A stretch of 44,511 nucleotides of DNA from Bacteriovoracaceae bacterium (GTDB taxonomy: Bacteria; Bdellovibrionota; Bacteriovoracia; Bacteriovoracales; Bacteriovoracaceae): positions 1-44,511 of the forward strand of contig JAGSHI010000013.1 of the NCBI GenBank assembly GCA_023954635.1, given 5' to 3'. Under the pieces are notes generated by a model. That model searched no databases. It was not told the DNA's origin and saw only the letters and a list, made by a program, of their open reading frames with translations. The number at the start of each line of letters is the position of its first letter. Position 1 is the first letter of the stretch. Positions 1 to 44,511 of the stretch are shown here, piece after piece. The position numbers and the translations under genes are program-made.

Positions 1-1082
1 TCTCTTTTTTCTTGAGTATTTAAAATAAAGGACCTTTGAATATATCTATTCTTAATAAGAGCTTCTCTATAGGGCAGACCTAAGTTTTCGGCCAATGAAA
101 TAGACGCTGTTCGACTTGTATCGGGAACAGGACAGACGACTTCAGGTGAAATTTCACCTTGCTGAATTAAATGCCTTGCTTTTTTTGCAAGCACTTTACC
201 TAAGTTCAGTCTTGCATTGTATACGTTAACATTTTCAAATTGTGATTCTGCACCTGAAAAATAAATCCACTCGAACATACAGGGCGCTTTCACTTTTGCC
301 TTAGTTGATTCAATGACCTTTGAAAAAATTTGTCCATTTTCTTTGATAAAAATAAACTCTCCTGGTTCTACATCTCTAACAAATTCATAACCAAGAAAGT
401 TCAAAGAGATAGATTCAGAGCAAAGGCACCAGGAATAACTTTCATCCTCAGAGTTAACTTTCTTTTTCCCTAGAACCAAAGGCCTTATACCGTGTGGGTC
501 TCTTATTCCGAACAGACCTTCATCGGCCATAATTCCTGTTACAGCATATCCACCTTCAAGAGTATTAAATATTTCTTCACAAGCTAGAGCACCCTTTTCA
601 GGATCAAATTTAAAAGATTGTTCATTGTTGTTTTCACCAAGCTTTTGGCACCAAAGATGTAGGAAAAGCTCAAGATCATTATTTGTTAACATTTTTAATC
701 GATGCTTATCTTGCAGGTCTCTAGTAACAGAATGATAATTGACTACATTTCCGTTATGAACCATACCAACACCAAATGGGAAACCAGTCACTAGAGGTTG
801 GAGGTCCTCTTTACCGTCTCCACCAGCTGTTGCATATCTTGTATGACCAATGGCCATATTACCTTTTAACTTTTCGAGATTTTTTTGATTAAAGACATTG
901 GCAATTAACCCTAAATCTTTTTCTTGATGAAATTTTTGATAAGCAGGATTGTAACTTAAAATTCCAGCTGCATCTTGGCCACGATGTTGAAGTGTTAATA
1001 GGCCACGGTGGGCCTCAAAAGATGCCCATGAAGGATTTTCTTCAGGGACCGAAGGACCGATGATACCAATTACACCACACAT
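1..1082 (-). CDS. purF: Amidophosphoribosyltransferase PurF, 3' end cut by window edge
   Basis: Translating the minus strand from ATG at 1082 gives a protein starting MCGVIGIIG, so Cys2 is the N-terminal nucleophile of a class II glutamine amidotransferase. Further family landmarks are LQHRGQDAAGI, IGHTRYATAG, VHNGNVVN and RDPHGIRPLVLG. About 360 codons are present; the rest of the C-terminal phosphoribosyltransferase domain lies beyond base 1. PurF transfers ammonia from glutamine to PRPP, the first committed step of de novo purine synthesis in the cytoplasm. An AAGGA ribosome binding site lies just upstream of the ATG. The gene diverges from a lipoprotein gene, and the 217-bp gap holds a perfect 9+5+9 inverted repeat at 1158-1180 that may be an operator. 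Identification is secure; the start is fixed by the required Cys2. Confidence 0.95.
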   Translation of the reverse strand, partial: MCGVIGIIGPSVPEENPSWASFEAHRGLLTLQHRGQDAAGILSYNPAYQKFHQEKDLGLIANVFNQKNLEKLKGNMAIGHTRYATAGGDGKEDLQPLVTGFPFGVGMVHNGNVVNYHSVTRDLQDKHRLKMLTNNDLELFLHLWCQKLGENNNEQSFKFDPEKGALACEEIFNTLEGGYAVTGIMADEGLFGIRDPHGIRPLVLGKKKVNSEDESYSWCLCSESISLNFLGYEFVRDVEPGEFIFIKENGQIFSKVIESTKAKVKAPCMFEWIYFSGAESQFENVNVYNARLNLGKVLAKKARHLIQQGEISPEVVCPVPDTSRTASISLAENLGLPYREALIKNRYIQRSFILNTQEKR

Positions 1083-1157
1083 AAAGCAGTTTCCTTGTTG
1101 TTTTCTATAGTTTTATACTCGAAAACTTTGGATCCTTTGGCCAGTGTTTTTTTAGAT

Positions 1158-1180
1158 AAACTTATAGTGTGTATAAGTTT
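1158..1180. promoter_or_regulatory. Perfect 9-bp inverted repeat upstream of purF
   Basis: Arms AAACTTATA (1158-1166) and TATAAGTTT (1172-1180) are exact reverse complements around the 5-nt spacer GTGTG. The site is 75-98 bp upstream of the purF start and about 120 bp upstream of the divergent lipoprotein gene. It could be an operator for a dimeric repressor or an RNA hairpin. It does not resemble the enterobacterial PurR box. Function is inferred from position only. Confidence 0.4.
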
Positions 1181-1299
1181 TACCTTATATCTAGCAAAGA
1201 CTTTTAAGCTCTCCCTAACCTATAGTATCTACACGGTTAACGCAGCACAGCTTCACTAGGCCTTATTCATATGTTCTAAAGACTTAAGGAGATTCTCCA

Positions 1300-1674
1300 A
1301 TGAAATACGCACACAAAATTTCTTACGTCATAGCAGCTCTTTTTATCCTCATTTCATGTGGCAAAAACAAAACGGACAACACAATTAATAACCAAAATCC
1401 AAATGGATATTTTGGACAATTCATGAGCACAGACCAGTCTGAAATAACAATGGAAAATGTTTCAAACCCAAGGGATGTCCTCTATGTTTATAATGATAAT
1501 TTCTATCTCCATATGACAGATCTTAGAGGGACCTACAGAGGCAATTGGAAAATGGAAGGAAATCAACTAATCTTAGGCGACTACGGAGTGGCCAGTGGAA
1601 TCAACTTTAATGGAAGTAACTGCCTTAACCTCAGCAGCAACTTTGATAATGGAATCTTCTGCCCAAGAAAATAG
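1300..1674 (+). CDS. Small putative lipoprotein, function unknown
   Basis: 124 aa with a type II signal peptide: the basic N-terminus MKYAHK, a hydrophobic stretch, then the lipobox LISC with Cys near residue 20. The mature part is Asn-rich (NKTDNTINNQNPNG), followed by a short globular segment with YVYNDNFYLHMTD and ending in FCPRK with two further cysteines. The ATG follows AAGGAG at 1286-1291 with ideal spacing. The gene diverges from purF and ends 1 bp from a convergent gene. The mature domain could be a small beta-rich fold of the lipocalin or META type, but I cannot assign it. Lipoprotein status is well supported; function is unknown. Confidence 0.75.
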   Translation: MKYAHKISYVIAALFILISCGKNKTDNTINNQNPNGYFGQFMSTDQSEITMENVSNPRDVLYVYNDNFYLHMTDLRGTYRGNWKMEGNQLILGDYGVASGINFNGSNCLNLSSNFDNGIFCPRK

Positions 1675-1675
1675 A

Positions 1676-2122
1676 TTATTCTCTTTTCATATCTAGATCA
1701 TAACTATTAATCACAGGTATATTGTGAACAGAAAGTTTTATGTGTTTTGGACCACTATCCCATTCACCTTTATTGAAAACAATAATTCCAGTAATCATAT
1801 TATTCTTATAGTTTAAAAAATATGAATCTTCTTTACTGCTTTCTTTCAAGAAGTTAATTTCTATTTTATCGATAACTTCAGTATCTTTATTTTGTTTTAG
1901 AGTTTCCCATAGGTCTGGGTCTAAAATTCGTCCAGGTATCTCATACGAAAGAATTCCTTTCTTATATTTACTAGGAATTGGAACAAAACCTTTAAGTTTA
2001 ATTTCAAAATCTATTTGCATATTTACATCTATTGAAAGCTCTCTCCAGTCAAATGAGAGGTGAAGATGTCCTCCCTTGTGTAGCTTTCCTTCAATTAGTG
2101 TAAAATTCCATTTATATGACAT
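1676..2122 (-). CDS. Hypothetical cytoplasmic protein
   Basis: 148 aa beginning MSYKWNFTLIEG, with no signal peptide or membrane segment. The sequence alternates hydrophobic and polar residues (HLHLSFDWRELSIDVNMQIDF, FLNYKNNMITGIIVF), suggesting a beta-rich fold. I do not recognise the family. The 5' end overlaps the divergent hydrolase lipoprotein gene by 7 bp, so each gene's promoter must lie within or beyond the other's 5' coding region. It converges on the small lipoprotein gene with a 1-bp gap. Codon use matches the neighbours. The AGGA upstream of the ATG supports this start. Confidence 0.6.
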   Translation of the reverse strand: MSYKWNFTLIEGKLHKGGHLHLSFDWRELSIDVNMQIDFEIKLKGFVPIPSKYKKGILSYEIPGRILDPDLWETLKQNKDTEVIDKIEINFLKESSKEDSYFLNYKNNMITGIIVFNKGEWDSGPKHIKLSVHNIPVINSYDLDMKRE

Positions 2123-3129
2123 TAAGAAATCCTAACTGGGCCCATATACTTTTAATATTTTTCTTATTATACCCCTTACTCTCATGTAATCATCAACCAT
2201 TGAGTAAAGGAGTCAAGAATAGATTAAATAGTGAAATAACATCAAAGCAAATGAAGAGCTGGAAAAATGCCTGCAATAGTACACCGTCACTAAGTTCAAT
2301 AAACAACAACACACTTTTTAAATATGATCCTAAAGAGCTAAATCAATGGTTCAGTTCATTACAAGAAAATTCAAAAGGTGTTTTTTTAATACTTCATGGC
2401 CTCAATTTGAAACCCTCCAAAATGAACAGTCTCTCACACTTCTGGAGTGCTTCTGGGTATGATGTCTTAAGGGGCACATTATCTGGACATTTTGGTTCGA
2501 AAGACGAAATGAAGGCCTTAACAAAACAAACCTGGGAAAGGGATGTAACTCATCTCATTTGCCATGCTTACCAACTCTCTATCAAAAAGAATATTCCTCT
2601 CTACTTTACAGGCTACAGTCTAGGCGCAGCCGTTGCTATAGATAAGATCAAAAACTCAAGCTTGAAAAACCCTTTTTCCAAAATGATTTTGTTGGCCCCT
2701 GCTATAAGAGTTAAATGGTTTGCTAAACTTACAAAATTTCTTTCATTTTTTTCTTCTAGAATAATGATTCCTTCAGATAATCTCCCAAACTATAGAAGTC
2801 TAAATGGTACAAGTACAGCGGCCTACAAGGCACTTCATAATATTATTGACTCTCTAGGGCCGCCCTATGAGAACCTGAATATTCCTACACAAATATTTAT
2901 AGATAAAAATGATGAATTAATTTCTATTCCAGGACTTGAAAGCATGATTGACACAGAAGAGTTAAGTAAGTGGAGTATAAAGTTTATATCTAAATCTAAA
3001 ACAACACTGAAGAAAAATCATGATCATCTTATCATTGATCCTCCAACCCTCGGCAAGGACAGTTGGAAATCCATGCTAGGCAATATGAAAAACTTCATTG
3101 AATCTCCATCCCTTGAACAAAGACATTAA
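2116..3129 (+). CDS. Alpha/beta-hydrolase lipoprotein
   Basis: 337 aa. The N-terminus is hydrophobic (ILLIFFLLYPLLSC), with the lipobox Cys at residue 24, so it is probably an anchored lipoprotein. The alpha/beta-hydrolase landmarks are the oxyanion strand FLILHG near 90-95 and the nucleophile elbow GYSLG at 166-170, with Ser168. Candidate acid Asp266 lies in FIDKNDE and candidate His302/304 in KKNHDH. This layout fits serine hydrolases of the monoglyceride lipase/esterase type acting on esters in the periplasm or outer membrane. Substrate is unknown. No other start codon lies between the ATG and the signal sequence, so the start is forced to overlap the divergent neighbour by 7 bp. Hydrolase fold is confident; substrate is not. 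Confidence 0.8.
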   Translation: MTLRNPNWAHILLIFFLLYPLLSCNHQPLSKGVKNRLNSEITSKQMKSWKNACNSTPSLSSINNNTLFKYDPKELNQWFSSLQENSKGVFLILHGLNLKPSKMNSLSHFWSASGYDVLRGTLSGHFGSKDEMKALTKQTWERDVTHLICHAYQLSIKKNIPLYFTGYSLGAAVAIDKIKNSSLKNPFSKMILLAPAIRVKWFAKLTKFLSFFSSRIMIPSDNLPNYRSLNGTSTAAYKALHNIIDSLGPPYENLNIPTQIFIDKNDELISIPGLESMIDTEELSKWSIKFISKSKTTLKKNHDHLIIDPPTLGKDSWKSMLGNMKNFIESPSLEQRH

Positions 3130-3271
3130 TGAATTATCAGTCATTCTCGGTCAAGTATGCCTAAACAATAGACGTAAAAGTATTTTACAATAAGGCAGTT
3201 GTCTGCGACCCTATTAAAGTAGTGATTGCGGAAGTAGTCAATTTTACGTTCAAAATGTGCTGATTTTCCTG

Positions 3272-3299
3272 TTGCAGCTAACTGTTCAGATCTTATGAT
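3272..3299 (+). promoter_or_regulatory. Candidate sigma70-type promoter for the HNH gene
   Basis: TTGCAG at 3272-3277 and TATGAT at 3294-3299 are separated by 16 bp. They would start a transcript near 3306, giving a leader of about 65 nt before the HNH gene. Assigned by eye; no transcript data. Confidence 0.4.
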
Positions 3300-3316
3300 A
3301 AAATATTAATGTTACG

Positions 3317-3341
3317 GAAAGTCCCTGTTTATAGGACTTTC
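3317..3341 (+). promoter_or_regulatory. Leader hairpin upstream of the HNH gene
   Basis: GAAAGTCC (3317-3324) and GGACTTTC (3334-3341) form a perfect 8-bp stem with a 9-nt loop, 30 bp before the preferred start. No T-run follows, so it is not a typical intrinsic terminator. It may stabilise or regulate the leader RNA, or be a protein-binding palindrome. Confidence 0.4.
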
Positions 3342-3370
3342 AGCGTATGACGAGAATCAAAGGAGTTCGG

Positions 3371-3880
3371 ATGAGGACGTTGCTTTTAGACAACACCTTC
3401 TTCCCGGTCAAGATCATTAGCTGGCAAAAAGCAATGATTTTACTATTAACCGGACGTGCCGAAGTTGTTGACGAATATGACGAATTTAAAATTCGATCTG
3501 TTAGCGACTCTTATAATTTGCCTAAAATTCTAAGGCTGTTCAATAAACATCGCTCTTCAAAATCAGTAAAATTTTGCAGAATGAACGTTTACTGGAGAGA
3601 CAAATTCAAATGCCAATATTGTTACAATAGATTCCCAACTAGCCATTTAACTTTTGACCACGTGATGCCTCAGAGTCGCGGAGGAGGAACTAGCTGGAAG
3701 AATGTAGTTACTTGCTGTGTAAGGTGTAACAATAAAAAAGCAAATAAAACTCCTCAAGAAGCTGGAATGAGATTACTCAAAGTTCCCATAATGCCTAAGT
3801 GGTCACCTCAGCTTTGCCTCAGGCTAAAAAAAGACGATCCAGACGAATGGACAGATTGGTTTCCTGCAAAGTCTACTTAG
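3371..3880 (+). CDS. HNH endonuclease family protein
   Basis: 169 aa from the preferred start MRTLLLDNTFFPVKII. An ATG 24 bp earlier is in frame, but AAAGGAG at 3359-3365 sits at ideal distance from 3371, and family members typically begin with this MRxLxLN-like stretch. The HNH/zinc core has a first pair CQYC, the central TFDHVMPQSRGGG with the catalytic DH, then CVRCNNKKAN. The N-terminal motif WQKAMILLLTGRAEVV is also typical of this stand-alone family, widespread in bacteria and of poorly known role. It is probably a metal-dependent DNA nuclease or nicking protein, and not in a restriction cassette here. The stop overlaps the convergent beta-barrel gene by 4 bp. Family assignment is strong; biological role is unknown. 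Confidence 0.88.
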   Translation: MRTLLLDNTFFPVKIISWQKAMILLLTGRAEVVDEYDEFKIRSVSDSYNLPKILRLFNKHRSSKSVKFCRMNVYWRDKFKCQYCYNRFPTSHLTFDHVMPQSRGGGTSWKNVVTCCVRCNNKKANKTPQEAGMRLLKVPIMPKWSPQLCLRLKKDDPDEWTDWFPAKST

Positions 3881-5097
3881 AATATATCGTAACGAAGCCC
3901 GAAAGTCGTACGTGCAGTACTCATTTCAGAGGAACCTGAATAGTAGTCATAAGTTAATTTCATCTCGCCCCATAATTTTTTATAAAAATTCACTCCTACC
4001 TGAAAACCAAATCTAGTTCCTTTTAGAGTCTCTTCTTGAGTATCTATCTCGACATCACTAGTCTGATTTAAGAGGTTAGCGAAATAGGCAGAGAAGCTAA
4101 CATTCTTTGTCAGTAGAGAAGTGTAATGATCGACTCCCGCGCCAACCCAAACTAAAGAGTAATTTCTAACTCCAAGTACGTCGGACGGATTAAGTGCAGT
4201 AGGATTCTCTGCGTATAAAGTTGTTAATGAATCCTTTGCTACAAATCCATAGAGACCTAAAGATTTCCAAAGCCCAATATGAATTCCTCCATTAAGTGCA
4301 AGATTAGAGTGTGATTCAAACGTTCTAGCTCCTCCATTATCATCACTTACCTCAAGCTCACCTTCTTTAGCATATTCAAAAGATAAATAATATCGAACCA
4401 ATTTTGAGAAAACTCTATCGTCCCTTATAAAATAAAAACCGAGCCCGACACTAGCAGTTCTGCTGTTGTCTAATGTGTCAAGGCCGTCAATCACTTCAAC
4501 ATAATTTTGAGAATACCTAAATAGAGAGAATCCAATATGATTATCTTTTGTTAAAAAGTTATCTTTTTTCTCTTTGCTAAGTTCTTTTTCCATCATTCGA
4601 ATTTCATTCAAATCATCTGAGCTGTTAGCATCAACAGTGATTTCATCAAATCCAATACCGGCCGCTGTATAGTCTGTTTTTTTCTTATTCCATGTCGTTA
4701 ATGTTTTAGACCCTTTTAACCCTTGATTTAAAAATTTCCTAATTTTATCTTCTGTGAGCAAATCGAAGTTATCAGCTGGACAGCCTCTTCTTACAATAAA
4801 GTCATTCAGATCTTTAATCTGTCGAGATCTTACGTTGACCAATTCTTGCAAGCTTTCCTTGTTCTCAGAAAGTTTTTTAATTATAGAAGTGCGGTTATAA
4901 GGAGTGTTCTTCAATAGTCGATTATTCTTTTTTAAAAGATTTATTAATCCATCCCTATTGACCAATTTTCTATTTTTTTTCAATTGAAGAGCTTCACAGC
5001 GCAACCGAATAGCTGGATCTACAACAACATCACCTTTTTGCGTTTGAGCAAAAATGCTAAAAGAATTAAAAAGTAAAAAAATTATTAAAAGCTTCAC
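3877..5097 (-). CDS. Outer-membrane beta-barrel domain protein
   Basis: 406 aa from a GTG start. A cleavable signal peptide (LLIIFLLFNSFSIFAQ) is followed by a charged helical region (about residues 35-105, rich in Lys/Arg/Asn). From about 190 to the end come alternating amphipathic strands such as FSLFRYSQNYVEVIDG and YYLSFEYAKEGELEV. The last residue is Phe (FGLRYDIF), the usual outer-membrane insertion signature. Two Cys in the N-terminal part could form a disulfide. It is likely a small barrel with a periplasmic helical domain. I cannot assign a substrate. It diverges from the AI-2E permease gene across 90 bp. The start is a GTG with no strong ribosome binding site. Barrel topology is fairly confident. 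Confidence 0.75.
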   Translation of the reverse strand: MKLLIIFLLFNSFSIFAQTQKGDVVVDPAIRLRCEALQLKKNRKLVNRDGLINLLKKNNRLLKNTPYNRTSIIKKLSENKESLQELVNVRSRQIKDLNDFIVRRGCPADNFDLLTEDKIRKFLNQGLKGSKTLTTWNKKKTDYTAAGIGFDEITVDANSSDDLNEIRMMEKELSKEKKDNFLTKDNHIGFSLFRYSQNYVEVIDGLDTLDNSRTASVGLGFYFIRDDRVFSKLVRYYLSFEYAKEGELEVSDDNGGARTFESHSNLALNGGIHIGLWKSLGLYGFVAKDSLTTLYAENPTALNPSDVLGVRNYSLVWVGAGVDHYTSLLTKNVSFSAYFANLLNQTSDVEIDTQEETLKGTRFGFQVGVNFYKKLWGEMKLTYDYYSGSSEMSTARTTFGLRYDIF

Positions 5098-5187
5098 TAC
5101 AACTATTTTAATCTGTACTTACGTTTGACACAAGAAATCATGACACTTTAGCTAGATTGTTTTGAATTCAGAGGTTAGAATTAAAAA

Positions 5188-6246
5188 ATGAAGTCATTAA
5201 CATTGCCTCAAGCGTTTTTTGCTGTCGTCTTTACTCTTTTGATTATTCTTAATTGGATTTTATTCAAATCTATCATTCACCCTCTTATCTTTGGTGCAAT
5301 TATGGCAGGTTCGTTTGCTCCACTAAACGTGAGACTCAAAAGCAAGCTAGGCGGTCGTGAACAGCTCTCATCAATATTTACATGTATTATTATTCTTCTT
5401 GTTGTCATTCTTCCATGTGTCTATATCATGCTCCAACTCTCTAAAGAGTCTATTGAGATATATCGGAGTATAAAAGACGGTCTCTCTCGAGACTCTGTGA
5501 ATAACTTTCTATTTGGGAATGGATATTTTGCAAATATCCTCTCATCGGCCACTGAATTCTTTGGAATTAAAACTTCAATGCATGAAATAGAAAGTAAAGT
5601 TTTAAGTACTGTTCAAGGAATGAGCGGCAGCCTATTTCAAATTGTTAATGGTCTTTTTAGCAACATCATTTCATTTTCTTTCAATTTTATCTTAATGCTT
5701 TTAACAACATATTCATTACTTCTAGAAGGGCACCGTTTAAAAGATTATCTTTTAAAACTTAGCCCACTTCCTGATGATCAAGAAATTATGATTTTAGAAA
5801 AGTTTAATCAAATGAATTATGTAACACTAGTTTGCAATGGTATTGGTGGTTTAATCCAAGGATTTCTGGCCGGAATTGCTTTTTGGATAGTAGGTATTGA
5901 AAATATATTTTTATGGTTTGTCTCTATGGTAATCCTAGCATTCATTCCCTTATTAGGCATAAGTGTTATAACTATCCCGGCCTGTGTATATTTAATTTTG
6001 ATAGGTAGTACAACAAAAGGAGTATTACTTTTTGTTTGGTGTACAACCATTGGGCTAGTAGTAGAAAATTGGTTCAAACCAAAATTCATCGGAAAGCGAA
6101 TACAAGTTAATTCACTTCTTGTACTTTTTTATATAATTGGTGGGATGGCCGTTTTTGGAATGGCGGGAATATTCTATGGCCCTTTAATTTGTGTAATATT
6201 CATGACTATCGTTGAGATCTATCACGATAATTACTCAGTTACCTGA
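5188..6246 (+). CDS. AI-2E family transporter (PerM-like permease)
   Basis: 352 aa with about eight hydrophobic segments. The order fits the AI-2E/PerM family: paired N-terminal helices, a soluble loop (about 100-150), then the conserved C-terminal block. That block holds GIENIFLWFVSMVILAFIPLLG, close to the family's typical FIPxxG segment, and the terminal GMAGIFYGPLICVIFMTIVEIY. Members include autoinducer exporters and Na+/H+ antiporters, so the substrate cannot be read from sequence. It sits in the inner membrane. It diverges from the beta-barrel gene and its 3' end overlaps the convergent membrane-protein gene by 12 bp. The ribosome binding site is weak (AGAGG, about 13 nt from the ATG). 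Family confident; substrate unknown. Confidence 0.88.
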   Translation: MKSLTLPQAFFAVVFTLLIILNWILFKSIIHPLIFGAIMAGSFAPLNVRLKSKLGGREQLSSIFTCIIILLVVILPCVYIMLQLSKESIEIYRSIKDGLSRDSVNNFLFGNGYFANILSSATEFFGIKTSMHEIESKVLSTVQGMSGSLFQIVNGLFSNIISFSFNFILMLLTTYSLLLEGHRLKDYLLKLSPLPDDQEIMILEKFNQMNYVTLVCNGIGGLIQGFLAGIAFWIVGIENIFLWFVSMVILAFIPLLGISVITIPACVYLILIGSTTKGVLLFVWCTTIGLVVENWFKPKFIGKRIQVNSLLVLFYIIGGMAVFGMAGIFYGPLICVIFMTIVEIYHDNYSVT

Positions 6247-6729
6247 CAAGAAATGTTGCACAACAACTGGTGAAAACTTATTCAATAAAATTGAATATTG
6301 TTCTAGCAACATACCAGCGATCCCCCAAAATGGAACGAGAGTCCACAATGTTAACCCTTCTTTAAATATTTTAAACCTACTCAATTTATAATAGTCCCAT
6401 GTATAAAAACCTAGTATTTTTAATTCAACCCACCCGTAAATTACTTCAAATCCAGTTATCGTTATCGCCCAAAAGCAAAACCGAAAAAACCAATGCCAAT
6501 CAGTCATCAGATGAAAGGTAGCTTCAAAGCCTAACGGTAATGCTATTGCATACAATGGGAACATATAAAGGCTAATAAAACCTTCTAGATACTTTTTAGG
6601 AACTCGTTTAGGTACCTCAGCTTGCATTACTCTTTCAATACCAAAAACTGAGAAAGTGACTTCCATGGTACATGCAAAAAAAACATAGAAAATTGCTTTA
6701 AAAAGAAAAATTATTAAATCTTCATTCAT
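6235..6729 (-). CDS. Multi-pass inner-membrane protein, unknown function
   Basis: 164 aa with about four transmembrane segments (near 7-28, 50-70, 80-103, 130-150). Between the last two is GFEVIYGWVELKILGFYTWDYY, followed by FWGIAGMLLEQ. The E...G...WDY pattern and the FWG-like motif faintly recall the CmpB-type membrane proteins, but the resemblance is only suggestive. AGAGGA lies upstream of the ATG. It converges on and overlaps the AI-2E gene by 12 bp and diverges from a lipoprotein gene. No enzymatic motif is visible. Confidence 0.65.
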   Translation of the reverse strand: MNEDLIIFLFKAIFYVFFACTMEVTFSVFGIERVMQAEVPKRVPKKYLEGFISLYMFPLYAIALPLGFEATFHLMTDWHWFFRFCFWAITITGFEVIYGWVELKILGFYTWDYYKLSRFKIFKEGLTLWTLVPFWGIAGMLLEQYSILLNKFSPVVVQHFLSGN

Positions 6730-6828
6730 AAATATCCTCTATCGAAACGGCAATAATCTCTGCCTCTTTTACTTTGCCATGGCCCTGATAAAATGAGAAT
6801 TAATTACTACATTAAAAGAGGACAAGCT

Positions 6829-7440
6829 ATGAAAAGAAATCGCGTATTTATGATTTTGGCTTCACTGGCCATGCTAGTAGGCTGTAAGGGAGACGGTACA
6901 AATATTTCGATTCCTGGTGTTAAAGGACCTTACCTAACACTAGAACAAAATTTTGCTAAAATTGATGCGGAGTTTGAAAACATTTCAATAGATAATGATC
7001 TCAATATGCCCCTACCAGAATTTGAAGATTCATATCTTTCTTTAAAAGATAATGGAAACGGAGGAATTAATTTTCAAGTTGGGTTAAATTGGCAAGAAAT
7101 CCTTGGAGATGATGTAGACGTAAGAGACCCTCAAACTCTTCCAGGTGGTAGAGCACTACCAGGTATTCCAACTGGTACACTACCTGGTGTTAGTTTCACA
7201 CTTACAAAATTCCATGATGTAACAATTTACGCAGGTAAAAACTTCTTTGGAGTCTTTTATCCTATGAATCTTGATGTAGACGGAAGTATTCTCACAACAA
7301 GATACTATTTAGGGAAAAAGGCCGTCGGGACTCTTTCTTTGGTAGGCAAAGATTCTTCTGGTGAGAACTCAGGCTTTCTCCTCCTGCTCGCCATCGACAA
7401 GAAAACAAAGAGATACCTTAAACGTAAATACTTAAAGTAA
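6829..7440 (+). CDS. Putative lipoprotein, function unknown
   Basis: 203 aa from the preferred ATG at 6829, which follows AAGAGGA (6816-6822). An ATG 36 bp upstream is in frame but would put a polar stretch before the signal peptide. The type II signal is MKRNRVFMILASLAMLVGC, with the lipobox Cys near residue 19. The mature region carries a Pro/Gly-rich loop with the near-repeat LPGGRALPGIPTGTLPGV, flanked by likely beta strands. It ends with a basic tail KKTKRYLKRKYLK. No known domain recognised. A hairpin with a short T-tract follows immediately and probably ends the transcript. Confidence 0.7.
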   Translation: MKRNRVFMILASLAMLVGCKGDGTNISIPGVKGPYLTLEQNFAKIDAEFENISIDNDLNMPLPEFEDSYLSLKDNGNGGINFQVGLNWQEILGDDVDVRDPQTLPGGRALPGIPTGTLPGVSFTLTKFHDVTIYAGKNFFGVFYPMNLDVDGSILTTRYYLGKKAVGTLSLVGKDSSGENSGFLLLLAIDKKTKRYLKRKYLK

Positions 7441-7443
7441 TTT

Positions 7444-7475
7444 AAAGGGCCCTATCAGTTATGGTAGGGTCTTTT
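7444..7475 (+). terminator. Intrinsic terminator after the lipoprotein gene
   Basis: AAAGGGCCCTATC (7444-7456) pairs with GGTAGGGTCTTTT (7463-7475) with three or four G-T wobbles around a six-base loop, ending in a T-tract. It overlaps the stop codon of the convergent PilZ gene, so it could also affect that transcript's 3' end. Confidence 0.7.
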
Positions 7476-9759
7476 ATGACGCCAACTTGCTTTGACTTTG
7501 ATTCATATACTGTGCAACATAATCACCAATAATTTTTTTATCATTTTGACCTAAATTCACAAACATTAAGCCAACTCCACGGGGTCTTTTATCTGCAATA
7601 TTTTTGATTTGAACTTCACAGCTAAAGGACTCACTCAAAGCTCCCTGCTTGAAGAAAACTTTTCCGAGGGTATCTTGCTTAAGTACATTTTCATCTATTT
7701 TATTTAATTCTATAAATATCCCACCGGAGCTTAAGGAAGTACAATAACCCTTATATTCCTCTTCCCCAACTTCAAGAAGAACAATTTCATAAAAAGGTGC
7801 TCTGTAACTTCCTCTTTTAATGAAGTATTTAGTTAGCCGTACGCCGTTTTCTTCATAGGAGTGTTCCTGAATGGGCACACAAAACTCTGTATATTCTCCC
7901 ATAGTTTTCCATTTACCACTTTCCTCACTTTTTAAATAAGTGTTACGTCTATCAATTTCGCCATCTTCTTTTTGATAATATAATTCACTGAATTTATGGG
8001 GACCTGTAACGATATCACCAACTTTCATATACCAAGTCTCTTCATTTGAAATTTCAAAAGAGTCTCCAACCAAGCGATGTAGCTCTTTTCTTTCGTATTC
8101 ATTCTGAGCTTCTTTATAAACCTTAAGTTCTTCAATCAATTGATGGGCCTTGGTCGACTCTTGATCACTATCCTCTTTCTCTTGTTTTAAGTCATCATAA
8201 TCATCATTTAACTTTTCTAATTCTTCCTGCAGATTCTTCAAGTTAATTTGCATAGACTTTGTTCGTTCTTGTTCTTCTTCAAACTTTAAACGAATTTCTT
8301 CAGCATCTGACGATTCAGAATCAACAGACTTAAGCTTTCTTACAACAGCATTATACTTTTCAGCGATATCAGTTAGGTTATTTTTTAGTTTAGAATTTTG
8401 GCTAGCAAGTTTATTAATTTTACTTTCTTGTGAAGTCGCAACTAGCGTAAGTTTTTTAACTTGTTTTTCTGATTTCTGCTTATCAATGAGTATATTTTCA
8501 TATTCAACACTATTATCTACAGTATTCCTCTTTCTATCGGCCTGGGGAACAGTTAATCTCTGGTTAAGTTTAGTTTTTAAAGTAGAAATTTCATATTCCA
8601 ACTCCTTAGAGTAATTTTGCCACTTCTTTACTAGCTCAATTTGTTTAGATTTGTTATCACCATTTCCTAAACTAGAGTAAGAAATTGTTTGTTCCAGATT
8701 TTTAAAATCTTCAATGACAAGTTTAACTTTACGAGTAAGATCTTTTTGCTCTTTAGATAATCCATTAACACCATCTTCCACTTTCTCTACAATTCTTTTA
8801 TCAAGAGCTTCTCTTCGCTCCAACAAGTCAGAAACTATTTTAGACTGTTTACTAACTAGGTCGATCACACCTTCAAACTTCTCGTCTCTATCGACTTGTC
8901 CATTTTCTATCTCTAAAATTAACTTATGAAAATCTTCAATCTTTGACAAAGCATTAACATTTAAATCTGACGTATCTTCTATTTTCTTAATTAAACGATT
9001 TTCAACATCACCATAGAGCTTTTCGAGAGAATCTTGAATAAAACTGTCTTGATGGAGAGATTCTCTTTGTTTCATTTTATATTTAACTTCACTTAGTTCT
9101 TCTAAAAAGCAATTCGCTTTTTCTTTAGTTTTTATATACTCATTCTCAATAATTTTTAATCGACCAATTTCTTTTAATTTTTCATTTAGAGAGTCTTGTA
9201 AATCATTAAACTTATTTTCAAGCTCACTGTAGCGATGATCAGACGCTGTAACTTTTTTATTAGATGTTTTAATTTGATCTTTTAAAAGAGTTAACTTTTC
9301 TTTTTCAACTGATTCCATAAAGAGCTTACGATCCGTATACTCTCCAAGCTTTTGCTCAAACCAATTCATTCTCTTTTCTAAGACACTCCATTTAATTTCA
9401 TCTTTTTCAGCTAAACTTGAAAATTCTCGGTTGTATCCTCTCAGAATATCTTTTAATTCGTCATTTACACCAATATTTTGCTCAATTAAATCTTCTGACT
9501 TTTCAGCTCTCTCGGCCCTTGAGACGAGATTAAATTTTGGTATAGGCGGTGGATGCCAATCTGGTGCAAAAGGTGTTTTTTCATGAAATGGAAAGCTATG
9601 TTTTTCAAATTCAGTAATTTTAAATATAGGAGACCACATTCTTTTTTCAAGAATATATAGATGATCATTGAACAGGATTTTACCTGCTACAAGATACTCA
9701 AGAACGGTTTCTTTGTTGGCGGAGACCAGTTCTTTCGACTCTGGTCCAAGCCAAATCAT
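7474..9759 (-). CDS. Long coiled-coil protein with GYF-like and C-terminal PilZ domains
   Basis: 761 aa, no signal peptide. The N-terminal 60 residues look like a small WxP-containing module. From about 85 to 560 the sequence is charged and heptad-like (KSEDLIEQN, LKTKLNQRL, LQEELEKLNDDYDDLKQ), predicting long coiled coil. Residues 575-625 (WYMKVGDIVTGPHKFSEL) match the GYF_2-type module. The C-terminal PilZ domain has RGSYR at 649-653, the RxxxR cyclic-di-GMP motif, and SLSSGG near 675-680 in place of the usual D/NxSxxG, then RGVGLMFVNL. It is likely a cytoplasmic cyclic-di-GMP receptor that relays binding through a long rod. The SD-like AGGAGGAGA is about 18 nt from the ATG, which is unusually far. 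It faces the receiver/HD-GYP gene across a metalloprotease gene. PilZ call is firm. Confidence 0.85.
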   Translation of the reverse strand: MIWLGPESKELVSANKETVLEYLVAGKILFNDHLYILEKRMWSPIFKITEFEKHSFPFHEKTPFAPDWHPPPIPKFNLVSRAERAEKSEDLIEQNIGVNDELKDILRGYNREFSSLAEKDEIKWSVLEKRMNWFEQKLGEYTDRKLFMESVEKEKLTLLKDQIKTSNKKVTASDHRYSELENKFNDLQDSLNEKLKEIGRLKIIENEYIKTKEKANCFLEELSEVKYKMKQRESLHQDSFIQDSLEKLYGDVENRLIKKIEDTSDLNVNALSKIEDFHKLILEIENGQVDRDEKFEGVIDLVSKQSKIVSDLLERREALDKRIVEKVEDGVNGLSKEQKDLTRKVKLVIEDFKNLEQTISYSSLGNGDNKSKQIELVKKWQNYSKELEYEISTLKTKLNQRLTVPQADRKRNTVDNSVEYENILIDKQKSEKQVKKLTLVATSQESKINKLASQNSKLKNNLTDIAEKYNAVVRKLKSVDSESSDAEEIRLKFEEEQERTKSMQINLKNLQEELEKLNDDYDDLKQEKEDSDQESTKAHQLIEELKVYKEAQNEYERKELHRLVGDSFEISNEETWYMKVGDIVTGPHKFSELYYQKEDGEIDRRNTYLKSEESGKWKTMGEYTEFCVPIQEHSYEENGVRLTKYFIKRGSYRAPFYEIVLLEVGEEEYKGYCTSLSSGGIFIELNKIDENVLKQDTLGKVFFKQGALSESFSCEVQIKNIADKRPRGVGLMFVNLGQNDKKIIGDYVAQYMNQSQSKLAS

Positions 9760-9979
9760 ATATGGATTACCGATCGAATCTCCTCCTACAAAACGGACTT
9801 ATCCGCTTAACTTTTCGGGTAAAACAAAAGAAAACATAAACGCCAATAATATCAACGAGTTACAGACTGATTAATGTTTCGACACTGTCAATTTTTAAAC
9901 AATAATGAGGCTTTTTATTATTACAAATTCATATACTTATGGAAGATTAAATTGGCACATGCATTGCAATATTTTTGTT

Positions 9980-10522
9980 ATGAATAGACTTGTATCAATT
10001 ACCCTAGTTTTCCTTGGTATTTTTAGCTCCTCTTGTGGAATTAATAAACACTTTGATAAACAAAAAAAACCAGAGGGCTATGTACGACAGTTTTCTACGA
10101 CTGATGATAGATTTAAGTCTCATGTAACAAAGTTTGAAAACCATGCAAAGATAAAAACTGGGAATATGAATTTCAAAATTAATGATATTCCTATCAATTT
10201 TGGTGATACAGAGAATGAACAATACGTCGGTGTTTGTTTTTCTTATAGTGATGGAAAAAAAGAAATTCTTATAAAAGCCATTTGGTGGAACATGGCCTCA
10301 AATGATGCTAAAGAATCACTCATATTTCATGAGCTAGGCCATTGTGCACTAGACAGAAACCACAATGAAGATCATATATTAAATTCTAAAGGTGAGAAAA
10401 TAAGAGCAAGTGTGATGCACCCAGCGATTGTTTCTTCAAGAGATTACAATGAGTATTATGATGGATATGTACATGAGTTGTTTACGACAGATAAAGGTAT
10501 TTTAACCTCATTATTTAACTAG
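9980..10522 (+). CDS. Putative zinc metalloprotease lipoprotein
   Basis: 180 aa from ATG 9980. In-frame ATGs at 9905 and 9959 are possible, but none has a clear ribosome binding site, and this one gives a clean lipoprotein signal MNRLVSITLVFLGIFSSSC. The active-site motif is HELGHCALDRNH: HExxH with a third His, so probably Zn2+ bound. It is followed downstream by SVMHP, which looks like the Met-turn of metzincins. The third His is one residue later than in the classical HExxHxxGxxH, which is odd. Probably a cell-envelope peptidase. The 3' end overlaps the convergent receiver/HD-GYP gene by 8 bp. Protease fold is likely; exact clan uncertain. Confidence 0.75.
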   Translation: MNRLVSITLVFLGIFSSSCGINKHFDKQKKPEGYVRQFSTTDDRFKSHVTKFENHAKIKTGNMNFKINDIPINFGDTENEQYVGVCFSYSDGKKEILIKAIWWNMASNDAKESLIFHELGHCALDRNHNEDHILNSKGEKIRASVMHPAIVSSRDYNEYYDGYVHELFTTDKGILTSLFN

Positions 10523-11918
10523 CTTCAGAAACTTCCTCACTTTCTTCTTGATTAGAATCATCTATATTAAATATCTTCAAAAATGCAGTATAAGCACTCT
10601 CAAAATGACATTCATAATATGTTTCTTTCATATACTTTAGTATTAAGTTTGTTTTACTAGGGTCAAAGTCATAAGAATACATTTGTTCAACTAGATCGTG
10701 TGCGAAAATAAATACCGAAGAAAGCGGGTGTATATGCTTACTCGTTAACCCCCTTGGAAATCCAGAACCATCTGGTTTTTCGTGATGCTCAAGTATTATG
10801 GTAGAGACTTCATTATGAATCGCATCGTTTTCATTAACTAAATCTGATGCATCCTTACTGTGACTAAAGTATTTGTCCTGATCTTGTTTTGATATTTCAG
10901 ATATAGAATCCATATCATGTGCTTCCATCACGTTCGCTATTTCAACATCTAAAGTTGAATCATGAAGCAATGACCCTAGTAATATCTTCTCTAGGTTAGC
11001 ATCTGAGTTCCACTCTAGCTTTTCTAATATAAGACCTGCAAAAATAGCGGTTAACAGGCAATGGTCTGAATAAAAATTCTCATCGGAAGTAACTAACTCA
11101 GATACAGTTTTTAAATCAGGATCGGTTTGAAGCTTTGTTTTAACATTATCAATATTTGCAAAACTCTTCTTAAGGGCCCGTCCACTCACTCCACAAGTCA
11201 TTAACAAGCTCGATAGTACAGCTTGAGTACGAGCCCATTTTGCTTGATCAGAAAGATCAGTACTGCCATCATCCACCTGACTAAGGAATGGTGTTGAACC
11301 AATTGATACTTTAAATTCCTCAAAGTCTTTTTTACTTATATAAAGATAATCTAGACCTCGACTAAGATATCTCTGAACCTCTTCTGGTCCAAAGTCATAG
11401 TTATCATTAAACAGTCTTACATATTTAGTATTGTTTAATCTTATATAGATAGGTACTTGAGTTTTATTAAATCTTAAAAAATACAGTGTCTTCACTTTGC
11501 AAAATCTTTCAGAGACATCATCAGGATCAAAACTGGTCTGTAAGTCAAAATCAATATAATCTTCTACGGAACTCCTAAGTAATGGTTCAGTAATCGGTTT
11601 TTCGATAATTCTACAGTTTTGGCTATCCATAAAAGACTCATCTTCTAAGAATACAGATGTGTCCTCTGCCGTAGCAATAATGACTGGGATGTCTAACTTC
11701 TTATGGTCCATGAACTTATAGAGTTTGTAGCTATCACCATCACTTAATATGCTTTCTGAGATTATGATATCAAAAAGCTCACCCTCACTTAGTAAAGAAA
11801 TGGCCACATTTACTGATTCAATATCAACTATTTCGATTGATGGATTAAGATTTTCCAGAATCATTGTATAAAGGTGAATTTGATTATGATCATTTTCAAT
11901 GATCAAAATTCTTGGCAT
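10515..11918 (-). CDS. Response-regulator receiver plus HD-GYP domain protein
   Basis: 467 aa. Residues 1-120 are a CheY-like receiver (ILIIEND, IIEKP with the conserved Lys), but the phospho-acceptor position in FDIIISESIL is Glu55, not Asp. Residues 135-205 are an intermediate domain. The C-terminal HD-GYP domain has LLHD (319-320), a downstream His353, the HHEKPDGSGFPRG block (from 378) and AHD at 407-408. GYP reads GFP, a tolerated variant, and the Lys after HD is replaced (HDSTLD). HD-GYP proteins hydrolyse cyclic di-GMP. With the nearby PilZ gene this suggests a shared second-messenger theme. Transcribed convergently to the metalloprotease gene. Catalytic activity is likely but not certain. 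Confidence 0.88.
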   Translation of the reverse strand: MPRILIIENDHNQIHLYTMILENLNPSIEIVDIESVNVAISLLSEGELFDIIISESILSDGDSYKLYKFMDHKKLDIPVIIATAEDTSVFLEDESFMDSQNCRIIEKPITEPLLRSSVEDYIDFDLQTSFDPDDVSERFCKVKTLYFLRFNKTQVPIYIRLNNTKYVRLFNDNYDFGPEEVQRYLSRGLDYLYISKKDFEEFKVSIGSTPFLSQVDDGSTDLSDQAKWARTQAVLSSLLMTCGVSGRALKKSFANIDNVKTKLQTDPDLKTVSELVTSDENFYSDHCLLTAIFAGLILEKLEWNSDANLEKILLGSLLHDSTLDVEIANVMEAHDMDSISEISKQDQDKYFSHSKDASDLVNENDAIHNEVSTIILEHHEKPDGSGFPRGLTSKHIHPLSSVFIFAHDLVEQMYSYDFDPSKTNLILKYMKETYYECHFESAYTAFLKIFNIDDSNQEESEEVSEAS

Positions 11919-12153
11919 TTAAGAAGCCCTTTGTATATTTTTGTTTTAACTATTATAAATTCAAAAATTAAGGTTTTCTTATGAACCAACAAAGGTGATG
12001 TATAAGTATCAGTTTTTATGAAGTTTAAGGAAATTAAGAAATATTCAAAACAATCTTAAGGTTTGTAAAACTTGTATTATTTAGACATATATTCATGTAT
12101 TTAGAGCAGTACTGTCAGGAAATATAGTCGATTTTATATTAATTAAAATCATT

Positions 12154-13155
12154 CTATTGATAGATCAATCTTCCCTCTCTGTGATGACTTCTCCATATGT
12201 AGGCATCAATCAAGTAATGACTCATCAATGGGATAACATAAACACCCAGGAGCAGAGACTCCCATACTGTAGGGGCAACAAACAGATATTCTAAATCGAA
12301 GTCTATCAACTCTCTTTCAAAGTAAAATTCAAACCCTCCAAACACTACTGCCGTTAGAAAAATGGCTTTCCAGACGACCTTGTAATTAGGAAAGCGGTCT
12401 CTTCGCGTTTTGATTAAGCTTTGTCCCAACATTGCATAATATGGAACTCCATGAGCAACCATTAAAGGTAAAAGGATCTGGAAACCATCCTTACCTAGGT
12501 AGAAAACAAGCGTATATAAAGTGACTGGCAATATTACTGAAAGAGTCCTATTTAACAGAAATTCCCCTCTTTTGTAATTAAAGTACTCATAGATAAGATA
12601 ACTCAGCATAACAATGATATTAATGATGATTAATAGCTGAAAAAGATTTTTATTTGGATACATTAAAACATCAGATTTTGTATAGAATTCAATAATAAGG
12701 TCACTTCGAAAGTGCGCTGCAATTGCCGGGCACAAACTTAGAATATACAAAAATCTTCCACTCCATTTAGTAAACTGGCCTTCAAGTTTTTCATACCATT
12801 TTACAACACCAAAATACTGTCTTAAATGATGATAGGCAGTTATGTAGAATATAAATGAGTAAAGCCATTTAAATTGAAAGTAAAACCAAATGAAACCAAT
12901 TACAAACACAGAGAGCGGTATCCAAATATAGCGTTTAGAGCTAGACCTTTCATCTTTATGGAAATAGGTTCTCCATAAAGTCGAATAGACATGACCAGAG
13001 TCAATTAATCCCATTACGATAAAAGCTAAAATCTCGTATATATAATTATCGGCCTCAGCAGAGAGGAAATAAACTGCTGCTATTAACCCAGGAAACAATA
13101 TATAAAGAAAGTCTTTTTTTGGGTCAGTCAAAATCCATTGATTGTTTGATATCAT
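12154..13155 (-). CDS. His-rich multi-pass membrane protein, unknown
   Basis: 333 aa with about eight transmembrane segments and several conserved-looking polar motifs at membrane borders: GLIDSGHVYSTLWRTYFH near 50-66, YHHLRQYFGVVKWY, AHGVPYYAMLGQ, and the C-terminal SHYLIDAYIWRSHHREGR. The HY..DAxIWR block recurs in uncharacterised bacterial membrane proteins. The His pattern could bind metal, and a Brp/Blh-like enzyme is an alternative, but the usual motifs are absent. The 235-bp gap downstream to the HD-GYP gene contains nothing I can recognise. It follows a terminator, so it probably has its own promoter between 13156 and 13175. Confidence 0.65.
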   Translation of the reverse strand: MISNNQWILTDPKKDFLYILFPGLIAAVYFLSAEADNYIYEILAFIVMGLIDSGHVYSTLWRTYFHKDERSSSKRYIWIPLSVFVIGFIWFYFQFKWLYSFIFYITAYHHLRQYFGVVKWYEKLEGQFTKWSGRFLYILSLCPAIAAHFRSDLIIEFYTKSDVLMYPNKNLFQLLIIINIIVMLSYLIYEYFNYKRGEFLLNRTLSVILPVTLYTLVFYLGKDGFQILLPLMVAHGVPYYAMLGQSLIKTRRDRFPNYKVVWKAIFLTAVVFGGFEFYFERELIDFDLEYLFVAPTVWESLLLGVYVIPLMSHYLIDAYIWRSHHREGRLIYQ

Positions 13156-13171
13156 ATTTAGATTTTACAAT

Positions 13172-13201
13172 AAAAAAGGTCTCCATGAAATGGAGACCTT
13201 T
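13172..13201 (-). terminator. Strong intrinsic terminator after the EEP-family gene
   Basis: AAAGGTCTCCAT (13175-13186) pairs perfectly with ATGGAGACCTTT (13190-13201), a 12-bp stem with a GAA loop. On the minus strand it is followed by a run of six T (complement of 13172-13177), the classic Rho-independent form. It lies 22 bp after the stop of the minus-strand EEP gene. Confidence 0.88.
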
Positions 13202-13222
13202 ATATAAATATATATTATAATT

Positions 13223-14092
13223 TTACTTAGAAGCGATATTTGAAGACTTTCCATCATCGACAGCAACTTCAAAATACATTGCCTTGTGATCAGAAGACTT
13301 TAATTTCCCCAATACTTCTGAATCAATTACTTTAAGCCCTCTTGTGAAAGTAAAGTCAATTATAAGTTTAGTAAAGGCAGATTTCATTCTTTCGTCATTC
13401 CTAAACTGCATATCTTTGAAACCTAATCTTTGAACAAGGTTTCTTTGTAAATAATCAATTCTTTTTTGTCTATTTGTATTAAAATCACCTGCAAAGATAA
13501 TTGGACCACGGTGACCACTCATGGACTTAATTGCATCATCAATTTGTCTATAAAACGCTTTGTTTGATGTCACATTCATACCGTGAATATTAATGATTAA
13601 TAAATCATTATGTCCTTCAATTGGATAGCTGCCAATAGTTAGAACCTTTGGAGTATTTACAACTGGTTCCCTATCTCGTGATCTACTTATTTTTGTATAT
13701 GATGGTTCAACGTGAGACCCAATCATTGTCCCAGAATATATATGCTTCTTAAATCTATATCTAAAAGAAATTCCGACATCAAATCTAAATCCTAGGAAAT
13801 GATCTAATGAATCAATAACATGTTTAGAATTATATAATTCCTGTATCATCAAGATATCTCTATCTTCACCAAGCCGTGTAAAGTCATCATAAAATCCCTT
13901 GTCTTTACCTTTGTGAATATTCCACACTAAGACTTTAATACTTTCGGGGTTTAAAGCGCTTGTAGAAGACTTCCCCATAACTAGATGCGATTTTTTAAGC
14001 TTCGGTACTTTAGTAAAAAAGAAGGCCTCAGCATTTCCAACATACAGAAAGACGAAAAGCAGTGAAAGGATGTGCAGATTTACTCGAGACAT
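13223..14092 (-). CDS. Exported endonuclease/exonuclease/phosphatase (EEP) family protein
   Basis: 289 aa from ATG 14092, chosen because GGAG lies 6 nt upstream and the signal peptide starts here (NLHILSLLFVFLYVGNAEA). The EEP-fold residues appear in order: VLVWNIHKG with the early Asn, ILMIQELYNS with the metal-binding Glu, IINIHGMN, IIFAGDFNTN (D-x-N) and the final SSDHKAMYFEV (DH). This fold covers Mg2+-dependent DNases, phosphodiesterases and inositol or lipid phosphatases. An exported one could cut extracellular DNA or phospholipid headgroups. A perfect terminator follows. An in-frame ATG at 14158 lacks a comparable ribosome binding site. Family is confident; substrate is not. Confidence 0.87.
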   Translation of the reverse strand: MSRVNLHILSLLFVFLYVGNAEAFFFTKVPKLKKSHLVMGKSSTSALNPESIKVLVWNIHKGKDKGFYDDFTRLGEDRDILMIQELYNSKHVIDSLDHFLGFRFDVGISFRYRFKKHIYSGTMIGSHVEPSYTKISRSRDREPVVNTPKVLTIGSYPIEGHNDLLIINIHGMNVTSNKAFYRQIDDAIKSMSGHRGPIIFAGDFNTNRQKRIDYLQRNLVQRLGFKDMQFRNDERMKSAFTKLIIDFTFTRGLKVIDSEVLGKLKSSDHKAMYFEVAVDDGKSSNIASK

Positions 14093-14263
14093 TTTGATCT
14101 CCAATTGTTCTAATTTTAGGTCTTGCTTTCTGTTCGGCTTCGAATCAATTGCCTTCAAAAAAATATGATTACTTATCTAGAAGGTGAAAAATTTTCCTAT
14201 TTATTATGAGTTTTCAGTTAGATGGAGCTTTCCAAACCAGCATAAAATGTTTAGATTAAGTAG

Positions 14264-14614
14264 ATGAAAACACTTTTTTTCTTATTAATGCTTATTCAAG
14301 CTACTCAAGTCACTGCCTCTGATAAGCTTTACTGCAGTCTCTATAATGCCTTTAAGTACAAAGATGCTGTTACTAAGCTCAGAAACGACAAACAAATGCA
14401 TTGCTCAATGTCCTGCCTTATCGCTAGGAAGTGTAAAACATTAGAAGTTGTTGCAATTGGTTTTATTAAAGAGTTTGTTGATGCTTTAGGGTATGGAACA
14501 CCTGACCCTTATGATATTAAGGCCAACTTAGAAGGTATTAGTATTGCTAAAAAGGGAGCATCTGAAAAAAGTTGCTATGATAAGTGTATAAAACTTTATC
14601 CGGAAATTAAATGA
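14264..14614 (+). CDS. Cysteine-rich secreted protein
   Basis: 116 aa with a Sec signal (TLFFLLMLIQATQVTAS) and no lipobox. The mature domain carries MHCSMSCLIARKCK, then GFIKEFVDALG, DPYDIKANLEG and a closing CYDKC. The order HC..SC..(R/K).C, KE..D, D.kAN..G resembles a short domain I associate with C-terminal regions of some RHS/polymorphic toxin proteins. That likeness is from memory and unverified. Six or seven cysteines suggest disulfides in the periplasm or outside. The last 4 bp (ATGA) overlap the start of the M19 dipeptidase gene, implying translational coupling. Function is unknown. Confidence 0.7.
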   Translation: MKTLFFLLMLIQATQVTASDKLYCSLYNAFKYKDAVTKLRNDKQMHCSMSCLIARKCKTLEVVAIGFIKEFVDALGYGTPDPYDIKANLEGISIAKKGASEKSCYDKCIKLYPEIK

Positions 14615-15786
14615 ATAGTAATAAGATTAAAAAATATATTTTCCCCCTATTGCTTCTCATTTGTGTAGTTTCTATTTCAGTCCATTATCTTGTTCCCATT
14701 TATCTTCAATCAAATATGATGGGAGAATTTAACAAGGGTGTATTTAGTAATAAAAAAGGTCACGAACTCCACCCCAAATTATTTGTAGCTGATATGCATG
14801 CAGATGTTTTATTATGGGAACGAGATTTTTTTTCTAGAAATGATTATGGTCATGTTGACCTTCCACGTCTCCAAGAGGGAAACGTATCACTTCAAATTTT
14901 TACAATCGTCACTAAAGCTCCAAAGTCCATGAATATCAACAAAACTGATGATTCTGGTCTAGATCGCATCACACCACTATCAATAGTTCAAGGCTGGCCT
15001 ATTCAAAGTTGGTTTAGTTTATTTTCTAGAGCTGTACATCAGATTTCAAGATTAAAGAAATGGGAATCTAGAAGCAAAAACCAACTTATGATTATTAGAA
15101 GTCGCAAAGACATGCGAGACTTTATTGAATTGAAAACATTTCAAAAAAAAATGGTAGCTGCTATCATTGGACTTGAAGGTGCACATGCACTTGAAAAAGA
15201 TCTCATAAAGTTGAAAGTTCTTTTCCAGGAAGGATTAAGAGTTTTAGGTTTAACTCACTTTTTTGACAATGCAGTTGCAGGTTCTGCACACGGTGTAAAG
15301 AAAGGTGGATTAACAAAGTTTGGGAAAGAAGTAATAGAAAGGGCCAATAAATACGGGATCATCTTTGATTTATCGCATCTTTCTGAAAAAGCATCCTTTG
15401 AAGTTATAAAACTATCTAAGAAGCCTGTTATTAACACACATACAGGCCTAAGAGGTAAGTGTAAAAATGAAAGAAATATATCTGACGAACTTGCAAAGGC
15501 CGTAGCAGAAACAGGCGGAATTATCGGAATCGGATTTTGGCCAACAGCAACCTGTGGTCAAACGACAAAAAGTATAGTTGACATGATTAAGTATGCTACA
15601 GAGCTAGTAGGAGTAGAACATGTTGGACTTGGAAGTGATTTTGACGGTACCGTAAAAACGCCTATTGATAGTTCCAGTATGAAGTCTATTACATCAGAGT
15701 TAATTGTTGCAGGTTATTCTAATGAAGATATTGCAAAAATAATGGGTGGGAACCTAAAAGAATTCTTTTTAAAGTATTTGCCCTAA
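14611..15786 (+). CDS. Peptidase M19 (membrane dipeptidase family)
   Basis: 391 aa. An N-terminal anchor (residues 9-30) is followed by a TIM-barrel metal site typical of renal dipeptidase: H63xD65 in ADMHAD, bridging Glu189 in GLEGAHAL, His256 in DLSHLS, His277 in NTHTGLRG, and Asp in GLGSDFDG. All expected Zn ligands are present, so it should be active. Members hydrolyse dipeptides, including D-amino-acid ones, so a role in processing peptidoglycan- or prey-derived dipeptides is an inference. It is translationally coupled to the upstream cysteine-rich protein by ATGA. The 3' end overlaps the convergent ALDH gene by 4 bp. Confidence 0.92.
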   Translation: MNSNKIKKYIFPLLLLICVVSISVHYLVPIYLQSNMMGEFNKGVFSNKKGHELHPKLFVADMHADVLLWERDFFSRNDYGHVDLPRLQEGNVSLQIFTIVTKAPKSMNINKTDDSGLDRITPLSIVQGWPIQSWFSLFSRAVHQISRLKKWESRSKNQLMIIRSRKDMRDFIELKTFQKKMVAAIIGLEGAHALEKDLIKLKVLFQEGLRVLGLTHFFDNAVAGSAHGVKKGGLTKFGKEVIERANKYGIIFDLSHLSEKASFEVIKLSKKPVINTHTGLRGKCKNERNISDELAKAVAETGGIIGIGFWPTATCGQTTKSIVDMIKYATELVGVEHVGLGSDFDGTVKTPIDSSSMKSITSELIVAGYSNEDIAKIMGGNLKEFFLKYLP

Positions 15787-17732
15787 ACTCTCCCCTTCTT
15801 CCCAACTTTATCGCTATAAGACTCTAACTTAAGACCGTAAATCAAAAACTTGATAAAATTCTTTATTCCGCCACCAAAAAGACCTTCAGTCATTCCACTG
15901 AACAGTTGATATTTCCGTTTTGTATAAGGATACCAGTTTGCTTCTATTTTATTTGAGTTGGAGTCAATGAGAACGGATTTCATATTTGAAAAAGAATGAA
16001 GACCGTGAACACCTTTATAGCGACCTATACCACTATATTTAGTTCCTCCAAATGGTAGATACGGATTACCTTCTGTAAGCATTACATTGTTGATAGAAAC
16101 ATTTCCAGTTTTTAGCTTTCTTGTAACTCTCAGAGCTCTTTTATTGTCTGCAGACCATACACTAGCGCTTAGTCCAAAATCACTATCATTAGCTAGGTTA
16201 ATTGCATGTTCCTCATCTACAAATTTATAAAGAGGTAAGATAGGTCCGAACGTTTCTTCAGTACAAATTTTCATATCGTCTGAGATATTATCTAACACTA
16301 AAGGAGGTATTAAGTTATCTTTACCGTTCCATCCTTCTCCTGTTAAAAGATTTGCACCTTTAGTCTTTGCATCATCGATATGTAACTTTACAATACCAAC
16401 CTGAGAATCGGTAGTCATGCCACCCATATCACTGTCACCATCCTTATCTACAGATTGCTTAATCGTTTTTGTTTTCTCTAGCAGTTTAGTTTTAAATTTC
16501 TCATAGATATTTTCTTGAACGTAAATTCTCTCTACCGATGTACAAGATTGCCCAGTATTAGTTAAGGCCCCCCATAAAGCACCAGATGCCGCTCTTTCGA
16601 TATCAGCATCATCAAAAACAATAAAAGGGTCTTTACCTCCTAACTCTAGCTCTACAGGGATTAACATTTCAGAGGCCTGGGACATAATTTTCTTTCCAGT
16701 TGCGACAGAGCCTGTAAAAAATATTTTATCTGGACGCTTGTCAATCAATTGGCTTCCCGTTTTTCCGTCTCCGTATACTATCTGTACCCAATCGTCCTGA
16801 AAGCCTGCACGATACAACAGATCCTCAACCAACCCTTTTAGTGGAGTAAATTCAGATGGCTTATAAATAGTAGAGTTACCTGTAATGAAACTAATAGTTA
16901 TAGGTACAATTGCTTGATAAAAAGGGTAGTTCCACGGAGATACTACAAGAACAGTCCCTAGTGGCTCGTAAAAAATTTTTGATTTCTTTCCCATAAGAGC
17001 AATGGGAGTCTTAATTTTTGCGTCTTTAAGAGAATTTACGGCCTCATTTTCTAAAAATGTTAAATGATCGAGAACTCCAAAAATTTCTGAAAACAAAGCA
17101 TCACTTCTACCTTTCCCAGTATCCTTTTGAATAATATCTACAATTTTTTCTTTCTCATCTAATATAAGTTTTTTTAAAGAGGTAATAAAATTACGACGTT
17201 GCTTAACTGTCATTTTATATATTTCTTTTTCTGCACTCCGAGCATTATCGTAAATCTGTGTAACTGCATCTGAAGAAGGATTAGTCCATGAACTTGTTTC
17301 CTTTCTCATAACAGGTACTTCTTGATCAGAATCAAGCTTTGCAACAGTAGTACTCCAATTAATTTCTTTCATAATTTTTTCACCATATTGATTTTGATCG
17401 TCTAAGTTTGAATAATATAAAGTAAGAATTATCCCCTTAAGTCCAAGTTGAATCATTCTCAAAGGAGCCCCTATGAAATCTGGAAATTGAGCATTTTTTT
17501 CGGATAACAAAACAACCCACTTAATTAGGAAACTTGGAGTAAAAGCAAAAATTGTCATAAGGAGACTTAACCCAGACCTATCATCCTCATACATATAATC
17601 TAACATTCTATCAATTTCAGAAGAAAATTCAGTTTGCCCAAAACGAGGGAATGAGCCTTCACCAGGGACTATAACATCGCCAAGTTTATTTAAACCTCTC
17701 ATCTGTATATTTCCAAAGTGTTTAGAGGTCAT
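15783..17732 (-). CDS. Aldehyde dehydrogenase with extra N-terminal domain
   Basis: 649 aa against about 480-500 for normal ALDHs. Residues 155-620 are the ALDH: VVSPWNYP near 263-270, NAD motif GSVATG (341-346), catalytic Glu363 in LELGG and nucleophile Cys397 in NTGQSCTS. Residues 1-125 form a hydrophobic helical domain (EIDRMLDYMYEDDRSGL, FTPSFLIKWVV, GLKGIILTLYYSNL). It resembles the N-terminal segment of long-chain alcohol-oxidase-type GMC proteins rather than any ALDH. The upstream GMC gene overlaps by ATGA, so the two are co-translated. Likely role: oxidise the aldehyde made by the GMC enzyme to the acid. It may be membrane-associated. ALDH call is firm; the origin of the extra domain is inferred. 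Confidence 0.9.
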   Translation of the reverse strand: MTSKHFGNIQMRGLNKLGDVIVPGEGSFPRFGQTEFSSEIDRMLDYMYEDDRSGLSLLMTIFAFTPSFLIKWVVLLSEKNAQFPDFIGAPLRMIQLGLKGIILTLYYSNLDDQNQYGEKIMKEINWSTTVAKLDSDQEVPVMRKETSSWTNPSSDAVTQIYDNARSAEKEIYKMTVKQRRNFITSLKKLILDEKEKIVDIIQKDTGKGRSDALFSEIFGVLDHLTFLENEAVNSLKDAKIKTPIALMGKKSKIFYEPLGTVLVVSPWNYPFYQAIVPITISFITGNSTIYKPSEFTPLKGLVEDLLYRAGFQDDWVQIVYGDGKTGSQLIDKRPDKIFFTGSVATGKKIMSQASEMLIPVELELGGKDPFIVFDDADIERAASGALWGALTNTGQSCTSVERIYVQENIYEKFKTKLLEKTKTIKQSVDKDGDSDMGGMTTDSQVGIVKLHIDDAKTKGANLLTGEGWNGKDNLIPPLVLDNISDDMKICTEETFGPILPLYKFVDEEHAINLANDSDFGLSASVWSADNKRALRVTRKLKTGNVSINNVMLTEGNPYLPFGGTKYSGIGRYKGVHGLHSFSNMKSVLIDSNSNKIEANWYPYTKRKYQLFSGMTEGLFGGGIKNFIKFLIYGLKLESYSDKVGKKGRV

Positions 17733-19123
17733 TGCACATCTCCCTTAATTTCCTGAGCGGCTTTTTTTGAAAGTGCCATAATTGTCAAACTTGGATTAAT
17801 TCCAGGAGCGTTTGGAAAAACACTTGAATCAGCTGCATAAATATTTTTATGCCCATGTAATTTAAAATTTTCATTAACTACAGAATTAGCAGGGTTAACC
17901 CCCATGCTTAGACCACCCATTAGATGAAGACCTATCTTAAAGTTTCCATCTACAATTTCTTTAGCTCCCGTTGAGTTAAAAATATCGTGTATAGCAGATA
18001 GCCCATTATCAAATGTCGTTTGGTCGCGTTCATCTAAAGTTTTTTCAATTTTAAGTCTCCCCTTCGAATCAGTACTGATTTGTCCAGGATTTTGATCTCT
18101 TACAGCGACTTCTATACAGGCCATATGTGTAATTTGTTTCATGTAGTTTAAGTGACGAGAGGCTATACCTGGTAAAAGCATAGAGATGGCAACAGGCGGA
18201 CCAAATACATTCTCTAGCTTAAAGCTTTTTATTCGAAAATTCGGATCATCACTTTTCATTGACTGGAAAGGCCCTTTCTCTGCATGAATCTCTTCGTCAT
18301 AGATTCCAAGGCTCATAAATTGAGGATGAGTGAAAAAGTTTTTCCCAATACTGTTATTGGAAAAATTAGAATTTAATAACAACTTACTGTTTCCAATTGC
18401 CCCTGCGGCCAATACTAATTTCTTACCTCGAAATATTCTATTATCCTCATCTTTATCTTTACCAAACACTCGAACAAGATCACTGGTCTCTTTGATGCCT
18501 GTTACTTCAAATTCTGATATTAACTCTAGTCCATTTGCGAAGGCCTTAGGTAATACTGTAATTCCCATGCTTTGCTTACTATCTCTTATGCAGCCAGATA
18601 AACACTCAATACAATCGCTCCCCTTGTCATAAGCACAGTCTTTTTGTGCACGTTTCAAGGGAGCTGATTTAAATCCATTGGCCTCAAAACCTTTTATAAA
18701 AATTGAAGCATTACCGTTGCGATGTTCTTTTGGAATTTCTTCAACATTTAACTCTGAGAGGGCTTTGTCGTACCAAGGATCAAGTTCTTTACGAGAAAAC
18801 CAATTTATTTTTGTTTTATCTTTCCATGAATCTAAGGCCAAGTCGTCAAAGCGATCTAAAAGGGCCTGGTTTACGACACTCCCACCTCCAACGACTTTTG
18901 GTCTCAATATTCCAATATCTGCATTGGTGTTGAGTTCAATACCACCACCCCAATAAAGTTGTGAGTTTGCATCGATTTCTTTTTTTGGATAATTTGTTCT
19001 ATTGAAATTTTTACCGGCCTCCACTAGCAAAACAGAAAGCCCCGATTCACAAAGCTCTTTAGCAATAATTGAGCCTGAGATTCCTGCTCCGACAATGATG
19101 ACATCATATATTCTGTGATGCAT
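17729..19123 (-). CDS. GMC-family FAD-dependent alcohol oxidoreductase
   Basis: 464 aa. The FAD-binding Rossmann motif is VGAGISGS at 11-18, with the second acidic position in LLVEAGK. The GMC signature appears as PKVVGGGSVVNQALL. The C-terminal active site has GLHLMGGLSMG with the catalytic His, and the final FAD-binding block is IYAADSSVFPNAPGINPSLTIMALS. A central cluster CAYDKGSDCIECLSGC is notable and recalls the CxxC-rich loop of glucoside/long-chain alcohol GMC enzymes. It lacks the N-terminal helical domain common in long-chain alcohol oxidases, which instead appears on the adjacent ALDH. Transcribed first in the operon, coupled to ALDH by ATGA, with an 18-bp palindrome 42-59 bp upstream. 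Substrate is inferred to be a long-chain or bulky alcohol. Confidence 0.9.
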   Translation of the reverse strand: MHHRIYDVIIVGAGISGSIIAKELCESGLSVLLVEAGKNFNRTNYPKKEIDANSQLYWGGGIELNTNADIGILRPKVVGGGSVVNQALLDRFDDLALDSWKDKTKINWFSRKELDPWYDKALSELNVEEIPKEHRNGNASIFIKGFEANGFKSAPLKRAQKDCAYDKGSDCIECLSGCIRDSKQSMGITVLPKAFANGLELISEFEVTGIKETSDLVRVFGKDKDEDNRIFRGKKLVLAAGAIGNSKLLLNSNFSNNSIGKNFFTHPQFMSLGIYDEEIHAEKGPFQSMKSDDPNFRIKSFKLENVFGPPVAISMLLPGIASRHLNYMKQITHMACIEVAVRDQNPGQISTDSKGRLKIEKTLDERDQTTFDNGLSAIHDIFNSTGAKEIVDGNFKIGLHLMGGLSMGVNPANSVVNENFKLHGHKNIYAADSSVFPNAPGINPSLTIMALSKKAAQEIKGDVQ

Positions 19124-19164
19124 AAAAACATACCTTTCAATATTAGAAATTTAATGAAAATTGT

Positions 19165-19182
19165 ACTGACTGCACAGTCAGT
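19165..19182. promoter_or_regulatory. Perfect 18-bp palindrome, candidate TetR-type operator
   Basis: ACTGACTG (19165-19172) and CAGTCAGT (19175-19182) are exact reverse complements around CA. The site is 42-59 bp upstream of the GMC start, in the 161-bp divergent region shared with the MBOAT gene. Such TGAC..GTCA palindromes are typical of TetR-family operators. No TetR gene is in the window, so the regulator is unknown. Confidence 0.6.
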
Positions 19183-19284
19183 TTAAAAGATTTTTATACT
19201 TGAGAAGAATACTCGTTAAACCAAATGAACGCATAATTAAATTTTCTGTTAAACTAATAAAAACAGTATTTAAATAGAGTATAC

Positions 19285-20742
19285 ATGTCATTTGATACAT
19301 TAAATTACTATTTGTTTTTCCCCTTCTTTTTCCTTCTTTATTGGGCCTTTCCTCATAAATGGCGTTTACCTTTAATGCTCGGAGCAAGCTATTATTTCTA
19401 CTCCTGCGTTAAGCCTATATATCTAGTTTTAATAATATTTTCGACATTAGTTGATTACTTTTGTTCAAATAGAATGGAACATTCTTTAAATAAAAAAAAG
19501 TACTTATGGGTTTCATTACTAACTAACTTATCTCTCTTATCTATATTCAAATATTTAGATTTTTTTATAAGAACACTAAATTACCTTTTTCTTTCTTTTG
19601 GCATTAATTTTTCCATACCACAACAGAATCTAGATTTCCCCATTGGGATTTCTTTTTATACTCTTCAAACATTAAGTTATACATTTGACGTTTACAGAGG
19701 AACAATCAAGGCTGAAAAAAATATATTTAGGTTTTCATTATTTGTTTGTTTTTTCCCACAACTAGTAGCTGGCCCCTTAGAGAGGGCCGGAAAGCTTATT
19801 CCTCAATTTAAAAAAGAGTTGAAATTCAATTACGATAAAGCAGTAGATGGTTCTCTATTAATCATCTGGGGACTTCTAAAGAAAACCGTTGTCTCAGACC
19901 GACTCATAATCATCATTAACGATATTTTTGAAAATCCAAACAATTCTTATTCTGGAATCCATTTTCTTTTAACAGGTCTAATGATCTCTGCTAAGTTTTA
20001 TTGTGATTTTTCCGGGTATTCAGATATTGCTATTGGTTCTGCAAAAATCCTTGGTATAAACCTATCAAAAAATTTCGATTTTCCATTTCTATCAACTAAT
20101 ATTACAAAGTTCTGGAGAAGGTGGCATACTACTCTTTCAAGATGGTTTCATGATTATGTTTACCTATTGTTTCCATTCGATAAACACAACAGAATCGATC
20201 CAAAAAGGTTGTTAGCAATACTCGTTGTATTCGCTTTGAGTGGACTGTGGCATGGCCCAGCTTGGACATTTATCATCTGGGGTTCTATAAACGGTCTCTA
20301 TTGCATCCTGCTCATACTTTCACAAGACCTTAGATACAAACTTGCATCTCTTTTACATTTTCACCGTATTCCAAGTTTTATCAAGGCCACATTATCTGTC
20401 CTTTTAACAAACTTACTCGTTGGTTTTTCGATGATTTTCTTTATGTCACCTAAGTTAAGTTTTTCTATTCAGTTTTTTAAAAATATGTGGAGTGAGTTTG
20501 CATTCATTAGTTTAAGTTCTATGGTCGATGCCTTTGGTTTTTTAAAATTTGATATGACTATTGCTTTTTGGACACTTTTATTTATCGAAACTGTAAATCT
20601 TGCTAAATATAACAACTTAAAAATTGCCAATATTAGAGAAATGCCACTTTTGGTCAGATGGCCCCTCTACATAACAAGTGTTGGATTTTTTATATTATTT
20701 AGTTTTAAAACAAAGAGCTCTTTTAGCTATTTTTATTATTGA
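19285..20742 (+). CDS. MBOAT family O-acyltransferase (AlgI-like)
   Basis: 485 aa, polytopic. Landmarks of the AlgI/PatA group in order: FFLLYWAFP near the start, GISFYTLQTLSYTFDVYRG (121-139), FPQLVAGPLERA (158-168), CDFSGYSDIAIG (240-251), FWRRWHTTLSRWF with His281, and SGLWHGPAW with the catalytic His323. AlgI-type proteins carry acyl groups across the inner membrane for transfer to exported polysaccharide or peptidoglycan. The partner SGNH gene follows immediately (TGATG junction), which matches the known two-component arrangement. The target glycan is unknown; no alginate genes are near. It diverges from the GMC/ALDH operon. Confident family call. Confidence 0.93.
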   Translation: MSFDTLNYYLFFPFFFLLYWAFPHKWRLPLMLGASYYFYSCVKPIYLVLIIFSTLVDYFCSNRMEHSLNKKKYLWVSLLTNLSLLSIFKYLDFFIRTLNYLFLSFGINFSIPQQNLDFPIGISFYTLQTLSYTFDVYRGTIKAEKNIFRFSLFVCFFPQLVAGPLERAGKLIPQFKKELKFNYDKAVDGSLLIIWGLLKKTVVSDRLIIIINDIFENPNNSYSGIHFLLTGLMISAKFYCDFSGYSDIAIGSAKILGINLSKNFDFPFLSTNITKFWRRWHTTLSRWFHDYVYLLFPFDKHNRIDPKRLLAILVVFALSGLWHGPAWTFIIWGSINGLYCILLILSQDLRYKLASLLHFHRIPSFIKATLSVLLTNLLVGFSMIFFMSPKLSFSIQFFKNMWSEFAFISLSSMVDAFGFLKFDMTIAFWTLLFIETVNLAKYNNLKIANIREMPLLVRWPLYITSVGFFILFSFKTKSSFSYFYY

Positions 20743-21794
20743 TGAAAAAATTTTTATTAAAGTCTACATTTCTTATTTTCTGTTTATATCTACCCTGGAT
20801 TACATTTATTCATACAGGTAGATATTATTATGCTCCTGATGATTACTTAGCATGGAATTATAAGCATGATATTATTGATAGAGATTCAAGCAAGTTTAAT
20901 CCTAAAGATATTATTATAGGAGACAGTCTCGCTCTTGCAGCAGTAAACCCAACCCTAATCTCAACTGATCTTTATAATCTCGCAATGAGTGGTTTTACAT
21001 TAGTTGATAGCTATTATTTCTTAAAAAAATATCTTGAATCTGGAAAAACTCCAAAGCGAGTTTTCCTTAGTCATGGAATGACTCACTGGCAAGGTTCTGA
21101 TGCATTTTCAGGACAAACGATAGGCTATGGATTCTTAAAAACTAAGGACTTTAATCATTTTTTAGAATCTACAAGTGGACTTGATTTTTTCTACTCACCA
21201 GAAGAGTCATTCTCTTTATTTAAAAAGTGGTTTCCTTTTAATTATATATACCCTTATGTCGTAAAGAATCACAAATCGACTTTAGCCAAAGTGGAATATT
21301 ATCTTTTTAAATTAGGAGTTGCTCCCCTTCTCTTTAATCATATTAAAACGATTATTTTAGATTTTTATGAATACGATCAACTTAAAAGAAAAAAAGAAAT
21401 TATAGTTAGAATGGAGTCAATGAAAGGTCAGCATTTTTTTGATTTTAATAATACTGTTAACCTTCCAAATCCAATTACTAATTATGACAATTGGGCCATC
21501 CATCCTGTGAATGATTTATATTTCAAGAAAATACTAGCTCTTCTTAAAGAAAATAAAATTCAAACTATTATAGAATTTGTACCTAATAACTATGTAACGT
21601 GGAAAAACTTTAAGCCCACTTTCTTCAAGGAGATGGATTCTTATTTTCTAGATATTTCATATTCTTATCCAAATTTAATAGTTAGTAAGTCTACTAGCAT
21701 GCCAATTGAAAACTATGGAGACATGGACCACGTCAACGAAATAGGCCAATCCGTCTTTAGTGAATTATTCAAGGCGAAATACTACAAACCCTAG
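20742..21794 (+). CDS. SGNH-hydrolase-like acyltransferase partner of the MBOAT
   Basis: 350 aa from ATG 20742; a TTG one codon earlier is possible. The ATG overlaps the MBOAT stop as TGATG, so it is translationally coupled. A signal anchor spans about 5-24 and the rest is periplasmic. The SGNH block I has IIIGDSLALAAVNP with Ser62, and the C-terminal motif GDMDHVNEIGQ supplies the Asp and His of the catalytic dyad. This is the AlgJ/AlgX/PatB type of organisation: the MBOAT passes acetyl to this periplasmic protein, which transfers it to a glycan hydroxyl. Sequence between the motifs is not recognisable, as is usual. Role is well supported by the pairing; target unknown. Confidence 0.85.
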   Translation: MKKFLLKSTFLIFCLYLPWITFIHTGRYYYAPDDYLAWNYKHDIIDRDSSKFNPKDIIIGDSLALAAVNPTLISTDLYNLAMSGFTLVDSYYFLKKYLESGKTPKRVFLSHGMTHWQGSDAFSGQTIGYGFLKTKDFNHFLESTSGLDFFYSPEESFSLFKKWFPFNYIYPYVVKNHKSTLAKVEYYLFKLGVAPLLFNHIKTIILDFYEYDQLKRKKEIIVRMESMKGQHFFDFNNTVNLPNPITNYDNWAIHPVNDLYFKKILALLKENKIQTIIEFVPNNYVTWKNFKPTFFKEMDSYFLDISYSYPNLIVSKSTSMPIENYGDMDHVNEIGQSVFSELFKAKYYKP

Positions 21795-21874
21795 AGATTA
21801 CGCGGAGCGCACACGCCCTTAAGCTCGACTAAATACATTCAGTCTGATTAAATACTCTCCCTATAGGAGATCTT

Positions 21875-22066
21875 ATGAAAATTGTTACACATCTTACTTT
21901 GCTGTTGACTCTAGCTGCCTGCGGACAGGCAAAAACAATTTACGCAGATCAAAAATATGATCTTTGCAAAGAAAAATGTAACCTTAAATATTCAAAATAT
22001 AACACTACTGAAAAAAACCAATGCTTATCAAAATGCTCTAGAAGTAAATATGAGGATGTAAAATAG
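21875..22066 (+). CDS. Micro-lipoprotein with twin CX3C motif
   Basis: 63 aa. The signal peptide is short with lipobox LAAC (Cys16), leaving about 48 residues after cleavage. The mature peptide has two CX3C pairs, CKEKC and CLSKC, separated by about 16 residues. This is the spacing of a helical hairpin stabilised by two disulfides, as in twin-CX3C proteins. AGGAG sits well upstream of the ATG. It is 2 bp from the adenosine-deaminase-like gene, so probably in one transcript. Function is unknown; redox or metal chaperoning is only a guess. The good ribosome binding site and signal peptide argue that it is real. Confidence 0.7.
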   Translation: MKIVTHLTLLLTLAACGQAKTIYADQKYDLCKEKCNLKYSKYNTTEKNQCLSKCSRSKYEDVK

Positions 22067-22068
22067 TC

Positions 22069-22992
22069 ATGAGCAACCACTGGGTTCAAATAAAAAAAGC
22101 AGAGCTACATCGCCACCTTGATGGCTCGCTTCGAAAATCTACGATGTATGAACTTGGGAAAAAGTTTAACGTAGATATCCCTGCAGACTTTCACTTTTCA
22201 CCTAATATGACTTTGGAGAAAGCACTTATTTTTTTTGATACGAGTCTAAAGCTATTACAAGAGAAAAGTGAACTAACAAGAGTAAGCGCTGAAATCTGTG
22301 AAGATGCTAAAAAAGATAACATCACACACCTGGAAATTAGATTTGGTCCACACTTACATCTCCAAAAGGGATTAAAAATTGAACAAGTTGTCGACTCTGT
22401 CTTAGAGGGAATCGATGGAAGAGCCGGACTCATCCTTTGTGGTTTATATGGAGATGATCCAAAACTTCTTAAATCATATGTAGAGATTTCTAAAACAAGG
22501 CCTGGTGTAGTTGGGATAGATCTCGCTGGAGGCCCACATCATTCTCAAAGTTTTAAACTAGAGGACTATCAAGAGGCCTACACAATGGCACTTGAAATTG
22601 GTCTTGGAAGAACTGTTCATGCCTCTGAAGGAAGAAACCCTAATGAAATTATTACTGCAGTAAATACTCTGCACGCAACAAGACTTGGTCATGCCACAAC
22701 TCTACTTGACTCAAAAGAGGCCTTAGATCTTGTCATAAACAAACAAATTACAATTGAATCATGCCCAACATCAAACTTACAATGTGGAGTCGTAACTTCA
22801 CTTAAAGAGCATCCCATTACAAAATGGCTAGAACTTGGAGTAAAGGCCTGTATAAATACTGACAATACATTTTTTTCAAATGTTACATTGTCGGAAGAAT
22901 ACCAAACTGTTTCAGAACTTCCAGGTATGACCCAAGAGCTTATGAATAAATCAATAGAAAACAGCTTTAATGCTGCCTTTAAACTCCGCTAG
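22069..22992 (+). CDS. Adenosine deaminase-like metal-dependent deaminase
   Basis: 307 aa, cytoplasmic. The amidohydrolase metal site is clear: H14xH16 in LHRHLDGS, His184 and Glu187 in VHASEG (usually HAGE), His208 in RLGHAT, the ESCPTSN segment (230-236), and Asp265 in INTDN. In classical adenosine deaminases the last motif is NTDDP; here the second Asp is Asn266 and Pro is Thr. This residue helps position substrate, so substrate preference may differ (modified adenosines or other aminopurines). The protein is shorter than the usual about 340 aa. It starts 2 bp after the micro-lipoprotein gene and is followed after 8 bp by a Rieske oxygenase gene. Fold is sure; substrate is not. Confidence 0.85.
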   Translation: MSNHWVQIKKAELHRHLDGSLRKSTMYELGKKFNVDIPADFHFSPNMTLEKALIFFDTSLKLLQEKSELTRVSAEICEDAKKDNITHLEIRFGPHLHLQKGLKIEQVVDSVLEGIDGRAGLILCGLYGDDPKLLKSYVEISKTRPGVVGIDLAGGPHHSQSFKLEDYQEAYTMALEIGLGRTVHASEGRNPNEIITAVNTLHATRLGHATTLLDSKEALDLVINKQITIESCPTSNLQCGVVTSLKEHPITKWLELGVKACINTDNTFFSNVTLSEEYQTVSELPGMTQELMNKSIENSFNAAFKLR

Positions 22993-23000
22993 AGGTCCTC

Positions 23001-24077
23001 ATGTTTGATCTTCAATCAGAAATCTTAAAGTTTGATGACTCTCAAGATATTACAAATGCTTGGACTCCACCAAGTTCATGGTACACCCAAAACGAATTTC
23101 TAAATCTTGAACATGAAAAAGTCTTTTTAAAAAATTGGATGTTTGTTGATTTCACTTACAACCTTTCTAATGAGGGTGATTATTCGACAGGCAAAGTTGC
23201 GAACAGACCGTACGTCCTTCTAAAGAATAAAGATCACATTAAAGCCTATTACAATATTTGCAGTCATCACGGTACTTGCGTAGCAAAAGGAAAAGGTAAT
23301 ACTGAATCACTCGTTTGTCCCTATCATGGATGGGTATATAACCTTGAAGGTAAACTAAAAAAAATTCCAAAGGCCGGCTCAATTACTGATATACACAAGA
23401 AAGGAATGAACTTAAAAGAGATCCCAATGCACATCTCTGGTCCTTTTGTTTTCTTATGGATTGGAGATGGTGACACAGCAGATTTTTCTGAGAGCCTTGA
23501 AGAGCACTTCAGTCGGGATCTTTATCAAAATTTAAATTTTGTAAAAAGAACGGAATATATTATTAATTGTAATTGGAAAGTCTTTGTCGATAACTACCTC
23601 GATGGTGGTTATCATGTACCTCATATGCATCCAGGCTTAACAACTCAATTAGACCTCGATAGTTATTATACTGATATACATGACAATTGGAGTCTTCAAA
23701 AATGCTTGGCCAAAACAAGTGAAGCGAAAGACAAAGAAGTTAAAGGTCGAGTCTCTGGCGAAGCTGAGTACACATGGGCCTATCCAAACTTTATGATAAA
23801 TCGATACGGGAAATGGATGGATACAAATTGGGCCATACCTATGGGACCAAACAAATCAAAAATTGTCTTTGATTATTTTTATGATGGAAATCCAAAGGAT
23901 GTAGAGATGTCTCTAGATGCTTCAGATAAAGTTCAAGCTGAAGATATGGAAATTTGTGATATGGTCCAAGATGGATTGAATTCAGGCGTCTACAAACAAG
24001 GAGTCTATGCTCCTCAATTCGAGAAACCAATGTTTCACTTTCATCAGTTATTAAAGGAATCATTTTTAACGAATTAA
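23001..24077 (+). CDS. Rieske non-heme iron oxygenase, alpha subunit
   Basis: 358 aa. The Rieske [2Fe-2S] ligands are C87xH89 in NICSHHG and C106xxH109 in VCPYHGW. The catalytic domain has the mononuclear-iron site NWKVFVDNYLDGGYHVPHMH with His205 and His210. Downstream EDMEICDMVQDGL should supply the Asp ligand. The layout is closest to choline-monooxygenase-like and aromatic-ring-hydroxylating enzymes. No ferredoxin or reductase gene is nearby, so electrons must come from elsewhere. Just downstream of the deaminase-like gene in the same direction; a shared pathway is inferred, not shown. Family call is firm. Confidence 0.92.
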   Translation: MFDLQSEILKFDDSQDITNAWTPPSSWYTQNEFLNLEHEKVFLKNWMFVDFTYNLSNEGDYSTGKVANRPYVLLKNKDHIKAYYNICSHHGTCVAKGKGNTESLVCPYHGWVYNLEGKLKKIPKAGSITDIHKKGMNLKEIPMHISGPFVFLWIGDGDTADFSESLEEHFSRDLYQNLNFVKRTEYIINCNWKVFVDNYLDGGYHVPHMHPGLTTQLDLDSYYTDIHDNWSLQKCLAKTSEAKDKEVKGRVSGEAEYTWAYPNFMINRYGKWMDTNWAIPMGPNKSKIVFDYFYDGNPKDVEMSLDASDKVQAEDMEICDMVQDGLNSGVYKQGVYAPQFEKPMFHFHQLLKESFLTN

Positions 24078-24170
24078 TCGCTCCTAAGTTCGTATGATTA
24101 ATAGTCGTTGTATAAAGTTTAGACGGCCGTCGCTCTCCCTAAGTTACCGAAATAGTTAAAACTCTAATTG

Positions 24171-24183
24171 GCAAATCATTTGC
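24171..24183. promoter_or_regulatory. Short palindrome upstream of the TGase-barrel gene
   Basis: GCAAAT-C-ATTTGC, 6-bp arms, 38-50 bp upstream of the ATG at 24221. It may be an operator or chance; no recognisable promoter boxes are paired with it. The rest of the 143-bp gap holds no gene. Confidence 0.3.
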
Positions 24184-24220
24184 ATTTAATTTACTCAAAC
24201 AAAGTATTGAGGAAATTATT

Positions 24221-26128
24221 ATGAGAAAGCTATTCTTAACTTTAGTTGTATTTATATTAACTCTTCCCTTGTATGCACAAGTTGCTGAGAGTGAACACGT
24301 TACTCAGATAAACTCTGAGTTAGAAAATGCTACAGAGTCCTTAGAAAACTTAAATAGAACAACGGTGCGTTGCCCTGAAAGTAATTCAAGCTCTCCAGAG
24401 CCTCTTTCTTTGAATCCAAGACATCAACGTGAACCAAGAGCAGAAAGAGTTGGATTTTTCTACGATCTTCAATATGTACTGGCAGGAGAAAATGGTAGGC
24501 AAAGTTTTGTTTCAACACCTATGGGGACAGTTAATTTAGGATCAGCAGTAGGAAATTATGCAAGCGCAAATGGTCTAACCAGACAACAAGTTCTCAACCT
24601 TGGAGATGACAAGTTACGTGAAATATTACGGGACTCTTCTTCATTAACAGGGCAAGCATTAGACGATGCAGTTGAAAATGCTATTTTAATAAAAGATTTA
24701 AGTTCCTTAAATAACGACGAGGCAATGTACTCAGCTTTATCACAAAGAATGCAAGGTGCTAGCTTTGGTAGAAAAGTAGGCTTATTAGCAACTTTTTTAG
24801 ATACTTTTGGTAGCAACTACGACAATAGTAGAACTGAGTCAGGCAGTGACACAGCATCAGGAACAGTAACCTTGACTGATATGATGCAAGCTCATAACTC
24901 AAATATTACAAGCGGAACTCAAATTGATGCTGGTGTATGTCGAGACATGCACCAAGCAGCGGTTAGACTAGCTCATTCCATGGGAATTGAAGAGGCCTTT
25001 GGTGTTGGCTTTAGATCTCAAGGTGGTGGACACAGAACTATGGTCCTATCTGATCCTAATAACAGAGGGACTACATATCAATTAAATTATGGAAGAGTGC
25101 TTACTCAAGATGGTGTAGCTGGTGCGACAGCATTAAGCCAAAACCATACTATTCCAGATGTTGGAATTCGTTTTAGAATTTATAATGCAGATGACAAGCC
25201 TGCTATTATTCTACCAAGTGACAGAGGCACTATTCTAAATAGAATGTCAGGTGGACAAGATTCTGACCTAGACCTCATGCACACTGCAAATATAGACACG
25301 GCCCAGGGTGGAATTGCAACTCCGTATGGTAATTTCAGAGTTTTTAACGCTAGAGCAAGTATGGGTAACGGTGAAGAAATCACAGGTATTTCATATAATG
25401 TTCATGTTGATTACAATAAAACTTTTTATGGCGAATATGGAATCACAGGATTCCAAGCTGAGAGAGATACAGAAAAAGGTGTTCTAAAGTCAATGGGCCT
25501 CTATGCAAGAAGTACCCAAGGCTTCAATCATACGAGTCAAGTTACAGAAAATTTTATGATCGAAACTCATGGTGCCATCCATTTAAGAGGAATGTATGCA
25601 AGCACATCTGTCGGTGGGAATGAGAGAGAATCAAACTCAGACTATAATGTTAACGCCCAATATGGTGTTAGAGCACACTACAGAACAGGTCCTGTCAGAC
25701 ATACTTCATCAGTAACTTTTGATTCTACTATTGATCAAGCTGATGCAATTGATGGTGGACAAGGTGTTGCTGTTATTACTCCTACAACTTTAGTCACACA
25801 TGAAGTAGAAGTCCCAATTGCAGATCAAACGAGATTAAACGCAATGCTTGGGCTCGCTTTTAGAGATTTAGGAACAACTTCATATGTGACTTATGATTCA
25901 GAAGTTGGTATTACAAATGATCGCACGGGGACTAGCTTTGTCGTTGGATCAGAAGGAGCATTAAGTAATAATACTCCAATGTGGCTACCTGGTTCAGAAA
26001 GAGTGGGAACTATTGGGTTTAGACAAAATCTTGTCGGTGAACATGTACAATTAAATGTAACTGGTGTTCAATCATTTGAGAACAGAAATAATAATATGTT
26101 CATGGCCGGTATCTCAGGAAGATTTTAA
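24221..26128 (+). CDS. Transglutaminase-like domain fused to an outer-membrane beta-barrel
   Basis: 635 aa. Signal peptide to about residue 20 (LFLTLVVFILTLPLYAQ). Residues 170-320 contain a transglutaminase/papain-like core: AGVCRDMHQAAVRLAHSMGI with Cys240, GGGHRTMVLSDPNN with His271 and Asp278, so a full Cys-His-Asp triad is present. From about 360 to the end the sequence is alternating beta strands rich in Asn, Thr and Gly, ending FMAGISGRF with a C-terminal Phe typical of outer-membrane proteins. I infer a surface- or periplasm-facing peptidase/amidase or transglutaminase carried on a barrel. The ATG follows GAGGA. The stop overlaps the start of the thioredoxin gene (TAATG). Domain order is strongly suggested, exact fold boundaries are not. 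Confidence 0.75.
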   Translation: MRKLFLTLVVFILTLPLYAQVAESEHVTQINSELENATESLENLNRTTVRCPESNSSSPEPLSLNPRHQREPRAERVGFFYDLQYVLAGENGRQSFVSTPMGTVNLGSAVGNYASANGLTRQQVLNLGDDKLREILRDSSSLTGQALDDAVENAILIKDLSSLNNDEAMYSALSQRMQGASFGRKVGLLATFLDTFGSNYDNSRTESGSDTASGTVTLTDMMQAHNSNITSGTQIDAGVCRDMHQAAVRLAHSMGIEEAFGVGFRSQGGGHRTMVLSDPNNRGTTYQLNYGRVLTQDGVAGATALSQNHTIPDVGIRFRIYNADDKPAIILPSDRGTILNRMSGGQDSDLDLMHTANIDTAQGGIATPYGNFRVFNARASMGNGEEITGISYNVHVDYNKTFYGEYGITGFQAERDTEKGVLKSMGLYARSTQGFNHTSQVTENFMIETHGAIHLRGMYASTSVGGNERESNSDYNVNAQYGVRAHYRTGPVRHTSSVTFDSTIDQADAIDGGQGVAVITPTTLVTHEVEVPIADQTRLNAMLGLAFRDLGTTSYVTYDSEVGITNDRTGTSFVVGSEGALSNNTPMWLPGSERVGTIGFRQNLVGEHVQLNVTGVQSFENRNNNMFMAGISGRF

Positions 26129-26562
26129 TGGAAAGACTTCATGTTGCTAATTTTGAGCAAGTTGCATCTACAGAAAAAAATGTTTTTGTTATCAAATTTT
26201 CTTCCCCAACTTGTGGGCCATGCCACAGTATGGCACCTATTGTAGAAGAGTTTGATAAAAATAACCCTCGAATAAAAGTATATGAAGTAGACACAATGGA
26301 AAGCCCAGAGATTGCAGCTCATTTTGGTGTCAGAGGGGTTCCTCATATTTCATTTTGTGAAAACAGAGAGGTCATATACAACATAACAGGACTTACGCCT
26401 CTAAAAACTCTTCAATTTGTTGCGGATAATATAAACGATACTTACCTCAGGACGTATGGACATTTTAAACGTCCTGAGACAAAGAAGACTTGGTGGTATG
26501 AAATAAGCTTAACAGTCGTTATTTCACTACTCGCTTTTATGATTTTCTTTTACCGAGCTTAA
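26128..26562 (+). CDS. Thioredoxin with C-terminal membrane anchor
   Basis: 144 aa. The thioredoxin active site CGPC is at residues 29-32, followed by VRGVPHISF with the conserved cis-Pro. A single hydrophobic segment near the C-terminus (ISLTVVISLLAFMIFFYRA, about 125-144) suggests a tail anchor, with the redox domain in the cytoplasm because no signal peptide is present. It overlaps the TGase-barrel stop by 1 bp as TAATG, so it is co-translated with it. A joint task such as thiol control of exported proteins is speculative. Standard thioredoxins lack this tail. Its end abuts the convergent lipoprotein gene. Thioredoxin call is firm; membrane topology is inferred. Confidence 0.88.
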   Translation: MERLHVANFEQVASTEKNVFVIKFSSPTCGPCHSMAPIVEEFDKNNPRIKVYEVDTMESPEIAAHFGVRGVPHISFCENREVIYNITGLTPLKTLQFVADNINDTYLRTYGHFKRPETKKTWWYEISLTVVISLLAFMIFFYRA

Positions 26563-27042
26563 TTATTTTTGTGGTAATACTACTGTAACTCTTTGACGGT
26601 TACCATTTCGACCTGAACCTAGATTAAAGTCAACGTTACCTTGGTAATAATAAGTAGACCACCACATACATCTCTTACCTAGACGAACAATTTCCATTGG
26701 GAGAAGACCTGGAACAGGTGAAAAGTAATTATTGATTGTAATTTTAACTTGTCCAGTATTTCTAGACCTTTGAATTCTTCCTGGTAAATGTCTACCTCTA
26801 GATCGAGAACATTCATCAAGAACAACTTGTCCGGCCACAATAAGTTTGATCTTAGAAGGAAAGTTTCTAAAATTAGTATTGATTACCCAATCTGATTTAG
26901 GACCAGGTTGTTGACAACCAAATTGTTGGTTAAAACCACAGTTATTGTTTGGGTTGAAGTTAGGATTATTGGCCTGGGTTTTATTATCTTTTCCACAAGA
27001 AACCAAAGTCATTAACATCACTGCAAAAATCATATTCTTCAT
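26563..27042 (-). CDS. Asn/Gln-rich lipoprotein, unknown
   Basis: 159 aa from ATG 27042, which follows GGAG with a 6-nt spacing; a TTG 6 bp earlier is less likely. The lipobox Cys is in MLMTLVSC. Next comes a low-complexity linker rich in Asn, Gln and Pro (NNPNFNPNNNCGF, QQFGCQQPGP) that would tether a C-terminal beta-rich domain of about 100 residues. That domain starts with SDWVINTNFRNF and ends with RVTVVLPQK. It lies tail-to-tail with the thioredoxin gene. Upstream on the minus strand is TTTGACACAAG, a motif also seen elsewhere in the window. Function unknown. Confidence 0.7.
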   Translation of the reverse strand: MKNMIFAVMLMTLVSCGKDNKTQANNPNFNPNNNCGFNQQFGCQQPGPKSDWVINTNFRNFPSKIKLIVAGQVVLDECSRSRGRHLPGRIQRSRNTGQVKITINNYFSPVPGLLPMEIVRLGKRCMWWSTYYYQGNVDFNLGSGRNGNRQRVTVVLPQK

Positions 27043-27185
27043 ATTCAACTCCGTCCTGCTTTTGTTTCACACTTGTGTCAAAAAGCATAGAACAACTACA
27101 CCAGATTGCCAAATAAGTGACATCTATGTGTCCATGGGGCACTTTGACACCAGAAAAGTCATTGAAAACTGGTGACAGCAGAGTA

Positions 27186-28751
27186 TTAGGGTCGACTATT
27201 TTGTTTAAAGTATTCTTCTAGGAACTGGTCAAATTTAAGGACATCAGAATCTTCAATTTCTTTTTGTTTTAAATGGGAGCTAGCTGAAGCTTGGTCAAGA
27301 TCAACCTTCACTTGCTCACTTAATGATTTTCCCTTAAGCCTTTTAGAGTAATCGTGCGATCTGGCCATTGTTGTAGAAAAGAAACACATCCCAGTTTCTT
27401 TCATTTCATTTAGTATTCGTTCTGAGTAGAGTTTTGAACTGTCATCAATACTGTCATAAAAGTGTTGAACTGAATTGGTATAATACTTCTCACCAAGTTC
27501 GTTATCTAATTTTGATGCTATTTGAAACAGGTTATCAAAAACTTCTTTTGCCAATTCCCTTGCAGGCACATCTTCAGATCCATTAAATAGGTTTAGGTTT
27601 TTCTGTCTTCCGTGTCTTGCAACTAATTCTTGATTGCTTCTAAATCTCTTATTCATTTCTAAAGTTAATAATTCATTCTTATCTAACAAACAATAAAGTA
27701 GAAAAACATCGAGGAAGTACACTTGCTCTATCTCAATTCCTATTGGTGAAAAGGCATTAACATCTACTGATCGCAACTCAAGGTACTCAACCCCACCTCT
27801 TAACAAGGCGTTCGTTGGAGACTCTCCAGACAAAGCGACACGCTTAGGCCTAACACCAGAGTAATATTCATTTTCAATTTGAAGTATATTTGAATTTAAT
27901 TGTTTATATTCACCATCTACCTTTATGCCTATATCTTCATAACGTTTTTCGGGAGTGAGAATAGCTTCCCTAAGCCCTGTAGCGTAGGAGTTAATGTCAT
28001 TATAACAAATTTTAATTTTACCTTGCTCAGAATTAGTATAACCGAGATTACTTAGCCTTAATGAGGTAGAGCCATCAAAATACATCGTACCTTTATCATC
28101 GAATTTTTTAAGAGAAAACTCTCCTCTCGTTTTATTAAGAAACGATTGGCAAATAGCTGGAGAAGATCCAAACACGAATGGAATTAACCATGAATGACGA
28201 TGAATATTTCTAGCGGCATTCATATACATCTTAGATTTAAAATCTTGAATAGATTGAGTTGACTCTTCAATGTCATGTAACAATAAAAAGAAATCATCTG
28301 ACAGTGAAAAATTAAAATGAATACCAGATATTACCTGCATAGCGGAACCATACCGATGAAGCAATCCTCTTCTATATACTGATTTCATTTTTCCAACATT
28401 AGAAGATCCGTAGTTTGCAATAGGAATTTTAGTTTCTTTCTCTAATAGACAAGGCATTGAATTCGCCCATAAAATCTCTTCATCCATTTGCTGTAAAGTA
28501 TAGACATGAAGATCTTCTAGGAACTTCAGCATTTCAACAGGGTCTGAATAAACTGGTGTTACAAATTCTAAAAGAGCTTCTGAATAGTCAGTTGTAATAG
28601 ATGGATGAGTTAAGGCAGAACCTAGCGCCATTGGATGAGGCTTTTGTGAAATGACCCCTTCTTTTGTAACTCTTAGCGATTCTTTTTCTATTCCTCTTCG
28701 AAGCGAGCTAGAAACTTTAAAATTATCAATTTTGTTTAACAAGTCTTTCAA
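27186..28751 (-). CDS. gshA: Glutamate-cysteine ligase
   Basis: 521 aa, matching the roughly 518 of the E. coli-type enzyme. The N-terminus has SSLRRGIEKESLRVTKEG, the family signature region, followed by ALTHPSITTDYSEALLEFVTPVY, which shapes the glutamate and Mg-ATP site. It ligates glutamate and cysteine, the first and limiting step of glutathione synthesis, in the cytoplasm. No gshB is next to it. A TTTTTGACACAAC element lies 87-99 bp upstream and may be part of its promoter. The ATG is 140 bp or more from any same-strand gene, so it is probably monocistronic. Confident. Confidence 0.94.
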   Translation of the reverse strand: MKDLLNKIDNFKVSSSLRRGIEKESLRVTKEGVISQKPHPMALGSALTHPSITTDYSEALLEFVTPVYSDPVEMLKFLEDLHVYTLQQMDEEILWANSMPCLLEKETKIPIANYGSSNVGKMKSVYRRGLLHRYGSAMQVISGIHFNFSLSDDFFLLLHDIEESTQSIQDFKSKMYMNAARNIHRHSWLIPFVFGSSPAICQSFLNKTRGEFSLKKFDDKGTMYFDGSTSLRLSNLGYTNSEQGKIKICYNDINSYATGLREAILTPEKRYEDIGIKVDGEYKQLNSNILQIENEYYSGVRPKRVALSGESPTNALLRGGVEYLELRSVDVNAFSPIGIEIEQVYFLDVFLLYCLLDKNELLTLEMNKRFRSNQELVARHGRQKNLNLFNGSEDVPARELAKEVFDNLFQIASKLDNELGEKYYTNSVQHFYDSIDDSSKLYSERILNEMKETGMCFFSTTMARSHDYSKRLKGKSLSEQVKVDLDQASASSHLKQKEIEDSDVLKFDQFLEEYFKQNSRP

Positions 28752-28967
28752 AATATATCCTCAACCCATAGATTATAAATAATTAATGGAATATTCAATT
28801 AATATGAACTCTTTAGTCAGATTAAACTTTTTGCAAGTTGTGTCAAAAATACTAGATCTATACGTTAGCACAATGACGATGCAATATATTCGTTCTATTA
28901 GTTTACAGTGTAGAGAATTAGAATATTAGAACAGCTCTTACTAGGTATAACTTTCCAAGGTAACATT

Positions 28968-29344
28968 ATGGACTTATCTGAAATAAATGTATTAATAGTC
29001 GACGATATCAAAACTGTTAGAAATGTATTAAAGAAAAATTTAATAACTTTAGGGGTAAAGTACATAGAAGAAGCATCTAACATTAAAGATGCCAAAAAAG
29101 TTATAAATTCAAGGCCTGTTGATCTCATTTTATCAGATTGAATATGCCAGATGGAGACGGTATAGAACTTCTCGATTTTTTACGCAATTCAAATGATACT
29201 AGACTAAAGTTTATGAAATTTATCATGATCACTGGTGCAAATGATAAGATTTTGAAGGCAATGGATAATGGCGCTCATAATATAATACATAAACCTTTCA
29301 CGCCTGAAACGATTCTCAAGAAAGTAGAATTAATATTTAATTGA
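28968..29344 (+). pseudogene. CheY-like response regulator broken by a 1-nt frameshift
   Basis: From ATG 28968 (after AAGG) the frame encodes MDLSEINVLIVDD... with acid pair Asp12-Asp13 and acceptor Asp57, then hits TGA at 29139-29141. The next frame (29138-29344) continues NMPDGDGIELLDFL, IMITGAND and HKPF with the conserved Lys. Restoring one G (TGA to TGG at codon 58) would give SDWNMPDGDG and a standard CheY-like domain of about 125 aa. So it is either a real inactivating deletion or a sequencing error. A programmed frameshift is unlikely: no slippery heptamer is visible, and a -1 slip would remove Asp57. It converges on the CPBP gene with an 8-bp overlap. Confidence 0.8.
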
Positions 29345-30089
29345 TGAAAATCTTTGTTAGATTTCCGCTGTGATAAAGAGAAAAGATATCTGCTGATAAA
29401 GCAATTATTATATGAGTAATAACACCCGGCCATATTGAACTAGTTTTAAGTGCTAACTTCCCTAAAACAAGACCTGCAAAAATGCTACCCAAAGCTTCAG
29501 GGAATGGTTTATGGATATGTACTAACGCATAAGGAATCATCATGATGCCTATACTAAACCCGGGCATAATTTTCTCAAGCCGAAAAAGGCCAAACCCACG
29601 GAAAAAATATTCAATACCTACAAATTGAGTTGCATAAACCAATTCATATATAATGAACATTTTTATACTTGTGGCCTTGTATAGAGGGTAAAACCTATAA
29701 AAGTCAGGAGAACTAGTTGCAAAAAATAAAATAGGTAACATTAAAATGATAAGTGGAGAATACATTTTAAAAGATTTCTTTAAATCAAATTTTTCCAAAC
29801 CAGTAGAAGACATATCTTTTACGGGGAATAGCTTATTAAGAAGAAAAGGAACTATGAAAAAGAAAAATAAAAATGAGAGAGAAGTATAAACCTGAGAGTA
29901 AAAAGTATAATTACCAAGGTCTTTTCTAACAATTGGTATATGACGACTAATATGACGAAACGGTCCTTGCCATCCATAATATTCAACCAAAAGCATCATA
30001 AAAGTGATAAAGAAAAAAGTTAAAAAAGAATTCCGTTTATCTTTTTCAATTAGTTCAGTTGGTAGAATTTCAAATAAGTATTTTTTCAT
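29337..30089 (-). CDS. CPBP-like (CAAX protease-related) membrane protein
   Basis: 250 aa with about six transmembrane segments. The segment VGIEYFFRGFGLFRLEK matches the family motif EExxxRG, but the first Glu is Ile, keeping only the second Glu and the Arg. Later motifs are the HIHKPFPEALGSIFAG and VITHIIIA histidine-bearing helices, as expected. CPBP proteins are intramembrane Glu-metalloproteases (Rce1-like, bacteriocin-immunity-linked). Loss of the first Glu may reduce activity or indicate a pseudo-enzyme. The gene lies 11 bp downstream of the GH63-like gene and is probably in its operon. Fold assignment is good; activity is doubtful. Confidence 0.75.
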   Translation of the reverse strand: MKKYLFEILPTELIEKDKRNSFLTFFFITFMMLLVEYYGWQGPFRHISRHIPIVRKDLGNYTFYSQVYTSLSFLFFFFIVPFLLNKLFPVKDMSSTGLEKFDLKKSFKMYSPLIILMLPILFFATSSPDFYRFYPLYKATSIKMFIIYELVYATQFVGIEYFFRGFGLFRLEKIMPGFSIGIMMIPYALVHIHKPFPEALGSIFAGLVLGKLALKTSSIWPGVITHIIIALSADIFSLYHSGNLTKIFIN

Positions 30090-30100
30090 TAAGTAAATCT

Positions 30101-31291
30101 TTAATCATATAGAAAAAGGAACAACGCAGCTGAACTACTGAAATTATCTGCCCCTAATCCTTTGCCTGATTCAGGATGATAATATTCTCTAAACCCACTC
30201 TTTTTTACTAACTTCAGTGTTAGATCTTTCATTTCATCTGAAAGTAGATTTGAAAAAAACCAGTTTTTATCTACCCAGCAAGGACCCCTTGAGAAGCTTT
30301 TCGAATCGTACATATCAGAGGTCATATCGAATGTGCTTAAACCATACTCATTAATATACTTCTCTTTTAGAGTACCGATAGCATCCTTTTTAATATCTTC
30401 AGATGCATTTTCTAATATCGCAGGAAACAAAGACCCCAAAGTCGGAACAAAATAATTCATTTCAATTAAAGCATCTAAATAGGGACATCGAGATTGAGAC
30501 TTATCCCATTCTTTCAATAATGACTTTTCTAAACTTTTAGCTCTTACATTAGCGTTACTATCAAAATGAAACCTAGAAGATAATCTGGCCAATGCGTTTT
30601 CATTCAACGCAAGAACTGTTGTCATCATTGGATCATAAACCAAAAATTCTTGAGGCTCATAATCGTTTTTAGATAATGTTTCTATTATTCTTAAATATTT
30701 TAAATATTGTTCATCGGTTGGTAACTGGCCGATGTCCGGTATTTGTTTTGTATCAAATCGATCGAGTTTAATTTCAACTTGAGATGAAATTCTTCTCATT
30801 GGGGAATCCCAACAAGGAGCATTGTCCATACTACTTTCCCAAGGGTGGAGCAAAGCGACTTGATTTACTTTTAATGGGTCCCGATTTTCATGAAAGAAAA
30901 GGTGTGACTTTTCGATAGCAGGAAGTAAGGCCTTAATTCTTTCCTCATTCGCTCCTCTATTAGCAATATACTCCAATGCTATAGCGCAATTAGTAGGACG
31001 AGCAAGAGTAGAGCTGTTTTCATTATTCCAAACTTCAGGTCCGGGGAAATAGCCATCGAGCTGAGATTTGTCAAAAGTGATATGTGGAACCATTCCATTT
31101 TCAAGACCTGAAGACAATAAAAACTCAAGCTCATCAAGAGATCTATCTAGATTAATATGTGCCCAGCCCATAGCTACAAAAGCACTATCCCAGGCCGACA
31201 TATGCGGATAAAGAGGTGCAGAAGGTATGGTAAATTTTCCACGATCGTTAAGCTCTAAGATTGACTTAGCTTTCTCAATTAAATTTTGCAT
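30101..31291 (-). CDS. GH63-like glycoside hydrolase (mannosylglycerate-hydrolase-like)
   Basis: 396 aa, cytoplasmic, alpha/alpha-toroid type. The N-terminal PHMSAWDSAFVAMGWAHI, GLENGMVPHITF and DGYFPGPEVW follow the pattern of MGH1-type family 63 enzymes. HPWESSMDNAPCWDSPM probably carries catalytic acid residues. No signal peptide. Likely role: hydrolysis of a small glucoside or mannoside, possibly an osmolyte such as mannosyl- or glucosylglycerate, but the substrate is inferred. A perfect TATAAT sits 6 nt before the ATG with no ribosome binding site, suggesting a leaderless transcript. The CPBP gene follows. Family call moderate. Confidence 0.8.
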   Translation of the reverse strand: MQNLIEKAKSILELNDRGKFTIPSAPLYPHMSAWDSAFVAMGWAHINLDRSLDELEFLLSSGLENGMVPHITFDKSQLDGYFPGPEVWNNENSSTLARPTNCAIALEYIANRGANEERIKALLPAIEKSHLFFHENRDPLKVNQVALLHPWESSMDNAPCWDSPMRRISSQVEIKLDRFDTKQIPDIGQLPTDEQYLKYLRIIETLSKNDYEPQEFLVYDPMMTTVLALNENALARLSSRFHFDSNANVRAKSLEKSLLKEWDKSQSRCPYLDALIEMNYFVPTLGSLFPAILENASEDIKKDAIGTLKEKYINEYGLSTFDMTSDMYDSKSFSRGPCWVDKNWFFSNLLSDEMKDLTLKLVKKSGFREYYHPESGKGLGADNFSSSAALFLFLYD

Positions 31292-31297
31292 ACTTAC

Positions 31298-31303
31298 ATT
31301 ATA
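31298..31303 (-). promoter_or_regulatory. Consensus -10 box 6 nt before a start codon (leaderless candidate)
   Basis: The minus strand has TATAAT (complement of 31298-31303) and the GH63-like ATG begins at 31291, leaving 6 nt and no Shine-Dalgarno. Transcription would start at or next to the A of the ATG. The -35 region is not well matched. Confidence 0.4.
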
Positions 31304-31444
31304 AGTTGAAGAGCATTTATTGGTATTAGCAGAGTGTCACACAAGACCAACTGTTTTGGTTGCCCTCTAAACCTAATTTGTCCAAATTTTCCTGCATGAA
31401 TTATGCCCTTATGAGTGAGAGAATATAATCAAATAGGAGATTAT

Positions 31445-32131
31445 ATGAAAATTCTAATAACACTACTCTTTCTGTCACTTTCAACAGCTTTCGCAAGTCA
31501 AGAATGTTCAGATAATCTTGATGACATCAAATTATTTTGTAAGTCCGCTAAACGGGCCTGCGCTGATGTTAAAGAATGTTTAGTAAGAAGAGATTCATGT
31601 GTTTATGGAAAGCCAGCCAATGAGTCAAAATGTAACTCTCTCCATACGTGTATGCAAGACAACAAAGGTAAAATAGATGGTGATTCAAAATGTGAATACA
31701 AATGGGTTACCACATCTTCAGGTTCGAGTTTTTGTAGTGTAACTGGTCACTTCTTATTCAGTGAAGAGGCTTGCCCAGGAAGGATACAAGGTCTTCTAAA
31801 TGCTGTTGCATATGGATTAAGCTCAGCAGTTGATCAATTTGATTGCAAGGCCGTAAACAAGAAGAGAAATGAGAAAGTCGAAAGTTGTGAAAAAGCAATA
31901 GCGAAGGCCAAAACATCATGTAGCAACCTGCCAGAATATGTTGAAGGTTTATCAAAAGTAGATTGCGAATACTCTAAGAATTTTAGTTCCTATACTGGCC
32001 GAAAGTTTTCTGTTACCAGCTCAAATTCAACGAGAGTTAATAACTCTTCTAGAAACTACCGGGAAGAGAGACCTCCACACAATGACGATGCGGGTGGTGG
32101 GTCAAATAATGGTAACGGAAGCTCTAGATAA
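31445..32131 (+). CDS. Secreted 14-cysteine protein, unknown
   Basis: 228 aa from ATG 31445, which follows AGGAGA (31434-31439). An in-frame ATG at 31415 would add a polar prefix. Signal peptide ILITLLFLSLSTAFAS, with no lipobox. The mature protein has about 14 cysteines (for example CKSAKRACADVKEC, CNSLHTCMQDN, CSVTGH, SCEKAIAKAKTSC), evenly spread, suggesting several disulfides. It ends in a Ser/Asn/Gly-rich low-complexity tail (NDDAGGGSNNGNGSSR). It could be a periplasmic or extracellular structural or binding protein. I do not recognise the family. Confidence 0.7.
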   Translation: MKILITLLFLSLSTAFASQECSDNLDDIKLFCKSAKRACADVKECLVRRDSCVYGKPANESKCNSLHTCMQDNKGKIDGDSKCEYKWVTTSSGSSFCSVTGHFLFSEEACPGRIQGLLNAVAYGLSSAVDQFDCKAVNKKRNEKVESCEKAIAKAKTSCSNLPEYVEGLSKVDCEYSKNFSSYTGRKFSVTSSNSTRVNNSSRNYREERPPHNDDAGGGSNNGNGSSR

Positions 32132-32168
32132 TTTAAACTAGTCATTAATTCACTGACAAAAAGCTAAC

Positions 32169-32198
32169 TTGACACACAGAGTCTTTTTTTCTTACAGT
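32169..32198 (+). promoter_or_regulatory. Candidate promoter for the 59-aa exported peptide gene
   Basis: TTGACA at 32169-32174 and TACAGT at 32193-32198, 18 bp apart. TACAGT matches the -10 consensus at four of six positions. It would give a leader of about 100 nt containing an imperfect hairpin at 32239-32262. Confidence 0.4.
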
Positions 32199-32307
32199 TA
32201 CCTTTTTCCAATAACTTAGCAACTGTTACTTCCTGTAATTATTTCACGAAGTGTGAATAATCCTCAGAACTGCATTATATTGCCCTCACATAAGCGGGGG
32301 GAAGCAT

Positions 32308-32487
32308 ATGAAAAGGAAAATAATAATTGCTGGAGTAAGTCTTCTTACATTTGCAGCATTAGCTGGGATAAGTCCCATCTTAAATTCACCTAAAATTGAG
32401 ATAGAAAAATTTAACAATCAATTATCTTCAATTATGACAAAAGCTACGGTTACAGCTGAAGTTAAAGTAGTTCAAGAGAAGCTATAA
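32308..32487 (+). CDS. Short exported or membrane-anchored peptide
   Basis: 59 aa from ATG 32308. The ribosome binding site is very strong: GGGGGAAG at 32296-32303, 4 nt from the ATG. The peptide starts MKRKIIIAGVSLLTFAALAG, a basic N-terminus followed by one hydrophobic helix, then a charged helical tail ending TAEVKVVQEKL. It may be a signal-anchored single-pass protein or a cleaved small exported peptide. It is followed by a near-copy of the gene's last 21 bp. Function is unknown; the ribosome binding site and signal sequence support a real gene. Confidence 0.65.
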   Translation: MKRKIIIAGVSLLTFAALAGISPILNSPKIEIEKFNNQLSSIMTKATVTAEVKVVQEKL

Positions 32488-32508
32488 GTAGTTCAAGTGA
32501 AGTTATAA
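32467..32508 (+). repeat. Two tandem 21-bp units, each ending in TAA
   Basis: GTAGTTCAAGAGAAGCTATAA (21 nt, 32467-32487) is followed directly by a copy at 32488-32508 differing at two positions. The first copy encodes the C-terminus VVQEKL plus stop of the 59-aa gene; the second also ends in TAA in the same frame. A third partial unit begins at 32509. Confidence 0.75.
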
Positions 32509-32534
32509 GTAGTACAACATCTTAGTTGTACTAC
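32509..32534. terminator. Perfect 10-bp hairpin between convergent genes
   Basis: GTAGTACAAC (32509-32518) and GTTGTACTAC (32525-32534) are exact reverse complements with a 6-nt loop. It overlaps the stop region of the minus-strand lipoprotein gene. No strong T-run follows on either strand, so terminator function is only probable. Confidence 0.5.
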
Positions 32535-34252
32535 ATATTGATGATATCTCTTCTGATTTTATAGTAGATAAATTTTCCAACAATTTGGTCGATAGTATAA
32601 ATGATAGAGGCCTGAGTTAGTGCTGATTTCATATTTAAACCACCCATACACATGGTTCGATAAATCCAAAGCCCTACAAAGAGACTCTTAGGAACATCTA
32701 GCATGTCATAACTTCTCACGAAAAGATAACGATCTAAAAAGTGACTCCCCGACTTTACCCGACCTGAATTTTCCTCATATAGCTTTAAAGATATCGCCTC
32801 AAATAGTTTTTCTTTTAAATCACTATCTTTTAATTCTTCATTTGTTACATCATTTAAGCTTAATATTTCATCAAATTCATTCTTATCATCTTTAATATCG
32901 CCATTTAACAAACTTCCCATGAACCTTTTAAATTTTTCAGGAAAATACTCTTTGTTAAGAGTAGACATGGCATCGTTGTAGGCCTTGACAAACTCAGGAT
33001 CATTGTCACTTCTAAGTTTTACAATCCTGTTATACTCTTCATCGAGAAAAGAGTCCTCCTCCCCAAATTCCCATTCGTACATACCTGCTTCAATTGCATC
33101 AGCTGGAGTATAAAAAAGGTGAAGGGAGAGAGTCTTTTTTAACATAGTTGCTGCTTGATCTGTCATGATAGCGTTATAGCCATATTGAAAAATAAACTTC
33201 CAAGCCAAATCATGTCCAAGCTTCCCGTACCAATCAAATTCTGTTTTATCCTTATCCCAATTCGCATAAGCATAAGTACCTGCTGTGGCAGTAATACCCA
33301 TCCCCATAAAAAACTTTGAAGTTTGTTTAGCGGCTTGCTTACTCTGGGCAGTAGGTTTAGCTGAACGACAAGCATACTTCAAACTTCCATAAACTTCAGA
33401 TTGACGTTTGGCCTCTCTTTTAGCAAATGCCTTAGCCTCTTGGCCCGACATACCTTTTTTTAATGCTTTTTTCTCTTGTTTAACAATTTGTTTTGTCTCG
33501 TACTTTGAAATATCTTTTCTAATGTTTCGAAACTTATTAATATATTTGCCTTTGTCATTTGGATAAAACAATTTAGGCATTTCTTCTAAGGCACGTAACT
33601 GATGTTTACTTCTCATGGCCTGTGCAAAAAGTAGATATTCTTTTAAATAGTCCCAGTCTGCATCATCTTTTGGAAATTGATTAAAATATTTTTGAAACTG
33701 ATTAAACTCGATTGGTGAATAATCCATCAGAGAAAGCACCTCTCTTAACTTAATCACATCATGAGAATTTGGGCTCATTCTGTTTATAATAATGTCCATC
33801 GATTGATCTAAATTTGGTAACCCTTCAAAGGCCCTCGGGATAACCTTTACTTCGCCATATGAAAAATCTAATATATATTTACTGTTCGTTTTACTCGTTA
33901 ATAGCTCAGGAATACTTTCTCTAGTTATTAAGTTTTTATTAAGCATCTGATTTAGTGTCTTGGCATACATATCTGAAAGCGTTTTATTACCACCTCTTCT
34001 AGCATTTAGAAGGTTTAGAAATTTTAATTTTGATTGAGTCGTCACGTTTGAAAGTTTAACGATAGTAGGTTTTAAAACTTTTGTTTTAAAGGTTGATAAA
34101 GTTGAGTATTTCTCTCCTTCTATAAAGTCTCTAATGAGCTCTCGACATTCCCCAGTACCCAATGAGGTAAGTTCTCTTTTAACAGCTAAATTTGTATGAT
34201 TTGCACAAGAAAATGAAATAAGTAATATCAATGGAAGGTATAGTATACGCAT
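32531..34252 (-). CDS. Large putative lipoprotein, unknown
   Basis: 573 aa. The lipobox is LLISFSC with Cys about residue 16. The mature region is mostly helical and charged: a Lys-rich stretch around residues 245-300 (YETKQIVKQEKKALKKG, AKAFAKREAKRQ) and a Gly/Ala segment (FFMGMGITATAGTYAYA, about 315-331) that could be a second membrane contact or helix. Near the C-terminus LFVGLWIYRTMCMGGLNMK and IIYTIDQIVGKFIYYKI are hydrophobic. No known domain is visible to me. Convergent with the 59-aa gene and divergent from the hemerythrin gene. Probably envelope-anchored. Confidence 0.65.
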   Translation of the reverse strand: MRILYLPLILLISFSCANHTNLAVKRELTSLGTGECRELIRDFIEGEKYSTLSTFKTKVLKPTIVKLSNVTTQSKLKFLNLLNARRGGNKTLSDMYAKTLNQMLNKNLITRESIPELLTSKTNSKYILDFSYGEVKVIPRAFEGLPNLDQSMDIIINRMSPNSHDVIKLREVLSLMDYSPIEFNQFQKYFNQFPKDDADWDYLKEYLLFAQAMRSKHQLRALEEMPKLFYPNDKGKYINKFRNIRKDISKYETKQIVKQEKKALKKGMSGQEAKAFAKREAKRQSEVYGSLKYACRSAKPTAQSKQAAKQTSKFFMGMGITATAGTYAYANWDKDKTEFDWYGKLGHDLAWKFIFQYGYNAIMTDQAATMLKKTLSLHLFYTPADAIEAGMYEWEFGEEDSFLDEEYNRIVKLRSDNDPEFVKAYNDAMSTLNKEYFPEKFKRFMGSLLNGDIKDDKNEFDEILSLNDVTNEELKDSDLKEKLFEAISLKLYEENSGRVKSGSHFLDRYLFVRSYDMLDVPKSLFVGLWIYRTMCMGGLNMKSALTQASIIYTIDQIVGKFIYYKIRRDIINM

Positions 34253-34380
34253 TACTATTTATCGGCTTAAAGCAGTATAATGATTAAAAAAAGAAATTTA
34301 GCCGAGTATTATGGTTATGTTAATTTATAGCTTCTTAAAATTTTAATTTTCTATATAATATATTTATCTAGGAGAACAGG

Positions 34381-34779
34381 TTGATTGAATGGGACGATGA
34401 AGTTTATTCAGTTGGGATTAAAAAAATGGACGATCAACATAAAATGTTAGTCGGCTTAATTAACGCACTTGAAAAGAATAAATGGAACTCAGATAAGGAA
34501 TTTTTAGACAGAGTGACAAATACCTTGTTTGACTACATAAAAATTCACTTTGCAGATGAAGAAAAAATACTAAAAAAGATCAATTATCCTCACCTCGATG
34601 CTCACTTAATAGGTCACAAAGACTTTATAGAAAAAATACAAAGTAGTGTAACCAAACTAGAAAATAAAGATGAGACAGACCATCAGGTTCTGAATGATCT
34701 TCTTATCTATCTTAATGAATGGCTTGTAAGTCATATCCTGAACCAGGACAAAGACTATTGTGAGTGGCTACTTAAGTAA
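34381..34779 (+). CDS. Bacteriohemerythrin
   Basis: 132 aa from TTG 34381, which follows AGGAGA with 5-nt spacing. The di-iron ligands of the hemerythrin four-helix bundle are all visible: His20 in DDQH, His56 and Glu60 in HFADEE, His75 and His79 in YPHLDAHLIGH, and His118 plus Asp123 in SHILNQDKDY. Bacteriohemerythrins bind O2 and serve in oxygen sensing, storage or delivery, usually to respiratory or redox enzymes. Single-domain and cytoplasmic. It lies between unrelated genes, so it is probably monocistronic. Confident. Confidence 0.93.
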   Translation: MIEWDDEVYSVGIKKMDDQHKMLVGLINALEKNKWNSDKEFLDRVTNTLFDYIKIHFADEEKILKKINYPHLDAHLIGHKDFIEKIQSSVTKLENKDETDHQVLNDLLIYLNEWLVSHILNQDKDYCEWLLK

Positions 34780-34883
34780 CCTCTTTTCCCGTGTACCTAA
34801 CTCCGGAAAAGCTTGTCACACCTATCGGATAAAAACACTCTTGCTTAAAATGAAGTAATAAATCATTAACTATTGAGATCATC

Positions 34884-36908
34884 ATGAAAAAGATTATATT
34901 TTTTTGTTGCCTTATCATAAGCAGTCCTACCTTTTCAAAAATTCCTGACTACAAAGAAAAATCCATAACTACAAAGTCGAAAATAACTGAAACAGTTACA
35001 TATTCTGACAGAGTTAAAATTATTAGAATGAGTAGATTGAAAGAAAAACTCATCTCTTCAAAGGGAAGTTGGGTAAGGCTAGGACCACTTCCGTACACAT
35101 TGAACAAAAGTTCTGTCAGAGCAAAAATTAAAAACGGCAAATACAAAATCAATCGTGTCATTATTCAGGATTCGTATGAGAAAGTTGGGATTGATAAAAG
35201 TGTAAAGAAACAAGTAAATATGCTAGAAAAATACTATGCACAAAAACTGGACTTAATTCAGCAAAAAGCACTAAAACAACAAAAACTCCACTTTAGTAAT
35301 AACCTAGTATTCAAAAAGCCTTTTCAAAAAAAGAATCAAAATTATGTTGGTTTTGGAGCAAAGACCTCAAATTTAACAAGTGCTTTTGACCTAATCCTAC
35401 AGTTATCTGCAAACAGTAAAGAAGAAATCCAAAAATTAAATTCGCAGATAGACAAGATAGACTTAGAAATAAATTTATTAAATAGAAATTTGATGGGTAT
35501 AACTTCAAAAGGGCAATCTTGGGTCACTTATATTTATGTTTACTTAAAAAAACAAAATAAAGAAGATAACGGAAGTGCAAATATACAATTAAGTTACATT
35601 CAAAATAATGCTAGTTGGAAACCTAGTTATGACCTAAGAGCTAATCTGAATCGAAAAAAAGGTATTGTAGATATAAATTTAGTAACTTCTGGCCTGGTTA
35701 AACAAAATACTGGTGAAAAGTGGGAAGATATAAAAGTTACTCTATCAAGCCTTGACCCCTATCCGTTAGTTCTACCTAAATTTACAAAGTGGTCTTTTAA
35801 AGAGACTAGAATTGAAGAACAAGAAATTGCTCAAAGCCCAGGCATTGCAGGTAGCTTTATGGACATGAAAAAAGAATCTATTGTGGCCAGTAATCGAATG
35901 TTAGTGAAAAAAAGAGCAAAAAGAAAAGCATATAAAGCTGTCGGAAAATCAAAAAAAGATTCACAAAGTTTTGCTCTAGAAGAAAAAATTGCAGATATGC
36001 CAATGGCCAAGGCAGAGTCTGATATGGCAAGTCTTGCTCCTATGCCAAGTCGACAAAGAGGTCAAAGAAATGAATTAAATCTGAAAAGACAAAAGATGAA
36101 TCAACAAGCCTCAACTATAGTTCAGTTCCCTCTTCAAAAAATTGAGCATTATTTCCCAAAACTTAGTCAAATTAAAAATAAAATTAAAAATCAAAACCTT
36201 CAATCTAGAAGTAATGTATATCAAGGTTCACAGCCCATTAAATACAAAAGAAATCATTATAATGATGGGCTTCTACCTGCAGTGACTTCTCAAGGGAGAA
36301 AGCTTGAATTAATGTCACCATTCAAACTTACGCTTGAGTCAAATGGAAATGATATTAAAATTCCTTTAAAGTCACAAAAGTTTACCGGTGATATTAAATA
36401 TCTCCTCATTCCTAAAAAAGACAAAAGAGCATTTATGAAAGCAAGGATTACTAATAAAAGTAATTCGATTATACTAGCAGGTAATGCACAAGTTTACATG
36501 GATGGCGATTTAGTAACAAAAACAAACCTTTCAACTATTCAAGAAGGCAGCTACTTTGATGTTGATATGGGTGTAGATGAAAATATAGAAAGCAAGAGAA
36601 TTGTTAAGAAAAAATCCCTAGAGGAAGGGATCGCGTTTATGAAAAAGCATTCAACTAAAGTTGATGTTGAACTTCAAATAGTTAATCATAACACTTTCCC
36701 TATCAATATAGAGGTTCGTGATCATTACCCTCGTTCTCCAGGTAGTAAGATTGAAATCGATTATATTCAATCGAATGAAAAACCAACCTACCACAAGAAT
36801 GGTTTGCTCTACTGGAAAAAAGAAATTAAACCAAAGCAAAAAAGTAATATTACTTTTAGCTATAAAGTAACACACCCTAAAGACTATATTGTCTCGGAGT
36901 TTAACTAA
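34884..36908 (+). CDS. MuiA-like protein with DUF4139 domain (first of tandem pair)
   Basis: 674 aa with a signal peptide (IIFFCCLIISSPTFS). The N-terminal part (about 30-95) contains ETVTYSDRVKIIRM, the DUF4140-type strand. Then come helical coiled segments (about 115-205), and the DUF4139 region starts at NNASWKPSYDLRANL. It continues with NTGEKWEDIKVTLSS and the C-terminal IEVRDHYPRSPGSKIEIDY and KKEIKPKQKSNITFSYKV. A Lys/Arg/Gln-rich linker (about 330-440) breaks the domain. The family, known from mucoidy inhibitor MuiA, is a beta-rich exported protein of poorly understood role in envelope or capsule. The stop overlaps the next gene by 1 bp (TAATG), so the pair is co-translated. Confidence 0.82.
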   Translation: MKKIIFFCCLIISSPTFSKIPDYKEKSITTKSKITETVTYSDRVKIIRMSRLKEKLISSKGSWVRLGPLPYTLNKSSVRAKIKNGKYKINRVIIQDSYEKVGIDKSVKKQVNMLEKYYAQKLDLIQQKALKQQKLHFSNNLVFKKPFQKKNQNYVGFGAKTSNLTSAFDLILQLSANSKEEIQKLNSQIDKIDLEINLLNRNLMGITSKGQSWVTYIYVYLKKQNKEDNGSANIQLSYIQNNASWKPSYDLRANLNRKKGIVDINLVTSGLVKQNTGEKWEDIKVTLSSLDPYPLVLPKFTKWSFKETRIEEQEIAQSPGIAGSFMDMKKESIVASNRMLVKKRAKRKAYKAVGKSKKDSQSFALEEKIADMPMAKAESDMASLAPMPSRQRGQRNELNLKRQKMNQQASTIVQFPLQKIEHYFPKLSQIKNKIKNQNLQSRSNVYQGSQPIKYKRNHYNDGLLPAVTSQGRKLELMSPFKLTLESNGNDIKIPLKSQKFTGDIKYLLIPKKDKRAFMKARITNKSNSIILAGNAQVYMDGDLVTKTNLSTIQEGSYFDVDMGVDENIESKRIVKKKSLEEGIAFMKKHSTKVDVELQIVNHNTFPINIEVRDHYPRSPGSKIEIDYIQSNEKPTYHKNGLLYWKKEIKPKQKSNITFSYKVTHPKDYIVSEFN

Positions 36909-38473
36909 TGAAGTTTCTACTACTATTCTTTTTACTGTTATCGACTGTAAGTGCTAAGTCTATTGATTCAAAGAACAAAATCAGCGAAGTTACAGTCTTC
37001 AAAGACAGAGCATTTGTAACAAGGTCCATGAACAAACCAATTAAAAAAGGCGCTCATACAATTGTATTTTTTCCTGTTACCACTAAACTTGACAGAGATT
37101 CTCTAAAAGTCACAAGTGGTGGTAGAAATGTTAAAATTCTGGGTATAAATACAAAGCTTGTCCATTATAGAGATTCTATTTCTCCAGAAGTGAATAAGAT
37201 TATCGAAACACAAGCGAAGCTAAGAAATCAAAAATCTAAACTAATGAATAAAGTACAAGGCCTTCTTAAACAAAATAGAGACTTGCTAAGTTTATCTAAA
37301 CATTATCAACAATCATTTAGTTTGAATTTACATAATCAAAAATGGAGTGCAGCTAATTTAAAAAGTTTTATTAACTTCCTTGATCAGAGGAATGTAAAGA
37401 TGAAAGGAACTTGGAAAGAGTCTCTTAAAAAGTATATTACATTAGTCGAGAAAATAGAGTTTTGGGAAAACAAAAAGAAAGAGTTGCACTCAAAATTGAA
37501 AAAATCACAGCTCAAAGTCCTGGTTGAGACAGAGGTCTTAGAAGAATCAAATATAAAATTGAAGCTTAGTTATCTCGTTAGGGATTGTACCTGGACACCA
37601 GTCTATGACTTCAGGATTAATTCAAAAAATAAATCAGCTAACGTTGAACAACATGCAATGGTCTATCAAAACTCTGGTGAAGATTGGAAAAATGTGAGAC
37701 TTACGCTTAGTAATAAGAGAAGTGAAATTAAACCAAAAGTGCCTTACCTTTCTTCATATACTCTTAGCTTTAAAAAAGTTGAAAAGGTTAAAACTGTAGT
37801 TACGGGAACTCAAACAAATGATGAAAGCTTAAATCAAGCATCAAGAAGCGTTTACGATGAAACGAACAAGACCAAATTTGTCATCAAAAGTAGGCAAACA
37901 ATTCTAGAGCATATGCCAAAAGTTAAAATAAAACTTGATTCAAAAGAAACTACATATAAAGAGTGGAAAGAGTTAGTTGCAGCACAGTTCCCAAAAGTTT
38001 ACAAAAAAGGTGAACTTGTAAACCCTTATTCTTATTCTCTGCCACAAGGACAGGCCAGCATCTATTATAATGGTGATTTTATTCAGAACTTTTTTAAATC
38101 AAAAACTCAAAAGGGAGAAACCTTCAATATCAATGCAGGACTCGATTATGATATTACAGTAAAACGCTCTTATCACAATGAAACTAAAAAATCGGGTCTT
38201 CTCGATGGTGAAAAAACATACAAACGTAAGTTTTGGACCAATCTTAAAAATTATTCTTCTAACACAAAAAAGTTAAGGGTTTATGAGCAGGTACCAGAGT
38301 CTGAACTAGATGCTGTTAAAATAGAGTTTACGGCAAAGAATAAATCATTCAAAAAAGATAAAGATAGACCAAGTTGGGTATATTGGGATGTGTCGCTCCC
38401 TTCAAGGCAGCTAAAAACGTTGGAACATAAAATTAGTATTACAACTCCAAAGGATTTTCAATTTAATTGGTAG
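36908..38473 (+). CDS. MuiA-like protein with DUF4139 domain (second of tandem pair)
   Basis: 521 aa with a signal peptide (LLLFFLLLSTVSAKS). The N-terminal KISEVTVFKDRAFVTRSM is a textbook DUF4140 opening, followed by a helical hairpin (about 95-200) and the DUF4139 region YLVRDCTWTPVYDFRINS, NSGEDWKNVRLTLSN. The C-terminal half includes LRVYEQVPESELDAVKIEF, comparable to the same region of its neighbour. It lacks the long Lys/Gln linker of the first copy. Translationally coupled to the upstream paralogue by TAATG, suggesting a hetero-complex. It ends 3 bp before a convergent gene. Family call firm; function is unknown. Confidence 0.82.
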   Translation: MKFLLLFFLLLSTVSAKSIDSKNKISEVTVFKDRAFVTRSMNKPIKKGAHTIVFFPVTTKLDRDSLKVTSGGRNVKILGINTKLVHYRDSISPEVNKIIETQAKLRNQKSKLMNKVQGLLKQNRDLLSLSKHYQQSFSLNLHNQKWSAANLKSFINFLDQRNVKMKGTWKESLKKYITLVEKIEFWENKKKELHSKLKKSQLKVLVETEVLEESNIKLKLSYLVRDCTWTPVYDFRINSKNKSANVEQHAMVYQNSGEDWKNVRLTLSNKRSEIKPKVPYLSSYTLSFKKVEKVKTVVTGTQTNDESLNQASRSVYDETNKTKFVIKSRQTILEHMPKVKIKLDSKETTYKEWKELVAAQFPKVYKKGELVNPYSYSLPQGQASIYYNGDFIQNFFKSKTQKGETFNINAGLDYDITVKRSYHNETKKSGLLDGEKTYKRKFWTNLKNYSSNTKKLRVYEQVPESELDAVKIEFTAKNKSFKKDKDRPSWVYWDVSLPSRQLKTLEHKISITTPKDFQFNW

Positions 38474-38476
38474 AGA

Positions 38477-38938
38477 CTACTGACATTCAAGTAATAAATC
38501 ATATTTCTTTTTAAGTTTAAAAGTTCCTTCTTCATTTCTAATATGGATTTGATTCTTAGTTTTATCAAAAGTAAATCTATGTCTATAACGCTTCAGAAGC
38601 TCTGGTGATGCCGATTTTTTATCAAGTGTAATAGATTGACTTGTTTCTTTAGCGTAAGTTCCTATCAGTCCACTTGTTATAATAACATCTTTACTAAGTC
38701 TTCCTGACCTAATTAAAAGATCACTATTAAATATGATAAATTCTTTTCCTTTTTTCTTAAACTTACCCAAGCAAGAATCAATATATTCAACTTGCTTTTT
38801 ACTTTGATCAGCTACAATTACATTACATTTTTTTGTCCAAACTTTCTGATAACCATTGCCCATATACCTAAGACAATCGGCGGCCCCTAAGGCGATGGTT
38901 GATGACAATAAAAAAATCACTGTAAGCAGCATTTTCAT
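38477..38938 (-). CDS. Secreted protein, unknown
   Basis: 153 aa with a signal peptide (LLTVIFLLSSTIALGAA). The mature part has four cysteines (DCLRY, KKCNV, SCLGK, LLECQ at the very end) that may form two disulfides, and mostly beta-strand character (EFIIFNSDLLI, DVIITSGLIG). No domain recognised. Tail-to-tail with the second MuiA-like gene at 3 bp. An ordinary ATG start. Confidence 0.65.
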   Translation of the reverse strand: MKMLLTVIFLLSSTIALGAADCLRYMGNGYQKVWTKKCNVIVADQSKKQVEYIDSCLGKFKKKGKEFIIFNSDLLIRSGRLSKDVIITSGLIGTYAKETSQSITLDKKSASPELLKRYRHRFTFDKTKNQIHIRNEEGTFKLKKKYDLLLECQ

Positions 38939-39022
38939 AACGGTTCCTTAATTTAAGATAAATACTGATATCAGCTTTGGGATTTTGATTCCATAAAAAC
39001 CGCTTAATTTGTAAAAAGAATA

Positions 39023-39090
39023 GAGATTCGAACTCAAGATTTCAGTAAGTTATCACCATTTCCAGCTAAGATAAGTTGAAAATGGTGATA
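39023..39090. repeat. Large inverted repeat with adjoining tRNA T-arm-like segment
   Basis: TATCACCATTT (39051-39061) and AAATGGTGATA (39080-39090) are a perfect 11-bp inverted repeat with an 18-nt loop, in the 161-bp gap downstream of the acyl-CoA synthetase gene. Just beside it, 39023-39035 reads on the minus strand as GAG-TTCGAAT-CTC, a tRNA T-arm-like loop with a 3-bp stem. No complete tRNA can be folded. It could be a terminator, an attachment-site relic or chance. Confidence 0.4.
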
Positions 39091-39099
39091 CTTTAAATT

Positions 39100-40743
39100 T
39101 TAGACAAATTGAATTGAGTCAGAGTTAAACCAAGTCTCTACGTGGTTTCCGTATTTCTCCTCAACAACATTTCTCTTAATTTTCATCGTTGGAGTTAAAA
39201 TACCCGTCTCAACACTCCACTCATCATTTACTACGACAATGTTATTGAGCTTTTCAAATTGCTCAATTTTTTGATTCACAAATTGAAGAAGATCAGAGAT
39301 TTCATTTTTAAGTTCATCTTTGCTGGTCTTTAAACCAGCTTCCGACAATACGACAAGAGCTAATGGTTGAGGCATTCCATTACCGACCACACAGACTTGT
39401 TCAATTAAAGAGCACATTGAAAAATGACCTTCAATAGCATTTGGAGCAATATATTTTCCTTTTGAAGTTTTGAATAAGTCTTTTACTCTACCAGTTATTT
39501 TAAGGTATCCATCTTTATCAAACTCTCCCTTATCTCCTGTATGAAGCCAACCATCTTTATCAATAGTCTCAGCTGTGGCATCATCACGTTTATAATAACC
39601 AGTCATTAAGGCATTTGATTTGTGTAGGATCTCTCCATTGTCAGCAATTTTACATTCTGTTGTAGGCCATATTTTTCCAACAGAGCCATATTTTGACTGA
39701 CCAGGAAGGTTCATCGTTGTGATCGCGAAGTTTTCAGTCATCCCATATACTTCAAGAATTTTAATTCCTAATTTATCAAACCATTCAAGGATCTCTTTTG
39801 AAATTGCAGCTGCTCCTGTAAATGCATACTTAACATTAGTAAGACCAAGCTCTCCAATAATTTTCTTTTTTATTAAATTCCCAATAATCGGTATAGAAAA
39901 AAGAAGGTTCAGTTTTTTCTGAGGTAATTTAAGTAAAATACCCTGTTGAAACTTTAACCAAATTCTAGGGACGGCCAGAAACACTGTTGGTGCGGCACCC
40001 TTTAGATCGTCTTTAAAAGTATCTAGAGATTCAGCAAATGAGACGGTACCACCACTATAGAGTGAACCTAATTCAATTAAAATTCTTTCTGCAACATGTG
40101 AAAGAGGTAAGTAAGAAATAAATCTATCAGTAGGATTGATATCTAGTACTTTAATGGCCTTATTCATCTGGGCGGACATACTTGCATAAGTATGAACGAC
40201 ACCTTTAGGTTTACCAGTAGTACCAGAGGTATAAATAATTGTAGAGACATCGTCTTGCTTAGGTACAAAGTTATCCATCATAGGCTGAGTATCACCTACA
40301 AATGCTTCCCAAGTTTGTGTCCCTTCATTTGGCCAAAAAGGAAATGAAACTTTAGGTATAGAATCTGGGACCCCTGACTTTTGTTTCTCCCACTCGTCTA
40401 ACTTTCCAACAAAGACTAGCTTTGCATCACAATGCTCTAATACGTATTGAATAGATTCGTCTTTAAGAGTTGGATACAAAGGAACTGAGATATGCCCTGC
40501 CATAAAAATGGCCAAGTCAGTTATAATCCAATGAGCGCAGTTTTTAGAAAGTAAACCGATACAGCTTCTCTCAGGTAAGTTCATATTTTTTATTTTGGCA
40601 GCAAGTGTTCTTGCTTCTCTCCCAACTTCGGCCCACGTGTACTCAGTATATTCTCTATCTAATGGTTGCCTGAGATAGACCTTGTTTGGTGATTCTTTTT
40701 CAAAATGATAAAATTTATCGATAAATGTAGTAGTATCGCTCAT
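39100..40743 (-). CDS. Long-chain acyl-CoA synthetase (AMP-binding)
   Basis: 547 aa, of normal length for the family. The AMP-binding P-loop is IIYTSGTTGKPKGVV near 169-183. Later motifs are EVYGMTEN, the hinge block WLHTGDKGEFDKDGYLKITGRVKD and the C-terminal TPTMKIKRN with the catalytic Lys. It matches FadD-like bacterial long-chain enzymes that activate a carboxylate as an adenylate then as CoA thioester. It could use the acid from the GMC/ALDH operon, but they are 20 kb apart. GGAG lies 7 nt upstream of the ATG. Confident in family, moderate on chain length. Confidence 0.9.
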   Translation of the reverse strand: MSDTTTFIDKFYHFEKESPNKVYLRQPLDREYTEYTWAEVGREARTLAAKIKNMNLPERSCIGLLSKNCAHWIITDLAIFMAGHISVPLYPTLKDESIQYVLEHCDAKLVFVGKLDEWEKQKSGVPDSIPKVSFPFWPNEGTQTWEAFVGDTQPMMDNFVPKQDDVSTIIYTSGTTGKPKGVVHTYASMSAQMNKAIKVLDINPTDRFISYLPLSHVAERILIELGSLYSGGTVSFAESLDTFKDDLKGAAPTVFLAVPRIWLKFQQGILLKLPQKKLNLLFSIPIIGNLIKKKIIGELGLTNVKYAFTGAAAISKEILEWFDKLGIKILEVYGMTENFAITTMNLPGQSKYGSVGKIWPTTECKIADNGEILHKSNALMTGYYKRDDATAETIDKDGWLHTGDKGEFDKDGYLKITGRVKDLFKTSKGKYIAPNAIEGHFSMCSLIEQVCVVGNGMPQPLALVVLSEAGLKTSKDELKNEISDLLQFVNQKIEQFEKLNNIVVVNDEWSVETGILTPTMKIKRNVVEEKYGNHVETWFNSDSIQFV

Positions 40744-40818
40744 AGTTCTCCTCTAAATTAATTTTATATATTATATACACTAAAATTGCTTAACTTCAAA
40801 CTAACATCGTTCATGACT

Positions 40819-41325
40819 CTATTGGCCAAATAAGGACTCGGCCTTACTGACACCCAAGGGAGAAACACCAGAAGAAACTGTCTCGGCCACACCGTTTTCT
40901 ATCAGTAAAGTTGTAGGTGTAACCCTAACTTCAAACTTTCTCGCCAATCTTCCGCCGTCTCCTAAAAATTGAAAAGGATAGTCGTTTTTAACCAGAAATT
41001 TCTTAATGATGTCCGGAGTCTCAAAAGGGTTCAGGGCCAAGATATTCTTTGCAGGTATACGTTTTTCTTCTACAGAAGACTTAAACCTTTCCATTTCCAA
41101 TATACAAGGACCACACCAGGACGCCCAAAACATTACAACATAATTATAATTTTTTTTAAATACCTCTTCATTGGAGTTGGTTTTATAGTTGATCATATTT
41201 TGCATTTCAACTGTTGTTCCTTCTAGTCTCCAATTCTTAACGATTCCAGGCCCTCTAAGTACGGCAAAAAGAGTAAAAAAGATTACAAATATAAGAGCTG
41301 AAGCATATTTTTTGAATTGACTCAT
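40819..41325 (-). CDS. Membrane-anchored TlpA-like thioredoxin-fold protein
   Basis: 168 aa. One N-terminal transmembrane segment (about 8-24) places the domain in the periplasm. The active site is FWASWCGPC with Cys71 and Cys74, and the cis-Pro is in RVTPTTLLI. This is the TlpA/ResA type, which reduces disulfides such as those of cytochrome c precursors or other exported proteins. No cytochrome biogenesis gene is nearby. Downstream of the acyl-CoA synthetase gene's start in map order but transcribed ahead of it, with a 75-bp gap. Family confident; partner unknown. Confidence 0.9.
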   Translation of the reverse strand: MSQFKKYASALIFVIFFTLFAVLRGPGIVKNWRLEGTTVEMQNMINYKTNSNEEVFKKNYNYVVMFWASWCGPCILEMERFKSSVEEKRIPAKNILALNPFETPDIIKKFLVKNDYPFQFLGDGGRLARKFEVRVTPTTLLIENGVAETVSSGVSPLGVSKAESLFGQ

Positions 41326-41471
41326 TTATAAACTTTTTCATTTTATAGTCATTTTGTCGATCAAACAGTTCCCGACAATAACAATCAATTTCAATTTAAT
41401 ATTAGTGTGAATAATATGATGCTTTAACGGCTTGAAACTGAAATTATGATTCTAAATACTAAATATTAAGT

Positions 41472-41477
41472 TATAAT
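41472..41477 (+). promoter_or_regulatory. Consensus -10 box 7 nt before the CBS gene start (leaderless candidate)
   Basis: TATAAT at 41472-41477; the ATG is at 41485 and no ribosome binding site lies between. Transcription would begin essentially at the start codon. No good -35 at normal spacing was found. Confidence 0.45.
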
Positions 41478-41484
41478 TGTGCCC

Positions 41485-41955
41485 ATGAATTTATTTACAA
41501 AACTACTTAATACTCCACTTTCAGAATTAGATCTCTCTGGTGAAATTTTGACTTGTAGACCAGGATCTAATCTTCAAGACGTGCTCAACTTTATTAAAAG
41601 TAGTCATGCAGGAAGTATCGTTATTACTAACGAGCAAAAGCAGCCTGTTGGAATAATCACCGAGAGGGATTTCCTTTTTAAAATTACAGGCAATGGCATT
41701 GATTTTTCTAATAGTTTAATAGATGAATATATGACTCCACATCCAACTACTGTTGAAGTTACTTCTACTCTCCAGCAAGTTATGCAATGTATGAACCTTG
41801 GTGGTTTTAGAAATGTCATTATCGTCAATAAAAAGTCAGAGCTTGTATCAGTCATATCTATAAATGATGTACTAAGTTTTGTTTATGAAAAACTCAATGT
41901 TGATGAGCTCCCTGAAGAAATAGAAGAAATTCTTCCAGAGTTACCAATCGAATAA
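41485..41955 (+). CDS. CBS-domain pair protein
   Basis: 156 aa from ATG 41485; a GTG 6 bp earlier is possible. Two CBS motifs are seen: the first around 20-70 (EILTCRPGSNLQDVLNFI, PVGIITERDFLFK) and the second around 80-135 (YMTPHPTTVEV, QQVMQCMNLGGFRNVIIV, VSVISINDVLSFV). CBS pairs bind adenylates and act as regulatory modules; this stand-alone form is common and usually of unknown partner. An acidic tail (LPEEIEEILPELPIE) closes the protein. It sits ahead of the desaturase gene with a 103-bp gap. Confident family call. Confidence 0.9.
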   Translation: MNLFTKLLNTPLSELDLSGEILTCRPGSNLQDVLNFIKSSHAGSIVITNEQKQPVGIITERDFLFKITGNGIDFSNSLIDEYMTPHPTTVEVTSTLQQVMQCMNLGGFRNVIIVNKKSELVSVISINDVLSFVYEKLNVDELPEEIEEILPELPIE

Positions 41956-42058
41956 CCTTTTTTATGCCACGTGACATTTTTCTTTTACATTTCATTTACA
42001 CAAGAACACTGACTTATCATGCTACCGTTTGGTTATAACCTGACTTATGGAGCCATTT

Positions 42059-43129
42059 ATGGAAACTGTAGCATCGCAAGACTGGAAAAAAGTAGTACGT
42101 AAATATACAACGCCCGACCCTATTAAAAGTTGGTGGCAAGTCTTTAATACACTTGTTCCACTTTTTTTATTATGGTGGTTGGCCTATGAAGCATTAAGTG
42201 TTTCAATATGGCTTGCCATTGCTATTTCATGCGTTAATCAATTTTTTAATATTAGAACATTTATTATTTTACATGATTGTGGGCACGGCTCATTTTTCGA
42301 ACAAAAATGGCTAAGAACTTTTATTGGAACGATTTGTGGAATCCTTACTTTCACCCCTTATAAACAGTGGACTCGCGAGCATGCTGGTCATCATAACACT
42401 TCAGGTAATCTGGACAAAAGAGGCATTGGAGACGTTTGGACACTAACCGCAGATGAGTACACTATGAAGACACCATTACAGCGTCTCGGTTATCATATTT
42501 TTCGTTTCCCTCTTGTTAACTTTATTATTGGTCCTTTCTATATCTTTCAAATTAGATTTCGATTTAAGCAACGTTTTGACGGACCAGCTGAAGATAGAAA
42601 CAGATGGTTAACAAACTTTGCACTCTTTGCAATAATTACTACCCTTTGTTTAACAATAGGCTGGAAAGCTTTTTTAATAGTTCACCTTCCAATTGTTCTT
42701 GTTAGCAACACTATCGGAACCTGGCTCTTCTTTGTTCAACATCAATATGAAGATACATATTGGCGTAAAAATGAAGAATGGGATTACTTTGAAGCTTCAA
42801 TGAAGGGAAGTTCATTCCTTAAACTTCCAAAGTTTTTCCAATGGGGAACAGGCAATATTGGTATTCACCATATTCACCATTTAAGTCACCAAATCCCAAA
42901 TTATTATTTGCGAAAAGCTTATGATGAAAACCCGTTATTTCAGGACTGTAAGGTTTTAGGGTTTTGGGAAAGTTTCAGAGGGATCTGGTTAAAACTTTGG
43001 GATGAAAAGCATAAAGAACTAATCTCTTTTGGTGAATACTACAGAAGATATGGCGTAAGATCAGATGTCTGGGTTAAAAGAGCATGGCAATCTTTCCTTC
43101 CATGGACAAGAAATTTTAGAACCGCCTGA
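42059..43129 (+). CDS. Membrane fatty-acid desaturase
   Basis: 356 aa from ATG 42059, which GGAG (42049-42052) precedes by 6 nt; an in-frame ATG at 42047 contains that ribosome binding site and is less likely. The three His boxes of the di-iron desaturase family are present: HDCGHGSFF at 72-76 onward, EHAGHHNTSG (HxxHH at 108-112), and IHHIHHLSHQIPNYY near the C-terminus. At least four transmembrane segments. It introduces a double bond into membrane acyl chains; omega-6/delta-12-like position is a guess. Likely a cold- or fluidity-adaptation role. Downstream inverted repeat 43153-43183 precedes the next gene. Confident. Confidence 0.92.
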   Translation: METVASQDWKKVVRKYTTPDPIKSWWQVFNTLVPLFLLWWLAYEALSVSIWLAIAISCVNQFFNIRTFIILHDCGHGSFFEQKWLRTFIGTICGILTFTPYKQWTREHAGHHNTSGNLDKRGIGDVWTLTADEYTMKTPLQRLGYHIFRFPLVNFIIGPFYIFQIRFRFKQRFDGPAEDRNRWLTNFALFAIITTLCLTIGWKAFLIVHLPIVLVSNTIGTWLFFVQHQYEDTYWRKNEEWDYFEASMKGSSFLKLPKFFQWGTGNIGIHHIHHLSHQIPNYYLRKAYDENPLFQDCKVLGFWESFRGIWLKLWDEKHKELISFGEYYRRYGVRSDVWVKRAWQSFLPWTRNFRTA

Positions 43130-43152
43130 CCAATTACTCTAGACGTGTTAAG

Positions 43153-43183
43153 ATAAGGCCTTCAACACAAACGAGGGCCTTAT
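43153..43183 (+). promoter_or_regulatory. Inverted repeat enclosing a ribosome binding site and start
   Basis: ATAAGGCC (43153-43160) and GGCCTTAT (43176-43183) form an 8-bp stem with a 15-nt loop. The GAGGG ribosome binding site (43173-43177) lies in the loop end and stem, and the right arm ends inside the ATG at 43182-43184. The hairpin could mask translation of the cupin-like gene. Confidence 0.45.
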
Positions 43184-44189
43184 GATTAACGAAATTTTAG
43201 AGCTTGGAAGTAAAATTGAGAATTTATGGGAAAAACTCAATTTTGAAGAAGCGGCCTTCCCAGATATTTGTTTTGAAGAATTAACCAATTTCAATCACCA
43301 ATTAACACTTGAAGAGTTTGATAACGAAGTGGCCAATTGGGTTCATCTCCCTAACCTTCCAAAACAATTAAATGTTTATAATACTTTTGGACAGCCACCT
43401 GTCACTTTGTTTAACAACGGAAAGTTTGTTCTCGACATCTACTTTTGGATGTATGTTGATACCTCAATCCATAGCCATTCATTCTCAGGGGCCTTCAAAG
43501 TTCTTTATGGAAGGTCTATTCATGAAGAATTTAAAATTATTCCTAAAAAAATATTTGCCCCAGATATTATGTCTACGGACATATCTCGCTGTCAGACAAA
43601 TTTAATTTCACAAAATGACTGCTCAAGAATTACTCAGGGTAATCAATTTTCACACAGACTTGTCCATCTTGATGCACCAACAGTTACCCTTTGTGCACGT
43701 ACAATTAATGATAAAGAAAAAAATCAATGGCATCACTTTACCAATGGTTTGAGTATTGAAAAAAGATCAATTCCTGAAAATGTTCTAAAGAACCTTTACT
43801 ACTACCAATATTTATTTCAAAGGGACGAAGAAAAAGCATTACTGTTTCTAAATAGAATGGTCTCTTCATTAGATATATCTGTAACACTCAACCTTTATGA
43901 ACAGTTAACCCTCGACTCTATGGGATTAGAAGTTGAGGCCATCGAGTATTTATTCAAAACTGTACTAAAGACTTATGGTAATACTGACTGGTTCAAAATC
44001 TATGAGAACTTCTATGAACAAATGCAGAATATTGAAATAGAATTTGAAGCAATCTCTCCAGATCAGCGCTTTCTAGAACATGCCATTATTAACCAATACA
44101 CTCGAAATGAGGCCGAAAGCTATTTAAAGTTAATTCAAGAGGAGCCTATTAATAAGTTTCAACACGATTTAATGAATCAACTCAAATAA
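43182..44189 (+). CDS. Cupin-like domain protein, unknown substrate
   Basis: 335 aa, no signal peptide. The N-terminal 180 residues look like a cupin: FVLDIYFWMYVDTSIHSHSF with H97xH99, a following FSGAFKVLYGRSIHEEF (Gly110, His114), and later FSHRLVHLDAPTVTLCART with two more His. This is reminiscent of cysteine-dioxygenase-type or peptide-modifying cupins, but the usual Glu of the first motif is not aligned, so metal binding is uncertain. The C-terminal 150 residues are helical. It follows the desaturase by 52 bp; co-transcription is possible. A hairpin covers its ribosome binding site. Confidence 0.6.
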   Translation: MINEILELGSKIENLWEKLNFEEAAFPDICFEELTNFNHQLTLEEFDNEVANWVHLPNLPKQLNVYNTFGQPPVTLFNNGKFVLDIYFWMYVDTSIHSHSFSGAFKVLYGRSIHEEFKIIPKKIFAPDIMSTDISRCQTNLISQNDCSRITQGNQFSHRLVHLDAPTVTLCARTINDKEKNQWHHFTNGLSIEKRSIPENVLKNLYYYQYLFQRDEEKALLFLNRMVSSLDISVTLNLYEQLTLDSMGLEVEAIEYLFKTVLKTYGNTDWFKIYENFYEQMQNIEIEFEAISPDQRFLEHAIINQYTRNEAESYLKLIQEEPINKFQHDLMNQLK

Positions 44190-44308
44190 ATAACTGTCTA
44201 TTTCTTTTCAGACTTAACCAGACAGGTAATTTTCAAGAATAACAAATTTACCCGACAACTGGGCTCAGAGATATTAAAGAAAACCTATTTCTCCCCCGAA
44301 AAGCAATT

Positions 44309-44511
44309 ATGAGCTTCTACATAAGTATTGAAGGTAAAACATTAAAGATTGGAAAGTATGTCATCATTGGACGTGGCTCTCCTTTTGATAACCTATTACC
44401 TTTTAAAGATATTGGTAGAGCACATGCAAAAGTTTTAGAACAAGGCCGAAACTATTATATAAAAGATCTCGGAACCGAAACTGGAACTTTTGTTAACGGT
44501 AAGAAGATAAA
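44309..44511 (+). CDS. FHA-domain protein, 5' part only
   Basis: About 67 codons before the window ends. MSFYISIEG is followed by an FHA-type core: YVIIGRGSPFDN (Gly-Arg), then KDIGRAHAKVLEQG (the family SRxH with Ser changed to Gly), then IKDLGTETGTFVNGKKI with the Asn-Gly turn. FHA domains bind phosphothreonine peptides. The Ser-to-Gly change in the SRxH motif may weaken phosphate binding. The rest of the protein is unseen, so other domains cannot be judged. The 119-bp gap upstream shows no clear promoter. Confidence 0.85.
   Translation, partial: MSFYISIEGKTLKIGKYVIIGRGSPFDNLLPFKDIGRAHAKVLEQGRNYYIKDLGTETGTFVNGKKI

Follow-up and report, generated by a model that had tools for sequence, protein, structure and literature searches.

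A putative outer-membrane cysteine enzyme of transglutaminase-like fold in Bdellovibrionota, encoded beside a tail-anchored thioredoxin

The phylum Bdellovibrionota is known for predatory bacteria. Among the described systems that come closest to the locus reported here, the cysteine proteases LapG and DvhG use a C-H-D triad and are calcium-dependent, in the case of DvhG through acidic residues that flank the catalytic cysteine (D316/C317/E318) (PMC13090378). Enzyme-barrel fusions are represented by PlpD, which was once thought to be surface-exposed and whose enzyme domain is periplasmic (PMC11116518). Here, we analyzed a stretch of 44,511 nucleotides (the window; contig JAGSHI010000013.1) from a Bacteriovoracaceae bacterium, in which a transglutaminase-like (TG) domain appears to be fused to an outer-membrane barrel and the gene overlaps that of a thioredoxin. 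All coordinates refer to the window, and the features lie on the plus strand unless stated otherwise. Taken as a whole, the best explanation, to which we assign a probability of roughly two in three, is a self-contained outer-membrane cysteine enzyme of TG fold with a Cys-His-Asn triad, the thioredoxin being a separate neighbour.

Architecture and predicted catalytic residues of the TG-barrel protein

The TG-barrel gene (24221..26128) encodes 635 residues plus a stop codon and has homologues in genomes of both the family and the phylum. A probable Sec signal peptide, recognized by sequence inspection and by the similar N-termini of homologues, covers residues 1-19 (MRKLFLTLVVFILTLPLYA; 24221..24277). 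Further on lies a family-conserved amphipathic beta-strand, GFFYDLQYVLA (residues 78-88; 24452..24484), which shows strand-like alternation, was modelled as a strand at low confidence and could be a first barrel strand placed before the TG domain. A helical lead-in and the TG-like catalytic domain occupy residues about 104-345 (24530..25255), and a C-terminal outer-membrane beta-barrel follows at residues 358-635 (25292..26125). The original prediction had proposed such a barrel ending in Phe, and this was confirmed: about 15 strand elements in the C-terminal half of the model match solved outer-membrane barrels, with FhaC, BamA, TamA and others retrieved by Foldseek (best E 4.7e-6). Phe is also the last residue in 25 of 43 homologues, and F, W or Y in 34 of them. 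The protein thereby combines the signal peptide, amphipathic strands, barrel fold and aromatic C-terminus of outer-membrane beta-barrels. Purifying selection on the gene is seen when the two genomes that carry it together with the thioredoxin gene are compared (pN 0.18, synonymous sites saturated). The mature protein has two cysteines in all, Cys51 (24371-24373) and the catalytic Cys240. A lone N-terminal Cys, often followed by Pro, is found in many homologues, and Bdellovibrio-like homologues have CLNC or CLDC; a regulatory disulfide is possible.

Searched alone, the TG-barrel protein gave no sequence match in Pfam, NCBIfam or PDB. When 16 members of the family were searched against Pfam, four matched DUF553 (PF04473) and two matched Transglut_core (PF01841); one homologue passed the DUF553 cut-off (30 bits versus 20.5), the other matches fell below cut-off, and all of them covered the Cys-His region. 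Profile searches, suggested earlier as a check, thus succeeded for the thioredoxin (PF00085) and for some TG homologues, not for the TG-barrel protein itself. A comparison by hhalign between the profile of the TG region and 20 Transglut_core domains taken from related genomes yielded a probability of 94.1% (E 1.2e-7), whereas the controls (barrel region, thioredoxin profile and six column shuffles) reached at most about 0.6%. In this alignment Cys240 is paired with the TG Cys, and His271 with the TG His or a column next to it. Homology to transglutaminase-like superfamily profiles is detectable both by hhalign and through the homologue above the DUF553 cut-off. AlphaFold2 models were of moderate confidence for the whole protein (pLDDT 70, pTM 0.64) and for the TG domain (pLDDT 76, pTM 0.75). 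Both models have the element order expected for the superfamily, with Cys at a helix start, then a His strand, then an Asn strand. Among the leading matches in Foldseek searches with the TG domain were vasohibin, LapG, a TGase, CPR-C4 and menin, none of them significant (E 0.06 or worse, 0.06 being the best PDB value); these proteins belong to the TG-like fold group, and the ranking is suggestive only. Overall, the profile comparison, the DUF553 match of a homologue and the modelled element order provide good evidence for a predicted TG core in the 635-aa protein.

The catalytic residues were examined in an alignment of 43 homologues, a few of which are near-duplicates. Cys240 (24938..24940), at the start of helix 240-253, and His271 (25031..25033), on strand 269-277, are invariant in all 43. 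The original prediction of a transglutaminase-like domain on a barrel is supported in its fold, catalytic Cys and His, and needed correction at the third residue, for which Asp278 had been named. Position 278 ends the His strand and is replaced in seven of the 43 homologues (D 36, N 5, G 1, H 1), whereas Asn289 (25085..25087), on the next strand (285-293), is N in 40, D in 2 and S in 1. The spacings between successive triad residues are 30-38 and 16-18 across the alignment, and the order Cys-His-Asp/Asn is that of the transglutaminase-like superfamily. As read from alignment and model, the triad is Cys240-His271-Asn289, that is, Cys-His-Asn. One paralogue has Ser at the third position; Cys-His-Ser triads are found in vasohibins. 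Asn is a classical third triad residue, and third residues other than Asp have precedent (PMC4866520).

These features suggest how the protein might work. The Sec signal would export it, the C-terminal barrel, with about 14 to 16 strands, would anchor it in the outer membrane, and in the N-terminal TG-fold domain His271 would activate Cys240, which would form a thioester-type intermediate with a peptide or amide substrate. Hydrolysis, as by a peptidase or amidase such as LapG or vasohibin, seems more likely than cross-linking. The best reading is thus a barrel-anchored TG-fold cysteine peptidase or amidase, in which both catalysis and the preference for hydrolysis are inferred; a peptidase, a transamidase and an inactive binding domain would look the same by sequence. 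TG-like folds without activity are known, and the domain might accordingly be catalytically dead and serve in binding or as a plug, for example in adhesion. However, a Cys and a His that stay invariant in 43 divergent homologues, with only N, D or S at the third position, are hard to explain without catalysis, which makes a dead domain quite improbable. For the favoured cysteine enzyme, Cys240 offers a clear target residue for a first test.

Position of the TG domain relative to the outer membrane

Two placements of the TG domain have to be weighed. The first is a periplasmic tether, in which the N-terminal TG domain would sit beneath a conventional outer-membrane barrel and act on peptidoglycan peptides or periplasmic proteins. 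This is the default topology for outer-membrane proteins with N-terminal domains, and PlpD provides a precedent (PMC11116518). In a lineage that we infer to be Bdellovibrio-like, the TG-barrel gene moreover lies about 40 bp after a SpoIID-domain gene in three genomes. However, the SpoIID neighbour is confined to that lineage, and this topology would leave an odd number of strands after the TG domain. We consider a periplasmic position somewhat short of an even chance.

The second placement is surface display, in which the TG domain would occupy the first outward loop, inserted after barrel strand 1 (residues 78-88) and before the rest of the barrel, and would act on external or prey-surface proteins. 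The conserved strand 78-88 is as strongly amphipathic as the barrel strands: its alternation in the family profile is 1.13, where the 95th percentile of the background is 0.65. An even number of strands is normal for bacterial barrels; since 15 strands follow the TG domain, strand 78-88 could be strand 1 of the barrel and would complete such a number. Counting back from the C-terminus of the model, the turns assigned to the periplasm have about 3 residues and those assigned to the outside about 7, which would put the TG domain outside. On the other hand, residues 85-100 fall below pLDDT 50, strands 358-367 and 370-379 are weakly amphipathic, and PlpD, likewise an enzyme-barrel fusion once placed at the surface, carries its enzyme on the periplasmic side (PMC11116518). 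Surface display is thus a tentative reading, with the chances below even. The bolder version, that barrels across Bdellovibrionota display a Cys-His-Asn TG-fold enzyme at the surface, inserted after strand 1, and use it on surface or prey proteins, which it would process or cross-link, appears rather unlikely; such an inserted topology for outer-membrane enzymes was not described in the literature searched. If active and surface-exposed, the TG-barrel protein would be a candidate for a role in controlling adhesion or attacking prey surfaces.

The neighbouring thioredoxin gene

Two sequence features of the original prediction, the TAATG overlap with a CGPC thioredoxin and the C-terminal membrane segment of the latter, held up. 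The open reading frames run from 24221 to 26128 and from 26128 to 26562, and the TAATG (26126..26130) is a stop-start overlap with one base common to both. The second frame (26128..26562) encodes a tail-anchored thioredoxin of 144 aa, with a CGPC motif in a thioredoxin fold (PF00085, E 3.7e-18, 65.8 bits versus a cut-off of 23.5). Its predicted C-terminal membrane helix (residues about 125-142; 26500..26553) is preceded by Lys/Arg-rich residues and is hydrophobic in all 10 aligned orthologues. The same ten sequences, including that of the window, share an invariant third Cys (Cys77) and were found only in the taxonomic family of the window. Like the TG-barrel gene, the thioredoxin gene is under purifying selection between the two pair-bearing genomes (pN 0.22, synonymous sites saturated). 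A Shine-Dalgarno-like AGGAAG (26116..26121) lies inside the TG-barrel gene, 6 nt before the thioredoxin ATG, and in the sister genome the TG-barrel TGA is followed within a few bases by a thioredoxin TTG. Translational coupling of the two genes is plausible because of the overlap, this site and the nearly contiguous frames of the sister genome; it would probably serve expression of the thioredoxin rather than joint function. On the minus strand after the thioredoxin gene (26563-28751), a small cysteine-bearing lipoprotein gene and a glutamate-cysteine ligase (GshA-like) gene are present, arranged in the same order as in the sister genome.

The distribution of the two genes was then compared. 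Full-length thioredoxin orthologues with the same C-terminal helix were detected in 26 of 290 genomes, every one of which belongs to the family of the window. A search for the pair in other Bacteriovoracia had been suggested earlier, with conserved synteny to count as support; the search found the genes adjacent in this genome and one congener only, and a conserved pairing is rejected. The two genes are 128 kb apart in one genome (G009) and on different contigs in six others. In several genomes the thioredoxin occurs without a TG gene; of the TG-bearing genomes most have no thioredoxin, and of the thioredoxin carriers most have no TG gene. G009 also has a TrxA-like gene at a distance of about 1.8 kb from its TG gene; this appears to be a coincidence, as the TrxA-like protein is without the membrane tail and the two genes are separated by two unrelated ones.

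The topology of the thioredoxin is also relevant. It has no signal peptide, and its single C-terminal helix is preceded by the basic stretch, so that, as judged by the positive-inside rule, the active site should face the cytoplasm. Direct thiol exchange with the exported TG-barrel protein is unlikely because the two are predicted in opposite compartments. The thioredoxin may possibly be a membrane-tethered electron donor, for example to DsbD. A DsbD-type carrier was found in every one of the 77 family genomes searched, which makes its co-occurrence uninformative as evidence of a link.

The original prediction went further and envisaged an envelope-remodelling machine under thiol control. In such a machine the thioredoxin would keep the catalytic Cys reduced or resolve a disulfide with Cys240. 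Such a two-gene machine could draw on the overlapping or tightly spaced frames of both pair-bearing genomes, on the presence of exactly Cys51 and Cys240 in the mature protein (many homologues, too, have just one N-terminal Cys in addition to the catalytic Cys), and on the presence of DsbD-type carriers in all family genomes searched, through which cytoplasmic electrons could possibly reach the periplasm indirectly. However, the adjacency is confined to one genus, each gene mostly occurs without the other, and a cytoplasm-facing thioredoxin would be separated from an exported TG protein. The machine is therefore unsupported and very improbable. Since nearly all other genomes are without the pair, and its two products appear to sit in different cell compartments, the thioredoxin is probably just a neighbour of the TG-barrel gene, separately conserved, and not an obligate partner.

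Distribution of the TG-barrel family and comparison with known systems

By profile search, TG-barrel homologues were identified in 45 of 100 genomes of the family of the window and in 72 of 293 genomes of the phylum, that is, in about a quarter of the latter. Named relatives come from Bdellovibrionales, Bdellovibrionota and Deltaproteobacteria metagenome-assembled genomes. In one genome two paralogues lie about 6 kb apart on one contig, and several other genomes have 3 to 5 copies; a further copy (L071:3199-5256) has an in-frame stop and is probably decayed or misassembled. Clustering of neighbours at 37 TG loci revealed none that recurs in a constant position outside close relatives, and a conserved TG operon is rejected; the TG-barrel protein thus appears to work alone. 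A CBS-like gene occurs at four of the 37 loci, its position not constant. SpoIID, stomatin and NfeD recur beside the TG-barrel gene only in the Bdellovibrio-like lineage, where it comes after a SpoIID-domain gene and has stomatin-like and NfeD-like genes upstream (L064:4293-5447, L065:3541-4701 and L067:1330-2532). In two related genomes (L059:2323-8177 and L060:9163-13739) the TG-barrel gene is followed downstream by a gene for a protein of about 1,020 aa, of unknown family, and by an overlapping subtilase gene. A viral origin is rejected, viral contigs having yielded no relatives, and a scan for promoters and terminators remained near chance level. Neither Pfam nor NCBIfam has a model dedicated to the family, and few of its members score above the cut-off of any curated model. 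Among the freely accessible papers searched, none was found to describe a TG fold on a barrel combined with a thioredoxin, in agreement with the earlier statement that no characterized system of this kind was known. The family is real and, as far as the libraries and papers searched go, undescribed.

With regard to known systems, the window thioredoxin shares the CGPC thioredoxin fold of PF00085 and differs in the conserved C-terminal membrane helix of its subfamily, found only in its own taxonomic family. The TG domain as modelled resembles Transglut_core and DUF553 in having Cys at a helix start, His on the following strand and the third residue on the next; unlike them, it usually has Asn as third residue, is fused to an outer-membrane barrel and in most members stays under the family cut-offs. 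Vasohibin and CPR-C4 type proteases share its superfamily and triad order and stand near the top of the structure matches, but have no comparable signal peptide-barrel architecture. LapG and other periplasmic cysteine proteases of the BTLCP group likewise have a TG-like fold in the Gram-negative envelope, LapG being among the top, non-significant matches; however, LapG and DvhG are soluble or in the inner membrane, whereas the TG-barrel protein is barrel-anchored, and in place of a C-H-D triad with acidic calcium-binding residues by the Cys it has V239-C240-R241 and Asn289. In PlpD (type Vd) and classical autotransporters, an enzyme domain also precedes a C-terminal outer-membrane barrel in one chain, but the enzyme fold is different, the TG-barrel protein has a possible first barrel strand before the enzyme, and none of 16 members matched the autotransporter (PF03797) or POTRA/Omp85 domains of Pfam. 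The TG-barrel chain would thus unite the cysteine-enzyme fold of envelope proteolysis, as in LapG, with an outer-membrane barrel.
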